Of a stretch of 64,000 nucleotides of DNA, positions 1-64,000 are shown piece after piece (the first letter of the stretch is position 1; each line of letters begins with the position of its first letter). The notes beneath the pieces were generated by a model. It saw only the letters and a program-made list of their open reading frames with translations. It ran no database searches and was not told the DNA's origin. The stretch comes from Streptomyces violaceusniger Tu 4113 (lineage in GTDB: Bacteria > Actinomycetota > Actinomycetes > Streptomycetales > Streptomycetaceae): positions 7,068,001 through 7,132,000 of the forward strand of contig NC_015957.1 in NCBI RefSeq assembly GCF_000147815.2, read 5' to 3'. The position numbers were made by a program, and so were the translations under genes.

Positions 1-1
1 C

Positions 2-1537
2 GGCCTGGCCGACGGCGACTACGAGACCTACTGGGACAGTGACGGCAAGCTGCCCGTCTCCGTCACCCTCGACCTCGGCGCGCGCAAGCACACCACGGCG
101 CTGGCGGTGAACCAGCGCGAGTGGTCGCCGACGCACGCCCGGTCGTCCTTCGGGCGCCCCGAGGACTCCGCACGCATCAAGGACTACCGCGTCTACGCCA
201 GCGGCGACGGCAAGCGCTGGACGCAGGTGCGCTCCGGCACCCTGCCCAGCGCCCGCGGGGTGCGGACCATCGACATCGGTGGCCGGGACGCCCGCTATCT
301 GAAGCTGGAGGTGCGCAGCCTGTGGGGCGGCCCGCAGGCGCCGGAGTTCTCCAACCAGTTGCGCATCGACGAGATCCAGGTGGCCTACGGCCGCTCGAAG
401 ACCACCCGCACCGAGCTGCCGCTGGAGGCCGAGGCCCGGCAGAACGCGTCGTCGGGCGCGGTCCACTCCGTGGCATGCGGCGCCTGCTCGGGCGGCCGGC
501 GGGTGGACGGCCTCGGTGGCGGGGCCCGCAACTCCGTGACGTACCGTGACGTCCGCGCCCCCGAAAGCGGCGACTACCGGCTCCAGTTGGACCACACCGC
601 GAAGGCCGCCTCCTCACTGTCCGTGAGCGTCAACGGCGCGGCACCGGTCGAGGTCCCCGTCGTCGCGGGCAGCCCCGAGGTGCCGGAGAGCACGGCGGTG
701 TCCGCGCCGCTCAAGGCGGGCGCCAACACGGTGAAGGTCTTCAGCACCGGGCGCCGCGGCCCCGGGCTGGACCGGATCGCGGTCGCCCCGCTGCCCCCGG
801 CCTCGTACACGCCCAAGACCACGCTCACCGTCCAGCCCCACGGTCTGCAGTGGGTCGGGCCCGGCCAGCGGTCCCTCACCGTCACGGCGGCTCTCCGGCT
901 CGACGCCGACGAGCAGCTCGACGGCATCAGCCTCGCTCCCCGGCTGCCGGCCGGCTGGACCGCGGACGGCGGCCCGGTCACGGCCCGGTCGCTGCGGCTC
1001 GGCCAAACGGTGCGGGGCACCTGGACGCTGACCTCCCCGCCCGGCCAGGACGCGGGTTCGGCCGATATCCCCGTCACGGCGGACTTCGGGCTGCTCGGCC
1101 GGCAGAAGTCGGCCTCGGACCAGGTCAAGGTGCGGCCACTGCCCGCCGACCGGATCTGGGCACGCGAGGCGGAGGACTCGGCCAACCAGTTCGGCAGCAC
1201 GGGCCTCACCAACTGCGGGCCCTGCTCCGGGGCCGAGAAGGTGCGCAACATCGGCGGCAGCGAGCAGGCGGCCATGGTCTTCCCCGATGTCGTCGTCCCC
1301 GACGGCGGGCAGCACACGCTCCACCTCGACTACACGGTCAACGGCACCCGCTCGTTCCAGGTGAGCGTCAACGGCGGCCCGGCGACCAAGGTGACCGTGA
1401 CCGACACCGGGAACACCACCCCGCGCACGGCCTCCATCCCGGTCACCCTCAAATCCGGCGCCAACACCATCAAGATCTCCAACGACACCGAGTCCGCCCC
1501 CGACCTCGACCGGCTCTCCCTCGGCCGGACCACCTGA
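2..1537 (+). CDS. C-terminal carbohydrate-binding part of a large secreted glycoside hydrolase (5' end outside window)
   Basis: The frame is already open at base 2, so the start and any catalytic domain lie to the left. About 511 residues are visible. First is an F5/8 type C (discoidin-like) domain of about 120 residues. It is followed by a CBM6/35-like module, an NPCBM-associated NEW3-like beta-sandwich, and a second CBM6/35-like module. Both CBM modules begin with an E-A-E pattern and carry a conserved C-G-x-C-S-G motif, so they look like copies of one module. In Streptomyces this arrangement is typical of secreted alpha-L-fucosidases or alpha-galactosidases, but the enzyme class cannot be read from this tail. 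The GH28 gene starts 11 bp after its stop, suggesting co-transcription for breakdown of plant or algal polysaccharide. Confidence 0.85.
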   Translation, partial: GLADGDYETYWDSDGKLPVSVTLDLGARKHTTALAVNQREWSPTHARSSFGRPEDSARIKDYRVYASGDGKRWTQVRSGTLPSARGVRTIDIGGRDARYLKLEVRSLWGGPQAPEFSNQLRIDEIQVAYGRSKTTRTELPLEAEARQNASSGAVHSVACGACSGGRRVDGLGGGARNSVTYRDVRAPESGDYRLQLDHTAKAASSLSVSVNGAAPVEVPVVAGSPEVPESTAVSAPLKAGANTVKVFSTGRRGPGLDRIAVAPLPPASYTPKTTLTVQPHGLQWVGPGQRSLTVTAALRLDADEQLDGISLAPRLPAGWTADGGPVTARSLRLGQTVRGTWTLTSPPGQDAGSADIPVTADFGLLGRQKSASDQVKVRPLPADRIWAREAEDSANQFGSTGLTNCGPCSGAEKVRNIGGSEQAAMVFPDVVVPDGGQHTLHLDYTVNGTRSFQVSVNGGPATKVTVTDTGNTTPRTASIPVTLKSGANTIKISNDTESAPDLDRLSLGRTT

Positions 1538-1548
1538 GGAGCCAGGCG

Positions 1549-3003
1549 ATGCATCCGAGACCTTCCCGCCGCTCGGCGCTGCGCACCGGCGGTCTGCTGG
1601 CGGCAGGCGCGCTGCTCCCCCAGTTGCCCGCCGGGCAGGCGTACGCGGCCACGTCGCACACCGGCGCGGCCACCGACTACACCGGGGCGTGGCGCGCGGT
1701 GCCGGGGATCCTGGACCGGATCAGGCCGCCCGCCTTCCCCCGCCGGAGCTTCCGGATCACCGACTACGGCGCGGTCGGCGACGGGCGGACGATGAACACC
1801 GCGGCGTTCCGGGCCACCATCGCCGCCTGCCACCGGGCGGGCGGCGGCCAGGTCGTCGTCCCCGAGGGCCGTTTCCTCACCGGCGCGATCCATCTGCGCA
1901 GCCGGGTGAACCTGCATGTCACCGCGGGCGCCACCATCGCCTTCAGCCCGGATCCACGCGACTTCCTGCCGGTGGTGCTCACCCGCTGGGAGGGCACCGA
2001 GTGCTACAACTACTCGCCCTTCATCTACGCGTACGGCGCGCGGGACGTCGCGGTCACCGGGCCCGGCACCCTCGACGGGCAGGCGCGGCTCGGCCCGTGG
2101 GAGAGCTGGTACCGCGACAGCGGACCGCAGGGGGCCGATCAGAAGCTGCTGCGTGAGATGGGCTCCACGGGAGCGCCGGTGGCCAGGCGCGTCTTCGGTG
2201 ACGGCCACTGTCTGCGGCCGAAGATGGTGCAGTTCTACCGCTGCCGCAACGTCCTGGTCAGCGACCTGACCATCGTCGACCCGCCGATGTGGACCGTGCA
2301 TCCGGTGCTCTCCAGCAACGTCACCGTGCGCGGTGTCACCGTGGACAGCACGCTCTACAACACCGATGGCTGCGACCCGGAGTGCTGCTCGGATGTGCTC
2401 ATCACCGGCTGCCGCTTCAACACCAACGACGACTGCGTGGCCGTCAAGTCCGGCCGGGACGAGGACGGCCACCGCGTCGGCGTGCCGAGCAGGAACATCG
2501 TCGTGCGCGACTGCCAGTTCTCCGGCCGCTGGGGCGGGATGACCGTCGGCAGCGAGATGTCCGGCGGGGTGCGCGACATCTTCGCCGAGAACTGCGAGAT
2601 CAACCCACCGGACTTCCCCGGCCGCTACCCCGTCAAGCACGCGCTGTACGTCAAGGCGAACAAGAAGCGCGGCGGCTTCATCGACGGTGTGCACATCCGG
2701 AACTTCACCGGACAGGACGTGGAGCGCGACATCGCGTTCGTGACCATGGCCTACAACGGCGGCGAGGACGGGACCCTGCCGGTGTCCGTGCGAAACATCC
2801 ATATGGACCGTATGGCTATCGACGGCGCCCAGACCGTGCTGCGGCTGGTCGGCCTGGACACCGACCATCTGCGCGGTGTGCGCCTCTCCCGCTCCACCTT
2901 CACCGGCATCCTCAACCCCGACAGCATCGCCTGCACCGACGACCTGACCTTCCGGCGGGTCATCGTCAACGGCCAGGAGATGCCACCCCTGCCACACCCC
3001 TGA
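1549..3003 (+). CDS. Secreted glycoside hydrolase family 28 (polygalacturonase/rhamnogalacturonidase-like)
   Basis: This 484-residue protein is predicted to hydrolyse galacturonic-acid-containing chains outside the cell. The ATG at 1549 is preceded by a GAGG-type ribosome site and gives a Tat-like leader: twin Arg in RPSRRSALR, a hydrophobic stretch, and AYA before the mature part. The longer upstream frame overlaps the preceding gene and was not used. The right-handed beta-helix shows an N-terminal ITDYGAVGDG motif, NTDGCDPE and NTNDDCVAVKSG (the family's catalytic aspartates), and GGMTVGSEMSGG. The usual C-terminal RIK element is replaced by YVKANKKRGG, so a divergent GH28 subfamily is likely. 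The exact substrate is not assignable. Confidence 0.9.
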   Translation: MHPRPSRRSALRTGGLLAAGALLPQLPAGQAYAATSHTGAATDYTGAWRAVPGILDRIRPPAFPRRSFRITDYGAVGDGRTMNTAAFRATIAACHRAGGGQVVVPEGRFLTGAIHLRSRVNLHVTAGATIAFSPDPRDFLPVVLTRWEGTECYNYSPFIYAYGARDVAVTGPGTLDGQARLGPWESWYRDSGPQGADQKLLREMGSTGAPVARRVFGDGHCLRPKMVQFYRCRNVLVSDLTIVDPPMWTVHPVLSSNVTVRGVTVDSTLYNTDGCDPECCSDVLITGCRFNTNDDCVAVKSGRDEDGHRVGVPSRNIVVRDCQFSGRWGGMTVGSEMSGGVRDIFAENCEINPPDFPGRYPVKHALYVKANKKRGGFIDGVHIRNFTGQDVERDIAFVTMAYNGGEDGTLPVSVRNIHMDRMAIDGAQTVLRLVGLDTDHLRGVRLSRSTFTGILNPDSIACTDDLTFRRVIVNGQEMPPLPHP

Positions 3004-3032
3004 TCGGCGCGCGGTCGGGGCCGGCGGCGCGG

Positions 3033-3653
3033 CTACTCGAACCGTGCCGTGTCGCCCGCCCCCCGGCGTACGATCTCGGCCTCGCCGCTGGAGAAGTCGA
3101 TGACCGTGGTCGGCTCGGTGCCGCAGTCCCCCGAGTCGACGACGGCGTCCACCACATGGTCGAGCCGTTCCTTGATCTCCCAGCCCTGCGTCATCGGCTC
3201 GTCCTCGTCGGGCAGCAGCAGGGTGCTGGAGAGCAGTGGCTCACCGAGCTCGGCGAGCAGTGCCTGGGTGACGACATGGTCGGGGATCCGGACGCCGACC
3301 GTCTTCTTCTTCGGATGCGGAAGCTGACGCGGTACGTCCTTCGTCGCCGGGAGGATGAAGGTGTAACTGCCGGGCGTCGCCGCTTTGATCGCGCGGAACA
3401 CATCCTTGTCGATGTGCACGAACTGGCCGAGCTGCGCGAAGTTCTGGCACATCAGGGTGAAGTGGTGACGGTCGTCGAGCTTGCGAATCGACCGGATTTG
3501 ATTAATTCCGTCGCGATTGCCCATCTGGCATCCCAGCGCGAAGCAGGAGTCCGTCGGATAGGCGACCAGCCCGCCGGAGCGGATCCTGTCCGCCACATTG
3601 CTGATGGTGCGCTGCTGAGGGTTATCGGGATGCACATCGAAATACTTCGCCAT
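3033..3653 (-). CDS. L-threonylcarbamoyladenylate synthase-family protein (Sua5/YciO/YrdC)
   Basis: 206 residues, the usual length of the single-domain YciO/YrdC family. The fold motif is clear: GGLVAYPTDSCFALGC near residue 28, then RKLDDRHHFTLMC, PGSYTFILPAT and KKTVGVRIPDH. Canonical members make threonylcarbamoyl-AMP for the t6A modification of tRNA position 37. The KR-SR signature of TsaC is here K-K-T-V-G-V-R, nearer to the YciO branch, whose role is less certain. The gene is convergent with the GH28 gene, 29 bp away, and is not obviously linked to its neighbours. Confidence 0.85.
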   Translation of the reverse strand: MAKYFDVHPDNPQQRTISNVADRIRSGGLVAYPTDSCFALGCQMGNRDGINQIRSIRKLDDRHHFTLMCQNFAQLGQFVHIDKDVFRAIKAATPGSYTFILPATKDVPRQLPHPKKKTVGVRIPDHVVTQALLAELGEPLLSSTLLLPDEDEPMTQGWEIKERLDHVVDAVVDSGDCGTEPTTVIDFSSGEAEIVRRGAGDTARFE

Positions 3654-3747
3654 CCACCGAGCCTACGTGCACCGACGGTGCGCCTCGACCTCGGTGGCCT
3701 GATCGGCGGCGCCGCGATGGCCGGGCGGCGCTCGCGGCGATGGTGGC

Positions 3748-4947
3748 CTAGACCGTATGGAGGTCGAGACCCGCGGCCGGGCTCGTGTCGGCCAGGTCGG
3801 CGTTGCCGGCGTCGGATGAGCGCGGGCCGTGCGGGTGCAGCAGCGGGACGACGCCCACCGAGCGGCCGTCCTCGTCCAGCAACCGGCCCATGTGCTTGAC
3901 CGTGCGCAGGACCAGCGAACGGTCGTCGATGGTCAGACGGGGCAGCCGCCGGGAGAGGTGAGCCTCGAAGGCGTGCACATCGCTCAGGCCGCGCAGCCAG
4001 ACGTCGACCACCAGATTGTGCGGGCCCGCGATGATCGCGCACGCGCGGACCTCGCGGAAGCCGGACAGCACACGGCTCGTCTCCTCCAGGTGCTGGGCCG
4101 GTACGGACGCGAAGTACACCGCGGACTGCGGCCATCCGAACGGCGAGCGGGCGAGGTCGCAGCGCAGGCTCACCTGCGACGGAAGCAGCGACTGGAGTCT
4201 GCGCCGCACCGTGGTGAGGCCCACGTCGGCGGCCGCCGCCAGCTTGCGCATCGACATGCGGCCGTCGGCGCTGAGCAGTTCCAGGAGCCGCGTGTCCAGG
4301 GCGTCCCAGCCCACGGCGGTATCGTCCGCCGGCCGGGCCGACGGGGGCAGGGCCGCGTCGATGCGGGCGCACTGGTCGCTGTCCAGGCTGCGGAGCCGCC
4401 ATCGGCTGCCCTCTGTCGGCATGCCGGTGGATATGTGTGCTCGGGTCGCCCGTACCCCGGGTGTCCCCTGGAACAGCCGTGTGGTGAGGCGGAGCAGTTC
4501 GTTCAGGTCCCGGACCTGCACCTCGGCGATCACATCGCGGCCGCCCGCCGTGAGCTTGACGTTGACCACCGCGTGGTCCGCCGCCAGGGCCCGGGCGATG
4601 TTCGCCGCGGCGCCGGGGTCCGTGTCGACCTCGATGACGCCGGTCGCCACGAGCCGCGAATTGGCCAGCCGCGGATGTGCGGTCACCCAGGCGAGCCCCG
4701 CGTCCTCCAGGCGCTGCCAGCGCCGCGCCGCCGTCACCGGGTCGACTCCGAGCACCTCACCGACGAGCGTCCAGGGGGCTCGGGGGTGGATCTGGAGGGC
4801 GTGCACGATGCCGCGGTCGAGTTCGTCCAGTTCCGGCGCGGCGCGATCCTGCGCGGTTTGAGGAGGCGCGTTCCTGCGGGTTTCCCGGGAATCGCGGCTC
4901 AAAGTTGCATCGCGACGTGGGCCTTTCCTCAGCATTCCACACTCCAT
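3748..4947 (-). CDS. Double-length Lrp/AsnC family transcriptional regulator
   Basis: 399 residues, about twice a normal Lrp protein, because the AsnC-type module occurs twice. The first helix-turn-helix starts near LDRGIVHALQIHPRAPW (residue ~45) and is followed by a ligand domain. The second starts near LDTRLLELLSADGRMSM (residue ~215) with its own ligand domain ending around KHMGRLL. Such tandem regulators control amino-acid or amide metabolism in actinomycetes. The ATG at 4947 has an AGGAA ribosome site. Only 38 bp separate it from the divergent amidohydrolase, so it probably regulates that operon and itself (inference). Confidence 0.85.
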   Translation of the reverse strand: MECGMLRKGPRRDATLSRDSRETRRNAPPQTAQDRAAPELDELDRGIVHALQIHPRAPWTLVGEVLGVDPVTAARRWQRLEDAGLAWVTAHPRLANSRLVATGVIEVDTDPGAAANIARALAADHAVVNVKLTAGGRDVIAEVQVRDLNELLRLTTRLFQGTPGVRATRAHISTGMPTEGSRWRLRSLDSDQCARIDAALPPSARPADDTAVGWDALDTRLLELLSADGRMSMRKLAAAADVGLTTVRRRLQSLLPSQVSLRCDLARSPFGWPQSAVYFASVPAQHLEETSRVLSGFREVRACAIIAGPHNLVVDVWLRGLSDVHAFEAHLSRRLPRLTIDDRSLVLRTVKHMGRLLDEDGRSVGVVPLLHPHGPRSSDAGNADLADTSPAAGLDLHTV

Positions 4948-4985
4948 TCACTGTTCCTGAGATTCGAGGAGTGATTCCGCCCGCC

Positions 4986-6299
4986 ATGACGGATGCCACG
5001 ACGCACGAGACCGCCAGGACCGCACTGCGCGTACACCATGCCAGGCTCATCGACGGCACGGGTGCCTCCCCCGTGGACGACGCCGTCGTCACCGTCGACG
5101 CCGAGGGAACCATCACCTACGCCGGACCCGCCGCGACCGCGCCTTCGGGGCCCGAGGGCGCGTCCCCGGTCCGGGACGTCGACGCGGGCGGCCGGACCGT
5201 GCTGCCCGGCTTCTTCGACTGCCATGTCCATCTCGCGTACGCCCACCGGGCCCACCCCGGACGCCATGGCGAACTCGATCCGGTGCTGGTCACCTACGAC
5301 ACGGCCACGCGGCTGCGGCAGACCCTCGACGCGGGCATCACCACCGCCCGTGACCTGGGCGGGCTGTCCGCGGGCTACCGAACGGCGGTGGAGACCGGAC
5401 GCATCGTGGGCCCGCGGCTGCACACGGCCGTGCGGATCATCGGCCACACCGGCGGCCACGCCGACTTCCGGCTGCTCGACGGCACCGACCTCACCGGCGG
5501 TGAGATGGCCGACCTCGCCGACACCGTGGACGAGGCCCGCCTGGCCGTACGCAAAGTGCTGCGCGCGGGCGCCGACGTGATCAAAATCTGCGCCACCGGC
5601 GGTATGGCGAGCCCGTACGACCAGCCCGAGGACGAGGGACTTCTGGAAGAGGAGATCCGCGCCGTCGTGGACGAGGCGCGGCGGCACGGCGGCACGCCGG
5701 TCGCCGCCCACGCCCAGGGCACCGCGGGCATCATCAACGCCATCCGCGGCGGTGTCACCAGCATCGAGCACGGCTACGGGCTGGACGAGCGGGCGCTGGA
5801 GATGGCGGGTGAGCGCGGCGTCTTCGTCGTACCGACGCTGTCCGCCGCGTTCACGAGCATCGACAAGAACACGATGCCGGAGTACCAGTACCAGAAGAAG
5901 ACCCGCTGGGCCGGTATCACCAAGGAGAACATCTCCCGTGCCATTGAGCGCGGCGCCCGCGTCGCGCTCGGCACGGACGCGGCCATCGCCCCGCACGGTG
6001 TGAACCTCAAAGAGCTCGGCCACCTGGTGAACCTCGGCATGGACCCCATGGCGGCCATCGTGGCCGGTACCCGTACGTCCGCCGAACTCCTCGGCCTGGC
6101 CGACCGGCTCGGCACCCTTGTCCCCGGCCGCACCGCCGACCTGATCATCTGTGACGGCGATCCGCTCACGGACATCGGCATCCTCGGCGACCCCGCCCAC
6201 GTCGTCTGCGTCGTCCAGGACGGTGTGGTCCGCAAGGACCTGCTGTCCCCGGCCGGCACCCCGGCCACCCCAGCCGCCCCGGCCGTAAGGCAGCCATGA
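4986..6299 (+). CDS. Metal-dependent amidohydrolase (imidazolonepropionase/prolidase-like)
   Basis: This 437-residue TIM-barrel hydrolase would cleave an amide or imide bond using bound metal. The metal ligands are visible: HVHL near residue 80, the carbamylated-Lys region VIKICATGG near 200, AHAQG near 240, EHGYGL near 260 and GTDAA near 330. Start at 4986 was chosen because the longer frame overlaps the divergent Lrp gene. Its stop overlaps the start of the AbgT transporter gene (ATGA), so uptake and hydrolysis are translationally coupled. The related family includes Xaa-Pro and acyl-amino-acid hydrolases; the substrate here is unknown. Confidence 0.85.
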   Translation: MTDATTHETARTALRVHHARLIDGTGASPVDDAVVTVDAEGTITYAGPAATAPSGPEGASPVRDVDAGGRTVLPGFFDCHVHLAYAHRAHPGRHGELDPVLVTYDTATRLRQTLDAGITTARDLGGLSAGYRTAVETGRIVGPRLHTAVRIIGHTGGHADFRLLDGTDLTGGEMADLADTVDEARLAVRKVLRAGADVIKICATGGMASPYDQPEDEGLLEEEIRAVVDEARRHGGTPVAAHAQGTAGIINAIRGGVTSIEHGYGLDERALEMAGERGVFVVPTLSAAFTSIDKNTMPEYQYQKKTRWAGITKENISRAIERGARVALGTDAAIAPHGVNLKELGHLVNLGMDPMAAIVAGTRTSAELLGLADRLGTLVPGRTADLIICDGDPLTDIGILGDPAHVVCVVQDGVVRKDLLSPAGTPATPAAPAVRQP

Positions 6300-7900
6300 T
6301 GTCCTCATTGCACAGCCTCCCCACCCCGGACCATCAGACCCCGGGCAGTCAGGCCGCGGACGGGAAGACCCCGCAGGACCCGCGGCCCACCGGGCTCGAC
6401 CGGCTGCTCTCGCTGATCGAGCGGGCGGGCAACACGCTGCCCAACCCCGTCGTCCTGTTCGCCGCGCTCTTCGCCCTGCTGGCCGTCATCTCCACCGTGC
6501 TCGACCTCGCCGACGTGTCCGCCACGGTGCCGGGCACGGCGGAGACCAAGCACATCACCGGTCTGCTCACCGGCGAAGGACTGCGCTGGCTGCTGGAGAA
6601 CCTGGTCCTCAACTTCGCCACCTTCCCGCCCATCGGCACGGTTCTGACACTGTTCATGGTCGTCGGTCTGGCGGAGAAGACCGGCCTGCTGAACACCCTG
6701 ATGCGGGCCACACTGGCCCGCGCCCCCAAGGCCGTACTGCCATACGCGCTGGCGCTCTTCGCCTGCCAGGCGCATGTGATGACCGATGTCGCCGCGCTCG
6801 TCTTCCCGCCGCTGGCGGCCATGGTCTTCAAGAGCGCGGGCCGCCACCCCGTGGCAGGTCTCATCGGCGCCTTCGCCTGTGTCAGCGCGGGGTACGCCGC
6901 CGGATTCACCGTCGGCTCGCTCGACGCCACCTACGTCGGCATCACCCAGCAGGCGGCCTCGGCACTCCCCGGCGGCGACGGGCTGCACATCCATCTGCTC
7001 ATCAACTACTTCTTCACCGCGGCCAGCAGCATCGTGCTCGGCCTGCTCGGCGGCTTCCTCATCAGCCGTGTGATCGAACCGCGCCTCGGGCCCTACCAGG
7101 TGGCCGAGGGCGAGCCCGAGCCCGAGGACCTGACCCTCACCCCCGCCCAGCGCCGGGGCCTGCTGTACACCGGGCTCGTCATCGCCGCCTACCTGGCGGC
7201 GGTCCTCGCCCTGTGGCTGCCCTCCGGAGCCCCACTGCGCGGCGAGGGCGGAGCCTTGCTGCCGTCCCCGGTCCTCACCGGAATGGTCCCGATCGTGTTC
7301 TGCGGCTTCCTCCTGGCGGCCGTCACCTATGCCATGGCGGCCAGGACCCTCACCAGCGCCGGAGAAATGATCACGGCCGTCTCCGACTCGCTGAAGACCA
7401 TGTCCGGCTACCTCGTGATGATGTTCGTGGCGGCGCAGGTCATCGCGCTCTTCAACTGGTCCAACGTCGGCATCCTGCTGGCCGTGAAGGCCGCCGCGTC
7501 CCTCAACTCCATCGGGCTCACGGGCTTCTGGGTCATCGTGGCATTCGTCCTGCTGACCGCCTGCCTCAACCTCTTCATCGTCTCCGGCTCCGCCCTGTGG
7601 TCCCTGGCCGGCCCCATCTTCGTCCCGGCGTTCATGCTGCTCGGGATGAGTCCCGCGCTCAGCCAGGCGGCCTTCCGCATCGGGGACTCCGCCACCGGCA
7701 TCCTCACGCCGATGAACCCGTACCTCTTCCTGATCCTCGGCATGCTCCGCCAGTACGAACCCGAGGCCCGGCTCGGCACTCTCATCGCCCGCCTCGCGGT
7801 CTTCGCCGTGCCGTTCCTGGTGGTGTGGCTGGCGATCCTGGGCGTCTTCTACGGGTTCGGTCTGCCCCTGGGGCCCGGTGCGCACATCGGCATGAAGTGA
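6296..7900 (+). CDS. AbgT-family transporter
   Basis: 534 residues with about a dozen hydrophobic helices. It carries family landmarks such as TLPNPVVLFAALFALLAV near the N-terminus, FATFPPIGTVLTLFMVVGLAEKTG, and a long C-terminal block ending in TPMNPYLFLILGML. Family members import p-aminobenzoyl-glutamate or other amidated aromatic compounds, and some export sulfonamides. The gene overlaps the upstream amidohydrolase by 4 bp and is followed 233 bp later by an amidase. Import of an amide conjugate followed by intracellular cleavage is therefore a natural reading (inference). Two adjacent ATG codons (6296 and 6299) are possible starts. Confidence 0.9.
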   Translation: MMSSLHSLPTPDHQTPGSQAADGKTPQDPRPTGLDRLLSLIERAGNTLPNPVVLFAALFALLAVISTVLDLADVSATVPGTAETKHITGLLTGEGLRWLLENLVLNFATFPPIGTVLTLFMVVGLAEKTGLLNTLMRATLARAPKAVLPYALALFACQAHVMTDVAALVFPPLAAMVFKSAGRHPVAGLIGAFACVSAGYAAGFTVGSLDATYVGITQQAASALPGGDGLHIHLLINYFFTAASSIVLGLLGGFLISRVIEPRLGPYQVAEGEPEPEDLTLTPAQRRGLLYTGLVIAAYLAAVLALWLPSGAPLRGEGGALLPSPVLTGMVPIVFCGFLLAAVTYAMAARTLTSAGEMITAVSDSLKTMSGYLVMMFVAAQVIALFNWSNVGILLAVKAAASLNSIGLTGFWVIVAFVLLTACLNLFIVSGSALWSLAGPIFVPAFMLLGMSPALSQAAFRIGDSATGILTPMNPYLFLILGMLRQYEPEARLGTLIARLAVFAVPFLVVWLAILGVFYGFGLPLGPGAHIGMK

Positions 7901-8133
7901 CCGCGCACGCGACTCCGCGACACGGTCGGCCCTCGGGACACTCCATTGCGCGTGGCCGGTCACCCCCACGCCCCTTCCCCCGCCAAGCACGGCTCGGTGG
8001 GAAGCATGGCGCCTCCGTCATCGGTCGGGCTGGGATGCTACGGCCATCTCGCCCCGACTGTCACGGATCCGGACCGCTCAGCGGACCGGCCGGCGCACGT
8101 TCCGCTGCCCCCCACAGATCAGGAGAGAACTGA

Positions 8134-9567
8134 ATGACCACGCTGGCCACGATGGACGCACTGGACCAGGCGGACCTGGTACGGCGGGGCGAGGTCTCCC
8201 CGCGAGAACTCGTCGAGGCTGCCATCGAACGCATCGAGGCAACCGACCCCCAGATCAACGCGATCACACACCGGCGGTACGAGCGGGCGCTCGCGGAGGC
8301 GGACCGGGTGCGCCGGGACACCCCGTTCGCGGGAGTGCCCACGCTGACGAAGGCCCTCAACGAAAGCGAAGGCGACCCGGCCAACTTCGGGTGCGCGTGG
8401 GTGGCCGGGCACGGTCGCGTGGCGCGGGAGGACGCCGTGGTCAACCGGCGGCTGAAGGAGGCGGGCTTCGTCGTCGTCGGCCAGACCTCGGCGCCGGAGT
8501 TCGGCCTGCTCTCGGTCAGTGAGAGCCGAGTGCACGGTGTGACGCGGAACCCGTGGCGTACCGATATCACCCCGGGTGGTTCATCAGGTGGCGCGTCGGC
8601 CTCGGTCGCCGCGGGCATGGTGCCGGTGGCGCAGGGCGGCGACGGCGGCGGCTCGATCCGGATGCCGGCCGCGTTCTGCCACCTGGTCGGCCTGAAGCCC
8701 AGCGTGGGGCGCGTCAGCGCGGGTCCGGGCAAGTCCAGCAGGTGGGGGCATAGCGTCCCGGCCGTTGTCACCCGGACCGTGCGCGACACGGCGGCGGTGC
8801 TCGACGCGGTGAGCGGTGGCGCGCCCGGAGACCTGGGCGGCCCCGCGCCGCTTCCGCCGGGCGGCCTGGCCGCGGTGGTCGGCCGTGATCCGGGGCGGCT
8901 GCGGGTCGGTGTCCTCGCCCATGCGCCCGACCACGCGCCCCAGGTGGCGGATGAGGTGCGGGACGCCGTTCTCGACACGGCCCGGATACTCGAGCGGCTC
9001 GGCCACGAGGTCGAGGAGGCGTATCCGGCACGCATGCTGGAACCCCGGTGCCTCACCGCGTTCTTCGACGCGCTGAGTGTCACCGCGGTGCAGAGCGTGG
9101 AGGCGCTGACCAGGGAACTCGGCGAGGAGCCCGGCCCCGACGACCTCGACCCCGTCACCTGGCTCTGGGTGCGGCGCGGGCGGGAGATCTCCGGGCTGGA
9201 GCTCGCCGACGCCCTGGCCTGGCAGAACGGGCTCCGGGCCGCCATGGCCCACTGGTGGCAGGAGTTCGACCTGCTGCTGAGTCCGGTGTTCGCCACACCG
9301 CCCAAGCCGGTGGGGTGGCCGTGGCGGGAACCGGACGGCCTCCAGAAGTCTGTGGACGTGCTCACCTTCACCGCACCGTTCAACACCACCGGCCAGCCCG
9401 CGATCGCGGTACCGGCGACGCTGACCGAGTCCGGCGAGCCCATCGGCATCCAGCTCGCGGCGGCTTACGGACGGGAGGACCTGCTGGTGTGCGTGGCCGC
9501 GCAGTTGGAGGCGGAGCGCCCCTGGGCGTCACATCGGCCACAGGTGTTCCCCGCCGAGGGGATGTAG
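8134..9567 (+). CDS. Amidase-signature family amidase
   Basis: 477 residues. The Ser-cisSer-Lys triad is visible: Lys in PTLTKALNESEG (~residue 73), the glycine/serine-rich signature GGSSGGASASVAAGMVP (~149-165), and the nucleophilic Ser in GDGGGSIRMPAAF. The family hydrolyses a wide range of amides to acid plus ammonia or amine. AGGAGA lies 7 bp before the ATG. It follows the AbgT/amidohydrolase operon in the same direction, separated by 233 bp in which I see no gene, so it may have its own promoter. Physiological substrate not assignable. Confidence 0.88.
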   Translation: MTTLATMDALDQADLVRRGEVSPRELVEAAIERIEATDPQINAITHRRYERALAEADRVRRDTPFAGVPTLTKALNESEGDPANFGCAWVAGHGRVAREDAVVNRRLKEAGFVVVGQTSAPEFGLLSVSESRVHGVTRNPWRTDITPGGSSGGASASVAAGMVPVAQGGDGGGSIRMPAAFCHLVGLKPSVGRVSAGPGKSSRWGHSVPAVVTRTVRDTAAVLDAVSGGAPGDLGGPAPLPPGGLAAVVGRDPGRLRVGVLAHAPDHAPQVADEVRDAVLDTARILERLGHEVEEAYPARMLEPRCLTAFFDALSVTAVQSVEALTRELGEEPGPDDLDPVTWLWVRRGREISGLELADALAWQNGLRAAMAHWWQEFDLLLSPVFATPPKPVGWPWREPDGLQKSVDVLTFTAPFNTTGQPAIAVPATLTESGEPIGIQLAAAYGREDLLVCVAAQLEAERPWASHRPQVFPAEGM

Positions 9568-9586
9568 TAGTCCTCGGCGGGGCGGT

Positions 9587-10651
9587 TCAGTCCGCCAGGG
9601 CCCGGCGGTAGACCGCTGGATCGACGTTGCCGCCCGACGCCACGAGCGCCACGGTCCTGCCCCGTACGTCCACCTTCCCGGACAGCAGTGCCGCCAGGGA
9701 CGCGGCGGCCCCCGGCTCCACCACGATCTTGAGGAGCCGGTGGGCCGTGCCCATGGCGGCCAGGACCTCCTCGTCGGTGACGGTCAGGCCGGTCACGTCG
9801 TGGTGGCGGAGGACGGCCAGGGGGCGCGCACCGGCCACCGGGCCGGAGATGGCGTCCATGAGGCCACCGGGCGGGTGGGGGTTGGCGCATACGCGGCCGG
9901 TCGCCAGGGACCGCGCCATCTTGTCGAAGCCCGCCGGTTCGACGATGTGGTGCGTCATGCCGGGGAACGCGTGGTCGAGCGCGGTGATCACACCGGAGGC
10001 CAGCCCGCCGCCACTGCAGTTCACCAGGACCGCGTCCGGAGGCAGGCCCAGCCCGCGCGCCTGCTCGGCGACCTCCAGGCCGACGGTGCCCTGCCCGGCC
10101 ATGACCCTGACGTCGTCGAAGGGCGGGATCAGCGTCATGCCGCGGTCCTGAAGGATCTTCCGGGCGACCTCTTCCCGGTCCTCGGTCCGCGGGTCGTACA
10201 GGACCGTCTCGGCGCCCCACCAGCGGCAGTTGTCGACCTTGATGCGCGGGGCGTCATGCGGCATGACGATGACCGCGGGGCAACCGGCGAGCCGTGCCGC
10301 CGCGGCCACGCCCTGTCCGTGGTTGCCTGCGGAGTAGGCCACGATCCCGGCGCGGCGCGCCTCCTCGTCCAGGGTGAGCAGGGCGTTGAGCGCCCCGCGC
10401 ACCTTGAACGAGCCGGTGAGCTGGAGGCATTCGGCCTTGACCAGGACGCGGGCGCCGACGAGCTCGTCCAGCATCGGAGAGGTGAGCAGAGGTGTCCGGA
10501 CCACATGACCGGACAGGCGCCGCGCCGCCTCGTGAATGGTGTCGATGCCGAAGCCGGGCACGATGCCGTCCGCGACGGCCGCCGCCTTCGCTTCCGGGGG
10601 CTCGGGCGGACGCGGCCCCCGCTCCCCGGGCCGGTCGTGGATCTCGGACAA
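9587..10651 (-). CDS. PLP-dependent threonine/serine dehydratase-like enzyme (fold type II)
   Basis: 354 residues. The PLP lysine sits in LTGSFKVRGA (~residue 83). The substrate loop reads YSAGNHGQGVA and the phosphate-binding glycine loop NCSGGGLASG. This set is typical of threonine dehydratases and related racemases/dehydratases. There is no C-terminal ACT regulatory domain, so it is the short catabolic type. The start appears to be TTG at 10651 with a GAGG ribosome site; no good ATG exists nearby. It converges on the amidase gene with 19 bp between stops. A 3-hydroxyaspartate or serine substrate is also possible. Confidence 0.82.
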   Translation of the reverse strand: MSEIHDRPGERGPRPPEPPEAKAAAVADGIVPGFGIDTIHEAARRLSGHVVRTPLLTSPMLDELVGARVLVKAECLQLTGSFKVRGALNALLTLDEEARRAGIVAYSAGNHGQGVAAAARLAGCPAVIVMPHDAPRIKVDNCRWWGAETVLYDPRTEDREEVARKILQDRGMTLIPPFDDVRVMAGQGTVGLEVAEQARGLGLPPDAVLVNCSGGGLASGVITALDHAFPGMTHHIVEPAGFDKMARSLATGRVCANPHPPGGLMDAISGPVAGARPLAVLRHHDVTGLTVTDEEVLAAMGTAHRLLKIVVEPGAAASLAALLSGKVDVRGRTVALVASGGNVDPAVYRRALAD

Positions 10652-10730
10652 CGGTGGGTGTCCTCTCGCGTGGTCGGTGCGGGGTCCCGCATCGGGCAGG
10701 GTACGCGCGTTGTCCCGTCCGTCGGTGTCG

Positions 10731-11303
10731 TCAGGGTACGAACGCGCGGCGCACGGTGGCGGCCAGGCTGTCGCGGTGGCGCTGCCGGTCGGCGGCGGGA
10801 TCGGCCGTTGTCGCGGCGTAGGTGAGGCTGGCCGGTGACCAGGTCATGGCCAGGGCGATGACCATGGAGTGGATGTCCTCCGCCGGGAGGTCGCGGGTCA
10901 CCTGCCCGGCTTCCTGGGCGCGGCTGATCGCCTGGATCTTCGGCTCCTCATCGGAGGCGCTGAACAGGTGGCCGGAGGGCGTGCGCTCCAGGCGTGCCCA
11001 GATGGCGAGACGGACCAGTTGGGGGCCGGCCAGGTAGGCGTCGTACAGCCGCACCGCGTAGCCGGGCAGGTCATCCGGGGTCAGGGGCACGGTGTCGAGG
11101 ATGGAGTCGACCTGGTCGGTCAGGACCGCGTCGAACAGGTCTTCCTTGCTGCCGTGGTAGGCGTACATCTGCGCCTTGCTCACCTTGGCGTCGGCCGAGA
11201 TGCGGTCGACGCGCGCCCCGGCGATGCCGTGAGCCGCGAACTCGGCGGCGGCCGCGTCCAGGAGCCGCCGCCTACTGGCTTGTGCCTTGTCCATGCTCCC
11301 CAT
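10731..11303 (-). CDS. TetR family transcriptional repressor
   Basis: About 190 residues. The N-terminal helix-turn-helix runs from SRRRLLDAAAAEFAAHG to KVSKAQMYAYHGSKEDLF. The C-terminal ligand domain has the form seen in TetR_C_40-like repressors. I placed the start at the ATG at 11303; the open frame extends to 11336, but that would put the start inside the adjacent palindrome at 11307-11324. It is divergent from a short-chain dehydrogenase, and two copies of one palindrome lie between them. It most likely represses both genes. Confidence 0.85.
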   Translation of the reverse strand: MGSMDKAQASRRRLLDAAAAEFAAHGIAGARVDRISADAKVSKAQMYAYHGSKEDLFDAVLTDQVDSILDTVPLTPDDLPGYAVRLYDAYLAGPQLVRLAIWARLERTPSGHLFSASDEEPKIQAISRAQEAGQVTRDLPAEDIHSMVIALAMTWSPASLTYAATTADPAADRQRHRDSLAATVRRAFVP

Positions 11304-11306
11304 CCT

Positions 11307-11324
11307 AAACGAACCAGTTTGTTT
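11307..11324. promoter_or_regulatory. TetR operator copy 1
   Basis: Inverted repeat AAACGAAC-CA-GTTTGTTT with one mismatch between the arms. It sits directly upstream of the TetR start, so binding would block the repressor's own transcription. It matches the perfect copy at 11361-11378. Confidence 0.75.
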
Positions 11325-11360
11325 GCGGTGCCGCATGCGACGCGTTACGGTTCCCGAGAA

Positions 11361-11378
11361 AAACGAACCAGTTCGTTT
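11361..11378. promoter_or_regulatory. TetR operator copy 2 (perfect palindrome)
   Basis: AAACGAAC-CA-GTTCGTTT is a perfect 8+8 inverted repeat. Its centre lies 54 bp from that of copy 1, in the intergenic region between the TetR gene and the divergent dehydrogenase. It is the natural site for control of the dehydrogenase. Confidence 0.75.
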
Positions 11379-11487
11379 CTCGTGAAGTTGACCAAGCCCG
11401 CCACGATCCGCCCCGAGAGCGCCCCACCGCCTCCGTGGGACACACGGCCACGTGTCCGCCCCCGATCCCTACGCAGGAGCACCGCAA

Positions 11488-12258
11488 GTGAGCATTTCCA
11501 TCAATCGCCTGTCCGGTACCGTCGCCCTCGTCACCGGCGCCAGCAGCGGAATAGGCGAGGCCACCGCCCGCACCCTGGCCGGTCATGGGGCCACCGTCGC
11601 CCTGGCCGCCCGCCGCGCGGACCGCCTGGACGCCATCGCCGCCGACATCCGCGCCGCCGGGGGCGCGGCCCACCCCTTCCCCGCCGACATCACCGCCGAG
11701 GGGGAAGCCGCCGCACTCACCGAGCGCGTCACCACACAGTTGGGACGCCTCGACACGCTGGTCAACGCGGCCGGCATCATGCTCGTCGGCCCCGCCGCCG
11801 ACGCCCCGCTCAGCGAGTGGCAGCGCAACGTCGACCTCAACGTCTCCGCCCTCCTCCAGCTCACCCATGCCGCCCTGCCGCATCTGACCGCGGCCGCACA
11901 GGACTCCCCGCGCGGCGTGGCCGACCTGGTCAACATCAGCTCCGTCGCCGGACGCCAGGCCATCGGCGGCGCCTCCGTCTACTCCGCCACCAAATTCGCC
12001 GTCACCGCGTTCAGCGAGGCACTGCGCCAGGAACTCACCCAGCAGCACGTGCGCGTCAGCTCCGTCGAGCCCGGCGCCGTGGCGACCGAGCTCACCGACC
12101 ACATCCGCGACGGCATCCGCGAGATGAACCAGGACTGGTACGCCTCCATGGAGACCCTCCAGCCCGACGACGTGGCCGACGCCGTCGCCTACATCGTCAC
12201 CCGCCCCCGCCACGTCGCCCTCAACCAGCTCCTCCTCCGCCCCACCGAACAGAGCTGA
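11488..12258 (+). CDS. Short-chain dehydrogenase/reductase (SDR)
   Basis: 256 residues from a GTG start at 11488, chosen because AGGAG lies 8 bp upstream; the frame is open back to 11452. The Rossmann motif TGASSGIGEA, the NAAG strand motif and catalytic Ser/Tyr/Lys in ISSVAG and YSATK are all present, so it should be an active classical NAD(P)-dependent oxidoreductase. It is divergent from a TetR gene with two operators between, which implies induction by a small molecule. Substrate unknown. Confidence 0.88.
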   Translation: MSISINRLSGTVALVTGASSGIGEATARTLAGHGATVALAARRADRLDAIAADIRAAGGAAHPFPADITAEGEAAALTERVTTQLGRLDTLVNAAGIMLVGPAADAPLSEWQRNVDLNVSALLQLTHAALPHLTAAAQDSPRGVADLVNISSVAGRQAIGGASVYSATKFAVTAFSEALRQELTQQHVRVSSVEPGAVATELTDHIRDGIREMNQDWYASMETLQPDDVADAVAYIVTRPRHVALNQLLLRPTEQS

Positions 12259-12306
12259 GACACGCCGCCGGGCAGGCCGCCACGGCCGGCCGGCCCAGCG
12301 GTTGCG

Positions 12307-12915
12307 TCAGGCGGGCGGCCAGGTTCGCAGGGCCATGTCGGCCACCTGCTGCAGGTCGTCGCGGGTGGCGCCGCCGACGGCCTGGACGGCGATGCCGTTC
12401 GCCACGGTCATGAGGTAGCGGGCGAGCAGTCCGGGATCGGTGTCCGGGGGCAGGTCGCCTTCGTCGACGGCCCGTTGGAACCGGTCGCGGAGGTCCGAGA
12501 TGGCCTCGTCGCGCCAGGCGACGAGGGCGTCGCGGGCGTTGCGCCCAGGGGCGCCGGCGGCGAGGGAGCCCTGGACGCCGAGGCATCCGGTGGGGCAGCC
12601 GGGGCGGGTGGTGGCCCGGACGGAGCCGCCCAGGAACGCGGTGGCCACCTGCCGGGCGGTCGGCTCCCGCATGGCCCGGGCCGCATACGACGCGGGGCCT
12701 TCGGTATAGCGCTCCAGCGCCCTGCGGAACAGATCCTCCTTGTTGCCGAAGGCCGCGTACATGCTGGTGCGGGTGATGCCCATGGCGCTGGTCAGGTCGG
12801 TGAGGCTGGCACCTTCGTAGCCCTGTTCCCAGAAGACCCGCATGGCCCGTTCGAGGGCCTCGTCGGCGTCGAATCCCCTCGGTCGGCCGATCGACGCCTT
12901 CTCGTGCGTATCCAT
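12307..12915 (-). CDS. TetR family transcriptional repressor
   Basis: 202 residues. The helix-turn-helix covers GFDADEALERAMRVFWEQG to MGITRTSMYAAFGNKEDLF, followed by a ligand domain with a GCLG stretch (PTGCLGVQG) typical of the AcrR/YxaF-like TetR_C group. The ATG has a GGGGG ribosome site. It is divergent from the SDR at 13011, with two copies of a 22-bp palindrome between the genes. It probably represses itself and that SDR. Confidence 0.87.
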   Translation of the reverse strand: MDTHEKASIGRPRGFDADEALERAMRVFWEQGYEGASLTDLTSAMGITRTSMYAAFGNKEDLFRRALERYTEGPASYAARAMREPTARQVATAFLGGSVRATTRPGCPTGCLGVQGSLAAGAPGRNARDALVAWRDEAISDLRDRFQRAVDEGDLPPDTDPGLLARYLMTVANGIAVQAVGGATRDDLQQVADMALRTWPPA

Positions 12916-12932
12916 GTCCCCCAGTCTATCTC

Positions 12933-12954
12933 TTCCGCACCGATCGGTACGGAA
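12933..12954. promoter_or_regulatory. TetR operator copy 1 (near-perfect 22-bp palindrome)
   Basis: The inverted repeat is built on the core ACCGATCGGT with flanks TTCCG and CGGAA and one mismatched pair. Its centre is 36 bp from that of the second copy, and it lies just upstream of the TetR start codon. Confidence 0.78.
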
Positions 12955-12968
12955 GTGCTATGGTCTTA

Positions 12969-12990
12969 TTCAGTACCGATCGGTACTGAA
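12969..12990. promoter_or_regulatory. TetR operator copy 2 (perfect 22-bp palindrome)
   Basis: Perfect inverted repeat with half-site TTCAGTACCGA. It lies 20 bp before the SDR start and just upstream of the GGGGAGG ribosome site, so repressor binding would block SDR expression. Confidence 0.8.
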
Positions 12991-13010
12991 GTTTTGGGGA
13001 GGTCATTCGC

Positions 13011-13760
13011 ATGGGACAGCTCGAGGGCAAGACCGCCGTCGTGACCGGAGGCGGCACCGGCATCGGCCTGGCCACCGCCGTACGGCTGGCCGACGAGGGC
13101 GCGCACGTGTTCATCACCGGCCGGCGCAAGACCCAGTTGGACGCGGCCGTGGAGACCATCGGCTCGGCGAGGGCCACCGCGGTGGCGGGCGACATCTCGA
13201 ACCTCGCCGACCTGGACCGGCTGTACGACACGGTCCGCGCCTGGGGCCGGGGTTTGGACGTACTGTTCGCCAACGCCGCCGCCGCGTCGTTCGCGACGCT
13301 GGAGCAGATCACCGAGGAGCACTTCGACCAGACCTTCGACGTCAATGTGCGGGGCACGCTGTTCACCGTGCAGAAGGCACTGCCGCTGCTCAACGACGGC
13401 GCCTCGGTGATCCTCAACTCCTCGGTGCGCGCCGATGACGGTGTCACGGCGTTCGGCACCTATGCGGCCTCCAAGGCAGCGCTCCGGTCCTTCTCCCGGA
13501 CCTGGGCCAACGAGCTCAAGGACCGGAACATCCGGGTCAACGCGGTCTCCCCGGGCACCATCGACACTCCTGGGCTCGATGGCGTGGTCGCCACGGCGGA
13601 CGCGCCCGTCACCAAGTCGCAATTCGCGGCGGGTGTCCCGCTCGGCCGGATCGGGCGCGCGGACGAGGTGGCCAACGCGGTGGCCTTCCTCGCCTCCGAG
13701 CAGAGCAGCTTCATCCTCGGCGCCAACCTGTACGTCGACGGGGGCGAGAACCAGTTCTGA
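13011..13760 (+). CDS. Short-chain dehydrogenase/reductase (SDR)
   Basis: 249 residues, usual length for a classical SDR. Cofactor motif TGGGTGIGLA, NAAA strand motif, and catalytic Ser/Tyr/Lys in LNSSVRA and YAASK. The C-terminal FILGANLYVDGG motif is typical of the family. The GGGGAGG ribosome site is 8 bp before the ATG. Regulation by the divergent TetR through the two palindromes is strongly suggested. The 3' end overlaps the convergent DUF6328-like gene by 50 bp. Substrate unknown. Confidence 0.9.
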   Translation: MGQLEGKTAVVTGGGTGIGLATAVRLADEGAHVFITGRRKTQLDAAVETIGSARATAVAGDISNLADLDRLYDTVRAWGRGLDVLFANAAAASFATLEQITEEHFDQTFDVNVRGTLFTVQKALPLLNDGASVILNSSVRADDGVTAFGTYAASKAALRSFSRTWANELKDRNIRVNAVSPGTIDTPGLDGVVATADAPVTKSQFAAGVPLGRIGRADEVANAVAFLASEQSSFILGANLYVDGGENQF

Positions 13761-14544
13761 CCGCCGCCGGCTGTCCCGTCATGTCAGCGGGCGGGGCAGC
13801 CTGTCCGGCCGACACGGATGTCGCGGCGGTGTGCACACCCTTCGGCCCGACCGGCCGTATACGTCTGCGGATGTGCATCGGCCCGAGCAGCCACAGCAGG
13901 AGAAACCAGAACAGCGCGGCGGCGCCGCTGATGAGAGCGGGAATGGTGCCGATCGCCATATCCATGATCAGCGTCATGGCGGTGCTGAGCGCCAGGGCGA
14001 GAAACGCCATCCCCGCTATCAGGCAGCGATGGGCGGAATCGACCAGGGCGTCCCTGGCGTGGTCGCCCCGGACGAGCCGGTGCAGGGCGGCGGGCGCGAG
14101 CAGCGTACCGGCCGCGCCGAGCGCGCAGCCGAGCGCGGCACAGTAGGTCCACTGCTGAAACGCGGTCGGCTGCGCGAACTTCGGGGTCACCCCGAGGGTC
14201 AGCAGGGACGCGAAGAGGATCTGAATGCCGCACTGGGCGATGCGCACCTCCTGAAGGATCTCGGCGTACCTGCGGTGGAGCCGCTCGGTGTGCCGCTCGG
14301 TGTGCCGCTGGGTGACCGTCGGCCGCTGGTCGGTGTGGTGGGCGGGCGCGCTGCGCGGCTGGGGCTGGTCCTGGTGCGCCACGAGGGGCTCGGAGCGGGG
14401 CAGCGGCATCGTGCTGGTCACCACGGCGCCCTGCTTCGTCTGGGGCGCGTGCCGGTGTCCCGGTTCGAACCACCCCTTGTGCTCGGCGGGTTCGAGCCAC
14501 CCCTCGTGCTCGCCGTCCGGTGCGCGGTACTGCATCTCCTGCAT
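13711..14544 (-). CDS. DUF6328-like membrane protein
   Basis: About 277 residues. The polar N-terminus (HEGWLEPAEHKGWFEPGHRH, and a short T-E-R-H repeat) precedes four hydrophobic helices between residues ~110 and ~240. A basic C-terminal tail follows. This matches the actinobacterial DUF6328 family of unknown function. The ATG at 14544 was chosen for its GGGAGG ribosome site; the frame runs on to 14622. A 12-bp direct repeat at about 14281-14310 encodes the H-T-E-R repeats. The last 50 bp overlap the end of the convergent SDR gene. Confidence 0.7.
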   Translation of the reverse strand: MQEMQYRAPDGEHEGWLEPAEHKGWFEPGHRHAPQTKQGAVVTSTMPLPRSEPLVAHQDQPQPRSAPAHHTDQRPTVTQRHTERHTERLHRRYAEILQEVRIAQCGIQILFASLLTLGVTPKFAQPTAFQQWTYCAALGCALGAAGTLLAPAALHRLVRGDHARDALVDSAHRCLIAGMAFLALALSTAMTLIMDMAIGTIPALISGAAALFWFLLLWLLGPMHIRRRIRPVGPKGVHTAATSVSAGQAAPPADMTGQPAAVRTGSRPRRRTGWRRG

Positions 14545-14798
14545 CGCATTCGCCTCCCTGAGCGGATACCCGTGACGCGAACGCGTCGGGTCCGTGAACG
14601 GCGGGGATCTCGGTTGGCTCACGGTATGTGTGGGCCCGAGCTGCCGCTCTGTTCCGGTGCACAGCCTCTGGCGGGGCTGATTGTGCAGGGCGCGTTCGCC
14701 TGCCGTTCAACCCCCGTTCTCACTTGAGTCCAGGTGTTCTCAAGCCGACGGCCACGGGCTGTTCACGCAGTGGAAATCCCTCGCTACCCTCCCGACAC

Positions 14799-15995
14799 AT
14801 GTCGGCAGATTCCCGCACCGCCTTTACGGCGGTGGCCCATCGCATGCTCAGCCAGGTCCCGGAACTCAGCCGCCGCATCGTGGGGCAGATCGTCGCGCAG
14901 GAGCCGATGTACCAGTCGATCGGCGCCGTACCGCTGGAGATCCTCGCCGCATCGGTGCAGGAGAACCTGCGGGCGATCCTGGAGTCCCTGGCGGGAGTCG
15001 AGCGCCCGCCGGAGGAGGAACTGGCGGTGGGGCGCACCACCGGACGCCGCCGGGCCCAGCAAGGGGTGCCGCTGGAGGCGGTGTTACGCGCCTACCGGCT
15101 CGCCACCGAGCTGGTGCTCAATTCGCTGCTGGCCGAGGTCGAGGGCCGCTCCCACACCGAACTGACGGAATTCCTCCAAGTCACCACGGCCGTGATGAAC
15201 GTCATGGACCGTCACTCCGAGGCCGTCGTCCAGGGCTACCGCACCACCGAGGCCGAACTGCAGCGCCGGGACGCTCAGCGCCGGCAGGCCACCTTCGACG
15301 CCCTTCTGGAAGGCCGCGGCGGCGACCCCCAACTGGCCGCCGAGGCACTGGAGATCCTCGGCCTGCCGGCCACCGGCCCGTACGCCGTGGCCGTGGCGAC
15401 CTTCGACATCGCCGCCCACCACACCTTCAGTGCCGCCCGCGACGCCTGCGACGCCTACTCCTTCCCAGCCGCCTGGCGCATCCGCGGCGACCGCGAGATC
15501 GGCCTGGTGGCACTCGGTCACTCCAGCGTGCCCCGGCTGATCAGGGCGCTCAACCGCAACCCGTCCGGCCGGATCGGCGTCTCCGACCCCTTCGACGCGA
15601 TGCACGAACTGCCCGAGGCCCACCGTTCGGCCGATGTCGCCCTGCAGACCGTGCGGCACGAGGGCGACGAGGTGGCGTGGATCGCCGAACGCCTGCCCGA
15701 GGCCCTGGTCATCTCCAGCCCGGCCCTCGCCGAGCGGCTGACCAGGCGCGCCCTGGGCGCGGTGCTCGACCTGCCGGACGACGAGCGGGAGGTGCTGCTC
15801 AAGACGCTGACGATCTGGTACCGGAGCGGCCGCTCCGCCGCGCGTGCCGCCGGCGTGCTGTACTCCCACCGCAATACCATCCTCAACCGGCTGCGCCGCA
15901 TCGAGCAGCTCAGCGGCAGCTCGCTGGAGGACCACCGCTTCCTCCTGGCCGGCCATCTCGGGCTGCTCACGCTGGACCTGCTGCCGAGTACGTAG
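14799..15995 (+). CDS. PucR/CdaR-type transcriptional regulator
   Basis: 398 residues. The N-terminal half is an RsbT co-antagonist-like helical domain (PELSRRIVGQIVAQEPMYQS). A GGDEF-like middle region follows. The C-terminal PucR helix-turn-helix contains LKTLTIWYRSGRSAARAAG and LYSHRNTILNRLRRIEQL. Proteins of this type activate metabolic or secondary-metabolite genes. The ATG at 14799 is the first sensible start; I see no good Shine-Dalgarno. It stands alone between oppositely directed neighbours, so the target is unclear. Confidence 0.85.
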   Translation: MSADSRTAFTAVAHRMLSQVPELSRRIVGQIVAQEPMYQSIGAVPLEILAASVQENLRAILESLAGVERPPEEELAVGRTTGRRRAQQGVPLEAVLRAYRLATELVLNSLLAEVEGRSHTELTEFLQVTTAVMNVMDRHSEAVVQGYRTTEAELQRRDAQRRQATFDALLEGRGGDPQLAAEALEILGLPATGPYAVAVATFDIAAHHTFSAARDACDAYSFPAAWRIRGDREIGLVALGHSSVPRLIRALNRNPSGRIGVSDPFDAMHELPEAHRSADVALQTVRHEGDEVAWIAERLPEALVISSPALAERLTRRALGAVLDLPDDEREVLLKTLTIWYRSGRSAARAAGVLYSHRNTILNRLRRIEQLSGSSLEDHRFLLAGHLGLLTLDLLPST

Positions 15996-16019
15996 CGCGC
16001 ATCAGGAGACGACGGCCAC

Positions 16020-17171
16020 TCAGCCCCCGGCCCGTGACTCCTCCCTGACGCCGCCCGCGGCCGGACCCGAGGCGCGGAAAGTGCGCCGGTACGCCGACGG
16101 GGCGACCCCCGCCTCCGCCGCCAGGTGCCGCCGCAGCGAGGTTGCGGTGGCGAAGCCGACCTCGTGGGCGACCCGTTCCACCGGCAGATCGCTGGATTCC
16201 AGCAGATGCCGTGCCCGCCGCAGCCGCTGCTGGGTCAGCCAGCGGCCGGGGCTCAGACCGGTCTCCTCCCGGAAGCGCCGGGCGAAGGTACGGGTACTCA
16301 TCGCCGCGTGCGCGGCCAGTTCGTCCAGCGACAAAGGCAGTTCCAGCCGCCGCAGCGCCCAGTCGCGGGTGGGCCCGGTGCCGGTTTCGCTCGCCGGCGG
16401 CAGCGGCCGCTCGATGTACTGCGCCTGCCCGCCGTCCCGGTACGGCGGCACGACGCAGCAACGGGCGACGTGGTTGGCCACCTCGCTGCCGTGGTCCTGG
16501 CGCACCAGATGCAGGCAGACGTCGACACCGCTCGCCGCCCCCGCGGAGGTCAGCACATCACCGTGGTCGACGAAGAGCACACCTGCGTCCAGCTCGACCC
16601 GGGGGAACAGCTCCTGGAAGTGGTCGGTGAGCGCCCAGTGGGTGGTGGCCCGGCGCCCGTCCAGGAGACCGGCGGCGGCCAGCAGGAAGGCACCGGTGCA
16701 GATGGACACCAGCCGGGTGCCGGGGCGGACGCGGGAGAGCGCGGCCAGGACCTGCGGGTCCGGGGCGGCGGCCGAGGCCCGGGTGATCGCGTACGGAGGG
16801 ATGACCACGGTGTCCGCCTCGGCCAGCACCTCGGGACCGTGCCCGGGGGTGACGGTCAGATCCGAGTCGGTACGCACGGGCCGCCCGTCCACGCTCGCGG
16901 ACAGCACCTCGTAGCGGCCGCCGGCGGAGCCCAGGACCCGGTGCGGAATGCCGAGTTCGAAGGGATAGACGCCGTCGAGGGCAAGGACGACGACCTTGTG
17001 GGCGCCGGGCCGCGGCTCCGGGCGCATCTGTCGGTCCAGTTCGGCCGCGCGGTCGGCGAGCTCACGGGCCCGGGAGGGCGCGGCGGACGCGGGGCGGGCG
17101 GTCGGAGTGGTGCGGGCGGTCGGAGTGGTGCGGGTGCCGGGAATGCGGTGGGCGGCAGGGTCGACGGTCAT
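16020..17171 (-). CDS. GlxA/FtrA-type AraC regulator with DJ-1/PfpI domain
   Basis: 383 residues. After a low-complexity Thr/Ala/Arg N-terminus (two 18-bp repeats around 17094-17129) comes a DJ-1/PfpI-like domain (VVVLALDGVYPFELGIPHRV, then VSICTGAFLLAAAGLLDGR with the nucleophile-elbow Cys). A C-terminal AraC helix-turn-helix follows (AAHAAMSTRTFARRFREETG). The ATG at 17171 leaves 70 bp to the divergent oxidoreductase at 17242, its likely target. Members often sense small reactive metabolites, but no ligand can be named. Confidence 0.85.
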   Translation of the reverse strand: MTVDPAAHRIPGTRTTPTARTTPTARPASAAPSRARELADRAAELDRQMRPEPRPGAHKVVVLALDGVYPFELGIPHRVLGSAGGRYEVLSASVDGRPVRTDSDLTVTPGHGPEVLAEADTVVIPPYAITRASAAAPDPQVLAALSRVRPGTRLVSICTGAFLLAAAGLLDGRRATTHWALTDHFQELFPRVELDAGVLFVDHGDVLTSAGAASGVDVCLHLVRQDHGSEVANHVARCCVVPPYRDGGQAQYIERPLPPASETGTGPTRDWALRRLELPLSLDELAAHAAMSTRTFARRFREETGLSPGRWLTQQRLRRARHLLESSDLPVERVAHEVGFATATSLRRHLAAEAGVAPSAYRRTFRASGPAAGGVREESRAGG

Positions 17172-17241
17172 GGCAGGAATGTATCGGAGGCTGACCTTCT
17201 GGCCATCGCCCCGGCCCGGACCGTACGGCCAGGATCGAGCC

Positions 17242-18297
17242 ATGACTTCGAGGGACACCCCTTCAACGGACACCCCTTCGGCTGACACCCCCGAGAACCC
17301 CGACTCCCCGGCCCCGGCAGCCGCCACGGACTCCCCGCACCCCGCCGCCCCAGGCGGCGCCCCCGTGATGCTCGCCCTGCACCAGACGGCCCTCGGCGGC
17401 CCCGAGGTCCTGCGGCTGACCGAGCTGCCGCGGCCCGCGCCCGGCCCCGGCGAGATCCTCGTCGCCGTACACGCCGCCGGGCTCAATCCCACGGACTTCA
17501 AGCACCGCGCCCTGAGCATCTTCCTGCCGCCCCCGCCGCTGACCCTCGGCTGGGACGTCTCCGGCACCGTGGTGGAGACCGGTTTCGGCGTCACCCTCTT
17601 CCAGCCCGGTGACGAGGTGTTCGGCATGCTGCCCTACCCGTACGGGGCGGGCTCCCACGCCGAGTACGTGACCGGCCCCACCCGCGCCTTCGCCGCCAAG
17701 CCCGCCGGGATCGACCACGTCCAGGCGGCGGCTCTGCCGCTGGCCGCGCTCACCGCCTGGCAGGCCCTCGTCGAGACCGCGGACCTGCGGGCCGGGCAGC
17801 GGGTGCTGATCCACGCCGCGGCCGGCGGTGTCGGCCATCTCGCCGTACAGCTCGCCAAGGAGCGCGGCGCGCATGTCACCGGGACGGCGAGCGCCCCCAA
17901 ACACGACTTCCTGCGCGAACTCGGCGCGGATGCCTGCGTCGACCACCGCTCCGAGGACTTCACCGGCGCCGAGGAGCGCTACGACGTCGTCCTCGACGCC
18001 CTCGGCGGGGAGACCGCCACCCGTTCGGTGAGCGTGCTCCGCCCCGGCGGCGTCCTCGTCTCCCTGCTGCCGGGCGCCCAGGACACCCGGGCCGCGGCGG
18101 AGAAGGCACAGGTCCGCGCCGTCTCCCTGCTCGTCGAGCACGACCAGGCCGGGATGCGCGCCATCGCCGAGCTCGTCGACCGGGGCAGGCTCCGCGCCCA
18201 TGTCTCCGGCACCTTCCCGCTCGCCGAGGGCGCCCGGGCCCATGTCCAGGGGGAGACGGGTCGCACCACGGGCAAGCTGGTCATCACCGTGCGCTGA
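17242..18297 (+). CDS. NADP-dependent quinone oxidoreductase-like enzyme (MDR family)
   Basis: 351 residues. A Pro/Ser/Thr-rich leader of about 40 residues (short D-T-P repeats) precedes the MDR fold. Motifs include VHAAGLNPTDFKHR, GWDVSGTVVETG and the NADP loop HAAAGGVGHLAVQLAKERG. The structural-zinc cysteines of classical alcohol dehydrogenases are absent, fitting the zinc-independent quinone-oxidoreductase branch. The ATG at 17242 has AGGA upstream; an internal ATG at 17368 would remove the leader and is a real alternative. It is divergent from the GlxA-type regulator. Confidence 0.85.
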   Translation: MTSRDTPSTDTPSADTPENPDSPAPAAATDSPHPAAPGGAPVMLALHQTALGGPEVLRLTELPRPAPGPGEILVAVHAAGLNPTDFKHRALSIFLPPPPLTLGWDVSGTVVETGFGVTLFQPGDEVFGMLPYPYGAGSHAEYVTGPTRAFAAKPAGIDHVQAAALPLAALTAWQALVETADLRAGQRVLIHAAAGGVGHLAVQLAKERGAHVTGTASAPKHDFLRELGADACVDHRSEDFTGAEERYDVVLDALGGETATRSVSVLRPGGVLVSLLPGAQDTRAAAEKAQVRAVSLLVEHDQAGMRAIAELVDRGRLRAHVSGTFPLAEGARAHVQGETGRTTGKLVITVR

Positions 18298-18498
18298 GGC
18301 GGGATGCCCGGGGCCGTGCCGAGGCACAGGAGGGCGACCAACCGTGGCCCGTACGCACGGCGCCTCGCCGGCGAGGGCCCGTGCCCACCTCGCGACCGCC
18401 AAGGGTGGCACCCGCACATGGTCGGGACCAGCGGCGATGTCTGATTCTGGGCCCGTCGTAAGCCACGGCATCCACCGCTCGGCCTCAGGGGAGACGCC

Positions 18499-18831
18499 AT
18501 GCTGAGTGTCGCCGCCATCCTCGGCGATTCCGCCCGTCGCCATCCGCACCGCCTCGCGATCGTCGAGGGCGACATCCGGCTGGCCCGGCACCCGGCCATC
18601 GCCGAGGTGTCGGTCGTCGGAGTGCCCGACGACGTCAAGGGCGAGGAGGTGTGCGCCGCGGTGGTGCTGCGGGCCGACCTGCGCGTCCCGTCCGCCGAGG
18701 AGGTCATCGCCTGGTCCCGGGAACGGCTCGGCGGGCACAAGTACCCGCGCAAGGTGGTCTTCATGACCGCCCTGCCCCTCGGCCCCACCGGCAAGGTTTC
18801 CAAGCGCGAGCTGCGCAAGACCTGCTCCTGA
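18499..18831 (+). pseudogene. Acyl-CoA synthetase remnant: N-terminus joined to C-terminus by internal deletion
   Basis: The 110-residue frame starts like an acyl-CoA synthetase (MLSVAAILGDSARRHPHRLA). After about 26 residues it jumps to the far C-terminal domain (HPAIAEVSVVGVPDDVKGEE, then GPTGKVSKRELRK with the conserved catalytic Lys). Normal family members are 500 residues or more, so roughly 400 residues, including the whole AMP-binding core, are missing without a frameshift. It cannot be a working ligase. It could still be translated, because start and stop are intact. A strong hairpin follows immediately. Confidence 0.8.
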
Positions 18832-18839
18832 CGCCTGGA

Positions 18840-18894
18840 GCGGGTGGGGGAGCGGGCCGCCGGGTGCATCCCGGCGGCCCGCTCCCCCACCCGC
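18840..18894. terminator. Perfect 25-bp stem hairpin between two convergent remnants
   Basis: Arms 18840-18864 and 18870-18894 are perfect reverse complements around the 5-nt loop TGCAT. This is a very strong GC-rich hairpin without a U-run, as is usual in Streptomyces. It lies between the acyl-CoA synthetase remnant and the end of the oxidoreductase remnant, and could stop transcription from both sides. Confidence 0.85.
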
Positions 18895-19406
18895 GCAGCA
18901 CATCTCCAGGCCCGCGCCACCTCGGCGGCCAGTCGCGCCGCTTCCCGCGCACAGCCCCAGGACAGGGTGAATCCCGAGCCGCCGTGCCCGTAGTTGTGCA
19001 CCAGGCGGGTGCCGGTCCCGGCCTCCAGGCAGACGTTTCCGCGCCGTGCGGGCCGCAACCCCACCCGTACCGGCGCCAGTTGTGGCACGGCCGTGCGCAG
19101 CGCGGGCAGGAACTCCTGGCAGCGCCGCACCATGTCCTGCACCGGCGCATGGCGGAAGGGCAGATGCGTCGGCCACTCGTTGGCCTGTACGAGGCCGCCC
19201 AGCACCACGCAGTGGTCGCCGCGCGGGACGACGAAGACCATGTTCTGGTCGCCACGCGAGGCGTCGAACGCCATCGCGTGCGCGCTGGTGATCCGCGGCA
19301 TGGCCTTGCCGTGGTCGCGCACATGGAAAAGGGGGCCGCGCAGCGGGTACAGGGTGGTGTCGCCGGACGATGTGCGGCGGCGCCTCGTCCGTCCTGGGCG
19401 CTTTTC
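18895..19406 (-). pseudogene. C-terminal half of a D-amino-acid-oxidase-family FAD oxidoreductase (5' truncated)
   Basis: Reading leftward, the frame shows GDTTLYPLRGPLFHVRDHGK, then MVFVVPRGDHCVVLGG, VGLRPARRGNVCLE and the family signature HNYGHGGSGFTLSWGCA. These are the C-terminal landmarks of DAO-family oxidases. The N-terminal FAD-binding Rossmann domain is absent: the frame hits a stop at 19407-19409 just upstream of the first recognisable residues. The 3' end has also lost its stop codon; the frame reads through the hairpin into antisense of the neighbouring genes. Both ends are therefore damaged. Confidence 0.75.
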
Positions 19407-19468
19407 CTAATCGTCGAGTACCCGGACGCACGCCCATCCGGCGGAGAAGCAGCCTTAGGGTTTGTCTC

Positions 19469-20335
19469 ATGGCCAGTGCTCGCTCCTCCTTGTCCCGTGA
19501 CCGCCGCCGCGCCGAAATGCGGGAGTTCCTGCGCAGCCGCAGGGCGCGGGTCTCACCGGCCGATGTCGGTATGCCGGAAGGCGGTCGGCGGCGCACCCCG
19601 GGGCTGCGGCGCGAGGAGGTCGCGGTGCTCTCCGGGGTCGGGGTGTCGTGGTACACGTGGCTGGAGCAGGGGCGCGACATCACGGTGTCCGAGGAGGTCA
19701 TCGACGCCATCGCCCGCGCGCTGCTGCTGAACGCGGCCGAACGCGGGCACCTGTACCGGCTGGCCGGGCTCAACCCGCCGCGGGACGCGCCCGCGCCCGC
19801 CGTGCCCACCTCGCCCGAGCTGCGACGGCTGCTCGACTCCTGGCTGCCACGGCCCGGCTATGTCCGCGACCGCCACTGGAATTTCACCGCGGTCAACGAC
19901 ATGGCCCGGGAGGTGTTCGGCTACGGCGAGACCGACCACAACTGCCTGGTCTCGTTCTTCACCAACGCCCGCTACCGGACGCTGCACCGGCACTGGGCCG
20001 AGACCGCGCCCCAGGTGGCCGCCGGCTTCCGGGCCGATGCGGCACACTATCCGGACGATCCGGAATTCGATCGCATCGCCGGCGACCTGGCCGCGGTCAG
20101 TCCGGAGTTCGCGGAGCTGTGGGCGCGCCACGACGTGGCCGAGCACACCAGTGCGGTGAAGGCGGTCGACCACGCCACGGCCGGGACCCTGGTCTTCGAC
20201 GCCACGCTGCTGCCGCTGCCCGAGCACCCCGGGCACCATCTGATCCTGCACAACCCCCGCCCGGGCACCGACACCCGGCAGCGGCTGGAGGAGCTGATGC
20301 GGCGGCGCAGCCTGGTGGTGGCACACCCAGGATGA
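19469..20335 (+). CDS. Helix-turn-helix regulator with MmyB-like ligand domain
   Basis: 288 residues. The XRE-type helix-turn-helix includes TPGLRREEVAVLSGVGVSWYTWLEQGRDI. It is followed by the MmyB-like PAS-fold domain, recognised by GYVRDRHWNFTAVNDMAREV and by LVFDATLLPLPEHPGHHLIL near the C-terminus. Homologues usually control an adjacent oxidoreductase gene, here the quinone-oxidoreductase-like gene 44 bp downstream on the same strand. ATG at 19469 has an AGGG ribosome site; upstream in-frame sequence belongs to the remnant region. Confidence 0.85.
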   Translation: MASARSSLSRDRRRAEMREFLRSRRARVSPADVGMPEGGRRRTPGLRREEVAVLSGVGVSWYTWLEQGRDITVSEEVIDAIARALLLNAAERGHLYRLAGLNPPRDAPAPAVPTSPELRRLLDSWLPRPGYVRDRHWNFTAVNDMAREVFGYGETDHNCLVSFFTNARYRTLHRHWAETAPQVAAGFRADAAHYPDDPEFDRIAGDLAAVSPEFAELWARHDVAEHTSAVKAVDHATAGTLVFDATLLPLPEHPGHHLILHNPRPGTDTRQRLEELMRRRSLVVAHPG

Positions 20336-20379
20336 ACGGACACTGCCCGGCCCCCTGACCAAGCGGCAGCATCACTGCC

Positions 20380-21363
20380 ATGAACAGCGATGACACACAG
20401 ATGAAGGCAGTGACCATCCCCGAGTTCGGCGACGCCGGGGTGCTCCGCGCCGACACGGTGCCGATCCCTGTCCCGGGGCCGGGCCAGGTCGCCATCGACG
20501 TGGCCTACGCGGGTGCGAACTTCGCCGAGGTCCTCTACCGGCGCGGCGTGGTCGATGTGCCGCTGCCCTTCGTACCGGGCATCGAGGTCGCCGGATACGT
20601 CCGCGCCGTTGGCGAGGGCGTCGAGGATCTGTGGCCCGGTCGGCCGGTGGCCGCCTTGACGATCGTCGATTCCGGCGGCTACGCCGAGGTGGCGGTCACC
20701 TCGGCGGACCTGGTCGCCCCGCTGGACGGCCTGGATATCGGAATGGGCACGGCCGCGGCTCTGCCGTCCAACAGCACCACCGCCTTCCTGGTGCTCGACC
20801 GGGTCGCCCGCATCGCTCCCGGCGAGAGCGTCCTGGTGCACGCCGCCGCCGGCGGCGTAGGGAGCCAACTCGGCCAGGCCGCCCGTCTGCTGGGCGCGGG
20901 CCGCGTGGTCGGCACGGTCGGAAGCGCCTCCAAGATCGACACCGCCAAGGGCTTCGGCTACGACGAGGTGATCCTCCGTGACCGGCTCGCCGACGCCGGC
21001 CGGTTCGACATCGTCGTCGACATGGTCGGCGGCTCCACCCGCCGAGCGAGCCTGGACCGGCTGGCCTCCATGGGCCGCCTGGTGATCATGGGCAATGCCT
21101 CGGGCGCCCAGGACGTCGGCGTCCCGGCCAACGAACTGTGGTTCACCAACAGGACGGTCTCCGGCTTCAATCTGGCCGCCTTCGCCGCCGCCCACCCCGA
21201 CGAGGCGGGCCGGGCGCTGCGCCGTGCGGTGGAGGCGGTGGCCAAGGGAGAGCTGCGGGTACAGGTTGAGGCTCTGCCGCTGGAGCGAGTCGCCGAAGCG
21301 CACCGCCGGATCGAGGCGGGGGCGACCACGGGCAAGCTGGTACTGGACGTCGCGGCGCTATGA
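20380..21363 (+). CDS. Zinc-independent quinone oxidoreductase-like enzyme (MDR family)
   Basis: 327 residues. Typical MDR sequence: AGANFAEVLYRRG, FVPGIEVAGYVRAVG, the NADPH loop VHAAAGGVGSQLGQAARLLG, and VSGFNLAAFAAAHP, which resembles quinone-oxidoreductase C-termini. No structural-zinc Cys cluster. It may start at ATG 20380 or at ATG 20401. It probably forms a unit with the upstream MmyB-type regulator. Its TGA lies in the first copy of a 19-bp tandem triplication. Confidence 0.87.
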   Translation: MNSDDTQMKAVTIPEFGDAGVLRADTVPIPVPGPGQVAIDVAYAGANFAEVLYRRGVVDVPLPFVPGIEVAGYVRAVGEGVEDLWPGRPVAALTIVDSGGYAEVAVTSADLVAPLDGLDIGMGTAAALPSNSTTAFLVLDRVARIAPGESVLVHAAAGGVGSQLGQAARLLGAGRVVGTVGSASKIDTAKGFGYDEVILRDRLADAGRFDIVVDMVGGSTRRASLDRLASMGRLVIMGNASGAQDVGVPANELWFTNRTVSGFNLAAFAAAHPDEAGRALRRAVEAVAKGELRVQVEALPLERVAEAHRRIEAGATTGKLVLDVAAL

Positions 21364-21411
21364 CGTGGTCGCGGCGCTATGACGTGGTCGCGGCGCTATG
21401 ACGTGGTCGCG
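21355..21411. repeat. 19-bp tandem repeat, three copies, across two convergent stop codons
   Basis: GGCGCTATGACGTGGTCGC is repeated three times head to tail. Each copy carries TGA readable on the plus strand and TAG readable on the minus strand. The rightward oxidoreductase stops in the first copy it meets and the leftward AraC gene in the first copy it meets. Confidence 0.85.
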
Positions 21412-22364
21412 GCGCGCCGGAATTCGCTGGGGTTGGCGCCTCGGACGCGTTTGAACGCCGCGCTGAATCCGAACGGGTCGGAGTAGCCGACGGTGCGGGC
21501 GATGTCCGCGATGGTCGCGGCCTTCCGCTCGACCAGGAGGTCTGCGGCGAGCGTCATGCGCCAGCGGGTGAGGTAGGTCAGCGGGGGTTCGCCGACCAGG
21601 TCGGCGAACCGCTTGGCCAGCGTCGAACGCGACACCCCGATGTGCTCGGCCAGGGCGGCGACCGTCCATGGTGCCGCCGGTTCGGCGTGCAGCAGGCGCA
21701 GCGCGCCGCCGACCACCGGGTCCCGCTGGGCGGCCCACCAGGCCGGGGGCTCGCCGCCGGGCCGGTCGAACCACTCGCGCAGCGTGCAGACCATCATCCA
21801 GTCCAGCAGCCGGTCGAGTACGACCTGCTGGCCCGGTGTGTCGACGGCGACCTCGGCGGCGAGGTGGTCCAGCACGGGGTCGCCCGTGCCCCCCGCGTCC
21901 ACACGCAGCACGACGGGCAGCGCGTCCAGCAGTCGGCGGCTGATCTCGCCGCGCACGGGATAGGCGCCGACGATCAGGGTCGTGGCAGCACGGCCGTGAC
22001 CGGTGTCCCCGCCGGGGCCGTGACCGGTGTCCCCGCCGGAGTCGTTCCAGCCGCGCCGGTGCCGGGTCCCGCCCTGCTCGGGCGTCGCGCAGTGCTCGCC
22101 GCATGCGATCGGTTCGGCCCGGGTGCCGACCTCGTCGACGAAGGTGAACGTGGCGGGGCCGCGCACGACGACCGTCTCGCGGGCGCGCAGCGGCTCGGGC
22201 GGACCGTGCTCCGGCACGATCCAGCCCGCCCCGGTGAGGACGGTGCACAGGGTGAGCGGCGCGCCGTCCACGAAGTGCAGTGCCCAGGGCGGGGACAGGG
22301 TCGAGCTGCCGAACAACGAGCCATGGGCTCGCACCCCGCGGATCAGGTCACTGAAGGCGTCCAC
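21396..22364 (-). CDS. AraC family transcriptional regulator (cupin_6-type)
   Basis: 322 residues from the GTG at 22364. The N-terminal AraC-binding/cupin_6 domain begins LIRGVRAHGSLFGSSTLSPP, which matches the start of the family. The C-terminal double helix-turn-helix includes AALAEHIGVSRSTLAKRFADL and IARTVGYSDPFGFSAAFKRV. A small in-protein duplication (G-D-T-G-H-G) sits near residue 115. It is divergent from the NmrA-like gene with 82 bp between; such regulators commonly control the adjacent NAD(P)-binding protein. Confidence 0.87.
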   Translation of the reverse strand: MDAFSDLIRGVRAHGSLFGSSTLSPPWALHFVDGAPLTLCTVLTGAGWIVPEHGPPEPLRARETVVVRGPATFTFVDEVGTRAEPIACGEHCATPEQGGTRHRRGWNDSGGDTGHGPGGDTGHGRAATTLIVGAYPVRGEISRRLLDALPVVLRVDAGGTGDPVLDHLAAEVAVDTPGQQVVLDRLLDWMMVCTLREWFDRPGGEPPAWWAAQRDPVVGGALRLLHAEPAAPWTVAALAEHIGVSRSTLAKRFADLVGEPPLTYLTRWRMTLAADLLVERKAATIADIARTVGYSDPFGFSAAFKRVRGANPSEFRRAATTS

Positions 22365-22446
22365 CTCAGCGATTTTAGACGCATACACAGGTGGTCCAGC
22401 TTTTTGCCTATGGGTTCGTCCGAGTCGGCCATGTTCAATCGGTCTC

Positions 22447-23283
22447 ATGAGCAACGACACCACTCTCGTCCTCGGCGCGACCGGCAAGACGGGTCGGCGG
22501 ATCCTCGCCCGGTTGCGGCTGCACGGCACACCGGTGCGGGCCGCCTCCCGATCGAGCCGGACCCGGTTCGACTGGTCCGACCCCGGCGGCTGGGACGCGG
22601 CCCTGCGGGGCATCGCCGTCGCCTATCTGGTGGCCCCGCGCGTGCCGGGCCCGGTGCACGAGTTCGTGGCCCGGGCCGAGGCCGCCGGAGTGCGGCGGCT
22701 GGTCCTGCTCTCCGGGCGCGGCTCCGACACCTGGGGCGACTCCACGTTCGGCCTTGACATGCGCTCGGCCGAGGATGCCGTACGCGGCTCGGCGCTGGAG
22801 TGGACCGTCCTGCGGCCGTCGAACTTCGCCCAGAACTTCGACGAGGACGTCTTCCACGCCCCGCTGATCGCCGGGGAGCTGGCGCTCCCGGCCGGCAAGG
22901 TTCCCGAGCCGTTCATCGACGCGGAGGACGTCGCCGACGCCGCGGCCGCGGTGTTGACCGAGACCGACCGGCACGCCGGACGGATCTACGAGCTGACCGG
23001 ACCGCGTGCGCTCACCTTCGGCGAGGCCGTCCGGCTGATCTCCCGGGCGTCCGGGCGGCCCATCGCCTACCGGCAGGTCTCCCCCGCCGAGTACACCGCG
23101 GCGCTGGTCGAGGAGGGCGTGGGCGAGGAGGACGCCCACCACGTGGCCGAGATGTTCGTACTGATGGAACGCGGGCTGCTGGCCGGGACGACGGATGACC
23201 TCGCCACCGTCCTGGGACGGGCGCCCCGGACCTTTGAGGACTACGTCGTGCGGGCCGCGGCGGCGGGAGCCTGGGGGCGATGA
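22447..23283 (+). CDS. NmrA-like NAD(P)-binding protein
   Basis: 278 residues. The N-terminal loop LVLGATGKTGRRILARL is the atypical-SDR nucleotide-binding motif. The middle contains VLRPSNFAQNFDED, typical of NmrA/HSCARG and ergot-alkaloid EasG-like proteins. The classical YxxxK catalytic pair is missing, so it may act as a redox sensor or as a reductase of the atypical group. Divergent from the AraC gene, its probable regulator. Confidence 0.85.
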   Translation: MSNDTTLVLGATGKTGRRILARLRLHGTPVRAASRSSRTRFDWSDPGGWDAALRGIAVAYLVAPRVPGPVHEFVARAEAAGVRRLVLLSGRGSDTWGDSTFGLDMRSAEDAVRGSALEWTVLRPSNFAQNFDEDVFHAPLIAGELALPAGKVPEPFIDAEDVADAAAAVLTETDRHAGRIYELTGPRALTFGEAVRLISRASGRPIAYRQVSPAEYTAALVEEGVGEEDAHHVAEMFVLMERGLLAGTTDDLATVLGRAPRTFEDYVVRAAAAGAWGR

Positions 23284-23400
23284 CCGCCCGGCGGCGGCCG
23301 AGCTGCCTGGCCATCGCCCTGGGATCACACGATCAGAACGAGCCGACGCCTCGTTCAACGACCTCGAAACCATTCCCCCTCACCCATCGGAAGGGCCGTG

Positions 23401-23832
23401 ATGAGCACCGACGCCACTTCGCTGACCACCCAGGACCTCGAGTTCCTCCGGCGCCCCCTGTACGGGTTCCTGTCCGTGGCCGGGGGGCCGCTTCCGCCAC
23501 AGCCCCGGCCGGTGTGGTTCGAGGCCACCGCCGAGGGCACGATCCAGCTCTTCACGGGCCCGGACACGCTCAAAGTGCGGCGCCTGCGCCGCGACCCCCG
23601 CGCCTCGATCGTGGTCGCCGCCCCGGTGGGCGAACGCGAGCGCTGGCTGTGGGTGGCCGGCCGCACCACGGTGGAAACCGACGGAGCACACGACCTGGCC
23701 GCCCGGCTGGCCGCGCGCTACTGGGACCTCGACGACGACCCGGCCCGCGCCGACGACCTCGCCGGGATCCTGGCCGAGGACTGGGTCCGTCTCGTCATCC
23801 ACCCGGAGACCGTGCGCCGCTACGCGTTCTGA
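23401..23832 (+). CDS. Pyridoxamine-5'-phosphate-oxidase-fold flavin protein
   Basis: 143 residues, the size of single-domain PNPOx-like split-barrel proteins. Visible features are a beta-barrel core (PRPVWFEATAEGTIQLFTG), KVRRLRRDPRASIVVAAP, a typical cofactor-binding region, and a C-terminal VIHPETVRRYAF. Such proteins bind FMN, F420 or heme; which one is not clear here. GGAAGGG precedes ATG 23401. It follows the NmrA-like gene in the same direction after 117 bp. Confidence 0.8.
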   Translation: MSTDATSLTTQDLEFLRRPLYGFLSVAGGPLPPQPRPVWFEATAEGTIQLFTGPDTLKVRRLRRDPRASIVVAAPVGERERWLWVAGRTTVETDGAHDLAARLAARYWDLDDDPARADDLAGILAEDWVRLVIHPETVRRYAF

Positions 23833-23870
23833 CCTCCGCGACAACCTCTTCGAGTGCGCCGCCGCCCCGG

Positions 23871-25046
23871 TCAATAGAACTCGACGGTGTTCACGCGGTT
23901 GAGCAACTCGTGCCCGTCGAGGAGCCGGGTGGTGTTGGTGGCGAAGAGTTCGGCGATGCGGCGGTCCTCCGCCGCGTCGAGCGCGGCGGTGTGCGGGCTC
24001 ACCAGCACCCGGTCGTGGTCCCACAGCGGACTGTGCGCGGGCAGCGGTTCGGTCTCGAAGACGTCCAGCGCGGCGAAGCCGACCCGGCCGGAGTCGAGCG
24101 CGCCGATCAGCGCGGCCTCGTCGACGACGCTTCCGCGGCCGACGTTCACGAGACAGGCGCCGGGCCGAAGGGCGCCGAAGAACCGTTCGCCGAGGAGGTG
24201 CTCGGTGGCCTCGGTGCCGGGGAGGGTGTTCACGACGGCGTCCACGGTGGGAGCCACTTCGGTGATGTGGTCGGGGTGCACCACGGTGGAGACGCCGGTG
24301 ACGGTGACGTCCCTCCTGCTCGTGCCGATGACCGTGGCCCCCAGCGCGTGGAGGGTCTCGGCGACGACCCGGCCGATCCCGCCGAGGCCGAGGACCAGCA
24401 CCGTCTGCTGGTTCACCTGCCCCATTGTCCAGCGGCCGGTCCACTCCCGGTCGTCCTGCCGGCGCCGCAGTCGGGGAAGGTCCTTGGCACCCGCGAGCAC
24501 GCCGAAGACGGCGAACTCGGCGAGCGGGCGCCCGTGCACACCGGCCGAGGTGGTGAACAGGACCCGGTCGAGCTCTTCGGCGCTCAGCCCGGCCGTCTTG
24601 ACCTGGCCACCGCCGCCCGCGGCCATCGTGTGCACCCAGCGCAGCCGCGGGTTGGCCCGGACCGCCCGCGCCAGGGCGGCCGGGTCCAGGTCGGGGATGC
24701 CGTACAGGGCGTCGGCCGAGTCGATCGCCGCCTCGTAGGCGCGCTGCTGCTGGGGGCCGCGCCGCCAGGCCGGGTCGCCGGCGAAGTCGGCGGGCCAGCG
24801 CATCGGCGGGAGGAGGGAGTGGTCGACGACGAGGTCGATCCGCGGCTCCAACTCCCGGATGCGGGCGCAGTTCTCCTCGGACAGCGGGGCGGCGACCGCC
24901 ACGCGGAGGCGGTCCGCCACGCGGCCCCAGCCGGTCATCTGGTCCCGGGCGGTCATCTGGTCCCGGGCGGTCATCTGGTCCCGGGCGGTCATCTGGTCCC
25001 GGGCGGTCAGCCGATCCTGCCCCGTCGTCTCGTCCCGGCCGCTCAT
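23871..25046 (-). CDS. D-2-hydroxyacid dehydrogenase (NAD(P)-dependent)
   Basis: 391 residues. The dinucleotide loop is VLGLGGIGRVVAE (~residue 185). Catalytic Arg is in NVGRGSVVDE, Glu in VFETEPLP, and His in VSPHTAAL. The family interconverts 2-ketoacids and D-2-hydroxyacids, such as glyoxylate and glycolate. The start overlaps the stop of the upstream RraA-family gene (ATGA), so the two are co-translated. The first 40 residues are odd: T-A-R-D-Q-M occurs four times, from an 18-bp tandem repeat, and each copy supplies an in-frame ATG. The conserved fold begins only after this repeat. Confidence 0.88.
   Translation of the reverse strand: MSGRDETTGQDRLTARDQMTARDQMTARDQMTARDQMTGWGRVADRLRVAVAAPLSEENCARIRELEPRIDLVVDHSLLPPMRWPADFAGDPAWRRGPQQQRAYEAAIDSADALYGIPDLDPAALARAVRANPRLRWVHTMAAGGGGQVKTAGLSAEELDRVLFTTSAGVHGRPLAEFAVFGVLAGAKDLPRLRRRQDDREWTGRWTMGQVNQQTVLVLGLGGIGRVVAETLHALGATVIGTSRRDVTVTGVSTVVHPDHITEVAPTVDAVVNTLPGTEATEHLLGERFFGALRPGACLVNVGRGSVVDEAALIGALDSGRVGFAALDVFETEPLPAHSPLWDHDRVLVSPHTAALDAAEDRRIAELFATNTTRLLDGHELLNRVNTVEFY
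24933..25004. repeat. 18-bp tandem repeat, four copies, inside a coding N-terminus
   Basis: GGTCATCTGGTCCCGGGC is repeated four times, followed by a decayed fifth copy. On the minus strand it encodes T-A-R-D-Q-M units and offers four alternative start codons for the dehydrogenase. The length (multiple of three) preserves the frame when copy number changes. Confidence 0.85.
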
Positions 25047-25687
25047 CGGACGGCCTTGACCTGGTTCCGCAGCGTTTCGACCTCCGCGTCCAGCGCCGCC
25101 TCGCGGGCGACGATCTCCTCGACCGCCCTCAGCGCCTCATCGGCCCGGTGCGGCGGGATGACGATGACGCCGTCCCCGTCGGCGGCGACGATGTCTCCGG
25201 GGTTCACCACGACACCGCCGATGGCGACCGGTTCGCCGATCGTGCCCGGGCCGTTCTTGAACGGACCGGCGGGGGTGAGCCCGCGGGCGAAGACCGGGAC
25301 CCCGAGCTCTCCGATGATCGCGGCGTCGCGCACATATCCGTCGACCACCGCCCCGGCGGCACCGTAGACGGCGAAGCGCTGGGCGAGGTTGTCGCCGATG
25401 ATGGCGCGGCCGTCGTGGCCGAAGGCGTTGATGACCAGGATGTCACCGGGGCGGATGTGCTCGAGCGCCGCGATCACGGCCTTGTTGTCTCCCGCGACGG
25501 TGAGAATGGGAAGCGCCGTGCCGACGGCTTTGGCCCCGTTCCAGATGGGCGCGATGCCACCGTCGACGATGTTCAGCCGGTCGAGGGCATCCCCGAGGTT
25601 GGCCACGGAGTGGGCGCGGAACTGATCCAGCACCTGTCCCTCGACGCGTTCCCACGCGCTGCTCACGCGCACGTTGTCCTGGGTCAT
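25043..25687 (-). CDS. RraA-family protein, likely 4-hydroxy-4-methyl-2-oxoglutarate/oxaloacetate aldolase
   Basis: 214 residues. The RraA/HMG-aldolase fold is shown by ANLGDALDRLNIVDGGI, AINAFGH-type glycine strands, and the active-site stretch AAGAVVDGYVRDAAII, where the Arg-Asp pair binds substrate and metal in aldolase members. Members cleave 4-hydroxy-2-oxoacids to pyruvate plus an oxoacid; others inhibit RNase E, which is unlikely in a catabolic operon. ATG 25687 has a perfect GAAGGAG site. It is operonic with the D-2-hydroxyacid dehydrogenase and divergent from the oxoprolinase operon. Confidence 0.85.
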   Translation of the reverse strand: MTQDNVRVSSAWERVEGQVLDQFRAHSVANLGDALDRLNIVDGGIAPIWNGAKAVGTALPILTVAGDNKAVIAALEHIRPGDILVINAFGHDGRAIIGDNLAQRFAVYGAAGAVVDGYVRDAAIIGELGVPVFARGLTPAGPFKNGPGTIGEPVAIGGVVVNPGDIVAADGDGVIVIPPHRADEALRAVEEIVAREAALDAEVETLRNQVKAVR

Positions 25688-25775
25688 CGCAGGCTCCTTC
25701 ACCGGGTCCGGTTCCGCCGGGCGGGGCGGTGGCGGTGCGGGCGTCGTGGGATCACCACGCCCCAAACGAGAAAGT

Positions 25776-25789
25776 GCGAAAGGTTTCGC
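25776..25789. promoter_or_regulatory. Inverted repeat upstream of the RraA-family operon
   Basis: GCGAAA-GG-TTTCGC is a perfect 6+6 inverted repeat about 90 bp before the RraA start, followed directly by a second TTTCGCG. It could be an operator for the leftward operon; the regulator is not identifiable. Confidence 0.4.
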
Positions 25790-25994
25790 GTTTCGCGAGA
25801 GTCAGTCTGCATCCATCCGTGACGCAAGACAAGAGGTGCCCAGCCCGCGAGATCAGCCCCTTCGGGACAGGTCGTACCCCGACACCACCATCGAAAGCAC
25901 CCTCAAATCGCCGGGCGAACCCTGGAGTCCAAGGCGGAAGCGCGATGGAAGCGAAAGGTTAACGAGGGGGCAACACACATCCTTGACCACCCCA

Positions 25995-26016
25995 GAATGC
26001 GAATCTATTCTCATTC
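25995..26016. promoter_or_regulatory. Candidate operator of the oxoprolinase regulon, copy 1
   Basis: GAATGCGAAT-CT-ATTCTCATTC is a 10+10 inverted repeat with one mismatch, about 245 bp before the MHS transporter start. It shares 15 of 22 positions with the element at 30230-30251 upstream of the SDR gene in the same cluster. Confidence 0.55.
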
Positions 26017-26259
26017 GCGGTTCACGTCGCAACTTGGCTCTGACGCCGCTCCGCGACCCTTCCGTCCTGCCTCACCTCTGGCCTCACTCAGGCGAGCGAG
26101 CACGGCCCGAGCGCCGTCATCGCCTTCCCATAGAACCCGTAGACCACGAAACGTCCAGGTGCGCCCCGGCCCAGGAGCGACCGCTGACAGCGACCCCGTT
26201 CAGCGCATGATCCTTCAGGACACCGTTCCAGGAGTCCGCGACACCGAAAGTAATCGCGT

Positions 26260-27636
26260 ATGACTACGTCAGATCGGCTCGACACCACTTCAGATCGTCA
26301 CGACGCCGCGTCGGACACGCCCAACGCGGCACCGGTCGACATCGTCTCCGCTGACGGCAAGGTCGTCCGCAAGGCCACCTTCGCGGGCGCCATCGGGTCC
26401 TTCGTCGAGTGGTACGACTACGGCGTGTACGGCCTGCTGGTCACCTACCTCGCGATCAACATCATGGGGGAGGCCGAGGCCGGGGGACTCTTCCTCACCA
26501 ACATCGGTTTCCTGATCAGCTTCGTCGCCCGCCCGTTCGGCAGCGTCATCTGCGGATATCTGGGTGACCGGCTCGGGCGCAAGGGCCTTCTCGCCACCCT
26601 GCTGGTCCTCATCTCCGCCGCGACCGCGGCCATCGGCCTCATACCGTCGTCCGGTGTCATCGGTGTCGCCGCGCCCGCGCTGCTGGTCCTGCTCCGTGTG
26701 CTCCAGGGCTTCTCGGCGGGTGGTGAGGTGGCCGGTGCCATGTCCTTCGTCGGCGAGTACGCGCCCGACACCCGCCGCAACTACATGATGAGCTTCATCG
26801 CGGTCGGCTCGTTCGTGGCCCTGATGTTCGGCAGCGCCCTCTCCGCCCTTCTCATCACGACGCTCGGCGATGACGCGATGACCTCCTGGGCCTGGCGGGT
26901 GCCCTTCCTCCTGGCCGTCCCGCTCGGCTACGTCGGCTTCTACATCCGCCGCCGGCTGGAGGAGACCCCGCACTTCGAGGCGCTGCGGGAGCAGAACACC
27001 GTCGCGCGCAACCCGCTGCGGGAGGCATTGACCTCCCCGCGCCATCTGAAGGCGATCGCCCTCACGATCTTCCTCCCGGCGCTCAACGGCCCCGGCTACT
27101 ACCTGCTGTTCGTGTATATGCCGACCTACTTGAGGTCCTCGCTCGGCGAGCACAACTTCTCGATGCTGCGGTCGCTCACCGTCACGGCGTTCAGCCTGGT
27201 GGCCATCTCCCTCTGTATCCCGCTCATGGCCCGCTTGTCCGACCGGATCGGCCGCAAGCCCGTCCTCACCGGCTCCGCCGTGGCCATGGCCGCCGTCTCG
27301 TACCCGATGTTCCGGCTCATCACCACGGGCGAGTTCGGGCTCGCCTGCATCGGCACCATCGTGCTGGCGATCGCCTTCTCCGGCCACGCCGCGGTCGTCC
27401 ACACCGCGCTCGCCGAGATGTTCCCGACCACGGTGCGCTACTCCGCCTACAGCATCGGGTTCAGCATCTCGACGATCATCTTCGGCGGCAGCGCCCCGCT
27501 GGTGATGACCGAGCTGATCGAGTCGACCGGCTCCGCGCTCGTCCCCGCCTTCGCCTCCATCATCACCGCCGTGATCACCCTGATCGCCATCGCTTTCCTG
27601 CGCGAGACCAAGGGCCGGCCCCTCACCGCCCGCTGA
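26260..27636 (+). CDS. MFS transporter, metabolite:H+ symporter (MHS/ProP) type
   Basis: 458 residues, twelve predicted membrane helices. The MHS signature is clear: AGAIGSFVEWYDYGVYGLL after a short polar N-terminus, the loop GYLGDRLGRKG, and RVLQGFSAGGEVAGAMSFVGEY. Family members carry proline, betaine, citrate, shikimate, 2-oxoglutarate and similar acids with protons. It opens the pxpABC operon (28 bp to pxpA), so uptake of 5-oxoproline or a derivative is the likely role (inference). Confidence 0.9.
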   Translation: MTTSDRLDTTSDRHDAASDTPNAAPVDIVSADGKVVRKATFAGAIGSFVEWYDYGVYGLLVTYLAINIMGEAEAGGLFLTNIGFLISFVARPFGSVICGYLGDRLGRKGLLATLLVLISAATAAIGLIPSSGVIGVAAPALLVLLRVLQGFSAGGEVAGAMSFVGEYAPDTRRNYMMSFIAVGSFVALMFGSALSALLITTLGDDAMTSWAWRVPFLLAVPLGYVGFYIRRRLEETPHFEALREQNTVARNPLREALTSPRHLKAIALTIFLPALNGPGYYLLFVYMPTYLRSSLGEHNFSMLRSLTVTAFSLVAISLCIPLMARLSDRIGRKPVLTGSAVAMAAVSYPMFRLITTGEFGLACIGTIVLAIAFSGHAAVVHTALAEMFPTTVRYSAYSIGFSISTIIFGGSAPLVMTELIESTGSALVPAFASIITAVITLIAIAFLRETKGRPLTAR

Positions 27637-27664
27637 ACCACCCACCCCGGCACAAGGAGACACC

Positions 27665-28471
27665 ATGGGAATCAACTCCGTAGCCGTCGTCGCCGACCTC
27701 GGCGAGAGCTTCGGCAACTACACCATCGGGGACGACGGAGCCCTGCTCACCCTCGTCACCTCGTCGAACATCGCCTGCGGCTTCCACGCCGGTGACCCGC
27801 GCATCATGGACCGGACCGTCGCGGGCTGCGTCGCGCGCGGCATCGAGCTGGGCGCCCACCCCGGCTACCCCGACCTCGTCGGCTTCGGCCGTCGTCTCAT
27901 CGAGGCGTCCGAAGAGGAGATCCGTACCGATGTGCTCTACCAGCTCGGCGCGCTGGACGCCTTCGCGCGGGTGCACGGCGGCACCATCAGCCATGTCGCC
28001 CCGCACGGGCGGATGGGCTCGATCGCGCAGACCGACGCCAAGCACGCGCGGGCCATCACCGACGCGATCGCCGCATACAACACCGACTACATCGTCATCT
28101 GCCAACGCGGTCTGCTCGCCGAGGAGTCGCGCAAGCGCGGGCTGGAGGTCGGCTATGTGTTCCTCGCCGACCGCGGCTACGGCGACGACGGCATGCCCGT
28201 CCCCCGCTCACAGGAAGGCGGCCTCATCCACGACCCCGAGCTGATCGGGCAGCGCTCGGCCCAGGTGGTGCGGGAGGGCACCGTGCGCTCGGTCAACGGC
28301 AATGTGGTCCCGCTCGGCCACGACGCCGATGTGCTGCTGCTGCACGGCGACCACCCGTCCGTCCTCGCGAACGGCACCGCGCTGCGCGGCGCGCTCGGCG
28401 CCGCGGGCATCCGCGTCGCCGGGCTGCGCGAGGTCCTGGCGGAAAAGGCGGAGGTCGCGCTCGCCGGCTGA
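27665..28471 (+). CDS. pxpA: 5-oxoprolinase subunit A (LamB/YcsF family)
   Basis: 268 residues. Family motifs: ADLGESFGNYTIGDD at the N-terminus, SNIACGFHAGDP, GIELGAHPGYPDLVGFGRR and, later, HGDHPS near the C-terminus. The usual DLNCD start is shortened to V-A-D. PxpA works with PxpB and PxpC to open 5-oxo-L-proline (pyroglutamate) to glutamate at the cost of ATP in the cytoplasm. pxpB starts 19 bp downstream. The divergence of the N-terminal motif leaves room for an altered lactam substrate. Confidence 0.92.
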   Translation: MGINSVAVVADLGESFGNYTIGDDGALLTLVTSSNIACGFHAGDPRIMDRTVAGCVARGIELGAHPGYPDLVGFGRRLIEASEEEIRTDVLYQLGALDAFARVHGGTISHVAPHGRMGSIAQTDAKHARAITDAIAAYNTDYIVICQRGLLAEESRKRGLEVGYVFLADRGYGDDGMPVPRSQEGGLIHDPELIGQRSAQVVREGTVRSVNGNVVPLGHDADVLLLHGDHPSVLANGTALRGALGAAGIRVAGLREVLAEKAEVALAG

Positions 28472-28490
28472 CGGCCGAGCGCACCAGGCG

Positions 28491-29234
28491 ATGACCACAG
28501 CACAGTACGGCGCCCTCACCGTCGAGCCCTTCGGGGACTCGGCGGTGATGGTGACCATCCCCCACCCCGACCAGGCCATCCGAAGGGCCGGGATCGTCGC
28601 CTTCCGCGACCGGTTCCTGGCCCACCGCCCGCACGGCGTGCTCGATGTCGTCTCCGGTCTGGAGTCCCTGCTCATCGAGTTCGACCCGCTGCGGACCGCG
28701 CTCGAGCATGTGGAGTACGCGGCCCGTCTGGTGGCGCGGTGGGCGCCTTCGCCGTCGGAGGGTACGGGTACGGCCCGCCCGCGGGCGGTGCGCGCGTTCA
28801 CCGTCCCCGTCGTCTTCGACGAGGAGACCGGCCCGGATCTGAGGTCCGTCGCCGAGGAACTGGGCCTGGCCCCCGCCGAGGTCATCGAGGCCATCGCGGA
28901 GTCCACCTTCACGATCTCCCTCCTCGGCGCGGCGATGGCCCCGATGATGGACGGGCTCAAGGTGCCCAGACCGGTGCGCCGGCGGGCCGAACCGCGGACG
29001 GACGTCGCCCCCGGAGCGATCATGATCGCCGGGACCAACGCGATCATCCAGCCGTTCCCCGGTCCGACCGGATGGCGTGTCGTCGGGCGCACCCCGTACA
29101 CCATCGTCGACATCTCCCGGCCGGACCCCGTCTCGTTCGGCACCGGCGACATCGTGCGCTTCGTCCCCGTGCCCCGGGACGAGGCCCCGGTGCGGGATGC
29201 CGGTTTCCTGCTGCCGGTGGAGGAGGCCGTATGA
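28491..29234 (+). CDS. pxpB: 5-oxoprolinase subunit B (KipI-like, allophanate hydrolase subunit 1 domain)
   Basis: 247 residues. The N-terminal EPFGDSAVMVTIP and the C-terminal PTGWRVVGRTPYTIVD and GDIVRFVPV stretches are characteristic of the AHS1/KipI family. The usual GFAYL motif is replaced by ISLLGAAMAPMMDGL. PxpB and PxpC together phosphorylate the substrate for PxpA. The stop overlaps the pxpC start (ATGA), giving translational coupling. The altered central motif is worth noting, since in homologues it lies near the functional site. Confidence 0.88.
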   Translation: MTTAQYGALTVEPFGDSAVMVTIPHPDQAIRRAGIVAFRDRFLAHRPHGVLDVVSGLESLLIEFDPLRTALEHVEYAARLVARWAPSPSEGTGTARPRAVRAFTVPVVFDEETGPDLRSVAEELGLAPAEVIEAIAESTFTISLLGAAMAPMMDGLKVPRPVRRRAEPRTDVAPGAIMIAGTNAIIQPFPGPTGWRVVGRTPYTIVDISRPDPVSFGTGDIVRFVPVPRDEAPVRDAGFLLPVEEAV

Positions 29235-30253
29235 CGACCGTGGCGCTGGACATCACGAGCACCGGATGGGTCACCACGTTCCAGGATCTCGGCCGCCGCG
29301 ATACGGAGCGGCGCGGTGTCCCCACCGGTGGCGCGGCCGACCAGCACTCGGCGGCCGTGGCGAACCGCCTGGTGGGCAACGCCCGGGGCGCGACACTGAT
29401 CGAGAACTTCGGCGGCGAACTGGGCCTGGTCCCCGACGCCGACGTCCTGCTGGCGGTGACCGGCGCACCCGCCCGGGTCACCGTCGGCGGCGCGCCCGTC
29501 GACACCTGGTCGCCGCTGGTGGTACCGGCGGGCCAGGAGCTACGCGTCCGCGGGGACATGAGCCGGGGGATCCGTACCTATCTGGCCGTGAACGGCACAC
29601 TCGCCGCGAAGACCCTGCTGGGGAGCGCGGCCCCGGACGCCAGGATGGGATTCGGGCAGGTCATCGCCCCGGGTGAACGGGTGCTGCTGGGCACGGAGTT
29701 CCGGGGATTCGGCCATCGGCTGTTCGCCTCGCCGTTGTTCCGGCTGCCCGTCCCCGTTCCGCGCTTCGACGACGGGCCCTGGGTCGTCGACGTCGTCGCG
29801 AGCCACGGCGTGCGCACGATCCCCGGCATCCGTGAGCTGATCGCGGAGTCGGCGTACGTCGTCACCCCGCGCTCCAACCATGTGGGGCTGCGGCTCGACG
29901 GGCCGGTGCTGCATCCGGACTCCGACACCGAGATCGTGTCGCACGGAGTGCCCATCGGGGCGCTCCAGATCCCGCATGCCGACGAGCTGATCGTGCTCGG
30001 CCGCTACCGGAGCCTGACGGCGGGCTATCCGATCGTCGGTGTCGCCTCGCGGGCGTCGCTGCCCCTGCTCGGACAGGCCGGTCCGGGGCGGGAGTTGCGG
30101 TTCCGCTGGGCCGACCGCGAGGTCTCGCTGCGCCGCTTCGCGCGGCGCGAGGCGGAGGTGTGCGCACTGGGGCAGGCGGCCGCCGAGGCGTTCGGCGCCC
30201 TCGGTTTCGGGGAACCCTTGTCCCGCAATAAACGAGAAGATATTCTCACTTGA
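29231..30253 (+). CDS. pxpC: 5-oxoprolinase subunit C (KipA-like, biotin-dependent carboxyltransferase-type domain)
   Basis: 340 residues. AHS2-family landmarks: TFQDLGRRDTERRGVPTGGA at the N-terminus, LIENFGGELGL, RTYLAVNG, then SNHVGLRLDGP and HGVPIGALQIPH. The typical family G-x-P-x-S-G-A is GVPTGGA here. The ATG at 29231 overlaps the pxpB stop. The 3' end overlaps a palindromic element (30230-30251) that appears to control the next gene. Confidence 0.9.
   Translation: MTTVALDITSTGWVTTFQDLGRRDTERRGVPTGGAADQHSAAVANRLVGNARGATLIENFGGELGLVPDADVLLAVTGAPARVTVGGAPVDTWSPLVVPAGQELRVRGDMSRGIRTYLAVNGTLAAKTLLGSAAPDARMGFGQVIAPGERVLLGTEFRGFGHRLFASPLFRLPVPVPRFDDGPWVVDVVASHGVRTIPGIRELIAESAYVVTPRSNHVGLRLDGPVLHPDSDTEIVSHGVPIGALQIPHADELIVLGRYRSLTAGYPIVGVASRASLPLLGQAGPGRELRFRWADREVSLRRFARREAEVCALGQAAAEAFGALGFGEPLSRNKREDILT
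30230..30251. promoter_or_regulatory. Candidate operator of the oxoprolinase regulon, copy 2
   Basis: AAACGAGAA-GAT-ATTCTCACTT, containing the inverted repeat GAGAA-GATA-TTCTC, 38 bp before the SDR start. It aligns with 25995-26016 with the common pattern RAAYGMGAA-N3-ATTCTCAYTY, and its left half AAACGAGAA recurs exactly at 25764. Confidence 0.5.
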
Positions 30254-30288
30254 AATCGGAATCTCATTTGTGTGGTAGAGGAGGAACG

Positions 30289-31086
30289 GTGACGACGTTG
30301 TCCGGCAGGACCGCTCTCATCACAGGAGCGGGCAGTGGGATGGGCCTGGAGACCGCGCGGCTGCTCGCCCAGGACGGCGCCACCGTCGTGCTGCTCGGGC
30401 GCAGACAGGAGGCGCTCGACGCCGTCGCGGCCACCATCCGCGACGAGGGCGGCACGGCACTCGCCCTCGCCGCCGATATCACCAGTGCCGACGATGTGAC
30501 ACAGGTCCTCGACCGGGTCCACGCCGAACTCGGCCCCGTAGACGTCCTGGTCAACAACGCGGGCAGCTCCTCGACGGTGCTCAACCCGCAGTGGCTCCCG
30601 CACGACGAGTGGCGTCACGTCCTGGAAGTGAACCTCACCGCGGTCTTCCAGCTCACCCAGGCCGTGCTGCCCGACATGCTCGGCCGTGGCGGCGGGACGA
30701 TCGTCACCGTCTCCTCGCTCGCCGCCGTCAACCCCAATCTGCTCGGCGGCGCCGCCTACGGCGCGGCCAAGGCCGGGGTCCGCAACTTCATGACCTTCCT
30801 GCACAACACCTTCCGCAACCAGGGGCTGCGCGCGATCACCGTGCTCCCCGGTGAAGCGGACACCCCCATCCTCGACAACCGCGCCCGCCCTCCGGCCCCG
30901 GAGGAGCGCGCCGAGATGGTACGGCCCGCGGACGTGGCCCAGGCCATCCGCCTCGCCGTCACCCTCCCCCAGCGCGTCGTCCTCCAGGAGATCGTCGTCG
31001 CCCCCACCCGGCAGCGCGACACCTCCGCCGACCTCGAGATCAGCCGCTGGGCGGGCGCACCCGCCGGCGCCACACCGCAGCCCTGA
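30289..31086 (+). CDS. Short-chain dehydrogenase/reductase in the oxoprolinase cluster
   Basis: 265 residues from a GTG at 30289 with a strong GAGGAGGA ribosome site. Cofactor motif TGAGSGMGLE, NNAG motif, and catalytic Ser/Tyr/Lys in VSSLAA and YGAAK. The C-terminus resembles SDRs of the YdfG/sepiapterin-type group (RVVLQEIVVAPTRQRD). It follows pxpC by 35 bp and precedes an aminotransferase by 23 bp, so it probably oxidises or reduces an intermediate of the same pathway. Substrate unknown. Confidence 0.88.
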   Translation: MTTLSGRTALITGAGSGMGLETARLLAQDGATVVLLGRRQEALDAVAATIRDEGGTALALAADITSADDVTQVLDRVHAELGPVDVLVNNAGSSSTVLNPQWLPHDEWRHVLEVNLTAVFQLTQAVLPDMLGRGGGTIVTVSSLAAVNPNLLGGAAYGAAKAGVRNFMTFLHNTFRNQGLRAITVLPGEADTPILDNRARPPAPEERAEMVRPADVAQAIRLAVTLPQRVVLQEIVVAPTRQRDTSADLEISRWAGAPAGATPQP

Positions 31087-31109
31087 ACACCCGCCACCAG
31101 GAGGAGCGC

Positions 31110-32279
31110 ATGCCGCCCACCATCACCACGCAGCCGCCCCCGTTCGCCACCGCCGAGGCCGTCGCCCGCATCGCGGCCGCCTCCCGCCGGACGCAGCAGC
31201 CGCAGTCCCGGGCCGACCTGGTCTCCCTCGCCATGGGCGAACCCGACTTCGACACCCCCCGCCCCGTGACCGAGGCGGCCCACGCCTCGCTGCGCGCCGG
31301 ACGCACCCACTACTCACCGCTGCTCGGCGAACCGGCACTGCGCGAGGCGCTCGCCGAGAAGCTCACCGGCCTGGCCGGGACAGCGGTCAGCGCCGCGGAC
31401 ATCCTGATCACCCAGGGCGGGACCGCGGGCCTCGCCGCCTCGATCCTCGGCATCGTCAACCCCGGCGACAAGGTGGTCATCCCCGACCCCACCTACTCCC
31501 TCTACGCCGATCTGGTCAGCATGGCCGGAGCCACCGTCGTGCCCGTCCCGCTCGCGCCGGACCTGCACTGGGACCTCGACCGGCTCGCCGACGCCCTCAC
31601 CGGCGCCCGGCTCTTCGTCTTCTGCAACCCCGGCAACCCGACCGGCATCGTGCACAGCCGCGAGGAGCTCGAAGCGCTCGCCGAGCTGCTCGACGCCACC
31701 TCGACCATCGTCATCTCCGACGAGGCGTACTCCGACCTCGACTACACCGGCCGCCCGTTCACCTCGGCGATCTCGCTCGACGGCCTGCGCGACCGCACCG
31801 TGTACTGCCAGACCTTCTCCAAGAGCTACGCCATGACCGGCTGGCGCGTCGGCTACCTGTGGGGCCCGTCGGCGCTCATCCAGGCGTCGGCACGCATCCA
31901 CAACACCTTCAACGGCTCGGTGAACACCTTCGTCCAGGACGCCGCGCTCGCCGCGGTGCGAAGCTGCGACGAGGACGTGGCCCGCATGCGCGAGGCGTAC
32001 GAGCAGCGGCGCGACATCATGCGTACGGAACTCGCCGCGATCCCGGGCCTCACGCTCAGCTCGCCCGAGGGCGCGTTCTACCAATTCCCGTGCTACGACC
32101 TGGACTTGCCCTCGGTGGAGGTCGTCGCGGCACTCCGCGCCCACGGCGTCGCCGTCCGGCCCGGAAGCGAGTTCGGCGCCCAGGGCGAGGGGCACCTCCG
32201 GCTGTCGTACGCTGCCAGCGCGCAGGCCATCACCGAGGGCGTACGCCGACTGGCCGAGGGCCTGTCGGCCCTGCGGTGA
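31110..32279 (+). CDS. Class I/II pyridoxal-phosphate aminotransferase
   Basis: 389 residues. Fold type I landmarks: LAMGEPDFDTPRPV, HYSPLLGEPALREAL, the substrate region FCNPGNPTGIV, ISDEAYSDLDY with the PLP-contacting Asp and Tyr, and the Schiff-base Lys in TFSKSYAMTGWRVGY. C-terminal Arg for the substrate carboxylate in GHLRLSYA. The closest types are aspartate/aromatic aminotransferases. GGAGG precedes the ATG. In this operon it would turn the glutamate-type product of PxpABC into the matching 2-oxoglutarate-type acid (inference). Confidence 0.9.
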   Translation: MPPTITTQPPPFATAEAVARIAAASRRTQQPQSRADLVSLAMGEPDFDTPRPVTEAAHASLRAGRTHYSPLLGEPALREALAEKLTGLAGTAVSAADILITQGGTAGLAASILGIVNPGDKVVIPDPTYSLYADLVSMAGATVVPVPLAPDLHWDLDRLADALTGARLFVFCNPGNPTGIVHSREELEALAELLDATSTIVISDEAYSDLDYTGRPFTSAISLDGLRDRTVYCQTFSKSYAMTGWRVGYLWGPSALIQASARIHNTFNGSVNTFVQDAALAAVRSCDEDVARMREAYEQRRDIMRTELAAIPGLTLSSPEGAFYQFPCYDLDLPSVEVVAALRAHGVAVRPGSEFGAQGEGHLRLSYAASAQAITEGVRRLAEGLSALR

Positions 32280-32311
32280 GCGCCGTCCCCCACCCGACGA
32301 GGAGTCGACCC

Positions 32312-32887
32312 ATGCGCAGTGACACCGAGCGCAACCGCAGGCACCTCATCAAGGCCGCCGCGCTGCTTTTCGAGAACTCGCCGACACCGGTCAGCCTGGC
32401 CGAGATCGCCAAGCACGCCGAGGTGTCCACCGCGACGGCCTACCGGCACTTCTCCTCCGTCGAGGAGATCCTGCACGCGTTCCGGGCCCAGGTGGGCTCC
32501 GAGCTACGGGACTTCAGCGGCCGGCAGACCACACGAGGCATGGTGAGGCTCGAAGCGGTGTCGCGGTACTGGGTGTCCCTCGTCCTGGAACACGGCGGTG
32601 CGATGGCACAGATGCGGTCGCACCGCGGCTATCTCGAACGGCTGAGTGAGGGCACCGGCTATCTCACCCCGCAGGCGGAGGCGCTCACCGAACCGCTGCG
32701 GCAGACCACCGAGGAACTCGGTCTAGGGGATCTCGGGGACGAGGCCCTGTATTTGTGGAACGCGCTGTTCGATCCGCGGGACATCCTCGACCTCATCAAG
32801 AGTGGACGTACCGAGGACGAGGCGGCCACCCGCCTCGTGGCCGCCCTGCGCGGCGCCCTGATCGGCTGGTCCGCCCCCAGCCCCTAA
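32312..32887 (+). CDS. TetR-like regulator of the oxoprolinase cluster
   Basis: 191 residues. Helix-turn-helix: RRHLIKAAALLFENSPTPVS and AEVSTATAYRHFSSVEEIL. The C-terminal ligand domain is of no recognised subtype. It lies 32 bp after the aminotransferase in the same direction with its own GAGGAG site. It is the only regulator inside the cluster, which makes it the best candidate for binding the shared palindromes at 25995 and 30230. Confidence 0.85.
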   Translation: MRSDTERNRRHLIKAAALLFENSPTPVSLAEIAKHAEVSTATAYRHFSSVEEILHAFRAQVGSELRDFSGRQTTRGMVRLEAVSRYWVSLVLEHGGAMAQMRSHRGYLERLSEGTGYLTPQAEALTEPLRQTTEELGLGDLGDEALYLWNALFDPRDILDLIKSGRTEDEAATRLVAALRGALIGWSAPSP

Positions 32888-32943
32888 TCTGGGCGCGGCA
32901 ACCGCACGACCCACGGATCCACGCCCGGCTCGCCCTCACCTGA

Positions 32944-34305
<1,362 letters not shown>

Positions 34306-34393
34306 CCCGCGGCGCACAAGACGGCGCACACCGCGACGCACCCGAAAGCGCATCCGAAGACACACACGACGGCGCACACGAAGGCAACCTCCT

Positions 34394-34439
34394 GCACGCG
34401 AAGGCAATCCCGTCAGGGCTTGGGCTTGCCTTCGCGTGC
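34394..34439. terminator. Stem-loop after gdhA
   Basis: Perfect 14-bp arms GCACGCGAAGGCAA (34394-34407) and its complement at 34426-34439 around an 18-nt loop. It lies between gdhA and the aldo/keto reductase, ending 25 bp before the latter's ATG. It may act as a terminator or as a leader structure for the next gene. Confidence 0.6.
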
Positions 34440-34464
34440 GCTCCAACTCCTACTGTCCCCGGGC

Positions 34465-35460
34465 ATGGAGACCACGGCGCACAACAGAACACTGGGCCGC
34501 AGCGGCATCGAGGTGAGCGCTCTCGGCTTCGGCTGCTGGGCCATCGGCGGTGAGTGGCAGTCCGCCGACGGGCAGCCCCTGGGGTGGGGCAAGGTCGACG
34601 ACGAGGAGTCCGTACGGGCGATTCAGCGCGCACTCGACCTCGGCGTCACCTTCTTCGACACCGCCGACGCGTACGGCACCGGCCACAGCGAACGCCTGCT
34701 CGGCCGCGCCCTCGGCAAGCACCGCACCGACGTCGTCATCGCGACGAAATGGGGCAACCTCTTCGACGAGCGGACCCGCACCTGCGACGGGCAGGACGAC
34801 TCCCCGGAACACCTGCGCCGCGCCCTGACCGCCTCACTGCGGCGCCTGAACAGCGACCACGTCGACCTGTACCAACTCCATATCTCCGACGCCGACCCCG
34901 AGCGCGCCGCCCAACTTCGCGACGCCTGCGAGGAGTTGGTGCGCGAGGGGCTGATCCGCGCGTACGCCTGGAGTACGGACGACCCCGCCCGGGCTGCCGT
35001 CTTCGCCCAGGGTCCGCACTGCGCGGCCGTCCAGCACCGCCTGAACATCCTCCAGGACGCGCCCGAACTCCTTGCCCTCTGCGCGGAGTCGAACCTCGCC
35101 AGCGTCAACCGCAGCCCCCTCGCCATGGGACTGCTCACCGGCAAACACACCGCCGGGCGCGCCCTGGACAGCGCGGACATCCGCAACGCGCCCCCCGCCT
35201 GGCTGCCGGGCTTCATCGCGAACACGGGCGCGGACCCGGCCTGGCTCCAGCGGGTCGACGCCCTGCGGTCCATCCTCACCAGCGACGGCCGCACCCTCGC
35301 CCAGGGCGCCCTCGCCTGGATCTGGGCCCGCAGCTCGCGGACGATCCCGATCCCCGGCTTCCGTACGGTCGCCCAAGCCGAGGAGAACGCGGGCGCGCTG
35401 GCGAAGGGGCCGCTCACCGCCGGTCAGATGACCGACATCGACCGGATCCTGGGGCGCTGA
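34465..35460 (+). CDS. Aldo/keto reductase
   Basis: 331 residues. The catalytic tetrad is visible: Asp and Tyr in FFDTADAYGTGHSE, Lys in VIATKWGN, and His in YQLHISD. The C-terminal NADPH-binding region RTIPIPGFRTVAQAEEN is intact. It is related to the YajO/Tas-like AKR group, acting on aldehydes or ketones with NADPH. The ATG at 34465 follows the stem-loop. No clear functional partner. Confidence 0.9.
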   Translation: METTAHNRTLGRSGIEVSALGFGCWAIGGEWQSADGQPLGWGKVDDEESVRAIQRALDLGVTFFDTADAYGTGHSERLLGRALGKHRTDVVIATKWGNLFDERTRTCDGQDDSPEHLRRALTASLRRLNSDHVDLYQLHISDADPERAAQLRDACEELVREGLIRAYAWSTDDPARAAVFAQGPHCAAVQHRLNILQDAPELLALCAESNLASVNRSPLAMGLLTGKHTAGRALDSADIRNAPPAWLPGFIANTGADPAWLQRVDALRSILTSDGRTLAQGALAWIWARSSRTIPIPGFRTVAQAEENAGALAKGPLTAGQMTDIDRILGR

Positions 35461-35729
35461 GCGCGGATCCCGGCCGGGCGGCGACAGAAGGTCCACGGAG
35501 CGACATAGGGCGCGTTCGACTTCTTCAGGCGAACCTCGCCGTGGTGCTCTTCTTGCTTCATCTCTTGACGTGTCTGGTTCAGACCTTTAATTTCACCCAT
35601 CGCCCGTCTGCGAAAAGCCGTGCCTCTGCGATGGTGGACCACCCGCTCCGCAGCTGTGTCGGCGTTGGCCGTCGGTGTCCAGATCCCCCACCCGTGACAG
35701 CGGCAACATCCGCACAGCGAGGAGCGCAC

Positions 35730-36641
35730 ATGCAGGAGAGCAGAGACATCGGATCGCCCAGGACGACGTCCGTGGCCATACGGCTGCTGGTGCTGTTGGC
35801 CACGCTGCTGGGCCTGGCGGTCGCCCCCGTCCACGCGACGGCGCGCAGCGCGGACGCGCCGTTCAAGGTCCTGGCCTTGTACAACGGTACGTGGGACGCC
35901 GCCCACATCAACTTCGTCCATGAAGCGAACGAGTGGTTCCCCCAGCAGGCGGCCCAGAACGGCTTCACCTACACGGCGAGCAACAACTGGAACCTGCTCG
36001 CCGACGGCGGAGTCGACGACTACAAGGTGGTGCTGTTCCTCGACGACCTGCCGCAGACCTCCGCCCAACGTGCCGGGTTCGAGCGCTATATGCGCGCGGG
36101 CGGCGCCTGGATGGGGTTCCACGTAGCGGCCTTCACCACCGAGGCGCAGAGCTGGCCCTGGTATCACAACGAGTTCCTCGGCAGCGGCAACTTCAAGTCC
36201 AACACCTGGGGGCCGACCACGGCCACCCTGAAGGTCGAGGACCGGACCCACCCGTCCACCAAGGCCCTGCCCGCCACCTTCACCTCATCGGTCAGCGAGT
36301 GGTATAGCTGGTCGAACGACCTGCGGCAGAACCCGGACATCAAGATCCTGGCCTCCGTCGACCCGAGCAGCTTCCCGCTCGGCACCGACCCCAACCAGAC
36401 CTGGTACAGCGGCTATTACCCGATCCTGTGGACGAACAGCAAGTACAAGATGCTGTACGCGAACTTCGGCCACAACGCGATGGACTACGACACCAACACC
36501 CCCCTGTCGTCCACCTTCGCGAGCCAGACACAGAACCGCTTCCTCCTCGACGGCCTGAAGTGGCTCGGTGGCACGAACGGCTCCCAGTCACCGGCCCCCT
36601 CCACCCCCGACTCCGCCCGGACGCCCATGACGCACAAGTAG
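35730..36641 (+). CDS. Secreted ThuA-like domain protein
   Basis: 303 residues. A signal peptide (basic start, LLVLLATLLGLAVAPVHATA) shows export. The mature part is a ThuA-like, glutamine-amidotransferase-fold domain: FKVLALYNGTWDAAHINFVHEANEWFP, YKVVLFLDDLP, AGGAWMGFHVAAF, and YPILWTNSKYKMLYANFGHNAMDYD. ThuA-like domains occur in sugar-utilisation loci and secreted PQQ or polysaccharide enzymes; the catalytic role is not established. ATG 35730 has GAGGAG upstream. A perfect hairpin follows at 36707. Confidence 0.85.
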   Translation: MQESRDIGSPRTTSVAIRLLVLLATLLGLAVAPVHATARSADAPFKVLALYNGTWDAAHINFVHEANEWFPQQAAQNGFTYTASNNWNLLADGGVDDYKVVLFLDDLPQTSAQRAGFERYMRAGGAWMGFHVAAFTTEAQSWPWYHNEFLGSGNFKSNTWGPTTATLKVEDRTHPSTKALPATFTSSVSEWYSWSNDLRQNPDIKILASVDPSSFPLGTDPNQTWYSGYYPILWTNSKYKMLYANFGHNAMDYDTNTPLSSTFASQTQNRFLLDGLKWLGGTNGSQSPAPSTPDSARTPMTHK

Positions 36642-36706
36642 CCCCCACACCACCGAGAACCCACGGGGACACCCCGGGAGCCCGACTCCCGCCCACCCCC
36701 GCCCAG

Positions 36707-36730
36707 GCCGCCCCGGAAATCCGGGGCGGC
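36707..36730. terminator. Perfect hairpin after the ThuA-like gene
   Basis: Arms GCCGCCCCGGA and its exact complement separated by only AA (36718-36719). Factor-independent-type GC stem without a U-run, 65 bp after the ThuA-like stop. Confidence 0.75.
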
Positions 36731-36854
36731 CACCTTCGTCGGCGATGCGCTGATCGTGCTGCGCAGCAACGGGCCAAAGGCCGCCGTTTACGGCATCCAC
36801 GTGAGCACAGCGGTGGTGATGCTGGCGATCAGCGTGCTCCTGCTCATCGCGTAA
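36731..36854 (+). other. Possible C-terminal remnant of a membrane protein
   Basis: After the hairpin the frame is open to a TAA at 36852 and would encode GDALIVLRSNGPKAAVYGIH followed by a hydrophobic tail ending in VLLLIA. Codon use is normal for the genome and the tail looks like a last membrane helix, but there is no proper start (GTG 36756 would give 32 residues). I do not recognise the family. The remaining gap to 37027 shows nothing else. Confidence 0.3.
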
Positions 36855-37027
36855 CCGCGTACGGCAGCGCCACGGGAACCGGGGGCGGCTTCCGCGTCAC
36901 CTGATACCCCTGTGATGATCACTCGGGTAGAGTCCCTGCACACCTGCGGACCCCGCCAGGCCCCTACGACCTGCAGTGACGCATTGATGAACGGCACACG
37001 ATCAGCCCTCATGCGCAGGAGGCCGTC

Positions 37028-37813
37028 ATGTCCCCCCAATCCGTCCTCGCCGCCCTGACCACCGGGTTGCGAAGTGGTGCCATCGAAGTCGTCGACCTCA
37101 CCTCACCGCTGTCGTCCTCCACACCGGTAATCCAGTTGCCCTCCGAGTTCGGCCAGACCGCGGTGTTCGAACTGGAGGAGATCAGCAGGTACGACAACCG
37201 GGGACCGGCCTGGTACTGGAACAACTTCCGCAGTGGTGAGCACACGGGCACGCACTTCGACGCACCGAACCACTGGGTCACCGGGAAGGACCTCACCGAC
37301 GTGGCGTCGGTTCCGGCAGGCCGGCTGATCGCACCGGCGGCCGTGCTGGACTTCTCCGCCGAGGTGGAGGCGGACCCCGACTTCCTGGTCGAGGTGGAGC
37401 ATGTGAAGGCATGGGAGGCCGAGAACGGGCCGCTGCCCGAGGGTGGCTGGCTGCTGGTGCGTACCGGGTGGGACGCCCGTTCGCACGCGCAGGAGCCGTT
37501 CCTCAACGCCGACGCGAGCGGCCCGCACACCCCTGGCCTGTCGCCGGAATGCGCTCGGTGGGTGGCGGAGGAGTCGCCGGTGATCGGCCTCGGTGTCGAA
37601 ACGGTGGGCACCGACGCCGGGCAGGCGCCTTCGTTCGACCCGGCCTTCCCGTGTCACTCCTATCTCATGGGCAGTGACAAGTACGGGCTGACGCAGTTGC
37701 AGAATCTCTCGGCGCTGCCACCGACCGGCGCCGTCATCATCGCGGGGCCGTTGCCCATCGTCACCGGATCCGGGGCTCCCGCACGGGTGCTCGCGCTGGT
37801 GGAGCGGTCATGA
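37028..37813 (+). CDS. Cyclase-family (kynurenine formamidase-like) metal hydrolase
   Basis: 261 residues. The family metal motif HxGTHxDAPxH appears as EHTGTHFDAPNHW (~residue 73). Further marks are LLVRTGWD and GLGVETVGTDAGQA. Members hydrolyse formylkynurenine, isatin or related cyclic or N-acyl compounds. AGGAGG precedes the ATG. The stop overlaps the start of the ThDP enzyme (ATGA), so the two proteins are made together and very likely act in one pathway. Confidence 0.87.
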   Translation: MSPQSVLAALTTGLRSGAIEVVDLTSPLSSSTPVIQLPSEFGQTAVFELEEISRYDNRGPAWYWNNFRSGEHTGTHFDAPNHWVTGKDLTDVASVPAGRLIAPAAVLDFSAEVEADPDFLVEVEHVKAWEAENGPLPEGGWLLVRTGWDARSHAQEPFLNADASGPHTPGLSPECARWVAEESPVIGLGVETVGTDAGQAPSFDPAFPCHSYLMGSDKYGLTQLQNLSALPPTGAVIIAGPLPIVTGSGAPARVLALVERS

Positions 37814-39450
37814 AGGTCGCGGAAGCCGTTGGCCGGGCGCTGTCCGCGGCAGGTGTCGACCACGTGTTCGGCGTGGTCGGCTCGGGCAACTTCCATCTGA
37901 CCAATGCCATGGTGGCGGCGGGTACCCGGTTCGTCGCCGCACGCCATGAGGGCGGCGCGGCCACGATGGCGGATGCCTACGCGCGGATGAGCGGCACAGT
38001 GGCCGCGCTGACCGTGCATCAGGGGTGCGGCCTGACCAACGCCATCACCGGTATCGGCGAGGCGGCCAAGAGCCGTACGCCGCTCCTCGTGCTGGCGGCC
38101 GAGGCCACCGAGCCGAGGTCCAACTTCTCCGTCGACCAAGAGGCGCTGGCACACGCCGTGGGCGCGGTCACGGCGCGTGTGACGTCGGCGGAGGACGCGG
38201 TCGAGCAAGCCTGCACCGCGGTGCGACGCGCCCTGCACGAACGGCGCACCGTGCTGCTCAACCTCCCGTTGGACGTGCAGGCCCTGGACGCACCCGACGA
38301 CGCACCGGCCCTGGCCGCGCCGCCGCCCGAACGGACCGCGGTCGAGCCGGTGCCGGACGACGTGGCGGCGCTGGCGCAGGTGCTCGACCGGTCACGACGT
38401 CCGGTCTTCGTGGCCGGCCGGGGATCGCGCGCGCCCGGCGCCCGGGATGCCCTCGTGGCACTCGCCGAGCGCCACGGTGCGCTGCTCGCCACGTCGGCCG
38501 TCGCCCGCGGACTGTTCCACGACGACCCGTGGTCGCTCGATGTGTCCGGCGGCTTCTCGTCCCCCCTTACGGCGGAGCTGATCCAGGGGGCGGACCTGAT
38601 CGTGGGCTGGGGCTGCGCGCTGAATATGTGGACGATGCGGCACGGTCGGCTGATCGGTCCGGACGCCACCGTCGCACAGGTCGACGACGAGGCCTCGGCA
38701 CTCGGTGTGCACCGGGAGGTGCACCTCGGCGTCACCGGCGATGTGGAACTCACGGCACGGCAGGTGCTCGATACGCCCGGACGGCAACGGGAGGGTTACC
38801 GGACCGCCGGCATCGGGGCGGCCATCGCCGCACGGGTGCGGTGGCGGGATGTGCCGTACGAGGACGAGAGCAGCCGTGAACGGATCGACCCGAGGACGCT
38901 GAGCATCGCGCTCGACGACATCCTCCCCGCCGAGCGGGTGATGGGCGTGGACTCCGGAAACTTCATGGGCTACCCGACCATGTACCTGTCCGTGCCGGAC
39001 CACGACGGCCTGTGCTTCACCCAGGCGTTCCAGTCGATCGGCCTGGGCCTTGCCACGGCCATCGGCGCGGCACTGGCGCGGCCGGACCGGCTGCCCGTGG
39101 CCGCGCTCGGCGACGGTGGCGCGCTGATGAGCGCTGCCGAACTCGACACCGTACGCCGTCTCGGGCTGCCGATGGTGGTCGTCGTCTACAACGACGACGC
39201 CTACGGAGCGGAGGTGCACCACTTCAAGCCCGACGGGTATCCGCTCGACACGGTCGAGTTCCCGCCGACGGACATCGCCGCCGTGGCGCGAGGGTACGGC
39301 TTCGAGGCGGTGACCGTACGCACACCCGCGGACCTCAAGGCCGTCGAGGACTGGGTCGCCGGACCACGATCCGCGCCACTCCTCATCGATGCCAAGGTGG
39401 TCGGCGATCACGGGGCCTGGTGGCTGGAAGAGGCGTTCCGCGGACACTGA
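37810..39450 (+). CDS. Thiamine-diphosphate-dependent enzyme (acetolactate-synthase-like)
   Basis: 546 residues. Three-domain ThDP architecture: the N-terminal Pyr domain with the catalytic Glu in RHEGGAATMADAYAR, a middle nucleotide-binding-like domain (VAGRGSRAPGARDAL), and the C-terminal PP domain with the metal motif GDGGALMSAAELDT to VYNDDAYGAE. The family contains decarboxylases, lyases and hydrolases; the substrate cannot be told from motifs. Pairing with a cyclase-type hydrolase by translational coupling is informative: a ring is probably opened or closed by one and a 2-oxoacid or 1,3-diketone handled by the other (inference). Confidence 0.87.
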   Translation: MKVAEAVGRALSAAGVDHVFGVVGSGNFHLTNAMVAAGTRFVAARHEGGAATMADAYARMSGTVAALTVHQGCGLTNAITGIGEAAKSRTPLLVLAAEATEPRSNFSVDQEALAHAVGAVTARVTSAEDAVEQACTAVRRALHERRTVLLNLPLDVQALDAPDDAPALAAPPPERTAVEPVPDDVAALAQVLDRSRRPVFVAGRGSRAPGARDALVALAERHGALLATSAVARGLFHDDPWSLDVSGGFSSPLTAELIQGADLIVGWGCALNMWTMRHGRLIGPDATVAQVDDEASALGVHREVHLGVTGDVELTARQVLDTPGRQREGYRTAGIGAAIAARVRWRDVPYEDESSRERIDPRTLSIALDDILPAERVMGVDSGNFMGYPTMYLSVPDHDGLCFTQAFQSIGLGLATAIGAALARPDRLPVAALGDGGALMSAAELDTVRRLGLPMVVVVYNDDAYGAEVHHFKPDGYPLDTVEFPPTDIAAVARGYGFEAVTVRTPADLKAVEDWVAGPRSAPLLIDAKVVGDHGAWWLEEAFRGH

Positions 39451-39491
39451 GCCATCGGGACCGCGTGGCTTCCCGCCCCCGTGACGCCTGT

Positions 39492-39731
39492 CTAGAACGG
39501 CATGCGGCCTCGGGCCCGCCGTCCGGCGGAGCCGCTGCGGCCGACCGCCTTGGAGCTGCTGCGGAAGGGCTTGCTGAGGATCCGCCCCAGGATGCCGGGG
39601 GCCTTGCCGCCGGCGCGTGATCCGGCGCCCAGGGTGCGCTGGGTGCCCCGTTCGGGGTGCCGGGACAGGCGCGGGACCAGGAAGGCCAGCACGGCCAGTA
39701 GGACGCAGATGCCAACAATGCCGAAAATCAT
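39492..39731 (-). CDS. Small DUF6411-like membrane protein
   Basis: 79 residues: a single N-terminal membrane helix (FGIVGICVLLAVLAFLVP) followed by a basic Gly/Ser/Arg-rich tail (LGAGSRAGGKAPG, PFRSSSKAVGRSGSAG). This matches small actinobacterial proteins I recall as DUF6411. The ATG at 39731 has GGAGGAG at proper distance; another ATG at 39749 would add six residues. Function unknown. Confidence 0.75.
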   Translation of the reverse strand: MIFGIVGICVLLAVLAFLVPRLSRHPERGTQRTLGAGSRAGGKAPGILGRILSKPFRSSSKAVGRSGSAGRRARGRMPF

Positions 39732-39864
39732 GGCGAAGTACTCCTCCATACGAAGTGTGCCCGCCGAGTACCCCGCCCGCCCGATCGCATGCGCCACGGC
39801 CCGGCCGACAGCACCGATGCGTTTTCGGCGTCGGGTGCTGTCGGCCGGCGCCGACACCGAGGGT

Positions 39865-40980
39865 CTACGACACGACAGCGCCACCGGCGTGTTGCTCGTT
39901 GTTCTCCAACTCCTCCGGCGGATGGCTGAGCTGCTCGCGCAGGTAGTTCCAGACCACCGCGATCAGCGCGGCAACCGGTACGGCGAGCAGACTGCCCACG
40001 ATCCCGGCCAGGCTGCTGCCCAACGTCACCGCCAGCAGGATGACTGCCGCGTGCAGGCCGAGCCCGCGGCTTTGGATCATGGGCTGGAACACATTGCCCT
40101 CCAGTTGCTGCACCACGACGATGATCGCCAGCGCGATCAGCGCGTCCGTCGAGCCGTTGGACACCAACGCGATGAGCACCGCGACCCCACCCGCGAACAA
40201 GGCCCCCACAATGGGCACGAACGCGCAGATGAAGGTCAGGACCGCCAGCGGCAGCACCAGCGGTACTCCCAAGGCCCACAGACCGAGTCCGATGAACACG
40301 GCGTCGAGCAGGCCGACCAACGCCTGGGAACGCACGAAGGCACCCAGGGTGTCCCAACCGCGCGCGGCCACCACGGGGATGTCGGTGGCGAGCCGACCGG
40401 GCAGTTGGCGGGTGAGCCACGGCAGGAACCGCGGACCGTCCTTGAGGAAGAAGAACATCAAGAAGAGCGCGAGGACGGCGGTGACCACACCATCGATCAC
40501 CGTGCTCACCCCCGTGACGATAGTGGTGACCAAGCTGCCGGCACTGCTCTGCAGCCGGTCGGCCGCGGTGTCGGTGGCCTTGGTGATCTGGGCATCGCTG
40601 ATGTTCAGCGGCGGCCCGGAGGCCCATTCACGCACCTGTTGGATGCCTTCGGTCACACGGTCGGTCAGTTCGCCGGACTGGGACGCCACCGGTACCGCGA
40701 TCAGCGCCACGATGCCCGTGACGACCAGGAGGAACAACACGGTCACGGCCGAGGCGGCCAGCGCGGGCGGCCACCCGAGCCCCCGCAGAACGCGGGCCAG
40801 GGGCCAGGTCAGCGTCGTCAGGAGCAGGCCGACGACGAGTGGCCAGACCACCGACCACATCTGGCCCAGGCCCCACAGGACCACCGTGGTCATAAGGAGG
40901 ACCAGAAGCAACTCAAGGGAGACACGCGCCGATTGGCGGAGCGCGACGCGGGTTTTCGCTGAACTCAACGTGGGAGGCAT
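39865..40980 (-). CDS. AI-2E family (PerM/TqsA-like) membrane transporter
   Basis: 371 residues, about eight membrane helices. Family marks: SVVWPLVVGLLLTTLTWPLA, a long extracytoplasmic middle segment (residues ~95-165), VLALFLMFFFLKDGPRFLPW, and the C-terminal FICAFVPIVGALFAGG and QQLEGNVFQPMIQS. Homologues export small metabolites or ions; only a few have known substrates. The ATG at 40980 was selected over the much longer upstream frame, which has non-coding composition. Confidence 0.88.
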   Translation of the reverse strand: MPPTLSSAKTRVALRQSARVSLELLLVLLMTTVVLWGLGQMWSVVWPLVVGLLLTTLTWPLARVLRGLGWPPALAASAVTVLFLLVVTGIVALIAVPVASQSGELTDRVTEGIQQVREWASGPPLNISDAQITKATDTAADRLQSSAGSLVTTIVTGVSTVIDGVVTAVLALFLMFFFLKDGPRFLPWLTRQLPGRLATDIPVVAARGWDTLGAFVRSQALVGLLDAVFIGLGLWALGVPLVLPLAVLTFICAFVPIVGALFAGGVAVLIALVSNGSTDALIALAIIVVVQQLEGNVFQPMIQSRGLGLHAAVILLAVTLGSSLAGIVGSLLAVPVAALIAVVWNYLREQLSHPPEELENNEQHAGGAVVS

Positions 40981-41069
40981 GAGGCCACCCGTACCCCATG
41001 GCCATTGCCGCTGTCCAGGCGCACCCTCGACGGGAGGCCACACCGCCGCTGTCCACGAGGACTGACGGC

Positions 41070-41232
41070 CGGTGACCTCTTCCGGGACTCGGGCGCGGTG
41101 AGCGTGTTGCGCGCCTGTTCCTGTGCGGAGTTGACGTCGAGGTGGCCGTGGATGCGCGATACGGATCTCGATGGCGCCGTAGGAGGTGTGCAACTCGACG
41201 TGCCGCAGGCGGGTTGGGCGATGCGCAGGGTG
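41070..41232 (-). pseudogene. Possible frameshifted remnant of a DUF4097 (adhesin-like beta repeat) gene
   Basis: Reading leftward, one frame gives LRIAQPACG, the next HVELHTSYGAIEIRI, and then the first frame again HGHLDVNSAQEQARNTL. Put together they resemble the last beta-strands of DUF4097-type proteins, where the words lie in one frame. Two frame changes and no start or stop suggest a decayed fragment. The rest of the 40981-41326 gap holds nothing recognisable. Confidence 0.4.
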
Positions 41233-41326
41233 CCGTGGGCGTCGGTGGCGGTGTCCGATCCCGCCCCGCCTGCCAGATCGTCCGAATATCACCTGGGCAA
41301 CAGGTCAGTCGGGCCTCCGTGGCCTC

Positions 41327-42439
41327 TCAGCCTGCGTGGAGGACCCTGAAGCGATCGGGGTCCGCCGGATCCCGATCAACGACCTGGACGGGCGCCCAAG
41401 CCCATTGCCACACGCTGATGCCCGGCGTACGGGAGAACTGGATCTGCCCGCGGGTGCCCTCGACTGCGACGCGCGGCCAGGCTTCGGCCGTGCGCGCCCG
41501 GTCCACGCCGTGCGAACGCAGCACCTCGGCGAGGACGGCGACCGTGTCGTAGCCCTCGAAGGCGACGAAGGAGGGCGCTTCGGCCAGCCGCTCGCTAAGA
41601 GCCGTCTCGACGCGTGCACCGAGTGGGCTGAGGCGCTCGGGCAGGTAGCGCAGGAACGGGATCGCGGCGCTGTCGTCGCCCAGCAATTTCGCCCATTCGG
41701 CGAACTCCGGTTGCCCGGCCGGAGCACCCATCATCACGTTGGCGAGCCGCTCGTCGCGGCGGACAGCCTTGACGATCGACACTGCCGGCTCCGGGTGACC
41801 GACCAGAAGAAGGAGTGCCGACGCGCGATGGTCGGCGAGTTCGTCGCACACCGCCGTGGAGGTGAGCGCACTCATGTCGAGTTCGATGACGGTGCCGCCG
41901 CGTGGCGCGAGGTGGTCCCGCAGAATGCGGGTCCCGGATGCCCAGTAGACACTCGGCTGGGCCGCTACGGCGATGCGGCTGTGGCCCGCGCCGAGAAGGA
42001 AGTCCGCGTAGATCTGCCAGCCGTGGGACTGTGCCGGGGCGAGGCGCGCGACCCATTCCGTCGGCTGTTCGGTGAGCGCGTCGAGCACCGCTGACGAACA
42101 GAGGAACGGCAGGCCGAGGGCGTCGGCCCTGGCGGCAGCGGCGCGAGCGACGACGCTGTGGTACTCTCCCGCCACCGCGGCCACGCCCAGGCGAGCCAAT
42201 TCGTCGACGGCCGCCGCGGCCCTCTGCGGATCAGCCGCGGTGTCCCGGACCACCAGCTCGAGTGGTCTTCCAGCAATCCCGCCGGCGTCATTGACCTCGC
42301 GAACGGCCAACTCAAGCCCGGCGAGCAGATGTTGGCCTGCCTCGACCCAGCCAGGCCGAGTGAGCGGAACGAGTGCGCCGATCTGGACGGCTGACCCGTC
42401 AGTCGGCTCCGCTCCAGGCGGCGATGGTGGCGTATTCAT
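41327..42439 (-). CDS. Branched-chain-amino-acid-type substrate-binding protein (orphan, no signal peptide)
   Basis: 370 residues of the periplasmic-binding-protein type 1 (Peripla_BP_6) fold: QIGALVPLTRPGWVEAGQHL, AVREVNDAGGIAGRPLELVV and AAVAGEYHSVV are clear. The start at ATG 42439 gives no lipobox and no signal peptide, and no permease or ATPase genes are nearby. It may therefore be a cytoplasmic sensor or ligand-binding protein rather than a transport component. A hexamer repeat (42471-42497) lies just upstream. Confidence 0.78.
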   Translation of the reverse strand: MNTPPSPPGAEPTDGSAVQIGALVPLTRPGWVEAGQHLLAGLELAVREVNDAGGIAGRPLELVVRDTAADPQRAAAAVDELARLGVAAVAGEYHSVVARAAAARADALGLPFLCSSAVLDALTEQPTEWVARLAPAQSHGWQIYADFLLGAGHSRIAVAAQPSVYWASGTRILRDHLAPRGGTVIELDMSALTSTAVCDELADHRASALLLLVGHPEPAVSIVKAVRRDERLANVMMGAPAGQPEFAEWAKLLGDDSAAIPFLRYLPERLSPLGARVETALSERLAEAPSFVAFEGYDTVAVLAEVLRSHGVDRARTAEAWPRVAVEGTRGQIQFSRTPGISVWQWAWAPVQVVDRDPADPDRFRVLHAG

Positions 42440-42470
42440 GTGTTGGCGTCTCCCGAGCGACGAATCGGTT

Positions 42471-42497
42471 GCGGTCGCGGTCGCGGTCGCGGTCGCC
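42471..42497. repeat. Hexanucleotide tandem repeat (GGTCGC, about 4.5 copies)
   Basis: GCGGTC units run head to tail upstream of the substrate-binding-protein start codon. Such short repeats can change length by slippage and might affect expression. Confidence 0.7.
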
Positions 42498-42669
42498 AGG
42501 ATCGCAGAGTGATCGTCAGTGGCGCCGAGAGAAGCCGAGCCAAGAATGCCCGACTCCGGCACCCCGCCCCGTAGCCGCCGGCCTCACCACGCGCCCCGCA
42601 AGCGGCCCGAGAGAGGAGGCACCACGGCAAGAGCGATGAGTTCTGGTGGCCGATCGAGTCTGCCCTGAC

Positions 42670-43284
42670 ATGACTCGAATCATCGCTGACATCTCGGTTT
42701 CCCTCGACGGCTTCGTCACCGGGCCCGACCCCGGCCCGGACAACGGTCTGGGCACCGGCGGCGAGGCCCTGCACACCTGGGCGTTCTCCGAGGCCCCCGA
42801 CGACCGCCGGATCCTGCGCGAGGCCACCGCCCGCTCGGGCGCCGTCGTCCTCGGCCGCCGGCTCTTCGATATCGTGGACGGGCCGAACGGCTGGGACGAC
42901 ACGACCGGCTACGGCGCCGGCGAGGTCGGCAAGCCCGCGTTCATCGTCGTGACGAGCTCGCCGCCGGAGTCGGTGCGCCTCACCGACCTCGACTGGACGT
43001 TCGTCACCACCGGCCTGCCCGACGCCGTCAACGCCGCACGCGAACGCGCCGAGGCGGCATCGTCCGAGAGCGGCAAGGACCTCGACGCCTTCCTCATGGG
43101 CGGCGGCGCCACGATCCGCTCGGCGCTCGCCGCTGGTCTGGTGGACGAGCTGACGCTGCACCTCGCGCCCGTCGTACTGGGCACCGGAACGCCACTGTTC
43201 ACCGGCGGAGCGCCACGCACACTGGTGCAGCGGAGCGTGACCTCGACATCGACCGTGACACACCTGACCTACGACGTCCTCTGA
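42670..43284 (+). CDS. Dihydrofolate-reductase-fold protein (RibD C-terminal type)
   Basis: 204 residues. MTRIIADISVSLDGFVTGPD is the standard start of this family, followed by GAVVLGRRLFDIVDGPNGW, DAFLMGGGATIRSALAAGLV and DELTLHLAPVVLGTGTPLF. These proteins have the reductase domain of riboflavin biosynthesis but are usually stand-alone reductases of unknown substrate. The upstream in-frame ATG (42646) lacks family similarity. Confidence 0.88.
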   Translation: MTRIIADISVSLDGFVTGPDPGPDNGLGTGGEALHTWAFSEAPDDRRILREATARSGAVVLGRRLFDIVDGPNGWDDTTGYGAGEVGKPAFIVVTSSPPESVRLTDLDWTFVTTGLPDAVNAARERAEAASSESGKDLDAFLMGGGATIRSALAAGLVDELTLHLAPVVLGTGTPLFTGGAPRTLVQRSVTSTSTVTHLTYDVL

Positions 43285-43350
43285 CCCCTTCGACCGGGGC
43301 TGACGGAAAGCGGGCGCTTCCCATCGGGAAGCACGCGCCATGCGGCCATG

Positions 43351-43641
43351 TCAGCACGTATTGTCGGCCCGCCACGTGACCTTGTGCACGGTCGTCGGGT
43401 TGCAGAAGAACTGCTTACTCGCCTTGTCCCTCGTGACGCACCACCGTGCCGTCCACCGGGGTGGTGCCGTTGTCCAGGTAGGAGGTGTACTCCACGTCGA
43501 CGGCGCGGGACCCGGTGTTCTGGAACACGAACAGGCGCTGTTGGCGGCTGCCGACGCGCTGGGCACGGTGGCGGCGATGCCTGCGAAGGCGGCGGATAAG
43601 ACCACGAGAGCGAGGGAGCGCTTGCGGGGTCGGGATCCTAC
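43351..43641 (-). pseudogene. Small secreted-protein gene with two compensating frameshifts
   Basis: Reading leftward, frame A encodes a signal peptide (RKRSLALVVLSAAFAGIAAT, then VPSASAA). Near 43540 sense continues in another frame as LFVFQNTGSRAVDVEYTSYL and DNGTTPVDGTVVRHEGQGE, then TAA at 43415-43417. The last part, QFFCNPTTVHKVTWRADNTC and a TGA, is back in frame A. Codon use is good in each segment, so one gene of about 95 codons has two indels. No convincing start codon remains. A sequencing error is possible for a single base, less so for two. Confidence 0.65.
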
Positions 43642-43899
43642 GCGTCGGCCGAGATCATTCTCGCGAACCGCGGAGTGGGCTGGGGGCGCTGGCGTCCGCT
43701 TCGTTCCGTGGACTACGTTGTGGGCATGAATCCCGGGACGGCGTCGCGCCACGCACGGATTGGTGACCCGGTGCTCCGCTGAGCGCCGTACGGGCCGGTG
43801 CGGGCCCGCTCTTCGATCAAGGATCTTGCCCTGCCGCGCGGGCTCCGCCTCCGTCGTGTTGATCACAGGTTCCACACATCAACCACGACAGGAGAGTTC

Positions 43900-44652
43900 A
43901 TGCCCACCAAGACGCTGCTGATTCCCACCGCGGACGGCCAGGCCGACGCTTTCGCCGCCTTCCCCGACCGGGGCGGGCGGCACCCGGGGGTGCTGATGTA
44001 CTCGGACGCCTTCGGAGTGCGGCCCGCACTGCAGGAGATGGCCCGCGAGCTGGCCGGGCACGGGTACTACGTACTCGTCCCCAACTTCTACTACCGGCAC
44101 GGCCCGGCACCGGTGATCGAACTTCCCGAGCACATCGGAGAGGAGACCCGGCCCGCGGTCATCGGCCAACTGATGCCCTTGCTCGAGGCACACATCACCA
44201 CCGAACGTGTCCTGCGCGACGCCGACGCCTACCTCACCTTCCTCACCACCCAGCCCGAGGTCAGCGCCGGACCGGTCGCCGTGACCGGCTACTGCATCGG
44301 CACCCTCTTGGCGCTGCGCACCGCGGCGGCCCACCCCGGCCAAGTGGCCGCCGTCGCCGGATTCCACCCCGGTTTCGTGGTCACCGACGCGCCCGACAGC
44401 CCACACCGCCTCGTGCCCGAGCTCACCGCCGAAGTCCATCTCGGCCTCGCCGAAGGCGACTTGTCGCCCGAGGTCATCAGTGAGCTCTACCAGGCCCTGG
44501 ATGCCGGGGGTGTCGGCCACACCTGCGAGATCTACCCCGAGACCCTCCACGGCTTCACGATGTCCGACACCGATGCTTTCAGCGCCGCCGGGCTGAAGCG
44601 CCACTGGAACCGCCTGCTCGCTCTCCTGGACCGTACGCCGGCCACCGGCTGA
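43900..44652 (+). CDS. Dienelactone hydrolase family protein
   Basis: 250 residues, alpha/beta hydrolase. The nucleophile elbow is GYCIGTLLALR with Cys as the nucleophile, as in true dienelactone hydrolases. The C-terminal His lies in ETLHGFTMSDTDAF and the N-terminal Glu/Asp region in HPGVLMYSDAFGVRPA. Such enzymes open dienelactones in aromatic-ring breakdown or hydrolyse related esters. AGGAGA precedes the ATG. The convergent NTF2-like gene ends 18 bp away. Confidence 0.9.
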   Translation: MPTKTLLIPTADGQADAFAAFPDRGGRHPGVLMYSDAFGVRPALQEMARELAGHGYYVLVPNFYYRHGPAPVIELPEHIGEETRPAVIGQLMPLLEAHITTERVLRDADAYLTFLTTQPEVSAGPVAVTGYCIGTLLALRTAAAHPGQVAAVAGFHPGFVVTDAPDSPHRLVPELTAEVHLGLAEGDLSPEVISELYQALDAGGVGHTCEIYPETLHGFTMSDTDAFSAAGLKRHWNRLLALLDRTPATG

Positions 44653-44670
44653 GGCTCCGGCTGCCAAGTG

Positions 44671-45198
44671 TCAGTTGGCCCGGGCGAGTTGGTTCAGGGA
44701 TTGGGATCCGTCCAGAAGAGCGCGCGGAGTCGTGACGATGGGCAGCCGCTCCACGGTCGCGCGGTCCAGCAGGCCGACCTGGGCGAGCACGGCGGCTTGG
44801 TCCCAGTAGACGTGCTCGTACGCGACCGCGGTGCCCTCGAATCCCACGACAGCGATCACCGGGATGTCGACCTTCCTCCCCGTCGCGGCCACGCCGGGGA
44901 GGATCCAGGGGACCTCGATGTCGTGTGTGAACGAGAGCAGCAACTCGTCCACGACGGTCATATCGCCGACCGTCCGGCTGACCGACTCGATGTTCAGGTC
45001 GGCCGCGTTGCGTCCCACGAACCACGTTCGGTAGAAGGACCGGACACCCTCGAAGCCCGTACCGCCCATGCCCGTGGGCACATGCAGAACGGCGGGGTTG
45101 TCACTCATGGTCCGCATGGTGGCATCCACGTCCCGAGTCACGAACTCGGCCTGGGTGTGGGCCTGCCACTGACGCACCATCACTTCTGTATCCGCCAC
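44671..45198 (-). CDS. NTF2-like (SnoaL/ester-cyclase-type) protein
   Basis: 175 residues from a GTG at 45198 preceded by GGGG. The cone-shaped NTF2 fold is suggested by ADTEVMVRQWQAHTQAEF, DATMRTMSDNPAVLHVPTGM, FYRTWFVGRN and VDIPVIAVVGFEG. Related proteins are often found next to dienelactone hydrolase genes, as here (convergent). Catalytic role unproven. The same frame remains open far upstream through the antisense of the repeat protein; that extension is composition-driven and was rejected. Confidence 0.8.
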   Translation of the reverse strand: MADTEVMVRQWQAHTQAEFVTRDVDATMRTMSDNPAVLHVPTGMGGTGFEGVRSFYRTWFVGRNAADLNIESVSRTVGDMTVVDELLLSFTHDIEVPWILPGVAATGRKVDIPVIAVVGFEGTAVAYEHVYWDQAAVLAQVGLLDRATVERLPIVTTPRALLDGSQSLNQLARAN

Positions 45199-45453
45199 AC
45201 GATCCCCAATATCCGATTTGGCGCAGAATAGCACCATTCCCGGGGCGCTCATCCATGGCCGCGGCCGGCCGCCGTCGCCTCGTAAGTCCATATGCCTCGC
45301 GACCTCGCCCGCCGCGTGGTTGAGCCGAAGGGGTGGCCTCGGACGGGTGCGTTGAGCCATCCCGGTGACGGCGGGGCCAGGTCGGTTCCGCCGCGCCCGG
45401 ATGATGTCCGGGGTCAGGGGCCGGGCCCCGCACGGCAATGGAGACGGATCACG

Positions 45454-47319
45454 ATGAAGCAGAAGATGTGGCTGATGGTTCCGGGGGTGTGTGCGGTGGT
45501 ACTGGCCTCCGCCAACGGCGCCCTCGCGGCGGGTCCCGGGGGCGACGGCAACACGGTCCGGCAGGCCACGGACTGTCCCTCCACCAACAGCGGGCCGATC
45601 AATCCAGTCGTCTCCGACTCCCCTGGCGCCTCGGCCGACGTCGACCTCTCGGCCCGCTGCGGCAACTCCGTACGCAACAAGGGGAAGATGTCCGGCAATG
45701 CCGTCGATCAGTCCGCGCAGTGCGAAGCGGCCAACAGTGGATTGATCAACCCCCTCATCGAGGATTCCCCGGGTGCCTCGGCGGACTCCACCTTCTCGGC
45801 CGACTGCGGCAACGACCTGCGCAACAAGGGGGAGCTGACCAACAGCGCCGTCGGTCAGTCGGCGAAGTGCGACGCGACCAACAGTGGACTGATCAACCCC
45901 GAGATCACCGGTTCCCCGGGAGGCTCGGCGGACGCCACGTTCTCGGCCCGCTGCGACAACGACCTGCGCAACAACGGGAAACTGACCGACAGCGCCGTCG
46001 ATCAGTCCGCGGACTGCGACGCGACCAACACCGGCGCCCTCGATGACCCCGGTGTGGACCTGTCTCCGGGCGGTTCGGCGGACACCACGGTCGCGACACG
46101 GTGTGGCAACGACCTGACCAACCACGGCACGGTCCACGACAGCACCATCGGCCAGCAGGGCGAATGCGACGCCGCCAACACCGGCATGCTCAACCCCGAC
46201 CTGGGGGACTCCTCGCCCGGCGGCACGCTCGACACCCGGATCGTCGGCCGCTGCGACAACACGGTCGCCAACACCGGGACCGTGGAGCACAGCGACATCG
46301 GCCAGCGGGGCGACTGCGACGCGCTCAACGCCGGCGAGGTCAACACCGGCTTCAACGACGACTCCCCGGGCTCCTCGACGGACCTGGACGTGGCGGCCCG
46401 CTGCCATAACGATGTGGCCAACGACGGCCGGATGGACCGTGTCACCCTGGGCCAGAGCGACGCCTGCGACAGCTCCAACAGTGGTCTCTTCGGCGGCGGC
46501 GTCAGCGGCTCCCCAGGAGGCTCGGTGGACGCCACGTACACGGTCCGCTGCGACAACGACCTGCGCAACGAGGGACGCCTGACCGACAGCGCCGTCGATC
46601 AGTCCGCGGAGTGCGACGCGACCAACACCGGCGCTCTCGACGCCCCCGAGGTGTTGAACTCTCCAGGCGGTTCGGTCGACACCACGATCGAGGCCCGGTG
46701 CGGCAACACGCTGGCCAACCAGGGCACGGTCCACGACAGCACCTTCGGCCAGCGGGAGGAGTGCGACACCGCCAACAACGGGGACATCAACTCCGACGTG
46801 GGGCCCCTCTCGCCCGGAGCCACCTCCGAGACCCAGGTCTCCGGCCAGTGCGACAACAAGGTCACCAATGCCGGGGCGGTGGAGCACAGCGACATCGGCC
46901 AGCAGGGCGACTGTGACGCCGCCAACAACGGTGCCGTCGACACCGGCTTCAACATCACCTCCCCGGGCTCCTCGACGGACCTGGATGTGGCGGCCCAATG
47001 CCGCAACGACGTGGCCAACGACGGCCGCATGGAGCGCGTCGACCTGACCCAGAACGACACCTGCGACAGCTCCAACAACGGTCTCTTCGGTAACAGCCTC
47101 AACAATTCCCCGGGGGCGAGCGCCGACCTCACCACGCGTGTCGACTGCGACAACCAGGTGTCCAACAAGGGCCGGCTGCACGACGAGACCTTGGGCCAGG
47201 ACAACGGGTGCGCCGCCACCAACAACCAGGACATCGACCTCGCCATCATTGACCAGCCCGGTGCCGACGAGGACACCACCGTCGCGACGCGCTGCCGCAA
47301 CCTCGTCGACCGGAAGTAG
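45454..47319 (+). CDS. Secreted protein of twelve ~50-residue two-cysteine repeats, unrecognised family
   Basis: 621 residues. A signal peptide (MKQKMWLMVPGVCAVVLASA, then NGALA) is followed by a short Gly/Asp linker. Then come eleven full repeats and one partial repeat of 49-50 residues, starting at residue 41. The consensus is C-D-A-x-N-x-G, about 10 variable residues, S-P-G-x-S-x-D, about 7, R-C-x-N-x-L-x-N-x-G, about 8, G-Q. Each repeat has two Cys at fixed spacing (about 28 apart), so disulfides or metal links are likely. Repeats 3-6 (residues 139-337) and 7-10 (338-536) match with an exact period of 199 residues, showing a block duplication. The N-x-G and G-Q spacing recalls curli-type amyloid repeats and beta-solenoids, but no homology is claimed. 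It has no sortase motif. It stands alone with its own GGAG site. Confidence 0.85.
   Translation: MKQKMWLMVPGVCAVVLASANGALAAGPGGDGNTVRQATDCPSTNSGPINPVVSDSPGASADVDLSARCGNSVRNKGKMSGNAVDQSAQCEAANSGLINPLIEDSPGASADSTFSADCGNDLRNKGELTNSAVGQSAKCDATNSGLINPEITGSPGGSADATFSARCDNDLRNNGKLTDSAVDQSADCDATNTGALDDPGVDLSPGGSADTTVATRCGNDLTNHGTVHDSTIGQQGECDAANTGMLNPDLGDSSPGGTLDTRIVGRCDNTVANTGTVEHSDIGQRGDCDALNAGEVNTGFNDDSPGSSTDLDVAARCHNDVANDGRMDRVTLGQSDACDSSNSGLFGGGVSGSPGGSVDATYTVRCDNDLRNEGRLTDSAVDQSAECDATNTGALDAPEVLNSPGGSVDTTIEARCGNTLANQGTVHDSTFGQREECDTANNGDINSDVGPLSPGATSETQVSGQCDNKVTNAGAVEHSDIGQQGDCDAANNGAVDTGFNITSPGSSTDLDVAAQCRNDVANDGRMERVDLTQNDTCDSSNNGLFGNSLNNSPGASADLTTRVDCDNQVSNKGRLHDETLGQDNGCAATNNQDIDLAIIDQPGADEDTTVATRCRNLVDRK
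45868..47061 (+). repeat. Two tandem 597-bp blocks inside the repeat-protein gene
   Basis: Block 1 (45868-46464) and block 2 (46465-47061) each encode four 49-50-residue repeats in the same order, for example GTVHDSTIGQQGECDAANTG versus GTVHDSTFGQREECDTANNG, and SPGSSTDLDVAARCHNDVAN versus SPGSSTDLDVAAQCRNDVAN. Confidence 0.8.
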
Positions 47320-47434
47320 TCCCGGCACACCCGGCGGCCGTCCTGCGCCGGAGACCTCGGCGGCCGTACCTGGTGGTCCGATGCCGCCGGGGTCAGCGTG
47401 TCGGGGACCGGCCCCCGCGGGTCGATCGATCCCG

Positions 47435-49363
47435 TCAGTGGCCGTGGCCGCCACTGTGGCCGCCACCGCCGTGATCGGCACCGCCGTGGTCGTCGTGGTC
47501 GACGATCGTCCATGGGCGCATCAGGTCGTCGTCTTCGTGTTCGAGAATGTGGCAGTGGTGGACGTACGTCGCCGGGAGCTCGGTGCCACTGTCCGGAATC
47601 GACGCGATCGTGCCCGTCGGCGGGGTGAATTCCTCGATGAGGATTCTGGTCACCGTCTCCGGATAGGACTTGACGGTGTCCTTGTAGGACCGTGCCTCAT
47701 CCGGGTCCGCCGGAATCGGTGGGCCGGTGAGGTAGTTCACCAACACCGGTCGGTCCTCCGGTTTGCGGCCACCGTCGATCCACTTTTCGTAATCCGCCTG
47801 GTAGCCGGCCGCGTCGATCGGCTGCCTGTTCAGCACCTGGAAGTTGACGAGGTGGACATGCATCGGGTGTGCGTCGTGGTTGGGATTGATGTACTCCCAG
47901 ATCTCGGCCGAGCCCGCCTTGATGAAGTCCTGGGACGGTTCCATGAATGGCACCGCGTTGAGCGTCATGGTGCCGAAGAGCTTGTGCTGGTACAGCACCC
48001 ATTCGCGTCGACGGGTGTGCGGCTTCAGCTCGATGGGGGCGATCTCCGGCAGCTTGAGCTTCTTGGGCGGCGTCGTCTTGTCTCCGCCTCCGGACAATCG
48101 CTTGGTGACCTGGAATTGCATGATTTCCGAGATCTCCGGTCCATCGCCGCCGGGGAAGTGGACCGGCGCGTTGTAGTTCGTCAGCGTCACGTTCGTGCCC
48201 ATGGGCATCTGGCTGAAGTCGACGATCAGGTCGTACCGCTCGGCCGGCGAGATCAGGAAGTTCAGCATGGGCAATGGAGGACGGAAGCCGCCGTCGGTGC
48301 CGATCAGCCAGAACGGCAGTGTGGGCTGGGGCAGTACGTCCCTGAGAACGTCGAACTTCAGCCGCCAGAAGCGCGCGTTCGAAGCGTTGAGAATGCGCAG
48401 CCGGTAGCGTCGCGGCTCGACGGCCAGGAAGGGGTACGCCTTTCCATTGACGACCGGAGTGTCCTCGCCTTCCCGCTGGGTCATGGTGTAGGCGAGCGAG
48501 CCGTCCCGGCCGAAGGTCCGGTCCTGCAGGATGAGGGGGACCTCGAATTCGCCTTGCGGCAGCCCGAGCCGCTCGTCGGCGGGGTCACGAACGAGGTAGA
48601 GACCGGCAAGGCCCGCATAGACGTTGACGCTGGTCATCCCCATGCCGTGGTCGTGATACCAGAGCATGGCCGAACGCTCGTGATTGGTGTAGCCGGAGAT
48701 CGCTTCGTTGGCCTTGACCCGGCTCGGGTCCAGGGTGGAGTAGGACTCCGCGTGGAAGCCGTCCGGGCTGAACGACTGCAGCGGCATTCCGTCGGACTGC
48801 GGCGCTGTGAAACCGCCGTGCTGGTGCACGACGTTCCACACGTTGATATGCGGGGGAAAAGGCGGTTTGCTCTTGTAGGGAGGCGGAGCGATCGGGGTGA
48901 GCTGGGGATCCCCGCTGCGAATGGCGTCGATCACGAACTGGAACAGGTGGGTGGTCGGCAGCTCGTTGCGGTACTTGACGACCGTCGGGTGATCCTTGAT
49001 CACGCTGATCGTCGGCCCGAGATAGCCCATGCCGATCGCCCTGTGCGGATGGTGCGGATTCTTGGCCCAATAACCCCACACGGTCGCGGGCCCGAGATCC
49101 CGGTGGAAGCGCCACGAGCCCTGCCGCATCGTGATTTCGTAGTAGTCGGCGCCCGGATAGACGGAAGGGTCCGGGATGGCCGTCAGCGGCGTGGGCAGCG
49201 GGTCAACGTACTTCTCCAGCGGAGGGGTCTGCGTCACCGGGGTGTCCGCAGACCCTGTCCCATGAGCCGGCGACGCATACGCCCGCGCCCCCAGAACACC
49301 CTGCGGAATCATGGCCGCACTCCCCATGGCGCCGGCCATGAGGAAATTCCTTCGCCCAACCAT
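47435..49363 (-). CDS. Tat-exported multicopper oxidase (CotA/phenoxazinone-synthase-like)
   Basis: 642 residues. The ATG at 49363 gives a Tat leader (VGRRNFLMAGAMGSAAM). All copper-binding motifs are present: NVVHQHGGF, LWYHDHGMGMT, DAHPMHVHLVNFQ and YVHHCHILEHEDDDLM with the type-1 Cys and Met ligand. It should oxidise phenols, aminophenols or metals outside the cell with O2. The last 20 residues are His/Asp/Gly-rich (HDDHGGADHGGGGHSGGHGH), a likely metal-binding tail not required by the fold. It converges on the repeat-protein gene with 115 bp between. Confidence 0.92.
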   Translation of the reverse strand: MVGRRNFLMAGAMGSAAMIPQGVLGARAYASPAHGTGSADTPVTQTPPLEKYVDPLPTPLTAIPDPSVYPGADYYEITMRQGSWRFHRDLGPATVWGYWAKNPHHPHRAIGMGYLGPTISVIKDHPTVVKYRNELPTTHLFQFVIDAIRSGDPQLTPIAPPPYKSKPPFPPHINVWNVVHQHGGFTAPQSDGMPLQSFSPDGFHAESYSTLDPSRVKANEAISGYTNHERSAMLWYHDHGMGMTSVNVYAGLAGLYLVRDPADERLGLPQGEFEVPLILQDRTFGRDGSLAYTMTQREGEDTPVVNGKAYPFLAVEPRRYRLRILNASNARFWRLKFDVLRDVLPQPTLPFWLIGTDGGFRPPLPMLNFLISPAERYDLIVDFSQMPMGTNVTLTNYNAPVHFPGGDGPEISEIMQFQVTKRLSGGGDKTTPPKKLKLPEIAPIELKPHTRRREWVLYQHKLFGTMTLNAVPFMEPSQDFIKAGSAEIWEYINPNHDAHPMHVHLVNFQVLNRQPIDAAGYQADYEKWIDGGRKPEDRPVLVNYLTGPPIPADPDEARSYKDTVKSYPETVTRILIEEFTPPTGTIASIPDSGTELPATYVHHCHILEHEDDDLMRPWTIVDHDDHGGADHGGGGHSGGHGH

Positions 49364-49556
49364 TGTCTCCAGCCTTTCCCTCGCCTCAGGTAACGCCCAA
49401 AGGGATACAGGGCTGGTTCGGGACGTTGCCGCAGCGCGCCGGTCCGGTCCGGGATAGCCACTCATTGAGCCGATCTCAGCGGAAATTCGGTCGATATGAG
49501 GGCCGGGACGCCGGTCGGCCGGAGAGCGAACGGCGGGCGTCCCGGCCGGTGTGCGA

Positions 49557-50489
49557 TCAGGGAGCGATCAGGACGGTCTTGCCGGGCAGTCGCCCGGCCG
49601 CCGAATCCTCGTGCACCGCACGCGAATCGGCCGCCGGGCGGCGGTCGGCGATGTGGATGCGGAGCCGACCGTCGTCGACCCTGGCCACCAGCTCGGTCAA
49701 CTGGGTGGCGTCGCTGCGGACCCACAAGCTGGCGCTGCGTACCGAGCGGGCGGGGTCCTCCGGTATCGGGCCCGCTGTACTGGCTGCTACGCCGCCGTCG
49801 GCGACGTAGCGCGACAGTTGCGCGGCCTCCTCCTCGGTGCCGCGCACATGGTTCAGCAGAACCTCGAAGGGGCCACCCACCGCGGCGGGACCGGCGGCGA
49901 GATCGAGACGGCCGACGACCCGGGCGCCGTAGCCCTCAAGGCGCTCGGCGTGCCGCGGACTGGCCGCCGCGGTCACATGCGCCCCCGCCTCGACGGCGAG
50001 CTGGACCGCGAGACTGCCCACCGCACCCCCTGCCCCGTTGACCAGGACGGTCTGCCCGGGCTTCAGTTCGGCGAGCTCGAACAACACCTGCCAGGCCGAC
50101 AGGCCGGTAAGGGGCAGCGCCGCGGCGTCGACCAGGTCGATCGACCGGGGCGCCGCGGCCAGGGCCTCGGCCGGGGCGAGCACGTATTCGGCGGCCGCGC
50201 CCACGGCGTCGAGGGGCAGCATGGCCACGACCCGGTCGCCGACCGCCACGCCCGACACCTCGGCGCCGAGTTCGGCGACGGTGCCCGCCAAGTCGATCCC
50301 GGGCACATGCGGGAGAGCGATGGGGAGCATCGCGTTCAGGGCTCCGGCGCGGATGTGGTCGTCGACCGGGTTGAACGACGTGGCCGCCGCCCGCACCAGC
50401 ACCTGCCCGGTGTCGGGTACCGGACGCTCGATGTCCTCGTAGCGCAGGACCTCGCTGCTGCCGAAGCCGTGGTATCGCACTGCCTTCAT
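49557..50489 (-). CDS. NADP-dependent quinone-oxidoreductase-like enzyme (MDR family)
   Basis: 310 residues. MKAVRYHGFGSSEVLRYEDI is the standard start. Other marks are FNPVDDHIRAGAL, PHVPGIDLAGTVAELG and the NADP loop NGAGGAVGSLAVQLAVEAG. There are no structural-zinc Cys residues. AAGGGGA precedes the ATG. Upstream lies a GT-rich octamer repeat and, beyond it, three MarR-type palindromes next to the divergent MarR gene, so it is likely part of that regulon. Confidence 0.88.
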   Translation of the reverse strand: MKAVRYHGFGSSEVLRYEDIERPVPDTGQVLVRAAATSFNPVDDHIRAGALNAMLPIALPHVPGIDLAGTVAELGAEVSGVAVGDRVVAMLPLDAVGAAAEYVLAPAEALAAAPRSIDLVDAAALPLTGLSAWQVLFELAELKPGQTVLVNGAGGAVGSLAVQLAVEAGAHVTAAASPRHAERLEGYGARVVGRLDLAAGPAAVGGPFEVLLNHVRGTEEEAAQLSRYVADGGVAASTAGPIPEDPARSVRSASLWVRSDATQLTELVARVDDGRLRIHIADRRPAADSRAVHEDSAAGRLPGKTVLIAP

Positions 50490-50508
50490 GGCATTTCCCC
50501 TTGTGTGT

Positions 50509-50541
50509 GTCGGTGTGTCGGTGTGTCGGTGTGTCGGTGTG
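50509..50541. repeat. 8-bp tandem repeat (TCGGTGTG, four copies) in a GT-rich tract
   Basis: It lies 20-50 bp before the oxidoreductase start, in its untranslated leader or promoter. Alternating purine-pyrimidine DNA of this kind can slip in replication or adopt a Z-form. Confidence 0.75.
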
Positions 50542-50635
50542 TTTTTGTGCGTGTCGGTGGTCAAGTGGCCGGCGCCTTCAGCCCATGCAGGTGCGGGGCG
50601 TTGCTCGTTCATGGGCGAGGCAAGCGCCGCCGTCC

Positions 50636-50778
50636 TCAATCCATCTGCACCGACCGCGTGGAGTTGCCCATCACCATGCGGTCGATGGCACTCACGGCGC
50701 TCCCGGGATCGGAGGCGGCGCCAACGGTGAGCAGCAGCGGAACGAAGTGCTCGGCCGTCGGGTAGGCGACCTCGGCAC
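50636..50778 (-). pseudogene. C-terminal remnant of a DODA-type (LigB-like) extradiol dioxygenase
   Basis: Reading leftward from the MarR operator, a frame encodes AEVAYPTAEHFVPLLLTVGA, then DPGSAVSAIDRMVMGN and a TGA at 50636-50638. The P-T-x-E-H-F-x-P-L-L motif with its His is the C-terminal signature of the 4,5-DOPA-dioxygenase family (about 260 residues normally). Only about 46 residues remain and there is no start. The remainder was probably deleted. Confidence 0.6.
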
Positions 50779-50780
50779 CC

Positions 50781-50804
50781 TTTGACTTGCCCAGGCAAGT
50801 CAAA
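50781..50804. promoter_or_regulatory. MarR operator 1 (perfect 11+11 inverted repeat)
   Basis: TTTGACTTGCC and its exact complement flank the central CA. It is the strongest of three related palindromes between the MarR gene and the leftward remnant/oxidoreductase. Confidence 0.78.
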
Positions 50805-50818
50805 GGTAACCGCGATTG

Positions 50819-50834
50819 AGTTGCCTGGGCAAGT
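50819..50834. promoter_or_regulatory. MarR operator 2
   Basis: Core TTGCC-TG-GGCAA (50821-50832), the same palindrome as operator 1, centred 34 bp downstream of it. Confidence 0.7.
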
Positions 50835-50840
50835 CATCTA

Positions 50841-50856
50841 AGTTGCCCAGGCAAGT
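50841..50856. promoter_or_regulatory. MarR operator 3
   Basis: Core TTGCC-CA-GGCAA (50843-50854), centred 22 bp (two helical turns) from operator 2 and just upstream of the MarR start, suggesting autoregulation. Confidence 0.72.
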
Positions 50857-50868
50857 AGGATGTGGGGT

Positions 50869-51342
50869 ATGGACACTTCGTCACCCTGGCTCGACGACAA
50901 CCAGCAAGAGCTATGGCAGGCCCTGCTCACCGTCGTCATCGCACTTCCGGCGGCCCTCGACCGTCAACTGCAACGAGATGCGGGCATCTCCAACTTCGAG
51001 TACGGCGTTCTGGCCCGGCTGTCCATGACCGACGAGGCCACGATGCGACTCAGCGACCTGGCCCGGGACTGCAACAGCACGCAGCCTCGCCTGTCGAAGG
51101 TGATGGACCGCTTCGAAGCCCGCGACTGGGTCGTCCGCCGACCCGACCCCACCGACGGCCGATACACCCTCGCCACACTGACCGACGCCGGCCGGCAGAA
51201 GGTCGTCGCGAGCGCACCGGAACACGTCGCGCAGGTGAAGCGACTCGTGTTCGATCCGCTCAGCGCCGCCCAACGCCGCCACCTCAGCGCCGCACTCACC
51301 CGCATCGCCGCCACCGTGCGCCAAGAACTCGATGGAGGGTGA
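50869..51342 (+). CDS. MarR family transcriptional regulator
   Basis: 157 residues (160 if the ATG at 50860 is used). Winged helix: FEYGVLARLSMTDEATMRLS, LARDCNSTQPRLSKVMDRFE and the wing WVVRRPDPTDGRYTLATLT. Three palindromes with core TTGCC-N2-GGCAA precede it. Homologues control oxidoreductase or dioxygenase genes divergent from them and respond to phenolic ligands. Its stop overlaps the GTG of the next frame. Confidence 0.9.
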   Translation: MDTSSPWLDDNQQELWQALLTVVIALPAALDRQLQRDAGISNFEYGVLARLSMTDEATMRLSDLARDCNSTQPRLSKVMDRFEARDWVVRRPDPTDGRYTLATLTDAGRQKVVASAPEHVAQVKRLVFDPLSAAQRRHLSAALTRIAATVRQELDGG

Positions 51343-51887
51343 CCCTCGTCCGACGCCCTGACGCCCTGGCGTTCCGCCGCACTCTGGACCCCAACCGGGG
51401 GGACGAGTTCCTGATGGGGCCGTCGCTGCGCGCGGAGGACCTGCCGCCCGAGCTCACCGGCCCGTGGAATGGACGGCATCTCGCCGGCGCGGGCAGTGAC
51501 AACCTCGTCCTGCCTCCCGAGGGGATCGTCGCGGCAAGCCTGCCGGCCGACCAGCGTGACGGTCTGGTGGAGCTGATCCGGGTCTATCTCGACCGCCTCC
51601 CGCCGCCACAGGCCGAGCGCACCCTGGCGCTCGTCCGTGCACACTTCGACCAGACACGGTTCGCCTGGCGCGGCGGCCGCGACGACGAGTGCGCCTTCTA
51701 CTACCGGATCCACTCCCCCGTGCTCCTGGTCGAGTACGACAACCATCCAGGTGTCTTCCTCACCCATCCCGAGCCCGCCCGCTACCACGTCCACACCATC
51801 GTGCGGGCGCCCAACGGCAACAACTACGGACGTGACCTCCTCGCCCAGCACTACCGGCTGCACCACGGAGGTCACCGACCCGGTTGA
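51339..51887 (+). CDS. C-terminal part of a DUF3500-like protein, probably 5' truncated
   Basis: 182 residues from a GTG overlapping the MarR stop. The second half shows ECAFYYRIHSPVLLVEYDNH, ARYHVHTIVRAPNGNNYGRD and LLAQHYRLHH, the C-terminal signature of DUF3500. Full members are 300 residues or more, and the N-terminal half (including the usual H-H-x-x-G region) is missing. The sequence near the start does not look like a normal N-terminus. It may be a remnant that has become attached behind the MarR gene. Confidence 0.65.
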   Translation: MTLVRRPDALAFRRTLDPNRGDEFLMGPSLRAEDLPPELTGPWNGRHLAGAGSDNLVLPPEGIVAASLPADQRDGLVELIRVYLDRLPPPQAERTLALVRAHFDQTRFAWRGGRDDECAFYYRIHSPVLLVEYDNHPGVFLTHPEPARYHVHTIVRAPNGNNYGRDLLAQHYRLHHGGHRPG

Positions 51888-51923
51888 CATCGCCGAGTCC
51901 GCCCATGGCCGTGGGCGGGGCTG

Positions 51924-53219
51924 CTACTTGTGTGCCGCGGTGATACCGGCTTCGAGCAGGCGACGCGCGGTGGCGGCGGCGTCCTCCAGAAGGTGTCGGC
52001 TGTCCGCGAGGAGGCGGCCGGCCCTGACGTGGTCGCGTCCGGCAACGGTGACGGTGTCGATGTGGGAGCGGTCCAGCTGCAGGACGACCGTGCTGTAGGG
52101 ATCGTGGACGGGGGCGACGTCGACCCGGTCGGCGCGCAGGACGAGGAGGTCGGCCTGCTTGCCGGGCGTGAGCGAGCCCGTACGGTCGGCCAGGCCGAGA
52201 GAACGGGCCCCGTCCAGGGTGGCCATGCGCAGCACGTCGCGCACGGTGATGCCACTGGCAGTGCCGGCCGTGTGGTGGGCGTGGCGGCCGGCCTGGTAGG
52301 CGGCGCGAAGCTGGGTGAACATGTCGGCGGCGACGGTGGCTTCGAAGTCCACGCTCAGGGTGACCGTCAGGTTCGGCTGAGCATGGGCGGGAGCGATCAC
52401 GGGGTAACCGAGCCCCATGATCATCTCGGTGGCGGGCGAGACGGAGATGCTGCCGCCGCTGTCGGCGATGACGGCCAGTTCCTCGGTGCTGAGGCCGTTG
52501 GCGTGAATGAAGGTGGTGCCGGGCAACAGGGCACCGATCTTCTGCAGATGGGCCGCTGACAGGCGGGGGGAGAAGTGCCGTGCGACCGGCACATCCAGGT
52601 CTCGTGCCAGAGCGGCGTTGGCCAGCTCGTCCTCATCGCTGCCGCCCTCCGTCACCAGCGCCATGGTGACCAGCGCATCCGAGTCCGCCGGCAACTGGCC
52701 GCGGACGCGACGTGCGTCGTCGGGCAGAACGGCCCCGTGCGCGAAGATCTGCGGAAGGCTCTTGCCGTAGGCGAACACGGCGCGGATTCCCGACTCCCGC
52801 AGAGCGGTGACCAGAGCGTCGCTGTGCTCTGGCGTGTTCTGGATATCGGAGACGTCCTGGATGGTGGTGACGCCGGAGGCGAGCGCGGCGCGGGCGCTGA
52901 GGAGATCGCCGGTGTACAGGTCGTGCGGCGTCATGGCGGGGCCGAACTCGCCGAGGATGTTGTCCATGGATTGCCGAAGGGTGTGGGCAGGGGCAATACC
53001 CCGCAGGATGGCCTGCCACATGTGGCGATGAGTGTCCACGAAGCCCGGGACGATGATGCGGCCGGTGGCGTCGACGACCTCGGCGCCGGCCGGCGCCTCC
53101 AGCACGGTACCGATCCGGACGATGCGGTCTCCCTCGATCAAGAGATCGCCGTTGTCGAAGTCCCCCAACGACTCATCCATGGTGAGCAGGCAAGCGTTGC
53201 GATAGAGGCGGATGGCCAC
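51924..53219 (-). CDS. Amidohydrolase-superfamily deaminase/chlorohydrolase-like enzyme
   Basis: 431 residues from a GTG at 53219 with AAGGAG 6 bp upstream. Metal ligands: DTHRHMWQ (HxH, ~residue 63), His in VARHFSPRLS and FIHANGLS, and Asp in LSVDFEATVAADMF. This is the cytosine/guanine-deaminase and triazine-hydrolase (AtzA/TrzN) branch, acting on amino- or chloro-substituted N-heterocycles or their ring-opened products. It lies downstream of a two-component monooxygenase on the same strand and may process its product (inference). Confidence 0.87.
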   Translation of the reverse strand: MAIRLYRNACLLTMDESLGDFDNGDLLIEGDRIVRIGTVLEAPAGAEVVDATGRIIVPGFVDTHRHMWQAILRGIAPAHTLRQSMDNILGEFGPAMTPHDLYTGDLLSARAALASGVTTIQDVSDIQNTPEHSDALVTALRESGIRAVFAYGKSLPQIFAHGAVLPDDARRVRGQLPADSDALVTMALVTEGGSDEDELANAALARDLDVPVARHFSPRLSAAHLQKIGALLPGTTFIHANGLSTEELAVIADSGGSISVSPATEMIMGLGYPVIAPAHAQPNLTVTLSVDFEATVAADMFTQLRAAYQAGRHAHHTAGTASGITVRDVLRMATLDGARSLGLADRTGSLTPGKQADLLVLRADRVDVAPVHDPYSTVVLQLDRSHIDTVTVAGRDHVRAGRLLADSRHLLEDAAATARRLLEAGITAAHK

Positions 53220-53355
53220 GTTGGCTCCTTGATCAGGATTCGGGGCGGTGCGTGTTCGGGCGCGGCGGCCGATCCCAACTCCGGTTCGGCGCATGGCGTA
53301 CGCGGGGAGAACGGGGTGTCGATCGGACGGGGGTGTCGATCGGCTCAGCGTCTTC

Positions 53356-54579
53356 CTACACCATCACGGACACCGTGCCCCGGATGCCGAACAGCGACTT
53401 CCCGTAGATCTCGGCGGCCACTTCGGGGTTGAGGACGGCGTGCCGGCTCCCGGTCTCGATGTCCCGCCAGATGCGCTGCAGCGGGTTGGACTCGCCGAAG
53501 CTCGAAGCGCCCTGGGCAGAGCACACGATGCGGACCGCCTCACGCGCGTGGACCGCCGCCATTCCCGCGTCCATCCGTATCCGTGCCCGCGCGTCGTAAT
53601 CGGGGAACACCCCGGCCCGCGCGGCCTCGTCGATGTCGGCGGCCGCGCGGAAGGCGTGCAGTTGGGCGGAGTCGGCGAGCGACGCCGCCTTCGCGGCGGC
53701 GAGTTGGATGGTGGGTGCCTCGGCCTGAGAGGCGTAGCTCGTCAAGGTCAGAGCTCGCCGCGGGGCCTTCTCCAGCAGGAGATCGACAGCGGCGGCGGCC
53801 AGCCCGAGCTGGGGCCCGGTCAACACGAGCGCGGCGGTCGGCACGAACGGTGCCCGGTAGAGCGCCTCGTCGGTGAAGGGTGTGGCGTAGCGGCCCTCGA
53901 CGGCGTCGGGGACGGAGTGGAAGCGGTGTGCGGGCACGAAGAGGTCCTCGCCGACGAGCGTGTTCGACGCGGTCCCGCGCATGCCCGCCACGAACCAGGT
54001 GTCCTCGATGGTCAGCTCCGACATCGGCGCCAACACGATGCCGACGGCGTCCGATGTGCCCTCGGCGTCCGGCCGGGTGACCCCGAGGACCGCCCAGTCG
54101 GCGTGGGCGCACCCGGAGGCGGGGGCCCAGCGCCCGCTCACCCGGTACCCGCCCTCGACCACGCGCGCGGTGCCCGAGGGGGTCACGACACCGGCGACTC
54201 GGGCGTGGGGAGTGTGGGCCCAGACGTCGTCCTGGGCCCGGGCCGGGAAGAGCCCGACGAACCACGCACTGGCGTTGAGCAGGGAGGTCAGCCAGGAGGT
54301 GGAGCCACAGGCCCGCCCGACCTCGCGGCTGACCTCCAGCAGGGTGCGGTAGTCGGTCTGCAGACCGCCGTAGCGGGCGGGTTGCATCAGCGAGAGCAGG
54401 CCGGCCTCGGCCAGGGCGCCGATGTTCTCGGCGGGGACCATGCGCTCGCGGTCGGTCCGATCGGCGCCCGCGGCGATCAGCGGTCGCAGGGTGGCGGCGC
54501 GCTCGACGAGCTCGGACCGCAGGGCGCGCGCGGTGTCGGTGGTGCGGGGAACGTCCAGGGTGATGGTCATCGTCGTCAT
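53356..54579 (-). CDS. Acyl-CoA-dehydrogenase-fold flavin monooxygenase (HsaA/HpaB-type group D)
   Basis: 407 residues. ACAD-type helical and barrel domains: LAEAGLLSLMQPARYGG, GSTSWLTSLLNASAWFVGLF, VSGRWAPASGCAHADWAVLG and the C-terminal GASSFGESNPLQRIWRDIETG with the conserved R-D-I. The catalytic Glu of dehydrogenases is not where expected, and the R-D-I-x-x-G/A-S-x-H-A stretch (RDIETGSRHAVLNPE) marks the reduced-flavin-dependent hydroxylase branch. A flavin reductase gene lies just upstream (66 bp), supplying FMNH2 or FADH2. Substrate unknown. Confidence 0.88.
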   Translation of the reverse strand: MTTMTITLDVPRTTDTARALRSELVERAATLRPLIAAGADRTDRERMVPAENIGALAEAGLLSLMQPARYGGLQTDYRTLLEVSREVGRACGSTSWLTSLLNASAWFVGLFPARAQDDVWAHTPHARVAGVVTPSGTARVVEGGYRVSGRWAPASGCAHADWAVLGVTRPDAEGTSDAVGIVLAPMSELTIEDTWFVAGMRGTASNTLVGEDLFVPAHRFHSVPDAVEGRYATPFTDEALYRAPFVPTAALVLTGPQLGLAAAAVDLLLEKAPRRALTLTSYASQAEAPTIQLAAAKAASLADSAQLHAFRAAADIDEAARAGVFPDYDARARIRMDAGMAAVHAREAVRIVCSAQGASSFGESNPLQRIWRDIETGSRHAVLNPEVAAEIYGKSLFGIRGTVSVMV

Positions 54580-54644
54580 TTCGGTGTCGGGGATCAGGCG
54601 GGTACGGGTCGTACGGGTGGGACGGGTCGGACGGGTCGGACGGC

Positions 54645-55136
54645 TCAGCTCGCGACGGCGAGAGGGGTGTGGGTGCCGAAGACCCGGCGTGCGTAGGTCA
54701 GCGGGGCCGCAGGGGTCGGCTCGGCCTCCTCGACGCCGACGACGAGCAGGATGTGGTCACCGCCGTCCACGTGGCGTTCGACGCGTCCCGCCGTCCAGCC
54801 GGCGGACTCGGGCAGGTAGGGCAGTCCGGCGCGGAGGGTCCAGGTGACGCCGTCGAACTTCGAGCCCGAACCCCTCCGGCGGGCGAATGCCGACGCCAGT
54901 TCCCGCTGGTGGGCGCCGAGGATGTTCACTCCCACCCGGTCCCCCGGCTGGAGGTGGGGCAGCAGCCGCGAGGAGCGGTCCAGGGCGAAGCTCACGAGCG
55001 GAGGGTCGAGTGAGAGCGAGGCAAGGCTCGAGACGGTGGTGCCGCGCGGTCGTCCGTCGGCGGTCGTCGCCGTCACCACGGTGACCGGCGAGCACACCCC
55101 GCTCATCAGCTCGACGAAGGTCTCTCGGTTGATCAT
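54645..55136 (-). CDS. Flavin reductase (short-chain, HpaC-like)
   Basis: 163 residues, usual length. MSGVCSPVTVVTATTADGRP, then TTVSSLASLSLDPPLVSFAL and RVGVNILGAHQRELASAFA are diagnostic of the FMN-binding split-barrel reductases. It passes reduced flavin to the adjacent monooxygenase. GGGAGG precedes the ATG. Short direct repeats (A-C-G-G-G-T-C-G-G units, 54603-54642) fill the gap to the monooxygenase gene. Confidence 0.92.
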   Translation of the reverse strand: MINRETFVELMSGVCSPVTVVTATTADGRPRGTTVSSLASLSLDPPLVSFALDRSSRLLPHLQPGDRVGVNILGAHQRELASAFARRRGSGSKFDGVTWTLRAGLPYLPESAGWTAGRVERHVDGGDHILLVVGVEEAEPTPAAPLTYARRVFGTHTPLAVAS

Positions 55137-55206
55137 CGTGCGCCTCCCGTAGGTGTATGGGTTCGTCTGTCGGGATGCGTGGTGTTGTGTGGCCCCGCGT
55201 CCGACA

Positions 55207-55410
55207 TCACACAGTGAACTCCGGCTGCCGGGGCGGGCGCTTGGTCTGTCGGCTCAGGATTCCGGCCGCCTGTTGAGCTGCCACACCTGTTTGTTGGTCT
55301 GCCACACCGGTCGGTTGGTCTGCCACACCGGTCTGTTGGTCTGGCGCACGGGTCCGTTGGTCCGCCGCACCGGTCCGGACTGCGACCGGCACTCCGGGCT
55401 CACCGCTCAT
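55207..55410 (-). CDS. Possible 67-residue heptad-repeat peptide overlapping the PucR gene end
   Basis: An ATG at 55410 inside the last codons of the PucR-type gene opens a frame of 67 residues. Its middle is a heptad repeat, T-G-V-A-D-Q-Q with variants, arising from a 21-bp tandem repeat. There is no clear ribosome site and no family resemblance. Translation by re-initiation after the PucR stop is possible. More likely than not it is simply the reading of a repeat. Confidence 0.25.
   Translation of the reverse strand: MSGEPGVPVAVRTGAADQRTRAPDQQTGVADQPTGVADQQTGVAAQQAAGILSRQTKRPPRQPEFTV
55272..55376. repeat. 21-bp tandem repeat, five copies
   Basis: Units based on GTTGGTCTGCCACACCGGTC repeat every 21 bp (positions 55272, 55293, 55314, 55335, 55356), the outer ones more diverged. 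It lies between the PucR-type gene and the flavin reductase. Confidence 0.85.
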
Positions 55411-56773
55411 TCACGTCGCGGGGCAGGAGGACCGCGTCCCCCAGTTCCTCGGTGAGCGCCAGCGCCGTGTGGAGGGCGAAGCGGCGGTCGTCCAGGCCGT
55501 GTCCCAGCACCTCCTGGGCCCGCTTCACGCGGTAGGTCACGGTCCCCCTGGCCACGTGCAGGCGTCGGGCGACATCCGCGAGGCTGCGCTCGGCGCCGAT
55601 GTAGTGGTACAGCGTGGTCCGCAGCGCCTCCATCGACGCGCTGCGGGCTGCGAGCCCGCCGAGTTCACGTCGTACGAAGTCACCGGCCGCGTCGAGATCG
55701 GTGGCCAACAGCGCGATGGCGGCCACGTCGGCGTAGGCGGTCGCATGCCTCGGCACCCGCCCGGCCTCGCGCCGCAGTCGCTCGACCCGCTCCCCGCGCC
55801 GGGCCTCGCGGTGGGAGCGACGGAAGCCCTCGACGCCGCCGCCCGGGGTCCCGAAGGCCGCCTGCGTCCGCTGCCGGGCCAGCGCCTCCGCGATGGTCTC
55901 CCACGAACCGGTCCGGCGCGTACCGTCCGAAGTCACCGTGCCGTCCGAAGGCACCGTGCCCCACGCCCACAACCGCCCCGAGGCCACGGGGACGACCAGC
56001 GTCGTGGTGGCGCCCCGGGCCCGGAGCGCCTCGGTGGCCACCGCCTGCAGCGTGGAGCTGCCGTTCGGCACGTCCGACCACACCACCACCGCCTCGTGGG
56101 TCCGGCGCAGGTCGTAGCCGAGGGCACGCGACGCCTCACCGACATCCGTGGCCGTGGCCGTGGCATCACTCAGCAGGGAACGCACGATGTCGGCCCGTGC
56201 CGCGGCCGCGCTGGTGCTCCACACCTCGTGCTCCACGAGGTAGGCGCGGATCATGGTGTCGGAGAGGTCGTCGACGTAGGAGAACAGCTCGCGGGAGATC
56301 GCCGTGACCTCATCGACCGCCGCCTCCGGGTCGACCAGCTCGGCACAGGCCCGCAGGAACGCCTCGGTCGTCGCCGCATGCCCGATCCGGACGCCGTGCA
56401 ACACCCGCTCGAGCGGTACGGCCCGGTGAACGAACTCGTGGATGCCCTCCAGGATCGCGTCATCGGTGGGCGGGGCCACTGCCGGGCCGTCCACCAGAGT
56501 GAACAGCGCCCGCAGAGTAGTCGCTTCATTGCCTCGGCGGAGCAGCTCGACCGCGGCCGGACTACCGCCGAGGTCCGGCACCTCGCCGACGATCCGCCGC
56601 ACGACCACGGAGTTCAGCTCGATCACCCAGCGCACCGGGTCCGCGCCGACGCGCGCGACGGCGTCCTCGACGATCGGGCGCGGGCTCGCCGCTCGGTCCA
56701 GGTCGACCGCACCCCGCGGGCCCAGCCGCGCGATCCAGGCCCGTCCCGGCCGCCGCCCACCGGTCTCGGTCAC
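55400..56773 (-). CDS. PucR/CdaR-type transcriptional regulator
   Basis: 457 residues from a GTG at 56773. The C-terminal PucR helix-turn-helix is clear: LRTTLYHYIGAERSLADVARR and LHVARGTVTYRVKRAQEVLG. The N-terminal half is a helical RsbRD-like sensor (IRRIVGEVPDLGG-type helices), with a middle domain around DLRRTHEAVVVWSDVPNGS. It is the first gene of a leftward series with the flavin reductase, monooxygenase and amidohydrolase, which it most likely activates. Confidence 0.87.
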   Translation of the reverse strand: MTETGGRRPGRAWIARLGPRGAVDLDRAASPRPIVEDAVARVGADPVRWVIELNSVVVRRIVGEVPDLGGSPAAVELLRRGNEATTLRALFTLVDGPAVAPPTDDAILEGIHEFVHRAVPLERVLHGVRIGHAATTEAFLRACAELVDPEAAVDEVTAISRELFSYVDDLSDTMIRAYLVEHEVWSTSAAAARADIVRSLLSDATATATDVGEASRALGYDLRRTHEAVVVWSDVPNGSSTLQAVATEALRARGATTTLVVPVASGRLWAWGTVPSDGTVTSDGTRRTGSWETIAEALARQRTQAAFGTPGGGVEGFRRSHREARRGERVERLRREAGRVPRHATAYADVAAIALLATDLDAAGDFVRRELGGLAARSASMEALRTTLYHYIGAERSLADVARRLHVARGTVTYRVKRAQEVLGHGLDDRRFALHTALALTEELGDAVLLPRDVNER

Positions 56774-56837
56774 ACTGTCTCCCTCGGGCTACGGCGCCGC
56801 GACGGAATCATCGATCCCGGTCGCGGTGATCGGATGA

Positions 56838-57047
56838 TGTGACGCCATACTCGGTCCAAGGCGAGGGACTGATCAACCGCCGGTCGCCGAAGCCATCGTC
56901 CACCCCGGGCTGATCGCCGATGCCTCCGACAGTGTCCGGATCTGCGCGATCAGCCGCGCCGAGGCCGGCGACGGTTCCATCGCGCCGCTCATCGCGAGCT
57001 TGCGGTCCATCGTCGGCTCGCTCGGCATCGACGACAAGCTCATGTGA
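56838..57047 (+). pseudogene. Unrecognised C-terminal gene remnant
   Basis: A plus-strand frame with strong G/C at third positions encodes PPVAEAIVHPGLIADASDSV, RICAISRAEAGDGSI and LRSIVGSLGIDDKLM up to a TGA at 57045. There is no start codon in reach and the frame is closed by a TGA at 56835. It looks like the last ~60 residues of a lost gene; I cannot name the family. It lies upstream of the leftward PucR-type gene. Confidence 0.4.
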
Positions 57048-57421
57048 CCCACCCGGCGTGTGCGTGGGCGACCGTCCGCGCCCCTGAAACGGGGTTCCTG
57101 GCCGCCGGGCCCGGCGCACTCCCCCGGGGGCTATCCCCCGGGGCGGGCCGGATTGTCGGGACCGTCCGGGAAACGGGAGTGTGCTGAGGCATGACGAAGC
57201 CTCACAGACCACTCAGGAACGCCGCCACGAAGGGCGGCTCTCCGTCATGAACCCACGCATCACGCGCACCGCCGCCATCACCACGCCGGCCAGGCGCTGG
57301 CCTTCACCGGGAGCCCGGTTGCTCAGGCCGCTGCCCGAACCGCCGGTCAGGGATCCGGCGTGGACGAGGACGACGGGCCGGGCGCGGCTCGGGCCGACCG
57401 GAGACAGCCTGGCCCTGGGCG
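57048..57421. other. Intergenic stretch with one hairpin, no recognisable gene
   Basis: Apart from the stem-loop at 57122-57143 I see only short open frames (for example a 19-codon one at 57192 and a longer one at 57247) with poor codon patterns and no family resemblance. It may contain decayed sequence, as the flanking remnant does. Confidence 0.55.
57122..57143. terminator. GC hairpin after the remnant
   Basis: CCCCGGGGG-CTAT-CCCCCGGGG, a perfect 9-bp stem with a 4-nt loop, 75 bp after the remnant's stop. Probably the terminator of the lost gene. Confidence 0.65.
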
Positions 57422-58195
57422 CTACGCCACGGGGATGATGCCGCCGTCGACCCGGAACTGGGCTCCCGTGAGCCACTTCGCGCGGCCGGATGCGAGGAAA
57501 GCGATCATCTCCGCCACGTCCTCGGGATCGCCGGGCCGGCCCATCGGCACATTGAGGTGATCCACGATCTGCTGCTGGACCTCCGCCACGCCAACGCCCT
57601 GCCGGTCGGCGATGCGCTGGAGGTGCTGGACGGCGCCCTCGGTGGCCACGAAGCCCGGCAGGACACACACCACCCGCACTCCGTGCTCTCCCACTTCGGT
57701 CGCCAGCTCGCGGCTGTAGGCGTTGAGCGCCGCCTTGGCCGCCGCGTAGGACGCTTCGGTGCGCTGCGGCAGACGGCTCGCGATCGACGAGACGTGCACG
57801 ACGACGCCGGAACCCCGCTCGACCATCCCCGGGACCAGGGCCCGGTCGAGCCGGACGGCACTGAGCAGGTTCATCTCGAGGTCCGCACGCCACGACGCGT
57901 CGGACCGCGTCAGGGTCGGCATCGGGGCGCTCGCGGCGGCCGCGTTGTTGACCAGGACATCCACCCCGCCCACGCTGTCGATGACCCGTCGGCCGAGCTC
58001 CGCCGCTCCTTGCTCCGTCGCGAGGTCCGCGGGGATGAAGGTGACCGGCAGATCCTCCGGAGGCGCGCCGCGCGAGGCGGTCAGCACCGTCGCGCCCGCG
58101 GCGGCGAATCGACGGGCGGTCGCTTCGCCCAGACCACGGCTGCCACCGGTGACCAGCACACGAAGGCCGCTGAGCCCCTCCTCCGGAACTGTCAT
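57422..58195 (-). CDS. Short-chain dehydrogenase/reductase (SDR)
   Basis: 257 residues. Cofactor motif TGGSRGLGEA, NNAAAA strand motif, catalytic Ser/Tyr/Lys in VSSIAS and YAAAK, and the C-terminal WLTGAQFRVDGG. GGAGGGG precedes the ATG. It is divergent from a TetR gene with a shared, repeat-rich promoter region, so induction by release of that repressor is likely. The SDR at the right edge of the window is a close paralogue. Confidence 0.9.
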   Translation of the reverse strand: MTVPEEGLSGLRVLVTGGSRGLGEATARRFAAAGATVLTASRGAPPEDLPVTFIPADLATEQGAAELGRRVIDSVGGVDVLVNNAAAASAPMPTLTRSDASWRADLEMNLLSAVRLDRALVPGMVERGSGVVVHVSSIASRLPQRTEASYAAAKAALNAYSRELATEVGEHGVRVVCVLPGFVATEGAVQHLQRIADRQGVGVAEVQQQIVDHLNVPMGRPGDPEDVAEMIAFLASGRAKWLTGAQFRVDGGIIPVA

Positions 58196-58210
58196 GGGAG
58201 TGCCCCTCCA

Positions 58211-58265
58211 GTAAGGTGAACCCGACTCCGGAAACTATACATAAACGGAACCCGACTCACCTTAC
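58211..58265. promoter_or_regulatory. Divergent promoter/operator between SDR and TetR genes
   Basis: Two direct copies of GAACCCGACTC (58218 and 58248, exactly 30 bp apart) are enclosed by a 9-bp inverted repeat GTAAGGTGA (58211-58219) / TCACCTTAC (58257-58265). An A+T-rich core with TATAC at 58236-58240 sits between them and could be a -10 region. Confidence 0.65.
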
Positions 58266-58275
58266 GGAGGCACTG

Positions 58276-58854
58276 TTGCCGTCGTCACGTCCGATGCGCG
58301 CCGATGCGCGCCGCAACCGCGAGGCACTCCTGGCCACGGCGCGGGAGGCGTTCCTCACCGGCGAGGCCGACGCTCATGTGGAAGAGATCGCCCGGCGGGC
58401 CGGAGTGGCGGTCGGGACGCTCTACCGCCACTTCGAGACACGCGAGGCCCTCGTCGAGGAGGTCTACCGCCAGGAGGTCGACGAGCTGTGCGCAGCCCCT
58501 GCGGAACTCCTTGGCCTGCATGCCCCGGACGAGGCCCTGCGCCAGTTCCTGCTGCTGCTCGTGGAGCACGCGGCCGTGGGCAAGGGAATGGCCGTCGCGC
58601 TGGAGAGCATCATGGCCACGGACTCACCGATCTTCGATGACGCCCGCACGCGGATGGCACAGGCTCTCCAGCAACTGCTCGAAGCGGGCACAACGGCCGG
58701 CACCATCCGCGGCGGCGTCAGCGGACGCACACTGCTGCGCGCGCTGGGGGGCATCTGCGGAATGCACACCACGGAGGGCTGGCAGGACGAAGCCGTGCAG
58801 ATCACGGCGATCCTCTTCGACGGCCTGCGTTTCGGCGCGCGGAACGCGGGCTGA
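58276..58854 (+). CDS. TetR family transcriptional repressor
   Basis: About 192 residues. Helix-turn-helix: RRNREALLATAREAFLTGEA and RAGVAVGTLYRHFETREALV. The C-terminal SbtR-like domain contains LRQFLLLLVEHAAVGKGMAV. I prefer the TTG at 58276, which has GGAGG 5 bp upstream; ATG 58294 is an alternative. A start at 58216 would place coding sequence across the operator. Likely represses itself and the divergent SDR. Confidence 0.85.
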   Translation: MPSSRPMRADARRNREALLATAREAFLTGEADAHVEEIARRAGVAVGTLYRHFETREALVEEVYRQEVDELCAAPAELLGLHAPDEALRQFLLLLVEHAAVGKGMAVALESIMATDSPIFDDARTRMAQALQQLLEAGTTAGTIRGGVSGRTLLRALGGICGMHTTEGWQDEAVQITAILFDGLRFGARNAG

Positions 58855-58923
58855 GCCGCCGCGCCTCGCGCCGACGAGGCGTGTCCGGGAGAGCCTGTCC
58901 GGGAGACCGGCGCGTCAGACGCG

Positions 58924-59736
58924 TCAGACTCCCAGGGTCACCATCACGACCAGCACGATCAGGAGCAGGACGATGTAGGCGACGGAGTGGACCCGGTCCG
59001 GGACCCGGCCGGTGACGCGCCTCGCCACGGCGATGGTGGGCAGTGATCCGATGAGCAGGGCGGCGCCCGCGGTGAGATCGACGTAGCCAAGCTGTCCCGG
59101 GCCGGCGGATGTGGCGGGGGCGAGGGCGTAGACGAGGGTTCCGGCCAGGGCGACGGGGACGCTGAGGGGGTTGGCCATGGCGGTCGCCTCGGCCATGGGA
59201 AGACCCCTGCGGCGCAGCAGCGGAACCGTCATGACGCTGCCGCCCACCCCCAGGCCCGCGGCCACCAGGCCGATGCCTATTCCGCCGAGGGTGGTGGTGC
59301 GCCGCCCCAGGGGTTCCGGGCGCGTCTGATGCGCCACGGAGAGGAAGCCCTTCCTCAGCAGGCTGTCCGCGATCGTCACCAGCAGGTAGGCGGCGAACAG
59401 CAGGCGCAGCGCCGTACCGCCGATGAAGGTGGCCGCGAAGGATCCGACGACGGCGCCGACCGCGATGAACGCCGCCAGCGGCCAGACGTACGCGCGGCGC
59501 AGTCGGCCCTGTCGCCACTGGGCCAGCGCCGCCGCGGCGGCATTGACGACCATGACCGCCGCCGAGGTCGCCACGGCGATGTGCATGGCGTCCGCGTCTC
59601 TTCCCGGAGACGCCGTCACGGTCAGAACGCCGTAGACGACGGGGACCGTGATGAAACCGCCGCCGAAGCCGAAGAGCACCGTCGTGATGCCGGTCAGGCA
59701 CCCGAGGAACAGAAGAGTGGAAAACGAGGTCAGCAC
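58924..59736 (-). CDS. TauE/SafE-family membrane exporter
   Basis: 270 residues from a GTG, about eight membrane helices. The family's inverted repeat of glycine/proline loops is visible: FGFGGGFITVPVVYGVLTVT in the first half and LGVGGSVMTVPLLRRRGLPM in the second. Members export sulfite, sulfoacetate or other small anions. It is divergent from the AraC-type gene at 59839 with 102 bp between, its probable regulator. Confidence 0.9.
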   Translation of the reverse strand: MLTSFSTLLFLGCLTGITTVLFGFGGGFITVPVVYGVLTVTASPGRDADAMHIAVATSAAVMVVNAAAAALAQWRQGRLRRAYVWPLAAFIAVGAVVGSFAATFIGGTALRLLFAAYLLVTIADSLLRKGFLSVAHQTRPEPLGRRTTTLGGIGIGLVAAGLGVGGSVMTVPLLRRRGLPMAEATAMANPLSVPVALAGTLVYALAPATSAGPGQLGYVDLTAGAALLIGSLPTIAVARRVTGRVPDRVHSVAYIVLLLIVLVVMVTLGV

Positions 59737-59838
59737 TGGTCAGACGCTAGATACCAGCAGGCGTGGCGGGCAATCGACGGATTGCCATGTTCCTACGCGC
59801 AGCAGACAGCGGCGCGCGGTCCCGCGTAGCCTCGCGGT

Positions 59839-60630
59839 ATGCGCAACATCCGGGTCGCGGAGGTGGACGACCTCGATCGTGCCGTGCTGGCCATCGGCAC
59901 CGACTACCCCCAGGATCATCTGCTCGTCTGGCACGAGCACCGCCGCGCCCAGGTGCTGTACGCGGCCACCGGTGTGATGCGGGTCGAGACGGCGGACGGC
60001 AGTTGGACGATACCCACCGCCCGCGCCGTGCTGATCCCGCCGGCGACCGGGCATCAGGTCACGATGACGGACGTCAGCACCCGCAGCCTCTACGTCGAGC
60101 CCGCCGCCGTGCCGTGGTTTCCCGCCCGCTGTCAGGCCGTCGACGTCTCCGTGCTGCTGCGGGCGCTGATCCTGGAGGCCGTGGAGATGGAGCCGCGCTA
60201 CCCCGAGCACAGCCGCGACGCGGCGGTGGCGGCCCTCATCCTCCACGAGCTCAGGAACCTCACCCCGCTGCCGCTCGATGTGCCGCTGCCCTCCGATCCG
60301 CGGCTGCGCGACCTGTGCGAGGTGTTCCTGCGGAAGCCGGACATCCATGACCCGCCCGCCCGTTGGTGCGCTGCCCTCAGCATCAGCGAACGCACCCTGG
60401 CCCGCCTGTTCCAGCGCGGCACCGGCCTGAGCTTCTCGCAATGGCGGCAACGCGCATGCGTCCTGCACTCCCTTCAGCACCTCACCGCGGGCATGCCCGT
60501 CACACGCATCGCGGCCCAGCTCGGCTACGACAACCCCGCCGCCTACACGGCCGCGTTCAAAAAACTCCTCGGCCAACCGCCGACGGCGTACCGGAGCCCC
60601 GACGCCACGGGCAGCCGCGACCGGGGCTGA
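59839..60630 (+). CDS. AraC family transcriptional regulator (cupin plus HTH)
   Basis: 263 residues. The N-terminal cupin (HLLVWHEHRRAQVLYAATGV, IPPATGHQVTM) is followed by an AraC helix-turn-helix (AALSISERTLARLFQRGTGL, ITRIAAQLGY-like VTRIAAQLGYDNPAAYTAAF). This is the NimR/YdeC-like type, whose members often regulate a divergent exporter, here the TauE/SafE gene. Confidence 0.9.
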   Translation: MRNIRVAEVDDLDRAVLAIGTDYPQDHLLVWHEHRRAQVLYAATGVMRVETADGSWTIPTARAVLIPPATGHQVTMTDVSTRSLYVEPAAVPWFPARCQAVDVSVLLRALILEAVEMEPRYPEHSRDAAVAALILHELRNLTPLPLDVPLPSDPRLRDLCEVFLRKPDIHDPPARWCAALSISERTLARLFQRGTGLSFSQWRQRACVLHSLQHLTAGMPVTRIAAQLGYDNPAAYTAAFKKLLGQPPTAYRSPDATGSRDRG

Positions 60631-60653
60631 CGCCCGGCGCGGCCCCGGGCGCG

Positions 60654-63572
60654 TCAGCCGGACTGGACATCGCCGGGCTGGACATCGCCGGACCGGACAT
60701 CGCCGGGCTGCGTTTCGGCCTGGATGTCGGCGACGAGCTTCTTCGCCGCCGCCAGCTTCGGCCCGTAGGCCGCGGGATCCGTCGCGTTGAGCGCGGTGAA
60801 GATCTCCACGGCTTCCTGCGCCCGCGCGAGCGCCTGGTCCTTCCGGCCGGACTGCCGCAGGTAGGGGATCGTCGGATACATCAGCCAGTCGCCCAGCCCT
60901 CCGCGATACCTCCCGGGGTTCTCGGTGGCGAGTTGGCGGAGCAGGTCGGTGGCCTCGACGGCACGCTGTGCGCCTTGGCTGTGGTCGGGTTTGCCCCACA
61001 GAGCCTGGGCCAGGTTGATCAGCGTCCAGGCCTTTCGGTAGCGGAGGTCATCAGATCCGGGCTGTTCACCGATCAGCTTGTCGTAGAGGCCGAGGGCCTC
61101 CTGCATGCGAGCGATGGCCTCGTCGTGGCGGCCACTGCCCATCAGATACGTGCCCGCCGGGAACACCAGCCACTGAGCGAGCCCGGGCCGGTAGGTGGGT
61201 GTCCTGGTGGCGAGTTGGCGGAGCAGGTCGGTGGCCTCGACCGCACGCTGTGCGCCTTGGGCATGGTCGGGTTTGCCCCACAGAGCCTGGGCCAGGTTGA
61301 CCAGCGTCCACGCCTTTCGGTAGAGCAGCTCCTCAGCTCCGGGTTGCTCATGGATCAGTGCGTCGTAGAGGCCGAGGGCCTCCTGCATACGGGCGATGGC
61401 CTCATCGTGGTGGCCACTGCCCATCAGGTACGTGCCCGCCGGGAACACCAGCCACTGCGCGAGCGTCGCCCGGAAGCCGGAGTCCAGGGCCACGACCTCG
61501 CGGGCAACGGCGATCGCGTCGGCCGCCCGGGCATTGGCCTCCTCGCGCACCGGGCCCGGCAGGTTCCAGAGGGTCTGGGCCCGCGCCACCAGCGCTCGGG
61601 CGTCCGCGATGCGGGCCGACGCCGTCGGCGTGGCCGTGTCGTAGAAACACGTCTGGAGCCTTGGCACCTCACCGATCTCGCTGCCGAAGTCGACCCGGTA
61701 GAGCGATACGCTCCCAGCCGTCGACGGCGCCGCGGCCGCCAGTTCGGCGTACGACCACCAGGGCTGTCCGAGCCGCTGCGGTGCCGACCACTGGGGCTGC
61801 TGGGGATCCCGGTAGATGGTCTGAACGCGGCTGTCCCGGCCCTGCCAGAACCAGTTGAGCCGCCGGTCCCCGGTCACCGCGGGGACGATCGTGTAGGGCT
61901 CGCCCCAATTGGTGAGGTGCTGCGGGGTGATCTCGGCCGGGGCGCTCCAGCCGCCGTCGTAGTGGATGTTCCACATGGCTCCGAAGGCGCCCTGCCAGAC
62001 CACATCGGCCTTTCCGTCGCCGGTGCCCATGGCGTGGATGGACGACGCGAAGTCTTTCCCGGGGAATTCGGCGATCTGGGCGGGTGCGCTCCACGCGGGG
62101 ACGGGCGCGTGGGAATCGTAGGTGACGCTGTGCACCGTGCGCTCGTTCATGGTCCACACCGCCAGCACCACCCCGGGCGCCGGACAGGCCACCGCGAGGT
62201 CCGAGTTCAGCGAAATGGCGCCTGCCGGGGTCGCCGCCTGCGGTGGCCCCCATGCCCCCTTGGCGTCCTGGAACGCGGCCATCAGCGTGCCGGTGCCATT
62301 GTCCTGCCACATCACGACGACCGAGCCCGGTGAGGCGGCGGCCTCGCCGAACGAGACATCGGTGGTGCCGCCGCTCACCTCGACCGGGGCGTCCAGCCAT
62401 CCGGTCGGCCGGGTGGGGTCGGTGCGCGTGGCGTAGATGCCGCCCTGCTTGCCCCGCATCACCACGGTGATCAGACCCGGCCCCGACGACACGGCGCACG
62501 GCGTGGGTTCCTTTCGCACCGTGTTCTCCGCGCTGATGGCCACCGACGGCTTCCAGGCCGGTGCGGCGGCGGTGGCGTCGTAGGACGTGGTGCGGAGCTG
62601 GTCCTTGTCCGGGTCCCGCCACACCAGCACGGTGTGCCCCGGCCGGTCCGATGCCGCGGCCAGGGTCACGATGCTGTCCGGCACCTCCACCGGGGTCCAG
62701 GGGGACCATCCGGGTGTGCGCGGGTCCTTGGCCCAGTGGGCCACGGTGTCGTGGAGGCCCATGAGTTTGGCCAGACCCGTCCTGACCCGCATATCGGCAC
62801 GCAGCAGATCGGCGTAGTAGGCGCGGGCGTCGTCATACTCGGCCTGCCCTCCCGGACGCCACCCGACTTCGGTGTGCCCCGTGTCGTAGCCGGTGATGTG
62901 GTCCACGCACTGGTGGGCCAGGAAGTAGCTGCCGCGGTTGTCAGGACCGCCCCCGGTATACGGTTCGATGGCCTGGTCGGCGTGTTGGAACACCCAGTCC
63001 AGCCGCGCCGCGTGCCGGGTCAGCTCCTCGCGGGCCAGCCGGTCCTCGCGGTACTGCGGATTGAGACCGGCGATCACGCCGAACCGGACGGTCAGCACAT
63101 AGACGTAGGCGATATACGCCAGCCGGTGATCGAAGACGCTTTCCGGCGCATTCGGATCCGGGCGGTAGAAGTACGAGTCGCCCTCCAGCAGCGTATTCGC
63201 CGCCAGCCGTGAGTTGTTGTCCGCGTTGGACCGCAGCAGGGGGTCCTTGCGCCCGTCGGCGACCCAGGCGCTGAGCTCGTCCATGGCCGTGCGGGCCCGC
63301 CCGCGCAGCCCCTCCAGATCGCGCCGCAGATTGAGGACATACGCCTGCTGCTCGACCCTGACCGCCTGTTTCACGGCCTCGAGCACCTCGTCGAACCGCC
63401 CCTGGAGGGCGACGAAATCCTGGTGCAGCACCTCCAGCCGGGCCAGGATCTGCTCTTCGGGAGTGGGGGTGTGACTGCCGAGGCTGACGAAGGCGACGAT
63501 GCCCTGGTATGCCTCGTACGCCTTCTTGCCGGCTTCATACACCGCCAGTGCGGTGACGATGGGCGTGGCCAT
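60654..63572 (-). CDS. Large coiled-coil / beta-propeller / TPR protein, unrecognised family
   Basis: 972 residues from the ATG at 63572 (GGGGG site upstream); no signal peptide. Residues ~1-100 are helical with a likely coiled coil (VLHQDFVALQGRFDEVLEAV). Residues ~100-280 form an unfamiliar, mostly helical domain with aromatic-rich words (DSYFYRPDPNAPES, FLAHQCVDHITGYD). Residues ~290-640 carry repeated blades of the type TVLVWRDPDKDQL, VVVMWQDNGTGTL, VLAVWTMNERTV and ADVVWQGAFGAM, as in sialidase/lectin-type propellers. Residues ~650-950 are TPR-like, including two nearly identical 94-residue copies. The tail is a G-D-V-Q-P repeat. The layout suggests a binding scaffold or a toxin/effector-like protein; no catalytic residues are recognisable. 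It stands alone. Confidence 0.8.
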   Translation of the reverse strand: MATPIVTALAVYEAGKKAYEAYQGIVAFVSLGSHTPTPEEQILARLEVLHQDFVALQGRFDEVLEAVKQAVRVEQQAYVLNLRRDLEGLRGRARTAMDELSAWVADGRKDPLLRSNADNNSRLAANTLLEGDSYFYRPDPNAPESVFDHRLAYIAYVYVLTVRFGVIAGLNPQYREDRLAREELTRHAARLDWVFQHADQAIEPYTGGGPDNRGSYFLAHQCVDHITGYDTGHTEVGWRPGGQAEYDDARAYYADLLRADMRVRTGLAKLMGLHDTVAHWAKDPRTPGWSPWTPVEVPDSIVTLAAASDRPGHTVLVWRDPDKDQLRTTSYDATAAAPAWKPSVAISAENTVRKEPTPCAVSSGPGLITVVMRGKQGGIYATRTDPTRPTGWLDAPVEVSGGTTDVSFGEAAASPGSVVVMWQDNGTGTLMAAFQDAKGAWGPPQAATPAGAISLNSDLAVACPAPGVVLAVWTMNERTVHSVTYDSHAPVPAWSAPAQIAEFPGKDFASSIHAMGTGDGKADVVWQGAFGAMWNIHYDGGWSAPAEITPQHLTNWGEPYTIVPAVTGDRRLNWFWQGRDSRVQTIYRDPQQPQWSAPQRLGQPWWSYAELAAAAPSTAGSVSLYRVDFGSEIGEVPRLQTCFYDTATPTASARIADARALVARAQTLWNLPGPVREEANARAADAIAVAREVVALDSGFRATLAQWLVFPAGTYLMGSGHHDEAIARMQEALGLYDALIHEQPGAEELLYRKAWTLVNLAQALWGKPDHAQGAQRAVEATDLLRQLATRTPTYRPGLAQWLVFPAGTYLMGSGRHDEAIARMQEALGLYDKLIGEQPGSDDLRYRKAWTLINLAQALWGKPDHSQGAQRAVEATDLLRQLATENPGRYRGGLGDWLMYPTIPYLRQSGRKDQALARAQEAVEIFTALNATDPAAYGPKLAAAKKLVADIQAETQPGDVRSGDVQPGDVQSG
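60900..61463 (-). repeat. Two tandem 282-bp copies within the TPR region
   Basis: Copies 61182-61463 and 60900-61181 encode near-identical 94-residue units, both starting LAQWLVFPAGTYLMGSG and containing HDEAIARMQEALGLYD and GAQRAVEATDLLRQLAT. High nucleotide identity indicates recent duplication. Confidence 0.85.
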
Positions 63573-63719
63573 ATCGGTGTTCCCCCCTCGGACTGTGCCC
63601 CCCGCGGGCACGCCTGAGCCAAGTGAACCACCGGACAAGGACACTTATGGTGGAAATGTCCTTGAGCGCCCCCTCCTGAGCGCCCCCCTGAGCGCGGAGC
63701 GGCCGTGGCGCCGATCGGG

Positions 63720-64000
63720 CTACACCTGGGCGAGGATGCCTCCGTCGACGCGGAACTGTGATCCGGTGAGCCAGCGCGCCCGCTCCGACACCAGGAACGC
63801 GACCAACTCGGCGGCGTCCTCAGGGGTTCCGGGGCGGTTCATCGGCACGTTCAGCCGCGCCGCGAGGCCGCGCTGCGCCTCCTCCAGCGAAACCCCCTGG
63901 CTGTCGGCGATCTTCTGATGGTGCGCGATCGCCCCCGGGGTGGCGATGAAGCCCGGCAGGACACAGACCACCCGCACCCCGGCCGGGCCGACCTCGGCCG
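63720..64000 (-). CDS. Short-chain dehydrogenase/reductase, C-terminal part (5' end outside window)
   Basis: About 93 residues are visible, from an upstream part outside the window to the stop at 63720. AEVGPAGVRVVCVLPGFIAT, NVPMNRPGTPEDAAELVAFL and WLTGSQFRVDGG are standard SDR C-terminal motifs. The sequence is clearly paralogous to the SDR at 57422-58195 (same P-G-F-x-A-T, R-L/H-N-V-P-M and W-L-T-G-x-Q-F-R-V-D-G-G-I words). Confidence 0.88.
   Translation of the reverse strand, partial: AEVGPAGVRVVCVLPGFIATPGAIAHHQKIADSQGVSLEEAQRGLAARLNVPMNRPGTPEDAAELVAFLVSERARWLTGSQFRVDGGILAQV

Follow-up and report, generated by a model that had tools for sequence, protein, structure and literature searches.

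The CsgA repeat runs strand, turn, strand and carries Q and N-x-A/G, a pattern that returns in the secreted repeat protein described here. However, CsgA units are about 20 residues long (in the available portion of PMC12392863), and our protein lacks a curlin match in Pfam and matches CsgA with an rmsd of 8.3. FapC of Pseudomonas shares with it a unit of about 50 residues per layer, conserved Asn/Gln and imperfect repeats, but the three FapC repeats are joined by linkers and the word “cysteine” does not occur in the same portion of that article (PMC12392863), whereas here twelve units follow one another without linkers and with two Cys each. Beta-helix adhesins, for example the HMW1 secretion domain, are also counted among the closest known systems. 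Chaplins (PF03777, ChpA-C) are likewise exported, carry two Cys per domain, keep the order SPG..CGN..G and exist in multidomain forms; in contrast, the repeat protein is without a PF03777 match, bears a profile likeness to chaplins that is near chance, and is hydrophilic and acidic, with twelve units and no sorting motif.

The gene lies in a 64,000-nucleotide stretch (the window; Table 1) of the Streptomyces violaceusniger Tu 4113 genome. Based on the list of open reading frames and their translations, it encodes 621 residues, with the stop codon inside the coordinates given and an ATG start downstream of a GGAGA. The frame, coordinates and repeat proposed in the initial annotation were borne out. 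It is a real gene: in G383, a sister genome, it is kept in place as a 623-aa orthologue, 90% identical and with every Cys retained, and dN lies below dS (0.052 and 0.142 by NG86; 0.045 and 0.36 by YN00), with differences of 39/27/64 by codon position. About 270 bases upstream also align between the two genomes at about 90%, and the signal-peptide stretch MxQKxWLMVPGVCAVVLA is conserved among relatives. An antisense open frame of 936 aa spans the locus (44671-47481, minus strand); we reject it as coding for this stretch because the plus-strand frame has the ribosome site, the signal peptide, the homologues and a dN below dS. A by-eye look upstream for the developmental-sigma promoter consensus gave no -35 match, and that reading was dropped.

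Table 1. Features of the repeat-protein locus, in window coordinates
Feature	Position	Strand	Basis or remark
Likely ribosome-binding site GGAGA	45440..45444	+	By eye; GGAGG at same site in sister genome G383
Repeat-protein gene	45454..47319	+	Reading frame; G383 orthologue 90% identical, dN below dS
Putative signal peptide, cut after ALA (residues 1-25)	45454..45528	+	By eye
Unit 1 (49 aa)	45574..45720	+	
Unit 2 (49 aa)	45721..45867	+	
199-residue block, copy 1 (units 3-6)	45868..46464	+	
199-residue block, copy 2 (units 7-10)	46465..47061	+	479/597 bases same as copy 1
Unit 11 (49 aa)	47062..47208	+	
Unit 12, truncated (36 aa), with both Cys	47209..47316	+	

Twelve units follow the signal peptide; each has 49-50 residues except the last, which is shortened and ends after its second Cys, and the super-period is 199 residues. 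The mature chain is 60 kDa, with a pI of 4.05, a GRAVY of -0.64 and 12.8% Asp. It holds 24 of the 25 Cys, at spacings that alternate between 28/29 and 21; the remaining one is residue 13, in the signal peptide. A lag of 199 gives the mature sequence 47% identity to itself and lags of 49-50 give 26-27%, against a top value of 14% in 500 shuffles over lags 40-250, none of which came close to the real repeat. A G-Q word had been read as part of the unit; among 23 units from three proteins the Q is invariant, but a G precedes it in only 11.

Units within the protein are 30-74% identical to one another. Units 3, 4, 5 and 6 match units 7, 8, 9 and 10 in register (69, 72, 60 and 74% identity), and this agreement, at the base level as well (Table 1), upholds the proposal that the gene grew by block duplication. 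Differences between the two 597-base blocks fall evenly across codon positions (37/39/42), which speaks for relaxed constraint after the duplication. Units 1-3 are mutually close (59-71% identity), indicating that single units were duplicated as well as blocks. Given that like-numbered units of the gene and its G383 orthologue are 83-95% identical, the block duplication predates the split between them. By unit-by-unit identity, the four-unit block pattern does not appear in two other relatives, P0001 and P0002.

These two relatives were found among 8,000 candidates scored out of 5.8 billion proteins. P0001 is a 485-aa protein of Streptomyces sp. NPDC048636 with nine units; P0002 has 554 aa and 17 repeat Cys, and its C-terminal end leaves the repeat and looks frame-shifted. 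A profile search found the gene in 2/392 same-genus genomes, the source genome being one of the 2, and further draws gave 1/295, 1/359 and 1/375, always the source genome; all four draws overlap one another. Full-length protein searches scored 8,000 candidates each, full-length profile searches scored 3-4 candidates per listed genome, and the count of family members may be biased low. Two-unit profiles run on 199 genomes of 55 genera returned the source genome and one match, in genome G014 of the same genus (E 0.007), that was dropped as chance: it is interrupted by a stop and shares bases with a different reading frame. In a third protein search, a two-unit profile matched none of 2,314 candidates at E values up to 1. 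Genome-contig scans yielded no relatives, and plasmids gave no match. As the initial annotation had supposed in finding no named family, every Pfam and NCBIfam model stays below its cutoff in profile scans of both collections. The subthreshold Pfam matches, each to a single stretch, were set aside (TRASH_HVO_1752_C, 21.4 bits against a cutoff of 27, E 2.8e-4; Ig_VWA7, 14.8 against 27), as were the best NCBIfam scores (12.2 of 50 and 10.1 of 35). A phmmer search to E 10 found no PDB chain with a sequence match, and searches of open-licence papers did not turn up the protein. In total, the repeat family is very rare and unclassified.

Around the gene, G383 has the same neighbors save for a multicopper oxidase, replaced on one side. 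In the window, this oxidase gene (PF07731; 47435-49465, minus strand) adjoins the repeat gene; in G383 (L011:4900-6541), an AlkZ-like DNA glycosylase gene occupies its site, seemingly with a trace of the oxidase end left. The divergent neighbor on the other side (44671-45195, minus strand) codes for 174 aa without a Pfam match at E 1e-5 and is uncommon, occurring in 3/169 same-genus genomes at E 1e-20 with the source genome counted. In the other two genomes, no repeat gene was found among the adjoining ORFs of at least 110 aa, and transposase-like ORFs, as judged by reading, adjoin the neighbor. Elsewhere in the window, the C-terminal part of a 996-aa ORF (60654-63644, minus strand) repeats a unit like LAQWLVFPAGTYLMGSG.HDEAIARMQEALGLYD.

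The fold of the repeat protein is likely a beta-solenoid, a prediction to which both the pattern of conservation and the modeling contribute and which supports a likeness drawn in the initial annotation. Conserved C/N/Q/G/aliphatic positions of the unit alternate with variable, often charged ones, and three tests of this alternation gave p values of 0.009, 0.014 and, for offsets 11-20, 0.16. Charged residues make up 1/143 of the inward class and 77/187 of the outward class, the classes having been set on these same sequences. AlphaFold2 models are all-beta and solenoid-like, with mean pLDDT values of 74-79, built on alignments as thin as 4 and 6 rows; five full-length models average 65-74. The initial annotation had suggested predicting three to four repeats together: the four-unit model is of this kind. 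It gives each unit a single strand of about 21 residues, a layout that differs from that of the full model, with two strands of 12-16. Foldseek searches with the four-unit model returned no match at E <= 0.001, nor did a viral structure library at the same threshold.

Could the solenoid be an artifact of the modeling? Instead of a rod, the protein might be a secreted component of the matrix, acidic and flexible, that is largely disordered and contains small disulfide loops. The composition given above would suit such a chain, the block and full-length models disagree, and AlphaFold2 has a known bias, building confident but false beta-solenoids from perfect repeats (in the available portion of PMC11795689). 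The units here are diverged, however, and hence are not perfect repeats, and neither the alternating conservation nor the near-absence of inward charge owes anything to AlphaFold2. We consider disorder unlikely, if still a serious competitor.

We posit that the exported protein forms a beta-solenoid rod, stapled internally by disulfides, and serves in structure or adhesion, a proposal to which we give roughly even chances. In this model, an acidic chain of about 60 kDa would be exported by Sec and lose its signal peptide, and it would carry no visible wall anchor: no lipobox was found by eye, and a pattern search found no LPXTG-like sorting signal (L[PA]xT[GA]). The chain would then coil so that each unit of about 50 residues forms one or two rungs, with the invariant C/N/Q/G and aliphatic positions predicted to point to the core and the variable Asp/Thr/Arg-rich positions outward. 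Two Cys occur in 12/12 units here, 12/12 in G383 and 9/9 in P0001, which suggests internal staples that would hold the rod together outside the cell. The extensive cross-linking that had been proposed is the less likely reading, since two Cys in every unit agree better with pairing inside the unit than with a network. Such a rod, stapled and acidic on its variable face, would suit a part in the structure or adhesion of the hyphal surface or matrix. Duplicating single units and a four-unit block has lengthened it. The lineage restriction and the missing anchor count against this proposal, as do the bias of AlphaFold2, the thin alignments, the differing layouts of the two models, the third alternation test and the want of a Foldseek match at the threshold.

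The resemblance to chaplins raises another question: is this a diverged poly-chaplin, its unit taken from the chaplin domain, multiplied twelve-fold, now hydrophilic and acting with few chaplins in the hyphal coat? The order SPG, S, CGN, G, C is kept, and hhalign pairs SPG with SPG and CGN with CGN co-linearly, but with a probability of 1-2% at best. Column-shuffled decoys reached the real unit-versus-chaplin score in 12, 48, 5 and 1 of 150, so that one test of four is low and the likeness is near chance overall; in a smaller run (six decoys per phase, two phases), one phase-A decoy equaled the real score. The chaplin side of this comparison comprised 56 domain sequences from 26/32 loci, with the source-genome chaplins left out. 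A chaplin profile gave a best domain i-Evalue of 0.078 against the four proteins and whole-sequence E values of 0.0095 (G383) and 0.18 (the present protein), with misplaced alignments. There is no PF03777 match at the repeat locus or in a Pfam scan to E 10, and the mature protein is hydrophilic. In favor of this origin, the two Cys of chaplins other than ChpE are thought to pair internally (in the available portion of PMC5618241), and the gene-bearing genomes each have 2 chaplin genes with 3 domains in all, whereas 20 other genomes carry 4-18 such domains. On balance, descent from a chaplin seems improbable.

The three PF03777 domains of the source genome all lie away from the repeat locus (genes at C3:7654619-7654975 and 7892764-7892922 of G000, and likewise in G383); in both genomes, one chaplin gene is short with two Cys, and the other is long with an LAHTG signal. 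The occurrence of a small chaplin set alongside the repeat gene is suggestive and rests on one lineage. We speculate, at long odds, that streptomycetes of this lineage, whose chaplin set is unusually small, have a third and separate kind of surface fiber in addition to chaplins and rodlins: a ready-made rod, with a single Cys pair in each unit, to which coat or adhesion functions have passed.

A functional amyloid of the curli or FapC type, in which the secreted protein would assemble end to end as cross-beta fibers, appears about as doubtful. With the four-unit model, Foldseek ranked a FapC fibril first (E 3.6e-3, probability 0.18, TM 0.14) and a CsgA fibril fourth (E 0.29); both matches are weak and in the chance range of Foldseek, and the Pfam scan, run to E 10 with HMMER filters that drop most weak matches, listed no curlin model. 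Ice-binding beta-solenoids bear a regular T-x-T array along one face; such a role is scarcely credible here, T-x-T standing at the tested place in 2/11 units of this protein, 2/11 in G383 and 0/6 in P0001, although in 6/6 in P0002, with one face tested. A lyase-type beta-helix enzyme is thought unlikely because the units are all alike.

If the protein is merely a rare secreted repeat protein, it would still represent a family without a Pfam or NCBIfam model over the cutoff. If the rod is real, it would be a compact, natural, disulfide-locked beta-solenoid in which the number of units sets the length, found in a genus whose known surface fibers are of few kinds. Does a chaplin-poor lineage lean on another surface protein? 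Such a rod would make that question testable.
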